From Tetradesmus obliquus (lineage: Eukaryota > Chlorophyta > Chlorophyceae > Sphaeropleales > Scenedesmaceae), in contig CP126200.1 in the NCBI GenBank assembly GCA_030272155.1, forward strand, positions 5,344,001 to 5,408,000: 64,000 nt of DNA, read 5' to 3'. Under the pieces are notes generated by a model. The model did not search any database and was not told the origin of the DNA. It saw nothing but the letters and a program-made list of their open reading frames with translations. Position numbers and translations under genes: made by a program. Below are positions 1 to 64,000 of the stretch, piece by piece; position 1 is the first letter of the stretch; the number at the start of each line of letters is the position of its first letter.

Positions 1-1325
1 TGTTGCTCATCCAGCCGTATGGCGACCACAGCCAGTGCACCAACAGGGGGTGCACTACGCCTGAGATCAGCAGCGTTGCCACTGGGTAAGCAGACAGCGC
101 CGTGCGCTCTGCTAGGCAGCCGCTGATGATGGTGCATGAGGCGATGCAGAACGTCCAGCTGAAAAACCACGGCCGCGTTGACTTGTCAAATGTCGAGCCA
201 CCCTCATGAAAGAACAAATTTGTCCTGCAAGCAGGAGAGGGCACACGCCGCAGTGAATAGAGCTGTGCGTGTGATGTGGTCGTTTTCGGGTCTGCAACGC
301 TACTGAAGAGCCCCCTCATTGTTTGAAAGCAGCAGTGCAGGCTACCACCAAGCACTGCCTGCACACTGGTGGGCTGCTGCTGGCAATATCTGACGCCGAG
401 TTCAATGCGGCAGATCCTGCTGCCAGCATACTGACACAAAGTGCCAACACAGAGCTTGTGCAACTGCTGCCAGCACACTGCTGTACTGATGCTGCCACCG
501 CTGCTGCTTCGGGTTTGTCCAGCGGAGGCACGAACACTTTGAAGCTGCTTCTCACCCTATGATCCCCTTTGCGCTCTTGCCATATGCAAAGCCGTAGCCA
601 ACAGCCCACCACACGATGGCGGCAAGCATGACATCCAGCAGATTCTTCAGCAAGATGTTGCGCACGTTCTTGGCGCGCCCGCTGCCTGTCTCATAAGCCA
701 AGAAGCCCACTTGCATGAAGAACACAAGGAAGCTGCAGCACCAGACAGCACGCAGGCGAAGCAGTCAACGAGTGTGATATTAAGGACTGCCAGAAGTGTA
801 TGCCCAGCTAATCCTGCAGGGGTTAGATGATTGTCAACTAACATCATAAATGCTCCTTCACTGCTGCTGCTTCTGCCTGGCTGATGTGCAGGCTACATGG
901 TTCCCCAAAGGGCTGCTGTATACTGCAGGTCCCCAGACCACCTGCCGCAGCTGCCTCAAACGCTGCAGGCCATTCCAATGTCCGCATATACAATGGATGC
1001 ACATAATTGCGAAAGCGGAAGGCTGGTGAAGCCGATCAGGTCGCTATTGGCCGCTCCGGGGTCCAGCATATAAAATCACCCGACAAACGTGTACACCCCC
1101 TGCATGCTCGATAGCAAAATGCACTCAAACTCACCCATTCACAATTACAAGCGAGGTTGCGTATGGATCCGTCCTGTCCTGGAGTTGCGATGCAGCAGCT
1201 GCAGACTCTCGGGCTGCTGACTTCTGCTCAGCCTGTGCTGCCGTCACTGCCAGGAGCGATGCAAGCAGAGGAAATAGAACAAACGCGAGCCTGGCCAGCT
1301 TATTCTGCTGCACAGCCGACGGCAT
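1..1325 (-). CDS. AMT: Ammonium transporter (AMT/MEP/Rh family), N-terminal part, runs off the window
   Basis: Membrane channel-like transporter for ammonium uptake. Three exons are seen: 1325-1135, 732-556 and 224 to beyond position 1, joined by GT-AG introns whose phases match. Exon 1 encodes about 63 residues with a strong hydrophobic stretch near residues 13-31 (LAFVLFPLLASLLAVTAAQA), which looks like a signal peptide or an extra membrane segment. Exon 2 carries the family hallmark FFMQVGFLAYETGSGRAKNV, then ILLKNLLDV and WWAVGYGFAYG. Exon 3 carries SGCLAERTALSAYP and HPLLVHWLWSPYGWMS, which match the conserved AER and HW/GW regions of AMT proteins. The typical family has 11 transmembrane helices; roughly the first third is present here. 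The ATG at 1325 is chosen because it opens the hydrophobic leader. Family assignment is confident; the exact AMT subtype is not resolved. Confidence 0.9.
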
Positions 1326-2646
1326 TGTGCACAGGCTATGCTGTGGCTACTGCTGGGGCATGGCGTTCGCTCCAGATCGATTCATGTTCAATCCACTAAC
1401 AACAGTATTGCTGTCCTGACACGCCACTTTCGCTTTTCACGACAGGCAGCTAGTCACGTTCTCCACTGGACAGCGATTTGTCCAAAACAAAAGTTATTTT
1501 GCTTACTAAATTTGTAAGCACAAAATAAAGCATTAGCCAACATACAACAACCGTGAACCTGCTGAAAAGCGTCCTCCCGCAGAACGACGATTGGCATGCC
1601 TGAACCCCCCTCCCCCAGCCCAGCTCTGCTGCCCTGCTCCAGCTGTGCCTCAATCTTAGGTTAGCCTGGCCACCGCAGCTGCTGAATCAGCGCAATTATT
1701 TTGGTGATAGCGACCGCCACACACTCGCGCCTAGCTACGCCCACTCTTTACCAATGTTTTTGGCAGCAAGCAAGGCCCTACCATGTATGCAAGGGCGCAC
1801 AGCCATTACGTATGCTGGCAACAGCATGGGCACCAGCCTACCTCGCGACTGACATGCAGATAGGACTTTATGGACTGTATCATGTAAATTCACATATCGC
1901 TACTTGCAAGCTGACAGGGTGACGTACCACATTGTAAAATGACGACTTCTACACAAAGCCAGGATACCGAAGTACGCTGGTCATGCACAGCTGCGCACCT
2001 TCAAGCAAGGCTGAGCCAGAAGACATTGCGGTCACCACACCAAGACGGACAAAGATCAACTACATCCATTGCTTGACGTGCCAGCCAACGGTGCGCTGCG
2101 GCCTGCTGAAATAGATGTGGCATGGAATGAGCGCAATCAACAGCAGCTCCCTGTGCAACACCCACCACGCCGTCAGCACGGGTGTGTCACAGCATCATGA
2201 TGCGGAGCACGGGCTCAAGGCAACAGCTGCCAACCAAACCAAGTCGGGGCGAGAAAGCATGCGTATGGCACCAAAACTGGAGGATCAAATCATGCAGCAG
2301 CACAAAAGAGTTTATGAACTCACAGTGCTAGTAGTTCGCATGTGTTTGGCAAGTGCGTGTGCCTGCATATCATCGGCATGTGTGCATGCGTATTCATTCA
2401 GCCGCCAGCTCAGCTGATCTGTTTGCTGGTGCTGAGCAGACAACAGTCACATGTAACATCAGCAGTGCTGTGAGCACCTACCGAAGGCCGCTCAACCTCA
2501 CCGCCAGCCAGATCAGCAGAGCATGAGGCCGTGCTCAGCAGAAGGCCCCGTTGCTCAGCAACAGCTGGCTCCTGTTGACATGTCACTCACGTGGCAGCTC
2601 AACGTGGCGCTGTAGCGGCAACTTCAGGAAGACTTCTGCTGTACCT

Positions 2647-2704
<58 letters not shown>

Positions 2705-2768
2705 TGCTGCTGCAACCCAGCCAGCCAGCAGGCTCAAGGCTTGCAAGCTCTCCATGCGCCCCTGGCCT
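1326..2768. other. Intergenic region: AMT 5' flank and strictosidine-synthase-like gene 3' flank
   Basis: No convincing exon was found. The part next to the AMT start contains an A/T-rich stretch (about 1490-1530), which in this GC-rich context is a plausible core promoter on the minus strand. The rest probably holds the 3' untranslated region of the minus-strand gene that ends at 2769. Short open frames on both strands here lack family motifs and splice support. Confidence 0.4.
2649..2703 (+). repeat. CAG trinucleotide microsatellite
   Basis: About 18 uninterrupted CAG units. It lies about 65 bases beyond the stop codon of the minus-strand strictosidine-synthase-like gene, so it is probably transcribed as CUG repeats in that 3' untranslated region. 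Open frames through it (poly-Gln, poly-Ser, poly-Ala) are repeat artefacts. Confidence 0.95.
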
Positions 2769-4094
2769 CTACAGCTCCTCCTGATGCTGCACTCCAGCGT
2801 CACCGCCTGTGGCATCTGCTGCTGCGTCCTCAGCATCACCAGCCTCGTCAGCGGCTGAGTCAGCAGGCCCCAGGTCAATGTAGCTCACATAGCTGCCCAC
2901 CAGGTTCCCCAGGAACAGCCGCCGGCGGCGGCTGCCGCTGGCGTGGTCGGGCACCACTGCCTCCGTCACCGCTGACACCGCAGACACGTGGCGGCCGGTG
3001 GGGTCGGTGAGGAACTGCAGCGCCCTGCCGTCAGCATCAGCCTGCAGGAAATTGCAGCGAGTGCTGTGAACCTATCGCGCCTCAACAGAGATAGGCATTT
3101 TGACGCAACACGTAGCATGGTCCGCACATGTGACAGAAGAACCGGTCTGCCACCTCTGGTGCGCAGCGGGACCTCATGCTCAATTCACCATGAAACGACA
3201 GGCCCTGCTACGCATCAATGCTTCCACAGTACAACCACTCCCATACGCCTGCCGGCGCAGCCATAACTTGCATCACGCGCTATTGCACTGAAGCTGTGTG
3301 CCATCTCTGCGGCCCCAACACACCTTGACCACAGCGCCCCACGCCTTCAGGCCTGGCCTCAGCCGCGCGTACAGCGCGCGCACCAGGGGGTTGGCCAGCA
3401 TTTTAGACAGCAGCAGCGGCTTGAAGGGCGGAGCAGGCGCAACAAGCGAGATCCAGAAGCCCCCATCTGCTGCTGCATCCACGCCATCTGGCATGCCTGG
3501 CAGGTTGTCGATCAGCAGCTCCGTTTGGCCAGCCTGGGGAGCAAAGCGAGCCAGCGGCAGTCACAGCAGCATGGTAAATGAGCATGTGAAGTTGGTGTGG
3601 AGCTGGTAAAATCCTGCGGATCAGGCGGTGTTTGCAACCACAGTGGTTTGCAACACATTTGGCAGCCCAAACGAAAGCTGCACAGCCCTGCTGCGGCATA
3701 CTGGCAGAAAAAATGGGATTTTATCCACCACAACCAAGCGTTATGAAGCCACAATGAAGTTGTTGGCTGCCATATGCACGTGCTGGAAGTCAAACTGCTA
3801 CAACCCTCCCGGCCTGCTGTGCTAGGTCTTTGACGACGAGAAGTGAGTCAGCAACTCCGGTTGCGAATCGCACACATTTTGACCGTGTCGCATCTCCCAG
3901 ACGTAAGCTGTGAGTTGAGCTCAATTTATTACTCAGCTGTGCATGACCACAGCGAACGGGCTGACAGCAACCGCAAAGAAACTACATAACCACTCCGCAC
4001 ATGCCGAGTGATGGCACCGCAGCTCCGCAGGTAGACAGCAGATACACTCTAAATTGTTATCATATGGTTCATTGGCCGACGTGGCCCAAGTAGT

Positions 4095-4166
<72 letters not shown>

Positions 4167-5374
4167 CCATGGACAGCAGCAGCAGCAGCAGGGCAGCAGG
4201 ACAATTCCAAGCACTTCTCTTTGACAACCATGCAACAGCCAACAGCATGCACATGCTTGTGCTGTGAGCAGTGTATGCTTCTATATCGCAGCAGCACCAG
4301 ACAGCACGCAAGCAATGTTGCAGTAATCACCTTCAGCACTACACTGCCATCACCCCACGCACTGCAGTAAGAGTGCCGTAACAACACCAAATAGCTTGCG
4401 ACTCAGCGTTGGTTTGCTGTGTTCCTTCAGGTTTCTCTGCGGGCGCGGGCAACTGACCCGCCCGTGATTGTGAAGACCAAGCAGCTCATGTCTCAGGCAC
4501 CGCCCGGCAAAGATGTGAGCTTGCACCCCTCACAGCTTCCACACCTCACAGCGGCCAGCTGCTGCTGCTGTTGCGCTGCTGCAACAGCTTAACGTAACAG
4601 CCACGCTGCAGCTGACATGTATTAAGCCCCTCATATCACATCCACTTTTGCAGTGCCACTACTAGATGCGCCGTCCCATGTGCGCTGCCCCTCGGCTTGC
4701 CTCCACCTGCCGCATCCCGCAGGCGCTGTCCCTGCCATTCACAATACACCAACCTGTGTTTGAGGTGCTGAGTCCAAGCCAGCCCTACATACACTGCACC
4801 TCATCCTGTCTGCTTTCTTGCTGCTTACTTGCTGCCTGCTTACTTGCTGCGACCAAATGCAACATGCAGGTGCTGTCCCTGGCCCAAGGTGTGGTGCACT
4901 GGCCGCCGCCGCCAGCCGCCACAGCAGCTGCTTATTTACTGCTTTATTTGCTGCCTGCTTGCTTGCTGCGGCCCGTTGTGCCGTTCAGGTGCTGTCCCTG
5001 GCACAAGGTGTGGTGCACTGGCGGCCGCCGCCAGCCGCCACAGCAGCAGCAGCAGCGCTGCTAGCGGCCGAGGCAGACCAGGCTGGCAGCGGCATCAGCA
5101 GCGCCAGCGGCGGCATGCGCGCTGTGTTTGGTGCTGGGGGTGTGCACAGCTATGGGCCTGCACTAGGTCTGCCGTCACTTGTTGAGGCGCTGAAGCAGAA
5201 GCTGGCCACACGCAATGGCCTCACAGGGGTGGGCTACTTACATTTCTGTAAATCTTAGCCAGTTTGAGATTAATGTGTCTTGTATGTTGGCCAGTTGCAG
5301 ATTGCAGGCACACCAACGATCTTGCTGTACTGTTGCTTCAGTTCAGACACACTGCTGTCTCACATGGCTGGCAT

Positions 5375-5411
<37 letters not shown>

Positions 5412-8400
5412 AGTACGAGGTGATGGTCACGTCGGGTGCCAACCAGGGCTTTGTCAACGTGGTGCTGGCGCTGTGCGATGCTGCCGACCGTGTGGTGCTG
5501 TTTGTGCCCTACTACTTCAACCACATCATGGCGCTGCAGATGACAGGCGGCGCGCCACAGGTACAACTAGTACCATAGCATCACGCAGACAATAACAGTA
5601 CGGTATGCTTGCAGGCCCGTGATACGGCGTACTAGAAAGCGCCACAGGTGTGAACGCAGAGCAAAGAAGAGAATGCAGAGGATACATGTAGTGGTATGCA
5701 GGCAGGCCAATGACACACCCTAGGACTAGTCATAGTGGGACTAATATGGCGACCCAAAACATGCCCCGGTGGTGTGCTGTGAGTGGGAGGGGAGGGGAGG
5801 TGGCAGGTGGGGTAGGCTGGGGCAGCTGGGCAAGCTTTGCCTTGCTTGGCGCTGTTGAAATGCCGTGCGGGGCACGCCTGCGATGCAGTGTGCGTGTGTT
5901 TCCCACCACATGTCCGTCACACGGTGGTGTGTAGGCGCTTGGGTGCAGACCCCAGGTGGCTGGCTGGGGGGCCCTCAATCAAGTGCACTGTAGGGACCAA
6001 AGGATTGCTGCTGCTGCTGCTGCTGCAGGTGGTGCTGGGCCCCTGCTGTGCTGGCAGCCTGCATCCCGACTGGGCCTGGCTGCAGCAGCAGCTGGAGGGG
6101 CCGCAGCCTCCTAAGGTGGTGGTGCTGGTCAACCCTTGCAACCCGACTGGTGCGTGTTATGGGACAATGCACAGCTCTCACATAGTTGCCAGCTGGATAG
6201 ATTGCAGTTGTAGGGGCCGCAGTTTCCAGAGTTGGTGGTGCTTGTCAACCCCTGCAACCCAACTGGTGCGTATGTTCTGAGGGATGCATGCTGTCCTCAA
6301 AAGGCAGTAGCGCCTACCTGTAGTGCCTACTAGTGCTAGGTACTCAGGCAGTTGTGCACCGCTGCTGTTGCTTTGAACAACAGACAACAATCCAGACACA
6401 GGCACATTGAATAGCAACGCCAACAGCGTGTGTGGTGACGTGCCTTCGCTCACGCTGCGTGCAGGTGTGCTGCTGTCACAGCAGGAGCTGCAGGCAGCAG
6501 CAGCGATGTGTGCTGCGGCGGGCTGCTGGCTGCTGCTGGATGCCACCTATGAGGACTTTGTGTATGATGGTCGGCAGCACGCCAGCGTGGCAGGAGGCAA
6601 TGTGATCAGCTTGTTCAGCTTCAGCAAGGCATATGGCATGATGGGCTGGCGGGTGAGTAATGCATGGCCAGCAGCAGCCTGCAACACACTTTATCACCAA
6701 GAATCGAGCTTGGAAGTGTTGTCTGAGTTTTCTCTGAGTTGAAAAGCGGCATGATGGGCTGGCGGGTGAGCCTGCAGCCATCATCATCATCATCAGCAGC
6801 CTGTGGTCTCTCTGCATCAAGACTTGATCTGTCTACAGCCAGCAACTGCAGCACGTGCTGCGTAGGGCCCCTTGCTCTGCTTCAGGGGCATCTTAGGAGC
6901 GAGGCTGCCTGGCTGGTTGCCCATGCAGATTGCTTCAAGATTCTGCATGCGACATGTAGTTCGGGCGTGTGTGAGCATTGCACGCTGCTGCTGCTGCTAC
7001 AGGTGGGCTACATTGCGTACCCCGGCAAGCAGCTGCTGCAGCACGCACGCGCTGACACCAGCCTTGAGGAGCAGCTGCTCAAAGTAAGAACTAGTCACTC
7101 TTCTTAATCAAGAGTGCGAGGACTGGTGATTCTGTGCACAAGCTGCACACAAATGCCGTAGCGATGCTGTCTTGGCAGGCTTGTAACTGATAGTGCCGAT
7201 GGCATGTGCACACCATAGCAGCTCTGCATGCATCCACCACGTGCACAGTTGACCGATGACTGCGGCGACGCGAGTTCCTGCGTATGAAACTGCGAACACG
7301 TGTCGTGGTGTGCTTTCAAGCTCACCGAAATTGGGATGCACGCTCGCACCCAGGCACTGGCGCCACATTCACATGTTATCTTCTGTCAAGCTCCGCCGCT
7401 GCTGCATACTACCCCACTGCCTGCTCGCAGATCCAAGACACAGCCGCCGTCTGACAGGAAACTTGACAGCACACTTGCTGTCACACACAAGTGATACCTG
7501 CTGCTGGCTGCTGCGTACCGCAACGCTGCCTGCTCACAGATCCAAGACACAGTTGCCATCTGCCCCGGCCAGCTGAGTCAGCATCTGGCACTAGCAGCTC
7601 TGCAGCAGGGCAGCAGCTACGTGCAGGAGTCCATTGCTGCGCTGGCCCACAACAGGCAGCTGATTGCAGACGCGCTGTCACCCCTCGGCAGCCACGGGGA
7701 AGGCTGGGTGGGTGGTGACGGCGCTATCTATTACTTCGCAAAGCTGCCATCGAGGTTGGCAGCAGCGCCGGCCGGCTGCAGCTGTAGCGCAGGATTTGCA
7801 GCAGCAGTAGCAGCAGGCGGGACTAGCGACACGGCAGCAGACTCAGCAGTAGAAGATGCAGCAGGCTGCACGGATGAGGATGTGGTCGCATGGCTGATCC
7901 GGGAGCACGGCGTGTGTGTTATACCCGGCTCTGCTTGCGGCATGCCTGGCTGGATCAGGGTTGCGTATGCCAATGTGTCGCCGCAGCAGTGTGAGGTGGC
8001 GGCTGGCCGGCTGAAGGCGGGGCTGGAGCAGCTGCTGGGGATGGAGCGCGTGCCGGCCATGGCGTGATATGATGCGCTGCAGCTTTGAGTTGAGCTGTAG
8101 ATGTTGTTGTTAGATCGTTAGATGTTGTTGTTAAGTGTGTTTTTGGCTGCAGCTGCGAGTGCTGTTGCTGGGTGAACTCTGCATGAGCCCATCCCGGGGT
8201 GCGCTCATGGGCTAGTGCTGTTGCGCATGTTATGGTCGGCTGGTGAAGTAAGCATTTGGTGAGAGGGAGGGGCAGGGAGAGAGTGGCATGCACATGCACC
8301 ACTGTTCACATGCAGCTGATGCAACGGGCAGCCAACTTGAAGGCTGTCTGCAACACCAGTCCTGTTGTTGTTACAGCGGACCAACGCCCTGATGCGTGCG

Positions 8401-10746
8401 TGGAGGATCATAAGCTCCGTACGAGCTCCTGGTGCCCCAAACATGCGTCAGGGGCGTTGGTCCACTGTGGCGACAACAGGCGCTGCAGTTGCTTGAGCCA
8501 GCGCGCAGAGGAGGTGGCCTGCTGTGGACGCTGTCCTGCCTGGCACAGCCAGCCCCCGACAAGGTGCTGTAAACACTATTTGGGTGGGACGCGTTGTCAG
8601 TGATATTGCAGTGCACTGCAAAGTCACTGATAACGTGTCCCGTCCACATAGTGTCAACAGGACCTTGTCAGGAGCAGGCAGTGCGGTGCAGTGGATCGTT
8701 CAACACATTCTAGTAGGACAGCCAAATCAATCAATATTTGACCAGCACAGTTGAAGTTAAAAGCATTGAAGATGTTCAAAATCTGTATGCAGTGTGCATG
8801 CTCTGCAAGCAAGTCTGGGGGATGCTGTCGTGCTGTGTCTGAGCATCACATCTGTCATTGCAGCCGGTGCAGTTGCATGCTCGCGCAGCAGATCGTGGGG
8901 CGCCTGACTGGGCTATTGGTCATGTGCTGTCTTTGTGACATTAGCATTGCATTTAGCTGGCTGCAAGGTGCTGACAATCTCTAAAACAAGCAGGCTGAAG
9001 TGGCATGCAATGTCGGCTGCTTGTGCTCCTGACATGGCTCCAGGGTGCATGCGCACCCCACCTGACTAGTTGACGCGTAAGCAAGCGTTGCTTGCTGCAG
9101 CACCATGTGCATGCCAGCCAATTGTTGTTATCTGACAATCTTGGATCACCGTGTACTCAGGTGGTAGTTTGCTGCGCTGCGGTTACCACTCAAGGTGCGT
9201 GTCAGATTCATCAGTGTAAATCAGTGTATCAGTGCGGCCACTCTTAAGAGAACTGGCTTCGCCTGGGTTTTGTTGTTGACCAGCTCAGAAACAAAGTCAA
9301 CTTGACCAGAAACAACGCGAGGCCTCGTATCACAAGGGTAGGTGGTCTACCGCCTGCTGCCAGCGCTAGCAGCGGCTTTGAATCATAGGCTGTGCAAATT
9401 CTTCGCTGGTTGCTCACCTTGGGTCCCTTCAGCCAGACCTTGTGTGCGCGGATCCTGTCGGTCTCCACCAGCACCAGGAAGCTCTCATCAGCAGACAGCG
9501 CCACACCATTGGCATAGTAGAAGCCCTGGCGGCGGCAGCAGTGGTTTGAAAGGCAAAGCAGCATGACCACTTGAGGCGGGCGCGCCATGTGCGGTCAGGC
9601 CGGCAGCCTAAATGTTCACCATGCAGCCTGGCAGTACTATGCTACATGGATGAGGCTGGCAGTCTATTGTACATAAGGGCTTGGGCTGCACAGCATAGGA
9701 TGTAGCTGCGGCTAAATGCGCAGGACAGTTGCGCATTCCTTTTGGCTGCTGCACAACCCCTGCAAGTGCGCGCTGTAGCGCAGCAAAAGCCTGCATGTGA
9801 TGCTCAACCCCCGAGAGCAGAGAAAAGCATGACGTGCACATTGACTGCATGCGCTTTGACACAGCGCACATTATTGCAGCGCAAATCAAGAATCAAGCAG
9901 CTCACCGTTGCCAACACATGTGTTTCCTTTGTGTTGGGGTCATACCTGAGCAGCCGGCCCTTCGGCTGGCCCTGCAGCAGCACACAGCCGGCAGCAAGCA
10001 GCCGCAGCAGCAACACATTGGAGCTTCAGCCCGTAACACTTGCCACAGCTGCATGTGGGCAGCTGACGCCAGCTTCGTAACAACCTCACAGGTGTTACGC
10101 CCAGTACACATCAGGCATGACACAATCTTGGTGCGGCTTGCAGGGCCAGTGCTAGCCTGCGCCCCTGTTCAGGTGTCTGCTAGCAGAGTGCAACACAACC
10201 CCAGTATCATTTTTGCACGTGCGCTGCGCCACACTCCCAACTAATTTGCTATGCTTAGGAAACATAGGTGTCATCCATTAACAACTATCCAGCCCTGCTG
10301 ACACACGCGTGCTGCTGCTGTCGCTACTGCTGCTGCTACTGCTGCTGCTGCTGCTGGTGGTACCGCTGCTGTGCGCCGCACCCGCATCAGGCTGAGGAAC
10401 CACGCGCGGTACGTATCATAAAATCCTTGCTGGTTGAGCTGCGGCACGATATCCGTGCAGCTGGTGAAGTAGATGGAGCCGTCAGAGGCGATTGCCAGGT
10501 CATTTGCGTACGTAATCGGCGAGCCCGGGTCGGTGGGCGATGACGCGCTGACGTGGCTTGCCAGCAGCGTGATGTCCTTGCTCTGAGAGTCATAGTAGTT
10601 GTAGCGCAGGAGACCCTGGAAGGACATCCCAAAACGGGCCAGGGGTGCGCGCAACAACACACGTGCGGGTTACAGCGACAGCAATTTGTGCATGCAGCAG
10701 AGTGTTCAGGAGCTGGCAGACTGACAGTCCCAAGCCCTGCCGCACA

Positions 10747-10778
<32 letters not shown>

Positions 10779-12870
10779 TCTGCTGATGGTGGTCTTGTAA
10801 CAGCTTGCAGCTGATTCGTGACAGCTGGCACCGTGCAGCACAACAGCAGCCCTCTGCCTGCGGGACACTAATTAACATGTGCTAGCCAACGTGGCTGCCT
10901 ATACAAGCTTGCCCTGCCAGGCCATGCTGCACTCTCTGCGGGCATGCTGCAGCACACAGCTGCTGCAGCAGCGGCTGCAGCCTCCCTGGTTGCTATGATC
11001 ACCGAGCGGGACACCTCGTCACACCTGTCTGCTCCTGTCACTGAACCTGATACATAACGCATGTGTAATGACAATGCCGAGGCCTTTTTGGCTGTACCAT
11101 TAATCACAAGGCAGGACATCACGTCAATACTGCTGCTCCTGTCATTGTTAACGAACCCATCTCTAACACCATCCCGAGGCCTTGTCAGCTGTACAGCAGC
11201 TGCCGCACCTTGAGTGAGTCAGCCACCACCAGGTGCCCCTCAGCATCAAAGTGGTAACCAAGCGGCCGCCCTGCCCCCAGCTGCACCACAGGCTGCAGCA
11301 ACACGATGGCAGCAGCAGCAGCGGCAGACGGTGCACAACAGCACAGTGCAGGGTGTAGGCAGAGAGCTGAGATAGAGCTGGTGCCTCAGCAGAGTGCGTG
11401 CACTGAGCCCATGTTTGCACGGCTGCTGCATACTGGAAAGTATTCACAACTGGAAGACCGAGGCTGCCAGCACCACATTGCAAGCACATGAATGCCAGCT
11501 GCTTCCCAGACAACAGGATTGCCAGCTGTCCATGTAGACAACGTGACTGCTGTTTGCAGGCAACAGTGCCCCAAATAGTACCTGAGGCTGCAGTGTGTAG
11601 CCGCCTGCGCCATCTGGCGTCGCCTCCCACACCGCGTTGGTCCTGTCCAGCATCACGAGCTCACCCTCAAGCCCGATCGCAACAGACTCTGCAGGGGCAT
11701 GGCAGCACGCAGAACAACGTATCACTGGACAAGGCAGGAGGCCTATATGCTGTATGTGTTGAAGGGTACGTGCCGCAACGCTAGCGTGCAGGTATGTGTG
11801 CTGTACAGAGCCCACGGGCTAGGAATCATTACTGTGTCCTGTTGCAGTCAATGTGCAGCAAGCATACCGTGCTGTGTCATTTCACATCGCTTAAACATTG
11901 CTTGAAGTTGTGTCATTGTGCCTTTACTGTATAACTTGCCCTTTCGCATCGCCCACCTGAGCCATGGATCTGGCCTTCAAACAGCCGCACAGCCTTCAGC
12001 AAGCGCTCGTTCAGCGCCCACTCCCCCTGTCGCCAACATTGGTTTGTAACATTGGCCAAGTCAGATCAGAACTGTTGAAGGTGCAGAGGCATGCTGGCCA
12101 ACAGCGTGGAACTAGACTGACGTGTGCAAATGCCACGTGTGGGTGCCTAAGCTGCGCACACTCTGGGCAGCTTCAAGTCACACATGTAACACACACCGTG
12201 CTGCTGTGGTTCAGTGCCAGCTATTGCTGTCGATTCTGCAAATGCTGACATGCACAATTGCTGCTTTAGTGAGCGTGCTTTCCAAACTGCTGCTGCAGAA
12301 CAGCCTCCTGGTGCACTCACACACTGCTGCTGCATCACCATGCCAGGCAGGCACCTGCTGTACCATGTGACTTAGCTGTCCAACAGTTGCGCTGCATCTC
12401 GTCACAGATGCCACTGCACACATGCTGCCTTGCTTGAAGCCGCACTTCCTGTTACCTTCAACTGCCTTGGTTGCCAATCATACACCCCTGGTGGAAGTTT
12501 GTGTGCATAATGGCCTTGTGCTGGGGCAGGCAGAGGCAGAGTTACCACTCCTGCAGAGTGAAGCGTACAGCAGTGAAGCACGTGCAGCGTACTGTACCTC
12601 CTGATGAAAGCTGTCAGTGTATTTAAATATCAGGCGGCTGTGCTTTGTCTGCTGCATCGCTTGGCACGGCGATCTCCGAACCGTAGCACTTCGAAACACA
12701 CAGGCTGTGACCAGCGATCAAAACCCACCCAAAGCGGTCAACGTTAACAATGACGCTAGAATGGCAGTGACGACGAGCGCTGCTGTCTTCATCAATGGAG
12801 TGCAGCTGCTGGACGTCACCACCTGGGGTGGTGGAGGTTTGGTGCTGCTGCTCTTCTTTCTGGTCGACAT
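2769..12870 (-). CDS. Strictosidine-synthase-like / APMAP-like beta-propeller protein, ten exons, host of a nested gene
   Basis: Exons: 12870-12729, 12550-12456, 12026-11957, 11688-11582, 11292-11209, 10615-10382, 9971-9906, 9525-9418, 3533-3324, 3041-2769. They total 1389 nt with every phase consistent, giving 462 residues, about the usual family length. Residues 1-24 are basic and proline-rich, then one hydrophobic segment follows (KTAALVVTAILASLLTLTAL), predicting a type II signal anchor. Family motifs in order: RLFEGQIHGSESVAI, GRPLGYHFDAEGHLVVADS, ITYANDLAIASDGSIYFT, GRLLRYDPNTKETHVLAT, YYANGVALSADESFLVLVET, LLIDNLPGMPDG, LFLGNLVGSYVSYIDL. Animal APMAP has esterase-like activity; true Pictet-Spengler activity is unlikely for an algal member. 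Intron 8 (3534-9417) is 5884 bp, against 178-593 bp for the others. It contains the complete aminotransferase gene on the opposite strand. The start lies 186 bp from the stop of the upstream HDHD2-like gene. Confidence 0.9.
4001..8067 (+). CDS. ISS1: Aromatic aminotransferase, ISS1/VAS1 type (PLP-dependent class I), nested in an intron
   Basis: PLP-dependent fold-type I aminotransferase. Arabidopsis ISS1/VAS1 transfers amino groups between aromatic amino acids or methionine and keto acids, linking auxin and ethylene precursor pools. Exons: 4001-4030, 4431-4514, 4989-5228, 5414-5560, 6029-6149, 6465-6652, 7003-7083, 7540-8067. They total 1419 nt, in phase, giving 472 residues. Diagnostic stretches: LSLAQGVVHW (plant LSLAQGVVYW), VMVTSGANQGFVN, VVLFVPYYFNHIMALQMTG, VNPCNPTG, LLLDATYEDFVYDG (Asp about 233), FSFSKAYGMMGWR (Schiff-base Lys about 262), KIQDTVAICP, and GWIRVAYAN with the substrate carboxylate Arg about 437. 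A small Ala-rich insertion follows FAKLPS. No clear organelle targeting signal is seen. The ATG at 4001 gives MPSDGTAAPQ and a good donor, but is the least certain exon. The whole gene lies inside intron 8 of the opposite-strand gene. Confidence 0.92.
4096..4167 (+). repeat. CAG trinucleotide microsatellite in intron 1 of the aminotransferase
   Basis: About 23-24 CAG units between the first and second exons of the nested gene, followed by a shorter interrupted CAG run to about 4199. It is intronic on both strands, being also inside the giant intron of the minus-strand host gene. Confidence 0.95.
4824..5050 (+). repeat. Tandem duplication of an exon start with its acceptor (aminotransferase exon 3)
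   Basis: The end of intron 2 and the first roughly 60 bases of exon 3 occur twice, offset by 119 bp. The copies run 4824-4930 and 4943-5049. Both contain a CAG acceptor followed by codons for VLSLAQGVVHW. The second copy continues into the long conserved exon, so it is taken as the functional one. The 119-bp offset is not a multiple of three, and the upstream copy cannot read in frame into the second. Confidence 0.85.
6096..6270 (+). repeat. Duplicated exon end with its donor (aminotransferase exon 5)
   Basis: The last about 54 bases of exon 5 plus the GTGCGT donor (6096-6154) recur at 6212-6270, offset 116 bp. Both translate to a VNPCNPTG end, but the second copy is diverged upstream (QFPELVVL instead of QPPKVVVL) and has no acceptor of its own next to it. 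The first copy carries the full exon. Confidence 0.85.
6635..6772 (+). repeat. Duplicated exon end with its donor (aminotransferase exon 6)
   Basis: A 23-base block covering the GMMGWR codons and the GTGAG donor occurs at 6635-6657 and again at 6748-6770, offset 113 bp. Similarity upstream of the block is weak, so the second copy looks like a remnant. Use of the second donor would add an out-of-frame segment. Confidence 0.8.
7417..7563 (+). repeat. Duplicated acceptor and exon start (aminotransferase exon 8)
   Basis: The block reading through the acceptor into ATCCAAGACACAG occurs at 7417-7452 and at 7526-7561, offset 109 bp. The second copy opens the real last exon (IQDTVAICPG). The first copy runs into a stop after IQDTAAV, so splicing to it would truncate the protein. 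Confidence 0.85.
8361..8480. repeat. Fold-back element 1 (120-bp near-symmetrical inverted repeat)
   Basis: Two 60-bp halves are inverted copies of each other with practically no loop, centred on CGTACG at about 8420. The outer 30 bases of the arms match at about 25 positions and most mismatches are C/T. Those would become G-U pairs in RNA read from the plus strand. It lies about 290 bp after the aminotransferase stop and before its likely polyadenylation signal. It is also inside the host gene's giant intron. It could be a MITE remnant or a small-RNA hairpin precursor. Confidence 0.8.
8558..8669. repeat. Fold-back element 2 (112-bp symmetrical inverted repeat)
   Basis: Two 56-bp arms match at 46 of 56 positions without gaps, centred exactly at 8613/8614 inside the perfect palindrome TTGCAGTGCACTGCAA. 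It begins GACAAGGT and ends ACCTTGTC. It sits 77 bp after fold-back 1 and shows no obvious target-site duplication. It contains the first TGTAA signal downstream of the aminotransferase. Confidence 0.85.
8568..8572 (+). terminator. TGTAA polyadenylation signal, aminotransferase
   Basis: TGTAA is the usual chlorophyte near-upstream polyadenylation element. This is the first one found after the stop codon, 501 nt downstream. Its position inside the left arm of fold-back 2 could let RNA structure affect 3'-end formation. No cleavage site can be defined from sequence alone. Confidence 0.4.
11074..11195. repeat. Diverged tandem duplication inside an intron of the strictosidine-synthase-like gene
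   Basis: Intron 5 contains two related blocks about 100 bp apart, 11171-11195 and 11074-11098, sharing CCGAGGCCTT and a TGTAC-containing end. They are followed by shared TGCTCCTGTCA segments near 11028 and 11131. The pattern and spacing resemble the exon-edge duplications in neighbouring genes, but here only intron sequence close to the donor is involved. Confidence 0.55.
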
Positions 12871-13056
12871 TGTGAACGCTGGATGAAACAAGCTTGAAAG
12901 TGTTGATTGACGTTAAGCTTCTGTAGCCTGGGGTTCTCAAGAGCTATGAAACAGCTCAGGAGCCAAGGAGTGCCGCAATAATGACAGGGTTCTGGCAGTT
13001 ACCTGCATCTGTAACATCTGTAACAGATCATGAATCCTGCTTCACTTTGTGAAGTG

Positions 13057-15549
<2,493 letters not shown>

Positions 15550-16289
15550 CTAACGCAGCGCTGAGGCGCCGCGTCCTGCGAGGCATCAAGGTAGGGTTTG
15601 CTGACAAGGCGCAGACAGAAGGAGGTTTTAGCTAGCTGCAGGTGGGGTTCAAGCAGCTGCCAGTGCCTGTAGCAGCTGGCGGTTGTCGTCCCAGCAGGGT
15701 GACAAGGAATTCCGAAGCTGTGGTGTTATGTCCGCGCTACGCTTGCTGGCTGTTGCGACACTGAAGCAAACAACAGCTTGTGACTGGAACTGTGGTGTGT
15801 TCTCTACAGCTGAGGTTGTGTCAGACAAGCATGACACTGGACACCGCAGCATCTGAATGTACACACAGCTGTTCATGCTGCAATGCTGGCAGCGATGTGC
15901 TGATCATCACCGACGATGATGTTCTGCCAGGTCACCGCAACGTTCAAGTTTCAGGAAGATCAAATCCTACCTGAAGCGTGTTGCAAGTGGTGAAGGAACC
16001 TGCAGGGATTTGATGGATGATGTCCCAGTGCCTGGCAGCTCTCCTGTTTGGCCTGCCTCTGCCAGTAATCGATGAAGCGGTTGCCGCAATCACTAAAATG
16101 CCTTTCATCCGTTGCCATAAGCGCTTTCAACCAGCTACTAATCGACCCTGAGCCGTGCGTGCTGTCAAAAGCCCTGCGTAACAGTCTTCAGTTCCTGACT
16201 GAACTTGAGTGCGTAGGGGTCGTACACCACACCACAGCGTAGGACATTCACAATGCCTTGCATTCTTAACAGACAATCCTTTTATTATA
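15550..16289. promoter_or_regulatory. Shared region between two divergent genes
   Basis: About 740 bp separates the start codons of the minus-strand HDHD2-like gene and the plus-strand CCCH gene. It therefore presumably contains both promoters and 5' untranslated regions. A TTTATTATAATGG stretch directly overlaps the CCCH start region. No ORF with family features was found inside. Confidence 0.4.
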
Positions 16290-19200
16290 ATGGTATTGCT
16301 GTCTGAGCTGGAACCATCGCTGCGAAGTTTAAGCACCGGCAGCAGGATGGCTGCGCTGAACAGTACCAGCGCAGACCTAGGGAATGTAAGCACCTAGTCG
16401 GATCTTGCAGCGATGCAGCGCCAGCCTCGCGCTGACGCAACGAACCTTGACAGGAGGTGCTTGGTTGCTGCTGCTTGCTGTAGGTGCACCGACCGGATAC
16501 AGACGAGAGCACGGAACAATTCTTGATGTATGGGTATAAAGTGGTGCCATGCAGCAAGCGCTACAGGTAGGTGCAAGATCGAGCCGAAGGGCTGTCGCTC
16601 TGCCCAACACGCCCAACATCCGTGCTCACCCAGCGCTGGCTCTTTTCGCAGGCATGATTGGTCCGTGTGCCCCTTCAGGTGAGCTGCATGGCAGCAGCGA
16701 GGAAACAGCTCAGCTCTATGCAAGCAGCCTGCTCGCCCCCTCGCCGTGTCTGTCGGCATCATGTTCGTGCCTTGATGCTAACCCTGTGCTTTGGTTGTTT
16801 GTTTTCACAGCCACACTGGTGAGATGGCAGCCAGGCGGGATCCCTCTCGCTATTTGCCCATCTTCTGCTACCACAGCAAGCAGGTGAGGCAGCGATCTTG
16901 CCGACATGAGGTTTATTACGTGACTTGAAGCTCTTTGCGAGGTCCAGCAGCGTGTTGACAGGCTACTGCTTGTTCATGTTCGGCATGCCTGTTGATGGTG
17001 GGCTGGCCTTCGCTCTTGACTGCCTACGATCTCTATGTTTTCAAATACATGTTTGACCATATGTTGAAATGGAGCACGCCCCTGTCTCCACCTGTGTTCA
17101 TAATCAGCATGTGCATGGCATACAACTCACCCACCCTTCACCTGCTGTGCTGCTATTTTCCTTGCAGCGGCTGCCTTGCCCTCGTGGCGAAGAGTGCCCA
17201 TACAGCCACAACGTAAGCGGTTTTGCAGCTTGCGCTGGCATGCATACACTGTGAAAGCAGCAGCAGTTGGCATCAAAACAGGCTGGCAGGTATTGCAGCC
17301 TGCAAGGACACTTCCAGGCTGCCCTGCCATCGCTGCCTTGCAGCCTGCCGTTTTGTAGGGCATCAAACCATTGCAGCTGCCATGCTCAGGCCTGTATTTC
17401 AGTTTTGCTGCCGTCATGATTGTGTTGGAATTAACATCACCCTGCCATCTTGACTGACACTGTCCACGTCGTGTTTGCTTGCGCGTTCATCCGCCCTCCT
17501 GGCAGTTGTTCGAGTACTGGCTGCACCCACAGAGGTGAGCGACAGCCTCATCAGCGTTGCTGCCCTCGCTTGGCAAGCAACAAGTCAACAGCACACAGCA
17601 TGTGTATGCAGCTTGTCACTTGACACCGGCGCCAAAAAAATATGCTTGCAAGCTTCTTGATCTGTCAGCGCGCTGCAGCACTCGCGCAAGCATAGCACAT
17701 GCAGCGCATGTCCCCACCAACCGCACCCAGATGCAAGCATACTACAGCCTTCACCCCACACCTGCATTCCTGCTTGGCACTCATTCCTGATTTCCTCCCT
17801 TGTTGCCGCAGGTACCGCACCGAGATGTGCCAGTTTGGCGCCAGCTGCACGCGCCCCGTGTGCTTCTTCGCGCACGGCGAGCACCAGCTGCGGCACACCG
17901 GCATGCCAGGCGGCCCGCAGCCAGTCGTGGCTCCCCCAGAGCCCAACCCCGCACTGGCAGCAGCAGGCTTCCCAGGCAGCGTCACCGACCCCGCAGTGAA
18001 GCAGCAGCAGCAGCTGCTAGCCCTACAGGCCGCAGCAGCCGGCTTCAGCAGCCACCAGATGCGCAGCGACTCGCTGCTGCCAGGGGTTGGCGTGGACCAG
18101 CTCAGCCCGGGATCTGGCTCGGCCGCATACGGCGGCCTCATGAGCGGCGGCGGCAGCATGGATATGTCCAGCATGTCGGCACTTCACCGTGAGCTGTCCG
18201 GCGTGGGCGCCGGGAACTTCACGGCTCCGCTGCCCTCCAGCGCGCCGCTCTCCGCACCGCTGCCGCAGCTCACGCCAGACCTGCTGGCCGCGCTGCAGAA
18301 CATGTCTGCAAGCAACGCACCAGGCCAGGGACAGGCCGGCGGGCCAGGCAGCGGCAGCGGCATGAGCCCGCTCGGTGGCACCAGGCTGATGCACCACAAC
18401 AGTGGCATTCCTGCAAGCTATTCATCGGGCCTGCCGCCGCCTCGGCCGCTGGCGCGAAGCATGACGGTGGGCGCGCAGCCGCCGCCGCCGCTGCACCACC
18501 AGTCGAGCGAGGCGGCTGGGCAGGGCCTTGACGAGCTTACAAAGCAGCTGGCGATGATGCAGCTGATGCAAGCGAATGGTGCGACGTCAAACGCGAGCGC
18601 GCCGCTGCCGCATGTGGGCGGGCAGGGCATGACTGCGGACTTCCTGGGGGCGCTTGCGCAGATGCATCAGGAGCAGCAGCAGCATGCTCAGCAGCAGCAT
18701 CAGCATCACGATGTGTCGGGGTCAGCGGCAATGGATCTGGAGGCTTTCCTGGGTGCTCCTGCTTCAGCAGCAATGCTGCAGAGCCAGCTGCAGAGCCCTG
18801 ATGGCAGCTTCAGCTGCCCGCTGCTGCCTCTGTATGGCAGCCACCCCTCGCTTAACACCCTGCTGAGCCAGCACAGCAACGCGGCAGCAGCAGCGGCAGC
18901 CGGCCTGCAGCGCGTGCCCAGCGCCAGTGCAGCGCAGCTGCTTGCCGCGCAGCAGCAGCAGCAGCAGCAGATGCAGATGCAGCTTGGAAGCCTGGTAGTC
19001 AACGCGCCAACATCACCTGCGCCGTCCGAGGGAGGCAGGGATGCCCCCAGCCCCAGCAGCCGGGCGCGCAGGGATGCTTCTTCCGGCCTGCACAGCGGCA
19101 GCAATGCAATTGCAGGCGGCGGCAACAGCCAGGACAGCAGGGTGGCAGCGCCAGGCAAGAAAGCACAGCCCTGGAGCGCTCCTGTCTCCCCCTGCACCTC

Positions 19201-19611
19201 CACCAAGGGCGGAAATGACCTGACAGCGCATGATGTGAGGCTCAGCAGCATCAGCTTCACTGCGGGCGGCAACAGGGGGCCCGGCAGCAGCGGCGGCAGC
19301 AGCCCCAGCAACGGCGGCGGCTATGCTAACGGCAACAGCGCGGCAGCAGCAGCAGCAGCAGCGGGGATGTCAGACAGTGATCCTGTGCTTCCGGAGGAGG
19401 CAGGCGATGCGCCTTCGTTTGGCCAGGACCTTCCGAGCTTCTCTGCTGGCTTCAGCGACAGTGCCGGCAGCCAGACGCAGCAGGATGGGGATGGGGCGCC
19501 GCTGATGATGATTGGTGATCAGGCCTTTAGCCACTTGGGGCAGCTGCAGCAGGAGGTTGGTGCTGGTGCTGGCGATGCTGCGGCAAGCAAGCAGCAGGAT
19601 GCGGCTGCCTG

Positions 19612-19652
<41 letters not shown>

Positions 19653-19744
19653 GCATGGGTCAGGAGATGGCTGTGAAGCTGCTGGCTCAGCTGCCGGAGG
19701 AGTCTGTGAGGAAGCTGCTGGACCTGGTGGCGAAGCAGGGCTGA
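16290..19744 (+). CDS. Arginine-rich tandem CCCH zinc-finger protein (plant RR-TZF type)
   Basis: Exons: 16290-16385, 16484-16566, 16652-16678, 16811-16883, 17168-17212, 17506-17534, 17812-19744. They total 2286 nt, in phase, giving 761 residues. The arginine-rich module is C-x5-H-x4-C-x3-H (CSKRYRHDWSVCPFSH). Then come finger 1 C-x8-C-x5-C-x3-H (ending CPYSH), exactly 16 residues, and finger 2 C-x5-C-x4-C-x3-H (CQFGASCTRPVCFFAH). This is the plant RR-TZF layout. Such proteins bind AU-rich mRNA elements, shuttle to P-bodies and stress granules, and affect mRNA decay. The large last exon is Gln/Ala/Ser/Gly-rich and ends in an amphipathic helix-like LPEESVRKLLDLVAKQG. The conserved module is spread over tiny exons while the low-complexity part is one exon. 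The N-terminal exon could start at 16290 or at the in-frame ATG at 16347. Confidence 0.92.
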
Positions 19745-22366
19745 TTGTGGCAGCTTTTTTGTTGCCAGGGAGGCCAGGCACTGGCTCGTCACCACAGCAA
19801 GGCTAATTGTGGCGGCGGCTGATTGTGGCGGCGGCTGATGATGATGATGGTCGTGGCTGCTCACACATGCCTGTGGTGATGTTTGAAGAACTGATGCCAG
19901 AGCTTGAGCGGCTGTGGCCTGTGGCTCTCGGTTGACGACACTGCTGTAGTTGAGTTGATGCTGCGTCATTGCTTGGTGATGGTCGGCTGGCTGTGACATG
20001 CACTGCCCGTGCAGCAGGTGCAGCAGCTGTCCTGCTATGCCTTGGTCATGGCTCCTGCAGGTTCCTTGGAGTTGCTGTTGTAGACTGCGTTGCAATTTGA
20101 GACTGCATTGCTTCGGTGACCTCTGTGGCTACATTGACTTTCTACACCTACCACTGCCTTTTATCTTTGGGATGAGTCTTGCGGACGCAGTATATGGCTT
20201 GCCGCTGTGCATGCTGTGTGCAGCTGGTCCTGCTACATGGCAGCCCTGTGCTATGCTCAGCACTGCAGGGTTCTGAGCTCTCTCCCTGATCTGTGTAGAA
20301 ACACACATGTTGTTTTGTGGCCTGGTCCCGCTGTTTGTGAGGCCTATGCTGAGTCAGCTGCAGCAGAGGGTGGTGTGTGCTGCCTGAATGGGGACCGGGA
20401 GGGTGCCGCAGCCGCAGTGGCAGTGCACAGGGCTTTGTTCGGTCGAGAGCGCGACAGCAAGCCGCACTGCACTGGTGGGATGAGCCGACACAGGATGAGG
20501 TTTAGGGGAGCCCTGCTGTGCAGGGAATAATGATGCTGGGGTGTTGTCGGGATGGGTGGGTGGGTGGGGTGCGCCTGTGCATGAGCTGTGGCTGCTGGTC
20601 GTGGGCGCTGCCAGCCGACTGGCGGTATGCTGCAGTGGTATGGTGCATCACGCGTCAGTGTTGTTGCCACCCGCCTGCCTGTTGTTTTGCGGCTCGCACA
20701 CAGTCAAGCACTTGTCCACACACTGGTCACCTTGCTGCAAGCCCACGGATAAAGCAAACTGGCACGGCCACTGATTGCACATGTACTTGTGGGCTTGCGC
20801 GGTTTGGGAGCACTCGTGTTGCGGGGTGCGGTTTGGGATCACTCGCGTTGGCTGTGCGCCCACGGGCCATACCTTGAGTTGGAAGCGCTGCAGCAGGTGA
20901 GGCGTGGGCCCATGCCCTGTGTGTGCGGGACATGCCACGCAATCGCTGGTGCTGAGGTGGTGTGTGTTTGTGCGTTGCACTGCAGTTGCACGCATTGCTT
21001 CTGCTCACGGATTCGAGATGCCCTGTTGACTTGCGGCAGGACATGCCGTGCGAGTGCAGTATGCATCACAGATGCTGGCGCTGCCTGTCATGTGCTTGGG
21101 ACTGATCTGGGGCTTGGATCAGGGTGTGTGTGCTGTGTGTGTGTGCGTTCCTGCTTGCTGCCATATCAGCAGTTTGCTGTGTTTGTGTACTAGTTTGCCG
21201 CTGAGGCCATCTTTTGTCATGTGGCATGTTTCCTAGCAGGTCCTGGCCTGCAGCTGTACCGTGGAAGCACTCCATGCAGTCTGCAACAAACAGAGGGCAT
21301 CTGCTTCACAGGCGCTCTGCATGAATAACCGTCAAACAGGCTTGCAGCAGTACATTGGTACACCTGGGTGAATGTGTGTTACTAGTTGTGTATCTGGTAG
21401 CGTTGCGCGGCACGTGTGTCTCTATTGCTGCTGTGTTGGCATCATGTTAACGTACATGGCAACAACTCTGTTACTGTTGTCTGGCATCGCGGCCTCGTGC
21501 GCGGCGCGTACTGTAGTTGAGACATTGCTTGCGTGTTGTGGCCTTGGGCCAACAGCAGCGTTCAAAGCACCGGACATTGTCTTGAGCAGCCTTCGGGGCG
21601 GGGGAACGAATGCAGGTCTCGGTGTATAGCTGCTGGTGTCTGCTGTGGCGCTGTTGAAATCACGCCGGATGCTACATGGCTTCATTAGTTATGGCTCCGT
21701 CCCTGCATCTTTCTCGGATTTCAATTCTGCGCTACCTGGCGCATCTGTTCGTGCCTTGCCAGCCGCAATAGCGAGCGACAGCTGGTGCATGCAATTCTGC
21801 TGTCCTTTCTTATCCCCTGTGCGTGCTGCGCATGGCAGCCGCACAGATTGTCAACATGGAAAGGCCGCTTGGAGCGGCTCAGCACTGCCGCCTTGCGGGA
21901 CACATGCGCTGCGAATGCAGCAGGGCATGGCCCGAGTGCAGCGCTCACCCTTCCTTGCCTGACACATCGCTTGCATTGGTGCTGACCGCCGTAGCTCAGC
22001 TGGCGCTGCCAGTTGACGGCATGGCAGCTATGGTGGTTGCAAGTGTCCGCTCTGTTGCCGCCTTTTTGGGAGCCATTCCCTTCTTCTTCTTACGCAATGC
22101 TGTGCTGTGCTGGCTTCCTTCTTCATTGTGCTGTCTAGTTGTTGTATGGTCTCAGGCCCTCCGCTGAACCTCTGGCAGTAATGGCAAGAGGCGCGAGTGT
22201 TGCGAGGCAGGGCGGTGTGAGCAGGCTGCCCTACTACTGCTAGTTTCACTGCATGGGGCGCTGAAGATGCAGCGGCCTTCCTTGTAGAGCCTGCTGTGGC
22301 TGCAGCAGAAGGTTTGGGAGGGTGGTTGGGGCCTGCTGCAGTCATGGCAGGCGCCAGGTGTTATGC

Positions 22367-22432
22367 GACTGGGTAGTACAGTATATGAATGGTTTTTGTG
22401 ACTGGGTAGTTCAGTATATGACGGGTTTTTGC
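22367..22432 (+). repeat. 33-bp tandem duplication
   Basis: Two adjacent copies begin GACTGGGTAGT and end GGTTTTTG, with a few differences. It lies in the probable 3' untranslated region of the CCCH gene. Confidence 0.85.
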
Positions 22433-22773
22433 CAGTTGATAGAGAGGCTTGCTGTGCTGCTTTATGATTATGGCTCTGATTCGGCGTTGCCTGATTGGCT
22501 GTTTTGCCTGCTTTCATGCTTAGCCAAAGGTTGTGACGGTACTGCCGGTTGTGCCGGACCCGTACGCGTTGGTCAAAAAATCGAAACAAAGCAGGCAGGC
22601 TGCTTGTTGGGGATGCTGCTTGTTTGAATGTGTTTTGGGTGAGGTCCCACTGGTAACATACTATAGTTGACAAGTTGGTTTGTGCAAACCAGCTGCAGGC
22701 TCGCACCGTGCACCCTAGGGGCCTGCAGACGCTGCCTGAACGATCCGTTGCTCTGACACACCTGCATGCACGC

Positions 22774-22778
22774 TGTAA
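22774..22778 (+). terminator. Candidate TGTAA polyadenylation signal, CCCH gene
   Basis: This is the first TGTAA I find downstream of the CCCH stop codon, about 3.0 kb away. That would give an unusually long 3' untranslated region. The gene may use a variant signal nearer the stop instead. Confidence 0.25.
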
Positions 22779-22810
22779 CTCTTTATGTTGACACATTCAC
22801 AGCCTGGAGG

Positions 22811-22817
22811 TATATAT
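22811..22817 (+). promoter_or_regulatory. TATA-like element, possible CXC gene promoter
   Basis: TATATAT occurs shortly after the candidate CCCH polyadenylation signal and about 1 kb before the first recognised CXC coding exon. If it is the core promoter, the CXC transcript has a long or spliced 5' leader. Confidence 0.25.
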
Positions 22818-23834
22818 CAAGGGAGTTAGCTCGGAGTTCGGAGCTCGGAGAAAACAAGAGAGTTAAGCTTCACCGGACAGGGCTTGGCTAAGGCTGCCTG
22901 AGCGGGCCGCCGCCTTGGAGCCTGGCTGGCAAGCTGGCTGCTGCAGCATTTTGGGATGACAGCAGACCCATCGGCCCTTGTGCGACTGAGGCAGACTGGC
23001 AGAAGCTTTTCAAGTCGAAGTACAGCGTGAGATCAATTGCCGGGTGAAAAACAGCTGTGTTGCTGAGACATTCATGGTCAGGGGGAGACTGTTGCTTTGG
23101 AGGAGTTGATTATGTCGGTCTGCTTGCAAGCGAAGCGCCTGGGCTGCTTATGGAATCATTCACGCACAGTACCATATTATACATATTTCCGGCATCAGCA
23201 GGCCGCAGGTCACCAACACGTATGTTGCACCCCAGACACTGGGTGTTACGGTTTGAATGAGTTGTCACAACTGTTCGTGTCCAGCAATGCTGAGCATGAT
23301 GCGGGCCAGTTGAACAATGCTTCGGCATGTTTAAGATGATACTTGGTTTGTTTTCTGCATTTGCCAGTACTTCTGAGGGCTGTCGTCCGTCTGTTGCACC
23401 GACAATATTAGTGTCCCGGCAGTTCATGACCCAGCAGACCCTTGAAAAATGATTTTTAGACTATAATAACTGCAGAGCTTCATTCAGATCGGCTGTTCAC
23501 GGTGATGGTGCCTTTGAATTTGACAGACATGACTGGCCTTTAGGTAAAAAATCCATTGATAAGCTTGATAAAACTTCAGACTGCTTGATTAAATGTTGCT
23601 GTTGCTCTTTGAGGCTCGTGCGACCGTGATGGCAGCGGACAGCTTTTCAAATTAGCTGCTCATCCTGTGCTGTCAGGCAGGCAGGCCTAACCGCGCGTTT
23701 GTCACAATATCAGTCTTGTTATGGACTAAGTCAGACTTCAAGCGCTCTCAGCCGCGCTGATACGGTGCCTAGCAGACCTTGAGCAGTTGTGTGGGCTGCT
23801 GCTGCAGGGAGGCGGGAGGTCAGCAGGTGGCCAC

Positions 23835-26800
23835 ATGAGTGCTTCGCTGGCAGATGAGGGGCAAGGTATGCAAGTCAACCGAGGAATGCTACATGTTGTC
23901 TGCTGTAGCACTGCCCCACAGTTGACATGCACCACTAGCCAACACCCAACCAACTTCCCCACCTGTGCTCTTGTTGTTGCAGGGCAGTACTTCCTTGCTC
24001 GAGTGGGCGAGCAGCTGCTGCTCCCAGGTCTTCCACCACCACAGCCTGCCCCGGCTGGGATGCAATACAAGCGATGCAACTGCAAGAAGGCCAAATGCCT
24101 CAAACTGTACTGTGTATGCTTCGGAGCAGGTGGGTGCGCAGCAGTGTTACAGACAGGAACAATGCTAGCTGGGCGTGCTGCGCCAGTCAGACTGTCAGGT
24201 GCACAAGCAGCTGGCACCAATGACTCGTTTGAGTGCAAACACAAAGTGAGGAACGTGGCCGCAGTTGCCAACCCTTGCAGCAGCATGTGATGTCTTTGTT
24301 GTTGGAGGCATCCGTCATTGTTGACCACAATCCGCCAGTACAGCAGACACAGTACTGAAAACACTGACGCGCACGAGCACACCGCAACACTGGTTTTGCG
24401 TTAGTGGGTAACCCCTCTGTAACCATTGGCCACGACAATGGCTGTGACCTGGCGCCAGGTCATGCTGCCTGGCAAGTGGGTGGGCCATGACACTCGGCCA
24501 GCTGATGTCGCATGCTGCGAGCCTGCCAGGCCCCTACCCGCCAGCACGGATCACACGCTGCTGACCTGGAACCTCGTTCCTGACATGCTGCTGCGGCTGC
24601 TGCTGCTGCTGTTGCTGCGTGGCAGGCGTGTACTGCCAAGGCTGCAACTGCGTGGACTGCTCCAATGTGCCTGAGAAGCAGGCGGTTGTCTTCCAGGAGC
24701 GGCAGCGCATCCTGCAAAGGGAGCCCATGGCCTTCAGCTCAAAGGTGGGGCAAAAACAAGCAGCATTTCACCACCATTAGCTTGTTTGGCCAGCTTGTTG
24801 CTTGGTGCTGTTTCAGCAGGGGCTGCAGGTGCTGCCTGATCTTTGAAAGGGAGGTGGCGCGCGCTGTCATTGATGCGGTGCTCAGTTGGGCAACCGTAAT
24901 GTGCTGGCCACTGCGCTGCATTTGGAACCATCTCAGGCGTGCCCTTCCTGGTCAAGTGCGATTCGACGCAGGGCTGTGGTTGATGTCCTGCAGGGCAGCC
25001 GCAGGCACAGTGTTTTGCGCACAGCCTGTTGTGCTGAAGACTAAAACAGCTGTGCCCCGGGAATGTATGCATGCGGCATGCACTTTTCTTGTCACAACTG
25101 CTGCACCCGCAGCACGTATCCACACACACATAGCTGGACCGGGCAGTTGATGGCACCTGCAGAAGATGCGCCTTGTGCCACAACTTTTTGCAGCGTATGC
25201 GGCTCGCCTGCGCTCACCTTGTGCCACATGCTGCTGCTGCTGCTGCTGTGCAGGTGGTTGGCCCCGCCCACTTCAAGGGCTGCAAGTGCCGCAAGTCCCG
25301 CTGCGTGAAGAAGTACTGCGACTGCTATGACGCCAAAGTGCGCTGCTCCGACATGTGCAAGTGAGTGCTGCTGCGGTGGCAATCCAGTCAACGGTCTGTT
25401 GCTGCCGTTGGGCAGGCACATGGCTGAGCAGCTGCTTCTCCTGCAGCTAGGCTTAGCACGTAGGTGGTGCAGTTTGGGTGCAAATTGGGCAAGTCCGCCT
25501 GTCCTGCAGGCTCAGCTGGCCGGGTGAGGCTGGGGGTTCTGTGTAGTGGAACGTATCGGTTTTGAACTACTGGCTTGTGCTGCGCTGCGCCACCACGCAG
25601 GTGCAAGGACTGCCACAACCAGCCGCACAACTTCCAAGGTGGTGCCGCTGCAGCAGCTGCTGCTGCTGTGCCTGGCTATGCCAGCATGCAGCCGGTGCAG
25701 TCGCAGCAGCACTCTCTGCTGATGGCACTGCAGCAGCAGCAGCAACAGCATGGAGATGCCATGGACCTGGATATGCCTGCGCTAGCAAGGCTGCAGACGA
25801 TGCAGCAGGTGTGCAGCAGTCTCCAGCACCCAGCTGACCAACTGCAAGCCTTTATTCATGCTTGCACGAAGGCTGAATCAATGGGCCTGTTTGACAGCAA
25901 CCTCATTAGACACAGCAGTGTGTATGCTTACCGGGCCGTGGTGCACCAGCCTGATAGCTAACCCTAACAACACTGACGGCTGTACTGCAATGCTCCTCCG
26001 CAATGTATATTGGATCGTGTCCTTGCTGCCTGCTGCTGCATCTTGACTTGACATGTGACTGAGCATCATGTTGTATGGTGCCTTTGTTGCAAAGTGTGCT
26101 TCCTGCAACTCTTTACTCTGCACCTTGCAGGAGCATGGCATGGCTGCAGAGCTAGGTGCCTACCAGGGGTCTGCCCCAGCCTCCTACCCGGGCTCGCTGG
26201 GCGGCTCTCAGCCCGGCTCAGCACCCAGCAGCAGGCCAGGCTCGCCATCTGCAGCACATGCGGTAAGCAGCAAGAAGACAGCAGCAATAGCGTCAGCGGC
26301 AGCAGGCCAGGCTCGCATCTGCATCATGCGGTGAGCAGCAGCAGCAGCAGGCCGAGCTCGCCATCGGCAGCGCATGCGGTCAGCAGCAGCAGCAGCAGCA
26401 GCTGTAGCGTCTGTGGGCGTGCTGTGCGTGCAAAAGAGACTGCGATGATGAGCGGGCGGCTCGTTGTGGCTGTGGTGCAGCAGACAGCACGAGCTGGCTG
26501 CCAGCGACGAGGTGGATTCAAGGCACCCACCGCCACCGACGACCCAAACGTACTGCCAGCCCCACTGACCTGCTTCCTGTGCATCTGCTGCCTGCTATGC
26601 TGCAGCAGCCCATGCAGGTCATGCTGCGGCCAGGCGCACTGCCGCAGCTGCCTGGCAGCATGGCCAGCCTTATACGGCGGCCCTCACAGACCGGCCAGCT
26701 GCCGCCGGCTTCCTCTGCAGCAGCAGCAGCTAGCGCTGGCGTGGAGGCGTTTGGGGTGGGCGGCGGCAGCAGCAGCGGCAGCCACAGAGCTCAGCTGCTT

Positions 26801-28371
26801 GCCGCAGGGTCGCTGCCGGCAGGATATTCGGCTGGTGGTGTGGGCGAGTGGGGCGGCGCTGAGCTGCCTGCTGCGCAGCTGGACGCAGCAGAAGCAGCAG
26901 CAGGCATGGCGCTGCCGCTGCCAGCAGCAGGGCTGCAGCTGCTGCAGCAGCACCCGGGCGCCTGGCCGCCGCAGCTGGCGCCAGGCAGCCTGGCTGCTGC
27001 TGTTGCTGCTGCTGCGGCAGCAGACCCGCAGGCTGCGCAGGAGGCGCAGCAGCAGGCTGCCGCTGCAGCGGCTGCAGTGACAGCCATGGCTCACAGGCAG
27101 TCCCGATCTGGCAGCAGGCCCAGCAGCAGGGAGGTCAGTGCAGTGCCGTCAGAGCAGCAGCTCGCGTGCAGCGAGCTGGGCGTGCGCGACAGCAGCATGG
27201 AGCCGCATCAGCAGCAGCAGCGGGAGAGCCGCGAGCCGTCGGTAATGCTGCCGTCGCCGCGGCGCGCATTTGCAGTTGCAGCTGCCACGGCTGCAGATGA
27301 TGAAGATGTGAAGCCGCCTCTGCTTGCAGCCCACGCAGCAACAGCAACAGAGGGTGCTGCTGCTGCTGCTGCAGCGGCAGATGTCGCTGCAGGTGCACAC
27401 AGTCATGGCCATTATATGCAAGAGGCAGATAGGTCGCCTCGCGCGCATGAGCTGCCAGCTGGTCAGGAGCCGCACCAGCAGCCAGCAGCCACGGCGCAGC
27501 TGCCAGACTCTACAGCTGCAGCTGACATGCCACACCAACATCAGCAGCACCAGCAGGTGGATGAGCCAATGATGCATGTTGACCGTCAGCAGCAGGGGCT
27601 GCATGACTTGCAGCAGCAGCAGCTGCAGCAAGCTAGGAAGCATTTATACGAGGAGGAGCGCTACCCTTACCAGCAGCAACAGCAGCAAGAAACAAGCACG
27701 GCTGCAGCAGCCGCTGACATGGATGCCAGCAACGCAGCAGCAGGAGCAGCAGCAGCAAATGCAGATGAGCAAGCCATGGCTGCTGAGCAGCAGCAGCAGC
27801 AGCAGCACCTGCTGCAGCAGTTCAAACTACCTGCTTGGTCTGCTGGCCTCCCCGCAGCTTGCCAAGGCTTCCTAAGCCGCCCCTTAGACGCTGCGGCAGC
27901 AGCTGCTGCTGCTGACAATGGCGCAGCGTTTGGACAAGAAATGGCCGCTGCTGCAGCAGCCGCAGCGGCAGCAGCAGCTGCGGCGTCTGGCTCGCTGCAG
28001 GTGACTGCTGAGGCTGGCGCTGCTGCAGTGGGCTTGGACCCCACGCTGCTGCTGCAGGACCCTGCCTGTGCTGGGCAGCTGGCGCAGAGTGCGGGACTTG
28101 GGGAGAACATAGCCCTGGCTGCCATGAATGCGGCGCAGTTCCTCAGGTGGGCAGGTGGCTGCAACAGGCTGGTAGCTTGTGGGGCATGCGGGATGCGGTA
28201 TTACTGCTCTATGTTGTGCAGTACCGTTGTTGGCCATGCATGGATGCGTGTACAGGGCCTTGAGTGCAAGGCATGCCTGCAACGTCAGCAGTGCCGCACT
28301 GCTGCTGCACATCGGGTGCACACGCCGCACATCTGCTGGACCTCTGGTCGTTGCAGCTGAGTGGTTGTGTC

Positions 28372-28408
<37 letters not shown>

Positions 28409-28500
28409 AGGGACATCATCAGCTTGAGCAGGCTGGAGCCCTCCTCGCTGGCGGCGCTGCCAGGCTCTGCAGCAAGCCTGTCCAGCTGGCCTGGCGCGAT

Positions 28501-28532
<32 letters not shown>

Positions 28533-31500
28533 CCCACAGGGAGCAGCCGGAGCTGTCAAGGCTGCGGCATGCTGCCCCACTAGGCTCCCCTGCAGTAGCC
28601 AGCTCAGGCAGCAAGGTGGCTGTACTGACTAGCCAGCCCCTGGCAGCGCTTGCGCAGCCGGTATCAGCAGCGGGGCTGCGCATGTCATCAGCTGTGCAGA
28701 GCTTCCAGCAGGCGCCACGCCACCACTTCCAGCAGCAGCCGCAGCAACTCACCTACGCAGCAGCAGCAGCAGCACCGCAGCCAGAGGGGTCGCAAGGGGC
28801 AGCAGCGCCAGCAGACGCAGGCCCTGGTGGTGTCTTGAATGGTATCGCTGCCTCGCGCGCCAAGAGCCTGAGCAGCATGGCTGGCGCACAAAGCACGCCC
28901 AGTCCTGTCACAGGGCACGCGCTGCGTCAGCATGCTGGCAGCTTCCGTGGACCATCCCCGCTGGGGCCTGCTGCTCCCGGCAGCCGCAGCGGTAGGGAGG
29001 CTGGCGGCCTCTCTGCGCTGCTGGCACCCGGCCGGCAGCAGCAGCAGCAGCAGAGTCACGGCACGCCTGTGATGACGGCGCCGCCGCTGTTTGCTGGCGC
29101 GCCTGGGTCCGGCGCCAGCAGCGCGGCAGGCGGGCCGGGCGGCAGCGGCAGCGCGCGGCGCAGCATGCAGCTGCTGCCGGGTAGCTTCCGGCTGGCAGGC
29201 GCTGTGCAGTCGCCAGGTGAGGCGGGAAAACTGGGTGTTGGCTGCATGCTTGATGTCCCTGCGGCCGATGGCCTTGCTGACACATAGCCAGCTGCCAAAG
29301 CTGGCCGTGGTGTTGGATTTGGCCATGTGACCACATTAACACCTGCTTTGCTGCCTTGCTTGATTGCTTGCTTGCCAAGTTACAGCAAGGTTGATGCTCA
29401 TCTATTTCTGTCTAGTCCGTCCACCATGCACCTCACCTCTTGTGCCACACACACTGCCTGCGCTGCCATGCCGCAACACAACGCAGCTGTGAGCCATGGC
29501 AGCCCTGCTGCACCAGCCCCACTGGCAGCCAACCCGCTGCTGGCACATGCACTAGGCAGCCACCTAGGGCCCTCAGCAGGGCAGAAATATGACAGCCCAG
29601 CAGGCTCGATTTCTTTTGCGCCCTCTGTGGCGAGTGCGGGGCCAGGGGATACAGCAGCAGCAGCCAACCAGGAGCAGACGCCTGTGTTCAGCAACAGCAG
29701 CAAGGCGCAGCAGCTGCAGGACCGCCTGGCGCAGCAGCAGCAGCAGCAGCAGCAGCACCTGATGCAGCTGCAGCAGGCGCAGCATATGGACGTGGATCAG
29801 CAGCAGCAGCAGCCGATGCTAGCGCCTCATCAACAGCAGCAGCAGCAGCTAGATGATGTGCTTGATGCTCAGCACCTGCAGCATGGCGAGCCCCCTGCAG
29901 CAGCAGCAGCAGCAGCAGGTGCGCAGACGCCCCTCAGCGAGCTCACCATGGCTGCTGCTGCTGCCGCAGCTGCCGGCGGCTCCGCTGCTCCCACGCCTAC
30001 CTTCTGGCAGCAGGCGCTGCAGCTGCCGGGCAGCTGCGACATAGATGCACTCGCAGGCTTCAACTTGTTCAGCGGAAGCCAGGGCGGCGGTGGCACAGGC
30101 CTGCATGACATGACCCCAAGCAGCCTCCTCATCGCCTCTCTACTGGCAGCAGGCAACACACCGACCGATATGTTCCTGACGTCTCCGCTGCCGCCGATTG
30201 GTTCGGCACTACGGGCAGCGGGTGCAGCCACAGGCGGCGCGTCGGGGCTGCGCGCGCCAGGCCTGTTGCGCGGCGGCGACGTCACGCCAGTGCTGCTGAA
30301 TATCGGCGGCGGGGCGCTGCAGCATGGGCTGTCCATTGGTAGCGGCAGCACAGGTGTGCGCAGAGGGACGCGGGGTAACACGCTGCAGCGCAGCGCGGCT
30401 GGCAGGGTGAGGGCCGGCGTGGGCGTTAGTGCGCTGTGCACGGGGTGGGGCAGCGGCGCCATGGCAGCGCCTGCGCAGCTACCTGCTGCAGCAGCGAGCG
30501 GCGCAAGTGCAGCTGCTACACCTACAGCAATTCCTGCTGGTTTGAACGCAGGCTTAGCAGCAGCAGCGGCGGCGAATGGTGATGCCGCTTGTGGGCAGGA
30601 GGATGCGCCAGCCAGCGGTGCCAAGGCAGATACAGACAAGGCTGCAGCGCGTGCTGCTGCTGCTGTTGCTTCCGGAGGCGAAGCCGGCTCAGCGCTGCCG
30701 CACCACGCTGATGGCAGCGGCTGTGATTCTGGCGTGAGCAGCTTGCTGGCAGCTGCTAACTTCATTTCCACGCCTGGCTTTGATGCTGATGAGGTAGGTG
30801 GTGCCAGTGCTGATGGTGCCTGCACAGCTGATGCTTGATGTTGGTGGTGCTGGGCGGCTCTTCAGCGGTGCTGCAAGTCGGTCATATGCTAGGTGATCAG
30901 CATTGTCATTGCTAGGATGCATTGAGGTGCAGGTCTTGATCTACAGCACAATGCAGCTAAGCAATGTAATAATAAAACGGCTCGTCCGTGCTGTCTCACA
31001 CACTGCTTTGCGCTGAACGTATAACAAACCACTTGCTGCCGCAGATGCCTGCCAAGCGGCGCCGGCAGGATGCCGGGCCTGAGACAGCAGCAGCAGGACA
31101 GCAGCAGCAGCAGCTGCAGGCACCGGAGCAGCCTCCAGGTGCCACCAAGCTGGCTCCAGCAGCAGCAGCAGCAGGTGCAGCTTGGCCCAGCAGCAGCATG
31201 GAGCTGGACACCAAGCACACTGATGATGCCGCAGCAGCCTGCCCCAAGCGGCTTGCTACTGCAGGCGTGGCGGGCGCAGCGGCTGGCTCCGCCAGCAACG
31301 ATGCAGCAGCAGCAGCAGCAGCTGGCCAGGTGCACAGTGGTGTGCAGCCGGGCCGCCCACTCCCAGCACCCAATGCAGCAGCAGCGGCGGCTGGCCTGAC
31401 GCCTGCTGCAGCAACAGCAGCGGCGGCTGAGCAGCATGTGTCGCAGCTGCCGGCGTGCCACCAGCAGCTCGCGCCGGGCAGCACTGTCGAGCGGCGGCAA

Positions 31501-31724
31501 TCCGGCGGAGCTGCAGCTGAGCGGCGGCTGTCTGGCAGCACAGCACAGCAGGAGCTGCCACACCAGCAGCAGCAGCAGGAGTGGGGCTCCCAGCTGGACG
31601 CTGCTGCTGCTGCGTACAGCAGCCAAGGGCGCAGCAGCTCAGGCGGCAGCCAGCAGCAGCAGCAGGCCTGCCTGCAGCCGGTGCAGGAGAATGAGGAGCC
31701 AGAGAATGTTGAGCCGCATGTTGG

Positions 31725-31757
<33 letters not shown>

Positions 31758-32539
31758 CAGCGTTGGGGCAGGCTTGCTGCAGCAGCAGCAGCAGCACAGG
31801 GTGCGGCGCAGTGCTGCCGCAGCAGATGCTGCCAGGGTGCCTGGCACCTGGCTGGCTGGGTCACCTGCTGGAGGTTACCAGGTGATGATTATGGCAGCAG
31901 CTTGTAGCTATGCTTGCACTGTGTGTGCTATGCTGGCTGTGAGGTTGAACAAGACATGTGGAAAACCACAACCAGTAACTGGTGCAGGGCATACCGGCTA
32001 GTGCTGGTGCTTGATTAGTGTGTGTGCAGCATGCGCTGCTCTGCTGTGTGCATTACTGAGCTGCTGTTGCGCCGCTGCCACCTGTCGTGCTGCTGCTGCT
32101 GCTCCTACTGCAGGATATGCAGCGGCCGCCGTCTGCAGGCAAGCTGGCAGCTGCAGCGCTGCCGCGGCAGCCCACCACAGCAGCGGCAGCAGCAGCAGGG
32201 CAAGGCGATGAGGGCTTGCTGCAATCGCCGCCTGTCACTCTTCGCCCCAGCTTTGCTGGCCAGGTGGGTGCCGAGTGCCCTGCATTAATCTCCACGGCCT
32301 CTGTTATTTGGCGGCATGTGTGCGTGCTCTTGCATGCATTCATCGACCCATCGTTAGCCACTGCTGCTGTACAGCAGGCAAAAGGGGGTGTGCTCGCAAG
32401 ATGACATGTTGCTGATGTCGCCTTGTGTTGCTTGCTGCTGCTGCAGGCTGCGTCTGATAGGAGCCCCAGCATCGAGAGCTTTGCAGCAGCTGAGTGCATG
32501 CTGGCGCTGTGCGACCCCTCACACTTCCGGCAGAGGTAG
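23835..32539 (+). CDS. CXC-domain (tesmin/TSO1/LIN54-like) DNA-binding protein, 1825 residues
   Basis: Exons: 23835-23865, 23983-24129, 24626-24744, 25254-25360, 25601-25808, 26131-26262, 26606-28146, 28411-29216, 29487-30793, 31045-31881, 32114-32263, 32447-32539. They total 5478 nt, in phase throughout. Residues about 40-76 form CXC repeat 1 (KRCNCKKAKCLKLYCVC, then YCQGCNCVDC, one residue shorter than usual between the first cysteines of that half). The linker ends REPMAF, the conserved NPxAF-like element. CXC repeat 2 is at about 107-140 (GCKCRKSRCVKKYCDCYDA, CKCKDC). Such domains bind CHR-type TTYGAA DNA and act in DREAM/MuvB cell-cycle repression. The rest is Gln/Ala/Ser/Gly-rich, with a basic MPAKRRRQD patch (about residue 1467) and a C-terminal IESFAAAECMLALC helix. 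An alternative reading of exon 9 stops at 30838, which would remove the last three exons. Confidence 0.9.
26231..26385 (+). repeat. Three copies of an exon end with donor-like sites (CXC exon 6)
   Basis: A block of about 35-40 bases (GCAGGCCAGGCTCGCCATC through GCATGCGGT) occurs at 26231, 26302 and 26347. The first ends at the donor GCG/GTAAGC that keeps phase with the next exon. The second ends GCG/GTGAGC and the third GCG/GTCAGC. The copies could act as alternative donors, but the second and third give other phases or changed peptides. Confidence 0.8.
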
Positions 32540-32601
32540 CTGGCCCCTCACACTTCGGGCAGAGGCAGCTGGCCCCTCACACTTCCGGCAGAGGCAGCTG
32601 G
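32515..32601 (+). repeat. 29-bp unit in three tandem copies across the CXC stop codon
   Basis: Copies start at 32515, 32544 and 32573, each beginning CCCCTCACACTTC. Copy 1 encodes the last residues and contains the TAG stop; copies 2 and 3 carry CAG at that position. The expansion therefore starts in the coding exon and spills into the 3' untranslated region. Confidence 0.95.
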
Positions 32602-32667
32602 CAGCACCAGCTGGCTTTGACACAGCAGAGCAGCAGCAAATGAGGGCATTCTAGCGGTCCGTTGCAC

Positions 32668-32672
32668 TGTAA
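32668..32672 (+). terminator. TGTAA polyadenylation signal, CXC gene
   Basis: First TGTAA after the CXC stop codon, 129 nt downstream, in a normal position for a chlorophyte gene. It supports the gene ending at 32539 rather than 30838. Confidence 0.6.
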
Positions 32673-35600
32673 GCTGGCATCTGCAACTTGCAATGCTGGC
32701 GGCAGGGCCAGCCTGCAATTGAGGGTGGGTGGTAGACCATCTGGCGGGTGTGTGCAGGAGTGGTGGGGGCCATTTGATGTCTGAATGTGGCTGTGGGTGC
32801 ATGCATGGTGCTGTTGTTGTGGGCTGGCACGTGATTTAGCCATCCCTGAGTTGACGCCTGTTGAGGCTGTACAGCTAGCCCTAGTGAGGCGCTGTGCAGT
32901 GACATCATCAGGTCACCATTTGATCGCTGTGCAGCATGTTACGGCTGGAGGCGGCGACTGTGCGTGTCTTGTGTGCAAGGAGGTGCGGTCGGCTGCAAGA
33001 ACTAACTGCTGGTTGCTGCACACTCTGAACTCGCAGCAGCTGCGGCGCTGTACATCTGTCTGCACCCGGCAAAAGGTGTGCTGCATTTTGTTTGGTTTGT
33101 TGAGAGTGCTATTGAAGCTATATTATCAAGTGCAGCTACCTTCCTCGCCTGCAACTTGCAGTTGAGCGTACTGCGCTGAGTAACACATTGATACATGCCA
33201 TGTATCACACACATTTACCACATTCGAGTAGGATACAGCCTTTCAGTGCTAGAGCCAGATTCAGCCATGCTTACATGTTGTCAAAAGGCAAACTCTCCCT
33301 TTACACACAGTGTGAGCACATGTGTACAGTTTAACTGGCAGGTGGACGCTTGCGGCACGCAGCTGGCCTGCAGGAATGCTGTAGCCAGGTTGCAGCAGTG
33401 GGGCATCCATCGTCTTGATCAGATATGTGCTTTACAGGAAACAAAAGCATCGGGCGGCAGCAGTCGCAGCCAACCATTGCGGCAGATCCGACTCAGACAG
33501 GCTGCAGCACCTGCTGCCTGCAGTCATACACAACACCCAACACACAACAAGGCCCCTGCGTTGTGGCCGGCCAACGCCACATGGGCGCAACAGCGGTACC
33601 AGTTTGGCCACCCCACAGAGTTAGTCAGCTCGACAATGCCTTTGCACTGAGAGCTGCATGCTCAGAAAGATGCTTGCTGCACCTTCCTTGCACTGCATCC
33701 AGGCATAGCAGGAGCTGTCGGTATAACAGTGAGCAGTGCAGCAGAGCCGACCCACACGCAGAGCGTAGTATACACACCAACACGCCTTTTGCTGCTGAGC
33801 AAGCCTCACAACCATATCGTGCTGTTGTTGTGTGCGTCAAGCGAGAGCGGTGGACGCCAAACAGCAGGCACAGCGCGACAAGCAGCCAACGACCGTCTCT
33901 CAACGTGCCATTGGCGAGCACTTGAGGATCATACCAAGGCTGTTCAACTGTGCAACTGAGGTGGCGCAACCCATGACAACTGCGTAGCAGCGCAACAAAT
34001 GGACAGGCTTCAGTTCAACACCGCAACATCCTCCAAACCCCAAACCGACAACTGCTGCAGTGCCTTGCATAGATATATGGTCTGCCACAGGGCAGCGCAA
34101 GCCTGTGTGCCGCAGCGCTGTGGTCAGGGAGCGTGCGTTGATTGTCTGCCAAGTAACAAAAGACAAACAAGGAGTGTATGGAGGAGCCGCACGCAACATC
34201 TGTTGAGTGTGTGGCACATGCCACCAGCCAACACCAAAGCCTGTGGTGTTTTGGTGTTTTGTTTTTGGTTGGAAGGGCCCAAGCTGACAAAAGTTGCAAC
34301 ATACAACGCACATGCATTAGCACTGAACCCTTGCTGTAGAGGTTCAGCGGAGCCGCCAGGCCCGCTTTGTGTGCCAGCATCAACAACAAAGTAAAGGCCT
34401 GTGTGTAGGCCGCGCCACAAGGTTTTGGTGCTTTGACAGATAACAACAAGTCCTTTTGCTGTAGCGCACGGCAATGCATTGGAGGCATTGCGGCCGCTTA
34501 CGCAAACTCCCATACTAGCAAGCCATCGTGCAGTCGGCTCAACTGCTTCCAAGCAGGCCAACGCCAGCAGCAGCAGCAGCCGCCAACCGCCATTCTGGGT
34601 GCTTCAACAGGCGTCGGGTGAGCACTAGTGGCGACACACCAGCAGAAGCGAACCTGGCACAGCTGCCGGGACGCCCACAGCACAGCCTGCAGGCAGCACA
34701 GCCCACGCGCTGTGCTGCCCGCTAAGCTCGTGTGAAGGATGGGGCCCCGAAACACACATGCATGCACAGCGGCTTGTGTGTGCGGCTGTAAACATGCAAA
34801 CATGGCATTGAATCTCGCACGAACAATGAGGGCAGATGCGGCAGCTGCTGTTGTGGCAAGCAGAGCATCTGTGCCCAGGCCAAACCCATACGTTACGCAC
34901 AACATCAGGCACATGGGGGTGCAAGCAATGTACCAACCGCATGCCAGAAACACTTAGAATCAGGCGCTGCTGCAGTCTCCGCAACAGGAGCTGCGTCGCA
35001 CACAGGTAGCAGGTATGTATGCACAGGCACCACAACATGGCTGGTATGTATGCACAGGCTCCACCATTCGATGCAGTGCTATATGTATGTGCTGCTCAGC
35101 TGCCTTGTCGATAGATATATGCGCCACAGGGCAGGTAGCCAGCAACTGTGCTGCTGCACGCTGCCCTGGCCACTGCCACAAGGCAGACAGCAGCAGCAGC
35201 AGCAGCAGTGGTAGTAGTAGCACAGCTGCAGTACCAGGCAGCTCAGCAACACCCGGCAGGCAAATAAGGACTGGGCCATACATACAACGCACAACTCAAG
35301 TGCTCAACTGGTGCATACAACACAACTGGAACCTGCAGTTGCACGCGCAGGGCCTGCCAGCATGCTGGTGCATGCGGGCAAGTCTACTGGCGCTGCTGCT
35401 GCTGCTGTAACAGCCATCTGTGGCTGTGCAGTGAGCCACCTTTCACACAATGCTATGGCATGCGTGCATGCATGCAATTGTGGACGTATAAAGCAGGATG
35501 CAATGCAGATTGAGTAACAAGTAGCAGTGCTGTATCCTACCAGGCACTGGGCGCCCAAGGCCAAACATAACAGCGTCATAACTGTTATTTTGACCAGAGC

Positions 35601-38600
35601 TGTAGGCCCTGCTGCTGCTTCCCTATGAACCACCCCCGCTCAGACATCAGAAGAAAGGCCCAACAGCAGGGGATCCATCAGACAACCCCACCCTGTGCGG
35701 TAGTTGTGCTGTGGCTGCTGACGCAAGCGATTACCAAAGACATGTCGCGCCGAAGGCATCGCTGGATAGTGTGCAGTCTCATCATACGCCTATTTGAAAG
35801 CAAGCCGGCCACAGGGCATCCCGGCTTGCTGCTGCTGCTGCTGATGCTTTTGAAGCTGTTGCAGTGTCGAATCAAGCGCTGACTTCAGCAATCTCCAATG
35901 CCACACTCCAGGCTCTTCAGGCAGGCAGGCAGGCAGGCAGGCAACGAATGATGGCTCACTGTCAACACACACACACGCACACACACAACAGCTAGCCAGT
36001 GTCAGTCTTCGTCCACAACACGCTCGGGCCAAGTTAGCAGGCCGACACAGCACTGCATGGTATGGTGTGCTTGCCGCCAGATTCATCTAACGCACTGTAG
36101 AAGGGGCACTTCCAGCCCGCAAGGCCAGGCGAGGGGCCAGAAACCCAAACCCCAGTTCTCCTGTAGCAGCTGAACCCTGCCCTGGCAACAGCCCCCAACA
36201 CCTACGCGCTGCAAATCATTCGTCTCAATCAACAAGCCACGGATGGCGATAGTAATGCGCACGTGAGCCCCAGCAGCAGCGCTTTCCGCCTGCAATCCTC
36301 AGCCGCCAGTGCTGCAGAGGACAGCCCCTTAGAGTGGCGCCGTTGCAGGCGAAGCAGCACGCATGCCAATCATGCTGTGAATGCATTGTGCATGCATGCA
36401 TGCACCTGAGACGCATCCACAAGTAAACCTGGTATGCACATGCATGCTGGCGTGCATGCAAGACAGCAGACGGGGATCCACACAGCTGACAGCTAGATAC
36501 AAACAAGCAGGCAACCTGTGGCACGTGCAGCTATCACATGCAACCATGGCATGTGACGCTGGCATGTAGCGTTCTGCACATCCGTGCAGCAGGCAGCCCC
36601 CAATAACAGATATAAGTACACCGCCTAGGCAAGCTACTGCTGTATTTGCAATGCCACAAAGCATCGCCGCTTGCCTGAGCTTCCTGCACAGCTACAGCTG
36701 CTGTGCATCATACCCTCTCTCATCCCAAACCCCAGCCAACCTAAAGCACCCTCACCGAAGCCATATCCAACCCACAATGCTGGCTGTAATCCACAGCAAG
36801 CACACAGCAAGATGCGTGCTGTCTGCCGCCGGGATACAGAGACAAACACAATCTGGCCTGCACATTATGAGCGGTAGGCAGCTGTTGCTGCTGCTCAAAA
36901 GCGCACCGATACGTCCTACAAGAGCCACAGGCATGCTGTGCACGCAGGCGGACACACCACCCCTCATCCCACGCAGTGCTAGAAGGCCGGCTGATGGCCT
37001 GGCATATGTTTTTTGGCTGCCTGCGCTGTGCTTGCCGTCGCGGCTGCAGCTGGCCTGACTTACTAGTCCCGTGCCATGCGCACACAAAGCATAGCTGGTG
37101 TCGGTCGGCCGCGGTACTGCTGCATAAGCATACATGCCATGCTTGCATGGGTGCCTTTGCAGCAACTGCCAACACAACATGCTGTGCTGCATATGCAGCA
37201 GTGCATGGCAGAGCATGAGTCGATAATTTCAAGCAAGCACAGCTGCACCGGAGAGTGCACGCAACACTGCAAGGAACAGCAGCAAAAGCCAGCAATGGAG
37301 AAACGAGCAGCAGCCATCTTCTGTGCTGCTTCACTGCTGCGCATGCGCATGCAGAGGTATCACCAGCAAACACTGCCAGTGACAGACCAAAGGAGCGCAA
37401 TGGCACTCTGCCTTGCACCCAACACCCTGGCAGCACGCACACCACATCAGGTGAAACCCATAAACCTCGCATCCTAGTCTCTCCCACAGTGCTGCTGTGC
37501 GCAAGCCACAAAGCTCTGCTGATGCAGCAGCGGAGTTCCGCCCGTAAGTAAGCATATACGCGCTGCGCCCTTATGGCGGGCAAAGTATGCAGCAGACCCA
37601 CCCATGCATACATGTACAGCTGTGCAGACTAAGGGCTGCGTGGGTCGCCACAGCAAGGAGCCCAAGCACCGCAGTGCGCAGAGGCATCTGTGCCAGTGTG
37701 CCCTTTCGCAAACGCTCTTCTGTGCAACAGGAAAGGCTGGAAAAGCAGAGCTAACATTGAAAGCGGCTGGCTGCTGTCTGCAGCAAAAGTATATGCACCT
37801 GTCATGCACAAACACACCGCACATCCAAAGACAAACGCGCTGGACATCCAAAGGCAAAGGCGCCGCACATCCAAAGAAACGGGCGCGCCTGCACACTCTG
37901 CCTAGAAGCACACGCTTTTGTTGATATGCTCCCAGGCTCCCGCCCCCTAGCAACCTGGCCTTTTTTGCTGCAACCCTTAAAGCCACCACCAGCTTCCTCA
38001 ACACGCCCGTACTCAAATAAACATCAGCAGAGGCGTTGCCTCCCACGCCGCAACACCATGTGCAGCCGCGCTGCACATCGTGAAACCACAGCAGGTGGCC
38101 AACCAAGGACAACCGCACCCACGCTTGGTTGCAAAGCAGGCTCAAAGTGCACTGCCTGCAAGCCACATACTCATTCCTTTTGTTTAAAACAGGCACGGCA
38201 AGTACACCATCACACACACACACACACCGCAGAACAGAGAGGTTCATGAGTCATTGTTGTTCATCGACATGCTTCTTCAAGTAACCATGCGTCGCTACCT
38301 CTCCACCAACACACACACAAGCACATGCACGCCTGGAAGCTACTATGCTTATAGCTCAGGCCAGTCCACCAGCGGCAGAAACAGCCTCACATGCTCACAA
38401 CAGACATGTGCACACGACAGCAACGCAAGAGGCCCCCCGCGTGTACCACATACATACAGCGCCGCACCCAACACAAGGCACCGTCGCTCACCAACCGTGC
38501 ACAACTGCAACTCGCCTCACCGTCGCCGCAGCCGCAGCAACTGTCAAAACCCCTATACCCCCTGCCGGTCAGCCGTCCCCACCACACCTCCACCCTACGG

Positions 38601-38658
38601 CTTGTCCCCACCTCCAGCTCCGCCCCAAAACCCTGCAAAACCTCATTGCAAAACCTCA
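32673..38658. other. 6 kb between convergent CXC and MYB genes; no conserved gene recognised
   Basis: Both neighbours point into this interval, so it should contain the MYB 3' untranslated region on the right. Open frames of up to 290 residues (minus, 36741-37613) have cysteine-rich, unconserved translations without domain motifs, as expected from GC-rich noncoding DNA. Small repeats include a GCAG run near 35925-35945, an ACACAC run near 35968-35986 and another near 38210-38226. A region at 33344-33440 has exon-like flanks but no recognisable product. Confidence 0.4.
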
Positions 38659-40652
38659 TCACTCGCCGAGCAGAAGGTCTGCATCCACATCACAGGGTGC
38701 AAGCATGTCATCAAGCACCCCCATCATAAAGCCATCTCGCTCCAACTCCAAAGCATCAAGCTCAAGGCTGCTCGACAGCACACTGCCGCCAGCTACACCG
38801 CCGCCACCGACGCCAAACCCTAAGCCCATGTCACCACTAAAACCACGACCCATCAGCGCAGCGGCAGCAGCAGCAGCGGTGGTGCCGCTGCTAGGCATTA
38901 CACCGCCCTTGGCGCCAGCGCCCATGCTGCCGAGCAGCATGTCCTCGGCAGCAGCAGCAGCAGCATATGAAGCTGGCGTGCATGCAGCAGGCTGGTGCGG
39001 TGCACTGTTGCGGATGCTGGCCTTACCAGGCACCAGCACGGTGCTCTCCAGGATGACGCCGCTGCTGCTGCTGCTGTTGCGGCCGCCCGGGCCGGCAGCA
39101 GCACCTGACCCTGTCATCACAGGAAGGCCTGGCAGCAGCCGCTCAGGCTGCTGCTGCTGCTGCCAGTCGGTGCTGTGTGACGGCAGATAGCCAGACCCAT
39201 AGCCGCCGCCGCCAGCAGCAGCAGCTGCTGAAGGCCCAGGGCCAGCCATGCTGCTGCCAGGCCACGAGCCAGGCTGCTGCTGCTGCTGCTGCCAGCCGCT
39301 GCTGCCTGCCTCGTACCCGTTGAAGGCACCCATGCTGGCAGACCTGCGCGCCGCACGCTGCTGCTGCTGCTGCTGCTGCTGCATGGCGGCATCAGCAGGC
39401 GCATAGCCTCTCATGCTGCCTGGCACACTGTGTGCATGTGGCAGTGCTGCTGGGCCAGCTGCAGCACGGCTGTAGCCGCCGCTGCTGCTGCTGCTGTTGC
39501 CATAGGGGCCACCAGCAGCAGCAGGGCCTGGCAGGCTGTTGCTGTAGTAACCAGCAGGTCCTGGCAGGAACCTGGCTTCTTCAGCAGCAGCTGCAGCAGC
39601 AGCAGCAGCACCGCCGTAGTAGCTGCCGCTGTAGCTGCCGCCTGCCTCAGGGTACTCCCATGCCTGCTGCTGCTGCCAGCGCTGCTGCTGCTGCTGCTGA
39701 CCATATGGGTCGTTGCCGTGCCAGCCGCCGTTGTTCGCCATCAAGTTGGGGGCGCTTGCGGTGCGGCTGGCAGCATTCATAGCAACAGCAGCAGCAGCAG
39801 CACGGGGCTGGTTGGGGTGCTGGGGTGGGGGGTAGAAGCCGGGCCCTGGCGCTGACCCAGGCCCAGCTGCTGCTGCTGGCGGCTGCCAGGCTGCTGCTGC
39901 TGCTGCGCTGCCGGGATAGTACCCCTCCCCAGCAGCAGCAGCAGCAGCAGCAGCGTTGTACGGCGGGTAGCGGCCGCTGCTGCTGCTGAACGTGCCAGGC
40001 ACCTCGTAGGGGCGAGGCCGCATGTAGCTAGTGCTGGAGGGCCCACCACGCGGCTCAAAACCGCGGCCCCTGACAGGCCCGCTGAACCCTGCTGCGCCTG
40101 GACCGCTGCTGGGCCCCATCGGCCCCATCATGCCTGGTAAACCCTCGGCAGGCGGCAGCATGCTGCTGCTGCTGCTGCTGAGGCCGTAGGGCGGCGGCTG
40201 CCCGGCTGCCCTGCTGCTGTAAGGCGGCATGGGCGCAGCAGTAGCAGCAGCAGCAGCCTGCCTGCATTCCCAGCAGTCACAAAAGCCTCCTGGAGGGGGC
40301 CCCATAGGGCCTGCAGGGGGCCCCCTGTAAGGGCCCAGTGGTGCAGCAGGCTGTGGCGGCATGCCTCTGCCATAGCCTGAGCTATAGCCAGGGGCATAAC
40401 CTGGGTAGCCGCTGCCGCCGCTGCTGCTGTTGATGCCGGGGGTGAATCCGGCGGGCTGGAAGCTGCTGCTGCTGCCGGGGTAGGCGGCAGCAGGCACCAT
40501 GTCTGCTGCTGCTGCCAGTGGCGGCGCAGTGCGGCTGAGTTGCTGCTGCTGCTGCTGCTGCTGCTGGCTGTGAGCTGGCAGGGGTCCAGGCTGGGGGCCT
40601 GAGAAGAGTCCTGAAGCAGACGGCGGGCCTGACAGCTGGCCTGAGGGGGTCC

Positions 40653-40688
<36 letters not shown>

Positions 40689-43291
40689 AGGAGGGGCCCG
40701 ACAGGTCAGCGTAGCTGCTGTAGCGGCGCTGCAGGCGCTGCTGCTGCTCCTGCAGCAGCTGCTGCTCCTGCGCGCTGTGCGTGGGTGCAGGCATGCTGCT
40801 GCTGCGGCGCTTGGCAGGATCCAGTGCTGCTGCTGCTGGTGCTGCTGCTGCTGCAGGGTTGGAAGCCTTGGGGCTGCCAGACACGTGCTGCTGCTGCTGG
40901 TGGCTGCTGCTGGGGGTGTCGGGCTGTGCCGTGGTGAGGCCAGCAGAGGCGCCCTGCAGAGGCATCTGCTGCTGCTGTTGCGTGTCGTTGGATGCAACAG
41001 CACCAGCGTCCGCCTCAGAGGAGGCTGCTGCTGCTGCCTGCTCCACTGGGGCAGGCTCAGCAGCAGCAGCAGCAGCACGTGTGCTGCTGGACTGCTGCTC
41101 TGCCTTGACAGCATCAGCATCAGCATCAGTAGCAGCAGCAGCATCGCATGCCCGTGCTGGCTCAGCATCTGGCATCTCCTCATCTGCTGCTGTTGGTGTG
41201 TCAGCAGCAGCAGCAGCAGGCCCTGCAGGTGCGTCTATGCCTGCTGCAGCAGCTGCTGCACAGGCTGCTGCCTCCTGCTGTAAAGCATCCCGTGGAGCCA
41301 CAACAGCAGGTGCAGCTATCGCAGTAGCAGTGGGGCTAGCAGGATGGGCAACTGGGCTGCCTGCTGCTGCTGCTGCTGCTGCTGGGCCAGCAGCTTGCAA
41401 GTTCACACTGAGTGAGGAGCCGAAAGATGTCAGTAGGCCACTGCCTGGCGCTGCTGCTGCTGCTGCCGCTGCTGCTGCTGCATCAGGCTGTGCTGGCATG
41501 CCGCAGCTTGGCTGCTGCTGCAGCAGGCCCTGCGCCTCGCCACTCCTGCTGCTGCTGCCGATGCTGCCCCATGGCTGCACAGGCTGCTGCTGCTGCTGCA
41601 GGTGCTCGTGTGCTGGGCGCATGTGGCTGCGGGGGCTGCTGCTGTACATGCTGCTATACTCTGCTGCTGCTGCTGCTGGCTGGGGGCCTGCCCAGGCTTG
41701 CATGCTGGGGCCTGCTGCTGCTGCTGCATAGGCATCAGCAGGTGGCATGCTGCCTGACCTGTAAGGGCCAGCAGCAGCAGCAGCAGCAGCAGCGTGCATG
41801 CTGCTGCCAGCGTAGTAGCTGCTGCTGCCTGGTGCTGCTGTGTACTGGCTGCCAGGTGGCGGGTATGGGTAGCGCTGCGGTCCGCCTGCTGCTGCTGCTG
41901 CTGCTGGGGGCCTGCCGTAGCTGCTGCTGCCGGGCCAGTCTTGAGGGGCCCCTGAGGCAGTAGCATGGTAGGGGCCAGCACCTGGGTAGCCATACTGCTG
42001 CTGCTGCTGCTGGGGTGGGTACGCGTGGGCGTCTTCATAGCTGCTGCTGCCGTTGTAGTTGTACCTTACTGCGCCGGTGGCAGCAGCAGGAGGGGCCTCA
42101 CAGTTGTAGCCGCCTGCAGTGCCTGCTGAGAATGCACTGCCGCCAGACTGCTGCTGCTGCCAGCAGAGCCTGCTGCTGCTGCCAGGAGCTAGGGAGTAGC
42201 TGCCAGGGGGCATGGCAGCAGCATGGCCGCCGCTGCTGCTGCCGCCGAGCCAGTGCGAGGGCTGCTGCTGCTGCTGCTGCTGTGCTGAGGAGGCCACAGG
42301 GCCGCCTGCGCTGGGCAGCAATGCGGGGCTGCCTCCGCAGCTGCTGACCTCAGAGCTGTTGAAGGTACTGGCAGGTCCATGCTGCTGCTGCTGCTGTTTG
42401 GCATCCGCTGCGTTGGGATCGGTGCTGTGATAGTGCACTGCGGCGCCAGCTGCTGCCGCGGGCACTGCAGAGTGCTGCTCGGGCGGCTCGTACCAAGCAG
42501 AGCTTGGCACATCCACACGCAGCTGCCTGTAGCTGCTGCAGTTGCCGGCAGCGCTGCGTGGCTGCTGCTGCTGCAGTGGGGGCCTGTTAGGGCTGCAGGC
42601 GGTGGCAGCAGCAGCAGCCAAATGCGCCGCATCACCTGCTGCCATGGATGCATAGCCAGCAGGCGCCGCTGCTGCTGCTGCTGCTGCCTGGTTAAACGCC
42701 GCTGCATCACAGCTGCCAGACGTTGCCACGCAGTCGCCGCCTGCTGCAGCGGCAGCTGCGTCGGCATCAGCTGCTGCTGCTGCGTAGCAGTGCTCTGCTG
42801 CTGCTGCTGCCTCCTCGCTGTCTGTGGAGCTGTCGCTCCAGCGGGGGCGCGCCCTGCTGCTGCGCTTCTTGCACACCTTGCCCTTCAGGCAGCCCCGGCC
42901 AGACGCCTGCAGCACCACAGCAGCACACAACAGATGAGCCCACACAGCATCGCCCATTTCGATTTGGAGTAATCAGGATGCTTTCATGCTTACATGCCAT
43001 ATGCAAACTCTCTGTCAACAGCAGTGCACTGCAGCAGGCATCAGCTGGCAGCCACCTTGACGCAAAGCAGTTTCCTTGCATACTGCCTACCACTGCCAGC
43101 GCAGTGCTACTTGCTGCTGCATGCGAAGCATATATCGCTGCCGTGCTGTCTGTCGAGCCGCTGCGCTGTTGGTTCGAGCCGTTGCGCCGCACCCTGCTGA
43201 GTATTGCGCGGCAGGCCTGCTCCTGTGGCGCGCCGTGCTCCGGGTTGGCAAGCAGCCACTCCAGGCTGGCACTGTCCTCCAGGTACCTGAC

Positions 43292-43322
<31 letters not shown>

Positions 43323-44414
43323 TTTAGTGCGCAGCGCAACCTGGTGTGATGCATTGCTGCCAGTGCATGCACTCCAGCTGCTGGAATATGTGTGCGCAGG
43401 GAGCGCCTGCGGGGGAGGGAGCCAAACGACAAGATAGACGTGGAGGTAGCCTGCCGCCGCTGCTGCCCCCACTCACTTGTTCTTGAGGGTGCCGTTCTGG
43501 TTTTTCCTGTTGAGTGTGGCGTGCCAGTGGTTCTTGACTGCGTTGTCTGTCCTGCCGTTGAGCAGGCGTGCGATGGCTGCAGCAACAAGCATCACAGGTC
43601 AGACCCAGCAGAGCAGAGGCAGTGAGCAGAGCAAGGGCTGGCAGTGGCGATGCGAAGCATCTACGACCAGCAGAAGCTGCAGAATCCCTTCGCGGCTCAC
43701 CTGCCCATCGGTTCTGGTGTACAGACTGCGCCTGCGGGACGAAGAGTGGAGCTGTGAGCGAGCAATCGTCACACCTGCTGACGGGGGCTGTGCGACACTG
43801 GCTTACCCGCACGATCACAGCCTGCTCCCACTCCGAAAAAGGCAGCTTGGACACGGTGGGGTCAAGCTGGTTGCACCACCTGCAGGCATGCGCCCAGACA
43901 GACCTCGTCAGGATGACCATGAAGTCCTCAGGCTGGGCCGCGGGCGGGTGCCCACGGCTCAGCAGGCACCCCAAGATACAAAGATATTACCATGAGGATA
44001 TACACGACAGCAGCAAGCTCTGCCTGGGCTTCAGCAGCTCCATCGCCCAAATGCATACTGCCCACGAGAGGGCGTGCTTCTCCGACGCAAGACGTAGGGC
44101 GCGACGGCCATGCACAGTGGAATGATGGTGAGTTTCTGCACCACTTTGCTCACCTAAGCCTGCAGCTTTTGCCCGATCGGCCAGGAACCCCTGCAAGCAG
44201 CAAAAGAGTGTGCTTTCATGCCCTGCTGCTAGCGATCCGCAGCGATGAGTCCCACCCAAAGTTTTCTAGACTTACCTGCAGCTATTTGGCTCCAACACGT
44301 GGTGCCATACTGAGCGACCAAGCTGCGCAGCTGCTCGTCCTCCTCAGCTGACCAGGCGCCCTTGCGTGAATCCAGCCCATTATCTTGCGCAGTATCATCT
44401 TCTATATCAGCCAT
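38659..44414 (-). CDS. R2R3-MYB transcription factor with a giant Gln/Ala/Ser-rich C-terminus, 1573 residues
   Basis: Exons: 44414-44276, 44190-44154, 43879-43807, 43731-43701, 43576-43477, 43286-43193, 42906-38659. They total 4722 nt with all phases consistent. The R2 repeat (about residues 18-66) reads GAWSAEEDEQLRSLV, WSQIAAGVPGRSGKSCRLRW. The R3 repeat (about 69-112) reads LPFSEWEQAVIVRA, NRWAAIARLLNGRTDNAVKNH, with the usual Phe in place of the first Trp. This resembles the plant MYB44/co-regulator S22 type. A short helical segment follows (LEDSASLEWLLANPEHGAP), then a basic KVCKKRSSRARPRW patch, then about 1350 residues of low complexity. The protein ends in an acidic MMGVLDDMLAPCDVDADLLLGE-like segment that could activate transcription. 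The DNA-binding half is split over six small exons; the tail is one 4.2 kb exon. The target pathway is unknown. Confidence 0.93.
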
Positions 44415-45513
44415 TACGTTTGCGGCCGTCCACGCAAGGGGGCGTTTGGCTAAATTTGGTTCGTGCCCCAGCCCGATCTCTACCAGTGAACTCTACAAAA
44501 TTATCATTGTCAGTGTCTATGTCGGCCTACAACGTGTGGCATATGCAGCAGTGCACGCGACAGCAGGCGCCTTGGAGAGCTGCCCCAGCTGACTCAACGT
44601 TGTGTCCAGTGCTGCACCCGCCGCATAACATGAGCCCCACGTCGGTCACCGTAAAATATACTTACGATGATGAACCAAGCATGCTGCACGCCTTTACGCG
44701 CACGACGTGCGTATCATACACGCATCACCCCAGCTGACAGCTGCAAAAGCTTATCTTGTCACAGAAACAGGATTTCGCTCTCTTAGCCACACGAAAAGGT
44801 GCATTTAACAAACAAAATCCTTTAAGAAGGAAGTCGGTGACATCAAGTCGATGTCTTGGGCTCAACCTCCCTGTGTACACCTTATGTGAGCATATCTTAC
44901 CTGCAGCGGACCAAAACGGCTACTCATATTGTCTATAATATGCTTTAGAGCCATCTTTTGCCAGCCAATGCGCATGTCACCAGGCAGAAGCGCAGCCTGA
45001 GATAACTCGGCGCGTAACCTCCTCATGCTCACGAGTGCCTTCCGCGCATATTGCAGCTGGGTGCATGATCACGTGAGCTGCGCATCCTTTGCAAATGTCC
45101 ACGAATACTCTATTTGCGCTGAAAGGCTGCAGCAGTGTCTGCCAGGCTGAATTTGGCTGCTTGAGCCAGTCAAGCAGTAACATCACGAGTTGTGTGCTGA
45201 GGCTGTGCTTCGTACCCCATCAGACGAAGAAAGCCTGGAGTTCAAGCAATGTATTATCAGTCGATGTCGGCAGGCATCAGACATGATGCGCAGAATGGGA
45301 GGACATGCACTGTACATCAGTAAAGCGGCAATGGCAGATCTGCTCTTCTAGAGCAGCTGACAACAGGGAGGACAAGCATGCAAGCAAGCAAGCGATCTGA
45401 ACTGTGTTGCTAGCAGTGGATAGCCAGTTGGTCTCATCCCAAAGCATTAAACGTTGAGGTGTGCAGCTGGCTGTTGCCAAGTGTCCAGGAGCCGTCTGAC
45501 TGCGTACCAGTAT
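44415..45513. promoter_or_regulatory. MYB 5' flank
   Basis: About 1.1 kb between the MYB start codon and the left end of the CACTA element. No ORF with family features was found. It presumably contains the minus-strand MYB promoter and 5' untranslated region, now bounded upstream by the transposon. Confidence 0.4.
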
Positions 45514-45671
45514 CACTATGGTCACTGAAATGTCCAGCTGCGCGTCCAGTCATGTCCAGTTGCTGGTGTGCAACTGGACATGTCACACGGCATGTCCAGT
45601 GTGGGACTGGACATGGCCATGTCCAGTGTGCTGCTGGACATCGAGCAGGTGACTGGACAAGGCAACTGGAC
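45514..45671 (+). repeat. Left terminal inverted repeat and subterminal GTCCAG array of the CACTA element
   Basis: Starts CACTATGG directly after the TAT target duplication. It contains about ten GTCCAG or CTGGAC hexamers in alternating orientation, the probable transposase-binding sites. Confidence 0.85.
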
Positions 45672-48088
45672 TTTCAACCAGTGCAATATAATTACTTAAA
45701 AAACATGCGTTCAATGCAATAAAAAAGTTTTCGAGGCAGGGCAGCGAGGTCGGGGTGCTCGGGTTGGCGCCCTCGACCCCCTGGTGCCAAGTCACTGCAA
45801 CTGCTGCCTGGGCAAGTGGCCCATGGCCATGGGCTGCAACACAATAAGCACGCAGCTGCAGCTGCTGCAACCCCAACAGAAGCTGGCAGCTGCTGTACCA
45901 CAACGCTGAGGTTGACATGAAAAAAAACACGCAGCTTGCTGCATTCACAGCAAAAGCTCCCAGCTGCTGCAATTACAGCACATTGCTTGTGTGTAGAAGC
46001 AGTGGGGACAACACACATACCAGTTGACAAGAAACACATTGACAACATTGCCGTCCTACCACTGGTACGGAGCATGGCTATGCCAGTAGCACACGCAATT
46101 GCAATATCTGTGCATCCTGCTGAAGGCAGTGCCAGCAAAGCAATGCAGCAGTGGGCTGCCATCACAGCTGCGTTCAACCATCTGCCGAAGACACCGCGTC
46201 TATTCCAGCAGCTGTTGATCGCGCACTGTTTCCTGCCCAGCCTGCAGCAACAGCGAGTTGGCATGCCGCCACCGCCCGCATCGATCACAAGTGTAGCAGT
46301 TGTCTCCACACCTGCAGCAGTGCAGCAGAAACATAGCAGTTGCATTTGATACGTGCAAGCTGCAGCGTAGGACGTGGCACTTGCTGAGGTTGGCCCCATG
46401 CCAAACAGGGTCTGGGCCAGCAGGTGTGTGCGTGCAGACTGGCGCCCGCCACCTGCTTGCCACGCTCAAGAGCAACAGTCTGCGTCCTGGGCGCCAACCC
46501 AAATCGCTGCCGCTGCACTACACATACGAGGCAGACTGCTTGCACTGGCGTTCACCATCTTGAAGCTCACCAGTAAGTGCACCAGCCATGCCACGCTGAC
46601 AGCTGATTGCTTCCTGTTTCCCCTGCCTGCCCATGCAAGCCTCGTGCCAAATATTCACGAAAGCAATCGCCTAGCAGCGGGTCTGCCGCTGCATCAATTC
46701 CAGGCCTCACGCTTACTGCAATAAAGTGTGAGACAAGCATATAGCAGCAGCTGGATGGGTGGTGTGCACTCCACACTGCGGGCATGGCAAGCCGTATGGT
46801 ATGTGCGAAGTCACAGGCATGTTCTACATCATGCACCTGCTGGCCTGCTGGGCATGTGGTCTGCTGCCTGCGTTGTGGTTCATGTATGCATTGCACAAAA
46901 TGCCAAATGTGCGGCAGCATCATACTCAGACTAGGAAGAGCTGTCACTATATGACAGCAGCAGCAGCAGCAGCAGTAACGTGTTATGTTTTACGAGCATA
47001 ACTCCGACCCACCTGTGATGCTGGGAAACGAACAGCTGGCAGGAGCCTGCAAACAGCAACAGCAGCACATGTGATGCACAACTGCACCTGTGGACAACCT
47101 GCACGCACACAGCCCTGCAAAGCTAGCATAGCATGGCTAATGCAGCTGTACATGCAACTGATCCTGATCTGGTCATTGTTTGTTCATTTCTGCGACGGTA
47201 CTGCTGCAATACTGCAACTGTTGCTGCTGCTGCTGTGCCACAGTGAGCTGGGTGCCTGCAGTCGTTCCAGCCGCTGCTGATCTGCCTGTGAGTGGCTTAC
47301 CATCGCTTCAATGTAGAACGATGATCAACTGGCTACGCCAGGCGCTTCAAACAGTGTATGATGTCCTGCAGGATCATCCGTGAAGCTGCCTACTGCTGCA
47401 CAGACTGCTGCAGCTCAATGAGCAGGCGTCCGCAGCCACCTGAACACTAGATGCTCGCATTGATCTGTTGTATTTCATGCTTATTGTTCGCGAAGGGCTC
47501 TGCCAGCGGACACAAGCCCACAGCCTGTTTCAGCCCTGCGCACTATCTGCACAGCAGCTGCGGTGCGCGACATGGGTGGGATCACTCGTGTGCTTCTGTA
47601 GTAATCATAGAAACTGTTGTTCGCACCTGATTACTTGCCAGTCGACGATCAGTCCACGGCCGTTTGCCACCTGCCGTTTTGTATTGTAACAAATGACACG
47701 CCTGCAGCACCGCGCAATGGGACTATTCCGACAAATGAACGAAAGATGTAAGAATTGAAACGACCTAGTGGAGAGGCTGGCGTTTCAGCAGTAGGGGGAG
47801 ACTGAACAACACTGTGGTGACATGCTGATCTTCGCTGTGAGGCACTATGGTGCCATGAAACACATTCACCAAGTATTCTAGTTTAAGTTTCACTTATTTG
47901 CAGTCTTTTTGCTGTGCATTGTCGAGGTGGTGCTGACCTGACCACGACAAACCCTACAGCAAGTTCAGCTGCCGTGCTAGCTGTCAAAGCCCACAATATG
48001 TGCGGCAGACATGCATAAAAATCTAATCGGGGCTTCTCACGCTGGTAGCGTGTCGTATAAGACCATATGTCGTCTAAGCAGCAGCAGA

Positions 48089-48205
48089 TGTCCAGGTGCT
48101 AGCAGGCTGGACATGCGACTGGACGTGCAGACCCACCAACTGGACACCATTTGGTGCAACTGGACATGCCTGGACATGCGACTGGACATCTCGGTGACCA
48201 TAGTG
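48089..48205 (-). repeat. Right terminal inverted repeat and subterminal GTCCAG array of the CACTA element
   Basis: Inverse of the left end, finishing CCATAGTG before the TAT duplication. It holds about seven GTCCAG or CTGGAC hexamers, mostly CTGGAC on the plus strand. Confidence 0.85.
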
Positions 48206-49153
48206 TATGGCGCGGCTGCGTTGATCATGACGCACAGCATCTCAGCTCACTGCCCAGCATCTGTCAAACAACGCTTTCACAGTGTCACCCGGTGCTGCTG
48301 CTGTGAACTCACGAATTGTAGACTGCTGTGTTGTGAATTTTAAGGGTGCACGAGCATTGCCGCAATGCAGTGGTGGCAGCACTTGCGTGGAACGGCAAAG
48401 CAGCGCCCCCCAGGTCTTACACATTGATCAACAATCTGCTCAGGCGAGCTGCAGCGCTGGGCCCAGGCAGCATTGCCTGCCCCGCTGCACAGCACATCTT
48501 CTATAGATACTAGTAGCTGCAGGCCGGCATTACAAGCACAATACAACATAATGCACAGCTGGAGCACCATGGCAGCCTACAGCTCAACGCAGCCGCAACA
48601 GACCTTGCACAGTTAGATGCTAGCGTCACGCACTGCAGCCGGCAGCTGCCTGGTAGATCATGAGTGCAGGCGCGCAGCGCTGCATTCATCTTGCAAAAAG
48701 TCATCGTTTTTCATGCACGCTACCATCAGCGCCTGCCACGTCACGTCCTACAAGATTGAGCGGCATTTAAAAACGCACAGCCGGTGCTGAGCACCAGCAG
48801 CGGTCCACTAGTGCGTCTTCATAACCACATCATCAGCTAGCACTAGTGCGTGCAACAGGCTGCTCTGAAAGCATCACAGCCGCTTGGCACATCATGCACA
48901 GATACATGTGCGGCTGCAGCTGCCGCGCACACTGCAGCACAAACCACGCAGCGCGCTGGCTTGCACTGCTGCTGCGCCTTGCACGACGAGTGCTGCCCAC
49001 ACTGAGCTGCACAACATCACCCATTGCATGCATCAAAACGTCGGTGGCTCAGCACCTCCTATCACTCGCACAGCCGCCAGCCAAGGCATCAAGCCCCATG
49101 ATGGCTGGGACATCCCACCTAACCCCCAGCCACCTCCTCAAGCTGAGGCAACC

Positions 49154-49367
49154 GGCAGCTGACACAACCGGCATCTGACACAACCGGCATTTGACACAAC
49201 CGGCATCTGACACAACCGGCAGTTGACACAACTGGCAGCTGACACAACTGGCAGCTGACACAACCGGCACCTCACACAACCGGCAGCTGACACAACTGGC
49301 AGCTGACACAACTGGCAGCTGACACAACCGGCAGCTGACACAACCGGCAGCTGACACAACCGGCAGC
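49154..49367 (+). repeat. 16-bp minisatellite, about 13 copies
   Basis: The consensus is GGCAGCTGACACAACC with point variants (GGCATCTG, GGCAGTTG, CACCTCAC). Because 16 is not a multiple of three, the cysteine-rich periodic frames it creates on the minus strand are artefacts. Confidence 0.95.
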
Positions 49368-50968
49368 CACTCTGCACCATGTGCAGGACACAGCAGCCCT
49401 AGCCAGCTGGGGCCATCAAATCCAGTGTCGGGCCGGGATGAGAGCGTGCCACGCCCTGTGTGCTCAGGACACGCCATGACGTGCAGTCAGGTGGACATTC
49501 AACCACACCCTGCAGCAGGTGACAGTACGCCACGCTGCTTTGTGAAAACTGGCAACATCGTGACAGTTAAGAATGAGGGACGTCATTCCAACGGAGAACT
49601 GACAGCCGGGCATTCAGCCAGGCATCCGTGTTGTCCACGCACCCTCCCGTGATAAGTGTAAGGTGCACACAGATGCAGAGTGCGCACAGCGCTGCACTCA
49701 GTCAAGGCTTGCTGTCATTGCAGCTACCTAACAAGCGTTATAACAGGCAGGGTGGGCAGCAGATGCTGCAGTGGCGATCAAGGAAGCCCATCGACCACCA
49801 CAGCAGCAGTACCGCCCACAACATGCTGCATAGATAAAACTGCTGCTGTCAGTTGTGCATGGGGTCCCATGCCCACAGCAGCAGCATGTTGATTGCTAAG
49901 CATCATAAGCATAATCATCATCCTTTGGCAATGCTGGGCAGAGGCGCTCAAAGAGCACACTACTTGACAGAGCATTTTGCTGAGTTCCGACTACCTAGCA
50001 TGATGCCACGCCAAACCGCGTAGGCAGCTACACAAGTAAGTAGTGTAATAAGTGATGACAGCTGCCACAGTTGCAGGCAGCTGTTGGCTGTGGCAGCACC
50101 AACACATGAGCTGATGCCTTTCAGGCACACACTCTGCTAGCAACAACAGGCAGGCATGCATAAACAGCGCCCGCATCCATCACGCACCCAACCACAACAC
50201 AGACACGCCGCCACGTGCTGAAAGCACAGCACTGCCAGCGCACCACTGGCACGCATGTAGCAGCAGTAGATGCCCGGCGCAGCACACTGTACGGACACGC
50301 CGCCAGCTACGACACTGCTCCACATACCATGTAACAGCATCCATTTGGCCGGCATGTTGCTGGCTTTCAGGTTCTAAATATGATTGCGCTGCATCACTAC
50401 CGCACAACGCATCACATGCTCGGGAGGACACACGCCTCCTGTTCAAGCCACCTCAGTTGCCACTGGGTTTGGCGTGTCTGGCAGTGCCATTGCCAACAGC
50501 AGCACCTCCTGTGTGTGTGTTGCTCAGCACACAACAGCACCACTCTGAGCTACCCATTGCCCATTGCCCGCAGCGCATGACGCAGCAGGGCCGCACAGCT
50601 ACTGTGCGGATGAGAGTGCTGTACAAACGTGTAACACAACAGCGGCTGCCACAATGCACATTGCTGCCAGCCAAGCCAGCCTCAACACAACCCCACAGAA
50701 CCTCGCTGCAACAAGATATCTGGTTTCCACATCGGCGCAGGCGTTAGGCGCCGCCTAAATGCCTGCAACCCATCGTCATTGCGACACTTGTTTGCCGTAC
50801 GTAACAGCACTAGATACACTTGGCCAGAAGCAAGCACATAGCAACAAGGCTCACGCAACCCAACAAGACATTAGGCGAGTGCTGCATACTAGTATGAAAT
50901 GGCTGTCCCCCAGACTATGCAAGGAGGAGCTCAGTACATAATAATGGCAGATACCTTATGGAATCTAA

Positions 50969-51148
50969 GGCCCTGCAAAGGCAACCGCACACGGCATGTG
51001 CTGCGGCCCTGCAAAGGCAACCGCACACGGCATGTGCTGCGGCCCTGCAAAGGCAACCGCACACGGCATGTGCTGCGGCCCTGCAAAGGCAACCGCACAC
51101 GGCATGTGCTGCGGCCCTGCAAAGGCAACCGCACACGGCATGTGCTGC
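50969..51148 (+). repeat. 36-bp minisatellite, five almost identical copies
   Basis: Units start at 50969, 51005, 51041, 51077 and 51113 with essentially no differences, pointing to recent expansion. The unit begins GGCCCTGCAAAGG and ends GGCATGTGCTGC. It keeps frame (12 codons, RPCKGNRTRHVL) but no gene context supports coding. Confidence 0.95.
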
Positions 51149-52048
51149 GGCGCTTGCAAGCAACAGCAGACACACCAACAGGCAGACAGACGCTGCCCCG
51201 CCTGACAATCCTTCTCCTTGGTACAGCAGGTACCACCAATGCACGCGTGATGTGGCACAAACGCACAACCTGCGGCATGATTTGCCACCTGCTGATGCAA
51301 AACTCTGCAGCACCAGCGCCACTCAAGCGGCATGCACAGTGTGATCACTCTACTCTCGCCAACTGGCGCTGCCAAAGGCATCACACAAGCACACAAGCAG
51401 CCAACTGCTGCTGGCGTGTCTGCGCAGCTTCAGTTATCCCCAGCAATCCAACACACGGCAGCAGCACGCCGCCACTGCAACTCCTCTGCCGAGGGCAGAC
51501 AGGACCCTGCTGCTGCAAACAACCGCCCAGGGCAATGCAAGCACAACGAACAAAGTACGCCTGCGCAGCCCACCAGCGTCTCAACCGACCCCTGATTTCC
51601 TGCTCCTTCGCAGCACAATTCACAAGCAGGCAGGGAGCTACAAGCTGCAGCATCCCACAGCCTCACGCAATCGCCAATGCCACACGGTACGCAACCCAAA
51701 CACAATTGACCATGCAGCACACACAGCCCACTGCACGCAGCGCTGCGCCACATGCAGCAGCTGCCGCGCATCAGCATGCTGCACACACTGGCAGCTGTGC
51801 AGTCAGCTGCATGCCAGCCGGCCACAGTCCCAACACAGCACAAGCAAGCTGCTGCACACCATGCACTGTTCAACTGGCATGTGCACCATCCACAAACCAA
51901 CAGCCACCCATGTTCCGCCGCACCCCAGCAGTGCCACCATGCGCACTCCACAACTGTACAAACAGTGCACAGCAGCACCTACAGCAAGCCCCAGTGCTTC
52001 TGAAAAATCCACAGGCGCCAGCTTAGCAGCGCCCACAAGCAACACCTC

Positions 52049-52872
52049 TCAGCGCTTGCCAGCGCCAGACGCCAGCTGCTGCAGCAAGTTTGACAGCAGC
52101 ACAGCTGTGCGGCGTGGGCTGCTTGGCTCCCGCTGACCGCCACCACCACCGCCACTGCCAGCAGCAGCATCACCGGCAGCAGCAGCTGCGCCGGAGCTCG
52201 CCCCCGGGCCAGCACCACCCAACTGCTGCTGCTGCTGCCGACCGCCGCCGCTGCCAGCATGGTCTGTGCCGCCAGCTGGCGGCGCAGCAGCAAGGCCAGA
52301 GGCGATGCTGCGCAGCAGCGCTGCCTGCATCGCGCCAATCTGAGTGCTGCTCTCACGCGCAGACCGCGTCCCGCCGCCGCCCCTGCCGTGCGCCTCATCA
52401 CCACCTGTGGGGCTTGCAAGCGGCTGCGGCCCCTGAGCACCCGCAGCGCTGGGCCGGCTGCCAGCAGCAGCGGCAGCAGCAGGCGCGCTGCTCGGCCGGC
52501 CTGCTGCCGTGGGCTTGTTGACCAGCCCAGCTGATCCTGCTGCTGCTATCGCCTCAGCCTTGATGCCTGCTGCAGCAAGCAGCGCAGCCGCAGCGTTCAT
52601 CATCGCGTCTCCGCCCTCACCACGCTCGCCTGCCTGGCGCTGCGCAGCAGCAGCAGCAGGTGCGGCTGCCTCTGCCATCTCATCGTCCACTGCTGCTGCT
52701 GGCATCAGCGCTGCAGCGTCAAAACCAGGCCCCTGCTGCTGCTGCTGCTGTGTTGGTGTGCCGGATGGCGCCGGGCTGCTGTTGTTGACGCCAGAGATGC
52801 GCAGCATCTGCCGCAGCAGTGCCTGTGCGTCCATGCCGCCTGCGGCACGGCGGCCCGAGTCACCAGCGCCGC

Positions 52873-52925
<53 letters not shown>

Positions 52926-55569
52926 GCAAAGCCAGGCTCAACGCGTGGGCGCTTCACTGGCAGCTGTCCATGCTGCTGGTACTGCTGCTGCTGCTGCTGT
53001 GGGTAGTGGTGATGGTGCTGCTGCTGGTTGTCGCTCGCGTGCTCCCGCTTGACACCATATCCACTGCCACCTGCGCGCTGCATGCCGCCACTGCGCGGCG
53101 ATGCAAGGCTGCCGCCAGCATGCTGCTGCTGCTGCTGCTGGCTGCCGCCATTGAGCAGCGAGCTCAAGCCAGCCGGCCCTGACTGAGCCAGCTGAGTCAG
53201 CAGCGACATCAGCTGCTGCGGCCCTGCGCCGCCGGCTGCAGCTGCTACAGCCGCATCTGCAATGCTTGCGGCCAGGCCGCCTGCTGCTGCTGCCCCAGGG
53301 CTCAGTGGCTGCTCCTCTGCTGCTGCTGCTGCATGGTGAGGGCGCTGGTGCTGGTGTGGGGGGTGCGGGTGCAGGTGCGGCTGCTGCGAGTGCTGCTGGT
53401 GGTGCTGGTGGTGGTGCTCCTGATGGCTGTAGCTGCCGCCGCCGCGCGCATGGCTGTGGCCATGCGCGTGCTGTGCTGCTGCTGCGCCGCCCTCAGCAGC
53501 TGCCTTGCTGAGCTCCTTCTGCAGCCCTGTCGCCAGCTCATCCACCACCAGCAGCTGCTGCACAAAGCCCAGGCTGCGGATCGAGGTGATGCCGGGGCCC
53601 TTGCCACTGGCAATCGCAGACGCGATGTGCAGCCGCAGCTGCTGCAGGCTCAGCGGCGGCCCAGCAGCTTCTGCTGCTGCTGAGCCAGGCCGGGGCTCGA
53701 CAGGGCCTACACTGCCTGCAGGCCACTGGCCCATGCCATCGTCCCAGCCTGCGCCGTGCTGCTGCTGCTGCTGCTGATGGTGGTGGTGGTGCTGCGGCGC
53801 GTGGTGGCCGTGCTGCTGCTGCTGTTGCTGCTGCTGCTGGCTGTAGTCATACGGCATCATCTGCTGCGGCAGCTGCTGCGAGGAATAGGGCACACTCATG
53901 CCATAGTGCTCGCCCCCAGCAGCATGGCCACCCAGCTGCTGCGCCCCAGGGTAGCCACCAGCGTACGGCTCCGCTGCTGCAGCCGCAACAGCAGCTGCTG
54001 CGCCGGGGCCCTCCCAAGCCAAGCTGTTGATGCTGCCGCTCTTGCGCATGCCGCGGCGGCCCTGCTGCTGCTGCTGAGGCGGCATAACCTGCTGGTACCC
54101 GCCGTAGCCACCATGCACAGGCATGCTCGCCGCTGCCGCCGGATCCAACATTGGATCCACTGCTCCTGCGCCGTACTCAGCGCCTAGATAATCAGCGTCG
54201 CCGTATGTGTAACCGCCACCCATCATGCGCTCGCCATCCAGGTCCCGGCTATCCTCATCAGACAGGCCGTCAGAGCCCGACACAGCCGCCGCCGCAAACG
54301 CGGCCGCAGCAGCACGCGCCGCCGCGCGCTTGCCGCCGCCGCCGCGCTGCGGGCTGCCGCCGGCTGCGCCGGACGGGCTCACGCTGCTGCCACCGCCGCC
54401 GCGCGAGCTGGACTCCGGGTTGCCGCCGCCACGGTTGCGGGTGCCGCCGGCGGCTGCGGCGGCTGCTGCGGCGGCGGCCTTGTTGCTCTGCGTCTGCGTC
54501 TTCCTGCGGCAGCGGCGCCGCAGGTTGTGGCGGTCCAGCTGCACGCGGCAGGACTTGCGGCTGCCGTCAAAATCCGGCAGCGGGTGCATGATGCCGCACT
54601 GCTGGCAAAAGCTGCAGCAGCAGCAGCAGCAGCGAGGGCAGATTTATTATGAAGCAGTGGATAACAGATGCCATCAAAGTCTGGCAGCCAGTGCATGATA
54701 CCGCACTGCTGACAGAAGCTGTGTGAGAGTGCACGTGCAGGTGTTCAGGTGAACGGGTGTGCAGCAGCAGGGCAAGCAGGCAAAACACTTGAGTTATCTT
54801 CAAAACTAGTACATCAACTGTCAATGGCAGTTTGCAGTCACACTCACCGCATGGCGATGCCGCTGATGAGCACCTGGTCTGCCTTGGCGTGGCTGAGGCA
54901 CACGCGGTGACGCCGGAAGTAAGTGGACACACCCGCTGCATTGAGGTTGGCGTGGCAGCCGGGCACCTGCGCAGCAGCACACACAAGGCACGCAGGCGGC
55001 AGCAGTGAGCCTGTGGGTGCTGCGCATGGCAGCAGGTAGGCGAGACAGCAAGCAAGGGCTGTGCTGCCGCTGGGTGCGCGGAAGTTGGCTGCGGCAGTAC
55101 TCGGCACTGCTTGTGCACCCTGACAAAACACACTGCAGAGCACAAATACATGCAAGCAAACAACCAGGCTTGACATGCGCGACAACACTAACACCTCCGC
55201 ACAGCAGCAGCAGCAGCAGCAGCAGCAGCGCACCTGGCACGCCACGCCGTCGGGCTTGGTGAGCATGGGCATGGAGGGCTCGCCGTACTTGCTGCCCTCA
55301 AGCATGAGCTGGTTCAGCGACACGCGCGCCTGCCGGCCCGAGCCATCCTTGCGCCCAGAGCCTGACGGCACGCGCGGCCGCGGCGTTGCTGCTGCGGCGC
55401 CCGGCAGGTACATCCCTTGGTGCGGGTGCTGCTGCTGCTGCAGGTGGTGCTGAGCATGCGGGTGCATTGTGGCAGCAGCTGCTGCTGCTGCTGACATGGA
55501 GCCGTCCTGCGGCAGCAAGCCTGCTGCTTCACCCAGCAGCTCAAGGCCTAGGCTGAACTGGGGAACCTG

Positions 55570-55604
<35 letters not shown>

Positions 55605-56337
55605 CTGCGGGCTGCTCGTCACCAGCAGCTGCTGCTGCAGCAGCGCCATGCTCAAGGCCCTGCCCCTCTCCCCCAAATGCTGCAGCAGAAACTGTGCCAT
55701 ACTGCTGCTGCTGCTGCTGTTGGTGGTGGTCTGGCTGCACTTGCTGCTGCGGCGGTGGCGGCACACACTCCGCAGCTTCAGCAGCAGCAGGATCAGGACC
55801 ACCAGCAGCAGCAGCACCAGCAGTGAGCTGTGCACTGGCTGGTCCAGGGGTGCTGTCATTGTCACCTGCCGAGGGTGAGGAGGCACCCAGCTCACGGCTG
55901 CCAGCAGCAGCAGGTGCATTGGAGCCGCGTGTGCTGTCAGGCATGGCAGGCGTAGAGCTGGGGGGTGCTGGCGCTGGCGCTGGTGCTGCTCCCACTGTGG
56001 TGTCCTGCGCCACATCTGAGGCTGCTGCGCCAGTGGAGTAGAGCAGGTCCTGCGGCATGCTCTCCTCGTGCTTGACTTGCACTGCGAGCTGGCCCTTGGT
56101 GCCTGCATGCTGCTGCCTACTGGCTGGGGTGCTGTCGAGCACCTGCTGCTGCGGTTGCTGCCCTGCTGCCGCACCATTGGCAGCCTGGTCCTGCTGCTGC
56201 GAATGACATTGTCGCGGGGGCGACTGCTGTGGCTGCCCAGGCGCCGGGAGGGATTGTTGAGACCATGACACGGCCTCAGCCATCGGTGCTGGTGCCGAGG
56301 TACTTCGTACCCCTTGCGGTGACACCATTTCCGTCAT
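52049..56337 (-). CDS. SBP-box (SQUAMOSA-promoter-binding-like) transcription factor, 1261 residues
   Basis: Exons: 56337-55234, 54966-54848, 54611-52049. They total 3786 nt, in phase. The SBP domain spans about residues 365-446 and crosses both introns. Zinc site 1 is C367, C372, C391, H394 (ACQ, VPGCHANLN, RRHRVCLSH); zinc site 2 is C410, C413, H417, C429 (RFCQQCGIMH, FDGSRKSCR). The bipartite nuclear signal overlaps the domain end (RHNLRRRCRRK). All eight ligands are present. Family members bind GTAC-core DNA; algal relatives include the Chlamydomonas copper regulator CRR1, but no CRR1 ankyrin or C-terminal Cys-rich region is seen here, so a copper role is not supported. The N-terminal 365 and C-terminal 815 residues are Gln/Ala/Gly/His-rich. 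A conserved-looking segment VSLNQLMLEGSKYGEPSMPM precedes the domain. Confidence 0.93.
54561..54722 (-). repeat. Duplicated acceptor and exon start (SBP exon 3)
   Basis: The first roughly 50 bases of exon 3 with the acceptor (54561-54616) recur upstream in the intron at about 54669-54722, offset about 107 bp, with about ten differences. The intronic copy still reads FCQQCGIMHWLPDFDG after a CAG acceptor, but then diverges. Splicing to it would lose the last zinc ligand and the nuclear signal. Confidence 0.85.
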
Positions 56338-56635
56338 CGTGAATGATGCTAAACAGTGTAGTGACTATTGACAATCTGCTGTGCGGTGCGCTGGGGTCCC
56401 TGCCATTCTGCACGACATGGTGGGCAGTGCACGGCCAGACAAGTGCACGAACGCGGCGAATGAACAAAGAAACCCCTATGTTGCCACAGTGCTGACTGCT
56501 GCGGCCCAAGTGGCGAGCAAGAAGGAGGGGGCTGGCTAGTTGCAGGCCTGTGGGTGAGCCTGCCTAGCACGCGGTAAGTGCGGGGGAATTCGGTTCTACT
56601 TGGAACAAAAAAAGGGTTTGCAATTCTCAATGGGG

Positions 56636-57655
56636 CTATGCCAACGGGGAAGGGGCAGTGAGGTGCTGCTTATCAAAGCCTGGCAGCACGCATCTATTCT
56701 CGTCGCCGGTGTAGGTGCTAAACATCAAGTTCAGTAGCCTGCAGGCCTCACGGGATGCTGGCTTGAACCTGCCAAGCAGCACAGCCCGGACCTGACACCT
56801 GACACCATAACCATGAGCAGGCAGAGTCCTGCATGCATGGCCCGAAAGGTACATCACAGTCAAACTATTGTATACCTGGCATTCTGATCCCTCTCAAGAA
56901 TCTGTGAAGCCGCACAGGCATTCACCGCCCACTACAGCACGTCGCAGTACAGATGGGCGGATGCGCGCCTGCCTGCAGCCTGCTGCTAGCAGCTGCGTCC
57001 GGCCTGTTGGGTACTGTAGGCTGAAAACATGTTGTGCTTGATATCAGCAGAAGGTGTGGAGTCATCTTGTCCGTCATGCGTGACCAACGTCTTGCGGTGT
57101 CCGGTGGGTGTTGGTCCCGGCCTCGGTCCTGCTCTGGGTCGTGCTCTCTGCAAGCTGCAGCTGCAGCTGCACAAGTTGTTATTTGCAAAGGTCAAGCAAG
57201 ACGTTCAGCAGGTTATTTCGCCTTACACGCAGTAGAGTACGGAGCACTCTTCGCGGATTGTGGTACTTGACCGCCTGGTGGCACTGTTGACCTTGGCCAC
57301 AGTGTCACCAATAGATGTGAGGGATAGACATCACAAGCAATAAGTCGAACTGTTTGATGTCAATCGCACCAGGAAGTATTAACGTCCCAGCGCGTGTTGT
57401 GCCAGAGCACTGCTGCCTGCTGTCACTAGTACCAGTGCAGTACTACTGCTTGCGCGGTGTCTCATGATCAGGCACCGAGTCAGGCTGACTCAGTTACCTC
57501 AGGCTTTAATCACCGGCACTATAGGTTGCGCAGGCACTGCTTCTGATGCAAAGTGATAGCGATCAGATGACACTCACCACCGTGACAGTGGCTGTGTAGC
57601 TCATCCATAGGATATCCGCCTGCATGGGGCTTTGTCGTACGACAGTTTTAGGCAT
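56636..57655 (-). CDS. Tentative two-exon gene for a 77-residue protein of unknown function
   Basis: A start exon 57655-57578 (MPKTVVRQSPMQADILWMSY...) ends at a GTGAGT donor. A terminal exon 56791-56636 follows a GGTGTCAG acceptor and reads VRAVLLGRFKPASREACRLL and then STYTGDENRCVLPGFDKQH. Both are phase 0 and together give 77 residues. The composition looks protein-like rather than low-complexity, and it lies just upstream of the SBP gene on the same strand. I do not recognise a family. An extra exon may lie in the 786-bp intron (a frame near 57000-57180 reads KTLVTHDGQDDSTPSADIKH). Confidence 0.3.
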
Positions 57656-58644
57656 GGTAAATGCAAAACTTTCGCCTGCAAGCAATGCTGGTCTAGAAAC
57701 CCCCCCGCCCGAAGGCTCCTGGCGCTGCAAGTGGGCTTTGTGAGCAGCCGTGTTTGGTGGCACTACACAGAGGTGCAGGAAAGACGGCACCGTGCTTGGT
57801 GCCACTGGAGGCTGAGTACCACAGTGAGCAATTACACCACATTCAGCAAGCAGCCATCAGCCCAAACAACAGCCCTCTGCCCCACATACCAAACGTTCCC
57901 CTCCAATCTCACGCTGCATATGCACTGCACACGTCAGCACCAGGCCTTAGCCACACAGCGAGCTCGCTCAAGGCTGCACTACAGGGAATCAGCAGCAACA
58001 AACAGCCAAGCACTAGCGGGTTCGAACCCCACATGATTACGGACACAGAAGACCGTCTCTCACACATGGACAGGTTGCTGCTCCCTGCGCAACCACAAGC
58101 AAGGGCGCTTGCAACATGACGATGACAGCTGTGCACCACATTCCCCCCCGTGGTGTGCACACAGTGCCTCAACTACATGCAGCACAGATATGACCATGAG
58201 GATCACATTGTGTTGAATGTGCACTGCTACACTCATGCCTAAACAGCGTACGCACTGCCAACAGCCAGACACATGTGGAGTGTTTTGAACTCCTAGAACA
58301 CATGCTTCTGCACGCATAGTCCGCTGCAGCTGCCTCGTTCTGTATCAACAGGACAACTTTAGAACTTACACTGGTGATGCTTCGTGCAACAACAAGAGCC
58401 AGCACGCTCAAGCAGTACCATACCAAATGATTCAATCGAGAACATGCGCAGAACAGCGGCGCGGCTGCACACTGCAGCACACCCACACCAGCCCCGCATC
58501 ATCCTAGGCCCCCACCCCGCAGCTAGGCAAGCTGTGCAGTGCTACTGCTGCTGCTGCTTCAGCAAAAAGCTGTAGCTACAGCTCTTGCCTCATTCCAGCA
58601 CAGCGCCATCACACAGCTGTACAGCTCATCACCAGCCAGCCCGC
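57656..58644. other. HSP70B 3' flank
   Basis: No conserved exon was found. It contains the HSP70B 3' untranslated region with a TGTAA signal at 58366-58370 (minus strand). Open frames here are short and featureless. Confidence 0.4.
58366..58370 (-). terminator. TGTAA polyadenylation signal, HSP70B
   Basis: Minus-strand TGTAA 275 nt after the HSP70B stop codon, at a typical distance for a chlorophyte transcript. Confidence 0.55.
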
Positions 58645-63863
<5,219 letters not shown>

Positions 63864-64000
63864 GTCTGCTGTTTGCTGTGTGACTAAGTGTGGCTACTTA
63901 TCGACTTGTAAACTTGAGTCGTCGCTTTGTGAGTACAGATCAAAGCACACTGCGCACAGCAGGCCCCAATAAAAGGCAGACACTCCTGGCGAGCAGAACA
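63864..64000 (-). promoter_or_regulatory. HSP70B 5' untranslated region and proximal promoter, cut by the window end
   Basis: On the minus strand a CTTTTATTGG stretch (about 63965-63976) is the only TATA-like sequence upstream of the start codon. Complete heat-shock elements are not visible in the 137 bp available; only isolated GAA/TTC triplets occur near the window edge. Confidence 0.35.

Follow-up and report, generated by a model that had tools for sequence, protein, structure and literature searches.

Local copies of exon edges and a preferred duplication length of about 120 bp in the genome of Tetradesmus obliquus

Exon-Edge Copies in an ISS1-like Aminotransferase Gene

The window, i.e. 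the stretch of 64,000 nucleotides analyzed here (G000:C10:5344001-5408000), is part of the 104.66-Mb genome of Tetradesmus obliquus, which comprises 17 contigs. It contains a gene for an ISS1-like aminotransferase, the predicted product of which matches the Pfam family Aminotran_1_2 and also proteins called ISS1 by their sources; its best protein match, P0001, carries the name 'hypothetical protein OEZ86_005827 [Tetradesmus obliquus]'. This gene has seven introns, and introns 2, 5, 6 and 7 each contain a second copy of an exon edge at an offset of 119, 116, 113 and 109 bp, respectively. Two of these copies reproduce an acceptor edge (D1 and D4) and two a donor edge (D2 and D7), and the splice site is included in all four pairs. 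A preliminary description of this DNA had listed the same four copies, evenly divided between acceptor and donor sides, and both statements were borne out. The features are given below, with exon 1 of the gene placed with the aid of P0001 and with "decoy" denoting the copy inside the intron.

3999-8068, ISS1-like aminotransferase gene (P0001)
4696..4734, forward strand, weaker third copy (decoy), within intron 2, of the acceptor edge of exon 3 (D3; 72% against 4843-4881)
4825..4931, forward strand, D1 decoy within intron 2, matching the acceptor edge of exon 3 and exon-like from 4870 onward (pair 4825-4931/4944-5050, offset 119 bp, 87% identity)
4944..5050, forward strand, D1 real acceptor edge of intron 2/exon 3, exon start 4989 (on a basis that includes P0001)
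6088..6155, forward strand, D2 real donor edge of exon 5/intron 5, exon end 6149, donor GTGCGT (pair 6088-6155/6204-6271, offset 116 bp, 85% identity)
6204..6271, forward strand, D2 decoy of the exon-5 donor edge in intron 5, holding an in-frame stop
6635..6657, forward strand, D7 real donor edge of exon 6/intron 6, exon end 6652, donor GTGAGT (pair 6635-6657/6748-6770, offset 113 bp, 23/23 identical)
6748..6770, forward strand, D7 decoy within intron 6, matching the donor edge of exon 6
7398..7453, forward strand, D4 decoy within intron 7, matching the acceptor edge of exon 8, exon-like from 7431 onward and meeting an in-frame stop at its very end (by eye) (pair 7398-7453/7507-7562, offset 109 bp, 82% identity)
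7507..7562, forward strand, D4 real acceptor edge of intron 7/exon 8, exon start 7540

In an ungapped scan, D1, D2, D7 and D4 scored 32.5, 43, 23 and 29, respectively, all higher than anything found in shuffled DNA. When the exon edges were aligned against the introns with gaps, intron 2 reached 55 against a shuffle mean of 9.6 and intron 5 reached 40 against 8.3. Introns 6 and 7 merely equaled the top of 200 shuffles (18.0 vs. 18.1 and 16.3 vs. 16.5, respectively), scores that are modest because the homology there is short, and in introns 1, 3 and 4 the same gapped test detected no edge copy beyond the shuffle range. The four introns with copies measure 474, 317, 350 and 457 bp, respectively (for these lengths and the gapped test, as for the count of substitutions and stops, exon ends or frames of the window gene are inexact in places). 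Since they are longer than the units of 109-119 bp, these introns look enlarged rather than newly formed, in line with the preliminary description.

Elsewhere in the window, four further local pairs were recorded, the last with a score of 16 only:

26240..26264, no strand assigned, local direct repeat (offset 116, 25 bp, 92%)
54562..54607, no strand assigned, local direct repeat (offset 107, 46 bp, 85%)
60350..60403, no strand assigned, local direct repeat (offset 124, 54 bp, 91%)
355, local pair (offset 112)

Two minisatellites, at 49141-49351 and 50969-51118, are built of 16-bp and 36-bp units, respectively.

A Second ISS1 Gene on Contig C15

A second ISS1 gene is located at C15:2.381 Mb (locus L009), with P0008 as its annotated protein. 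P0004, an uninterrupted protein of 443 aa obtained from four contigs, none longer than 2,087 bases, was taken as cDNA-like. Edge copies in L009 were located by aligning P0004 with the locus, and an offset scan supplied more:

3589, donor copy of exon 3429-3542 (P0004 alignment)
4239 and 4378, acceptor copies upstream of exon 4778-4933 (P0004 alignment)
near 4640, acceptor copy with an in-frame stop (offset scan)
4995, 5100 and ~5230, donor copies downstream of exon 4778-4933, with a decayed one at ~5390 (P0004 alignment)
5772-5879, donor copy (P0004 alignment)
6962, acceptor copy (P0004 alignment)
7140, donor pair (offset scan, offset 178)
8032-8107/8188-8263, stop-codon pair (73/76 identical)

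In the stop-codon pair, the last coding bases are copied and the block ends 2 bases before the stop codon, with no splice site involved. Public gene models appear wrong near the copies: P0001 is without VVLGPCCAGSLHPDWAWLQ, and P0008 counts one decoy as an exon and holds the NPCNPT edge twice, while each edge occurs once in P0004. Decoys thus mislead gene prediction, the doubled NPCNPT edge being an example.

A comparison of the two paralogs by eye showed that 17 nt separate the positions of one intron, which lies within KAYG in C15 and after GMMGWR in C10. The 113-bp decoy of C10 (6635-6657/6748-6770) consists of this 17-nt stretch, one additional base and the donor (by eye; L009 5637, 7066). 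This one decoy matching the 17-nt gap suggests that edge duplication may have moved the intron, i.e. that it may have slid. A second intron is shifted by 34 nt between the paralogs (in C15 it precedes MALQ, in C10 it follows APQ; by eye), inside an edge that has been copied repeatedly (L009 acceptor copies 4231-4850; window 5560).

Frequency and Size of Local Copies in the Genome

Twenty-five further loci of 10 kb, 18 at chosen round coordinates and 7 at random, were surveyed by an ungapped scan over all offsets after masking of repeats with a period up to 30; contigs 16 and 17 were unsampled. Across 20 sources (the window, L009 and L011-L028), 185 offset segments scored at least 20 in the real DNA, compared with 0 in dinucleotide shuffles. 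At a score of at least 19, 168 pairs of neighboring copies were found in 27 sources covering 323,901 bases. The 25 loci hold 137 of these pairs, with 20 at offsets of 30-89 bp, 75 at 90-149 bp, 12 at 150-209 bp, 22 at 210-269 bp and 8 at longer ones. The 75 pairs at 90-149 bp are spread over 15 of the 25 loci, and L035, L011 and L012 contribute 35 of them. Counted as sites per 30-bp bin in the same loci, 5 fall at 60-89 bp, 27 at 90-119 bp, 25 at 120-149 bp and 5 at 150-179 bp, while pooling 90-149 bp gives 40 sites. The preferred offsets therefore lie at 90-149 bp, with most at 115-119 bp, and the 82 offsets of 80-160 bp at the other loci have a mean of 120.4 and an sd of 17.6. An independent caller, TRF, reported 39 arrays with a period of at least 25 in the 27 sources (20 at 25-59, 2 at 60-99, 10 at 100-139 and 7 longer), of which the 20 at 25-59 are minisatellites. 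The group at 210-269 bp, about twice the unit, originates mainly from L029 and may represent arrays missing their middle copy.

The preliminary description had argued from the similar offsets in the window gene to a common mechanism, such as staggered-break repair or slippage over a fixed length, and had proposed to examine offset lengths across the genome. The offset scan of the 25 loci does yield a peak, at 90-149 bp, and a common mutational mechanism is likely, since the size preference (75 of 137 pairs) is found outside the window gene. The preference is broad, however, and does not correspond to a fixed length. Moreover, four offsets drawn from the 82 values at other loci spread over 10 bp or less with a probability of 0.023, and the narrow range of 109-119 bp within the window gene is thus partly a matter of luck.

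Extrapolation from the 25 loci gives about 31,000 repeat pairs per genome (95% interval 17,000-48,000), counting those at exon edges and elsewhere. With all sources pooled, offsets leave a remainder of 0, 1 or 2 on division by three in 28, 38 and 35 cases, respectively, i.e. without a bias to multiples of three. Protein-level repeats (TPR, PPR, WD40 and the like) were rejected as a general account, given that the period is not a multiple of three and the filler between the copies is not coding-like, although individual arrays, for instance L011 5716-6222, may be of this kind.

Repeated Blocks and Their Flanks

The repeated blocks are mostly 20-100 bp long. Of 61 pairs, 47 have copies that exceed the intervening filler in coding likeness (p = 1.7e-5), and the GC content of the copies is 63% compared with 53% for the fillers. 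Pfam matched 4 of 10 translated stretches (one below the curated cut-off), and the families of genes with copies at the other loci include HAT_KAT11 (L025), GTP_EFTU (L015) and CCB2_CCB4 (L018). One intron of L025 carries a donor-edge copy (106 bp, 56/56 identical) together with an acceptor-edge copy (111 bp); a third, decayed donor copy lies further along (by eye).

Homology of the filler to a flank was detected for 22 of the 38 high-identity pairs, or for 23 of 40 when the cut was set a little differently. With the first 7 bases of the intron excluded, matched flanks scored 11.6 (range 4.7-21.8) and mismatched flanks 5.1 (p = 7e-5) in nine hand-picked cases, these being nine of ten edge cases, the tenth of which was dropped as a repeat of an edge. 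In 30 high-identity pairs chosen by rule, flank homology was likewise detected on the right (p = 8e-6) and on the left (p = 8e-4). The homology of the non-coding flanks is therefore weak but significant, which indicates that duplication of the units included their non-coding part.

In contrast, coding ends that are nearly identical adjoin these hardly alignable flanks. Over the last 50 coding bases, 47-50 of 50 match in five of the ten edge cases, and the remaining five have 45, 42, 41, 34 and 26 matches. Plain decay of a tandem duplication was rejected as a full account, as equal aging of both parts is incompatible with a coding divergence of 0-4% next to flanks that can barely be aligned. 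Among the 26 pairs passing a coding-score filter, nearly all from other loci, 52 nonsynonymous differences were counted, whereas neutrality of one copy predicts 53.9, a good fit. The phase excess of the differences (349 vs. 318.9, sd 7.2) fits one constrained copy. Since selection on the decoys is not seen in these 26 pairs, re-copying of the exon onto the decoy is the preferred explanation of their similarity.

Proposed Mechanism and Alternatives

The size peak, the homology of the adjoining non-coding sequence and the contrast between coding and non-coding parts are direct observations. For their origin we favor, with a probability of roughly 0.6, recurrent tandem duplication of units of about 120 bp, whereby duplications crossing a coding border are tolerated and stay recognizable through their near-identical coding part. 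In detail, the T. obliquus genome would undergo repeated local tandem duplication with a favored unit length near 120 bp (mostly 90-150 bp). When such a unit spans the border between coding and non-coding sequence, the extra copy would land in an intron or UTR, and because the original exon edge stays usable, the duplication would be tolerated. The intron would thereby be lengthened, with a decoy edge and its splice site left behind, and the link to exon edges would probably reflect the survival of duplications on coding/non-coding borders. The non-coding part of the copy would then diverge fast, while the coding part would most likely be kept near-identical by re-copying of the selected exon onto the decoy, through short-tract gene conversion or template switching, presumably as far as the surviving flank homology extends. 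The site contiguous with the exon is expected to be the spliced one. By analogy with known duplications at breaks, the units may originate from break repair by staggered-end fill-in and end joining, in which case the unit length would reflect the distance between the nicks. A wider claim, according to which hyperactive duplication in steps of about 120 bp and ongoing re-copying are a main source of intron lengthening and sliding in this lineage, with some 10^4 copied units per genome, is tentative and in our judgment doubtful.

The alternative that survives best, although unlikely, is templated insertion, in which repair of a break within an intron would copy the neighboring exon edge alone, and the filler would be old intron. 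It would fit the sharp-edged copies with 56/56 and 64/65 identity next to strongly diverged flanks, as well as the 16 of 38 high-identity pairs in which no filler homology was detected pair by pair. However, flank homology is present even in these two sharp-edged cases (scores of 13.2 for 56/56 and 12.8 for 64/65, compared with the mismatched mean of 5.1), and offsets are alike with and without filler homology (means of 120.0 and 120.6, KS p = 0.37, 22 vs. 16 pairs). Furthermore, templated insertion leaves unexplained why copies end at the coding border.

Copying by a mechanism that recognizes splice sites (an introner-like element, for example, or an insertion tied to splicing intermediates) would also place exon edges in introns, but it is improbable. 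The connection with splice sites suggested in the preliminary description does hold in part. Besides the splice site in 4 of 4 window-gene pairs, block ends show a roughly threefold higher density of strict donor motifs that both copies share (69 blocks), with 12.4 per 1000 within 11 nt of the ends vs. 4.1 inside (12 in 966 end positions vs. 23 in 5646 inner positions, p = 0.003). Excluding L011, the counts are 11 in 826 and 13 in 4746, respectively (p = 0.0003). Nevertheless, the clear C15 case ends beside a stop codon without any splice site, and a splice site is therefore not essential for copying. Diverged homology common to the flanks also disagrees with this explanation, and the blocks of mostly 20-100 bp are longer than the target-site duplications of 3-9 bp described for some introner families in excerpts of PMC9860276. 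The sole filler searched genome-wide, L025:4800-4880, gave one match, itself, which speaks against a mobile filler in this one case.

Even less probable is that the decoys function as exon ends, either alternative or mutually exclusive, and are maintained by selection. The C15 gene offers evidence in favor: its 11 decoys have 46 synonymous and 18 nonsynonymous differences, compared with 38.3 nonsynonymous ones expected under neutrality (p = 3e-7, a value overstated by the shared ancestry of the copies, in a total that omits the decayed copy c5 and has the window decoys D1 and D4 outside it, these two having been read in a wrong frame). Two of the C15 decoys, namely the 3474 pair and c3, deviate from the exon solely at synonymous positions (6/6 and 5/5, respectively), and the P0008 model takes one decoy as an exon. 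The C15 decoys thus look conserved at the protein level, and neither neutrality alone nor conversion alone accounts for them. On the other hand, the nonsynonymous count of the 26 coding-like pairs fits one neutral copy, in-frame stops interrupt the decoy at 6204-6271 of the window and the C15 copy near 4640, offsets do not favor multiples of three, and each edge is single in the cDNA-like P0004.

Chance similarity or an assembly artefact, for which nothing speaks beyond the usual caution with repeats, is hardly credible in view of the absence of such segments from the shuffles, fillers that differ from one another, copies in graded states of decay, and an assembly of 17 contigs with an N50 of 6,100 (unit read as kb) and a total of 104.70 Mb (GCA_030272155.1, as given in excerpts of PMC12571836).

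Comparison with Known Systems

Small tandem duplications arise at breaks when fill-in by Pol alpha-primase/CST is followed by end joining, and among short insertions (<100 bp) in human DNA they are described as the most common (excerpts of PMC8355091). The T. obliquus copies resemble them as short, local, head-to-tail copies that lengthen the locus, and the second copy includes adjoining sequence (filler homology in 22 of 38 pairs and flanks at p = 7e-5 in nine edge cases, with none detected singly in 16 of 38 pairs). In contrast to the duplications described there, those of T. obliquus form a standing load with a peak at about 120 bp and have hit coding borders repeatedly.

In a potato RdRp gene, a single duplication across an intron-exon boundary created a new intron (excerpts of PMC4974935). 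The T. obliquus duplications span such boundaries as well, whereas here existing introns appear to grow, the extra edge becomes a decoy, and many cases are present instead of one. Likewise, in the tandem-duplication route of intron gain according to Rogers, a duplicated AGGT segment of an exon becomes an intron of unit length, while the four introns with copies in the window gene measure 317-474 bp, more than the unit, and the copy lies inside the intron. Introners share with the present case the large scale of intron change, green algae included (excerpts of PMC9860276), but the T. obliquus blocks are copies of the local exon instead of a common element, and the one tested filler is without relatives in the genome. 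Intron sliding and near intron pairs (PMC2891723) are similar in combining tandem duplication near an intron with shifted positions between related genes; in T. obliquus, sliding is only suggested, by the decoy that matches the 17-nt gap. Small tandem duplications as such are known, while the literature searched, the coverage of which is incomplete, yielded no description of a genome whose duplication load on coding borders is size-peaked.

Intron growth and shifting are usually inferred from rare single cases. With an estimated 31,000 or so pairs in graded decay, the step that sets the size, what becomes of decoy splice sites and a possible conversion from exon to decoy are accessible to statistical study.

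Segmental and Dispersed Repeats

Segmental repeats with a spacing of about 24 kb are present at G000:C3:7.40-7.48 Mb (L005-L008), where L007 equals L008 over 3,058 bp. Among these tandem copies, L005 and L006 have edge-like repeats (offsets 132 and 135) and L007 and L008 have none; the surrounding sequence is rearranged, and the difference between L005/L006 and L007/L008 may be a gain or a loss. In two whole-genome searches for a recent paralog with or without the unit, one query matched only its own locus and an adjacent stretch of 88 bp, whereas a dispersed repeat flooded the other, for which 40 out of 240 candidates were scored. A repeat of about 139 bp at L034:4534-4672, without an Rfam match, is dispersed over at least 39 other places of the genome at 85-95% identity. 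Longer arrays were also observed, namely a 100-bp unit repeated 5.3 times at L012:6493 and units of 220-254 bp, about twice the usual step, at L029:947-1534 and 7203-8528.
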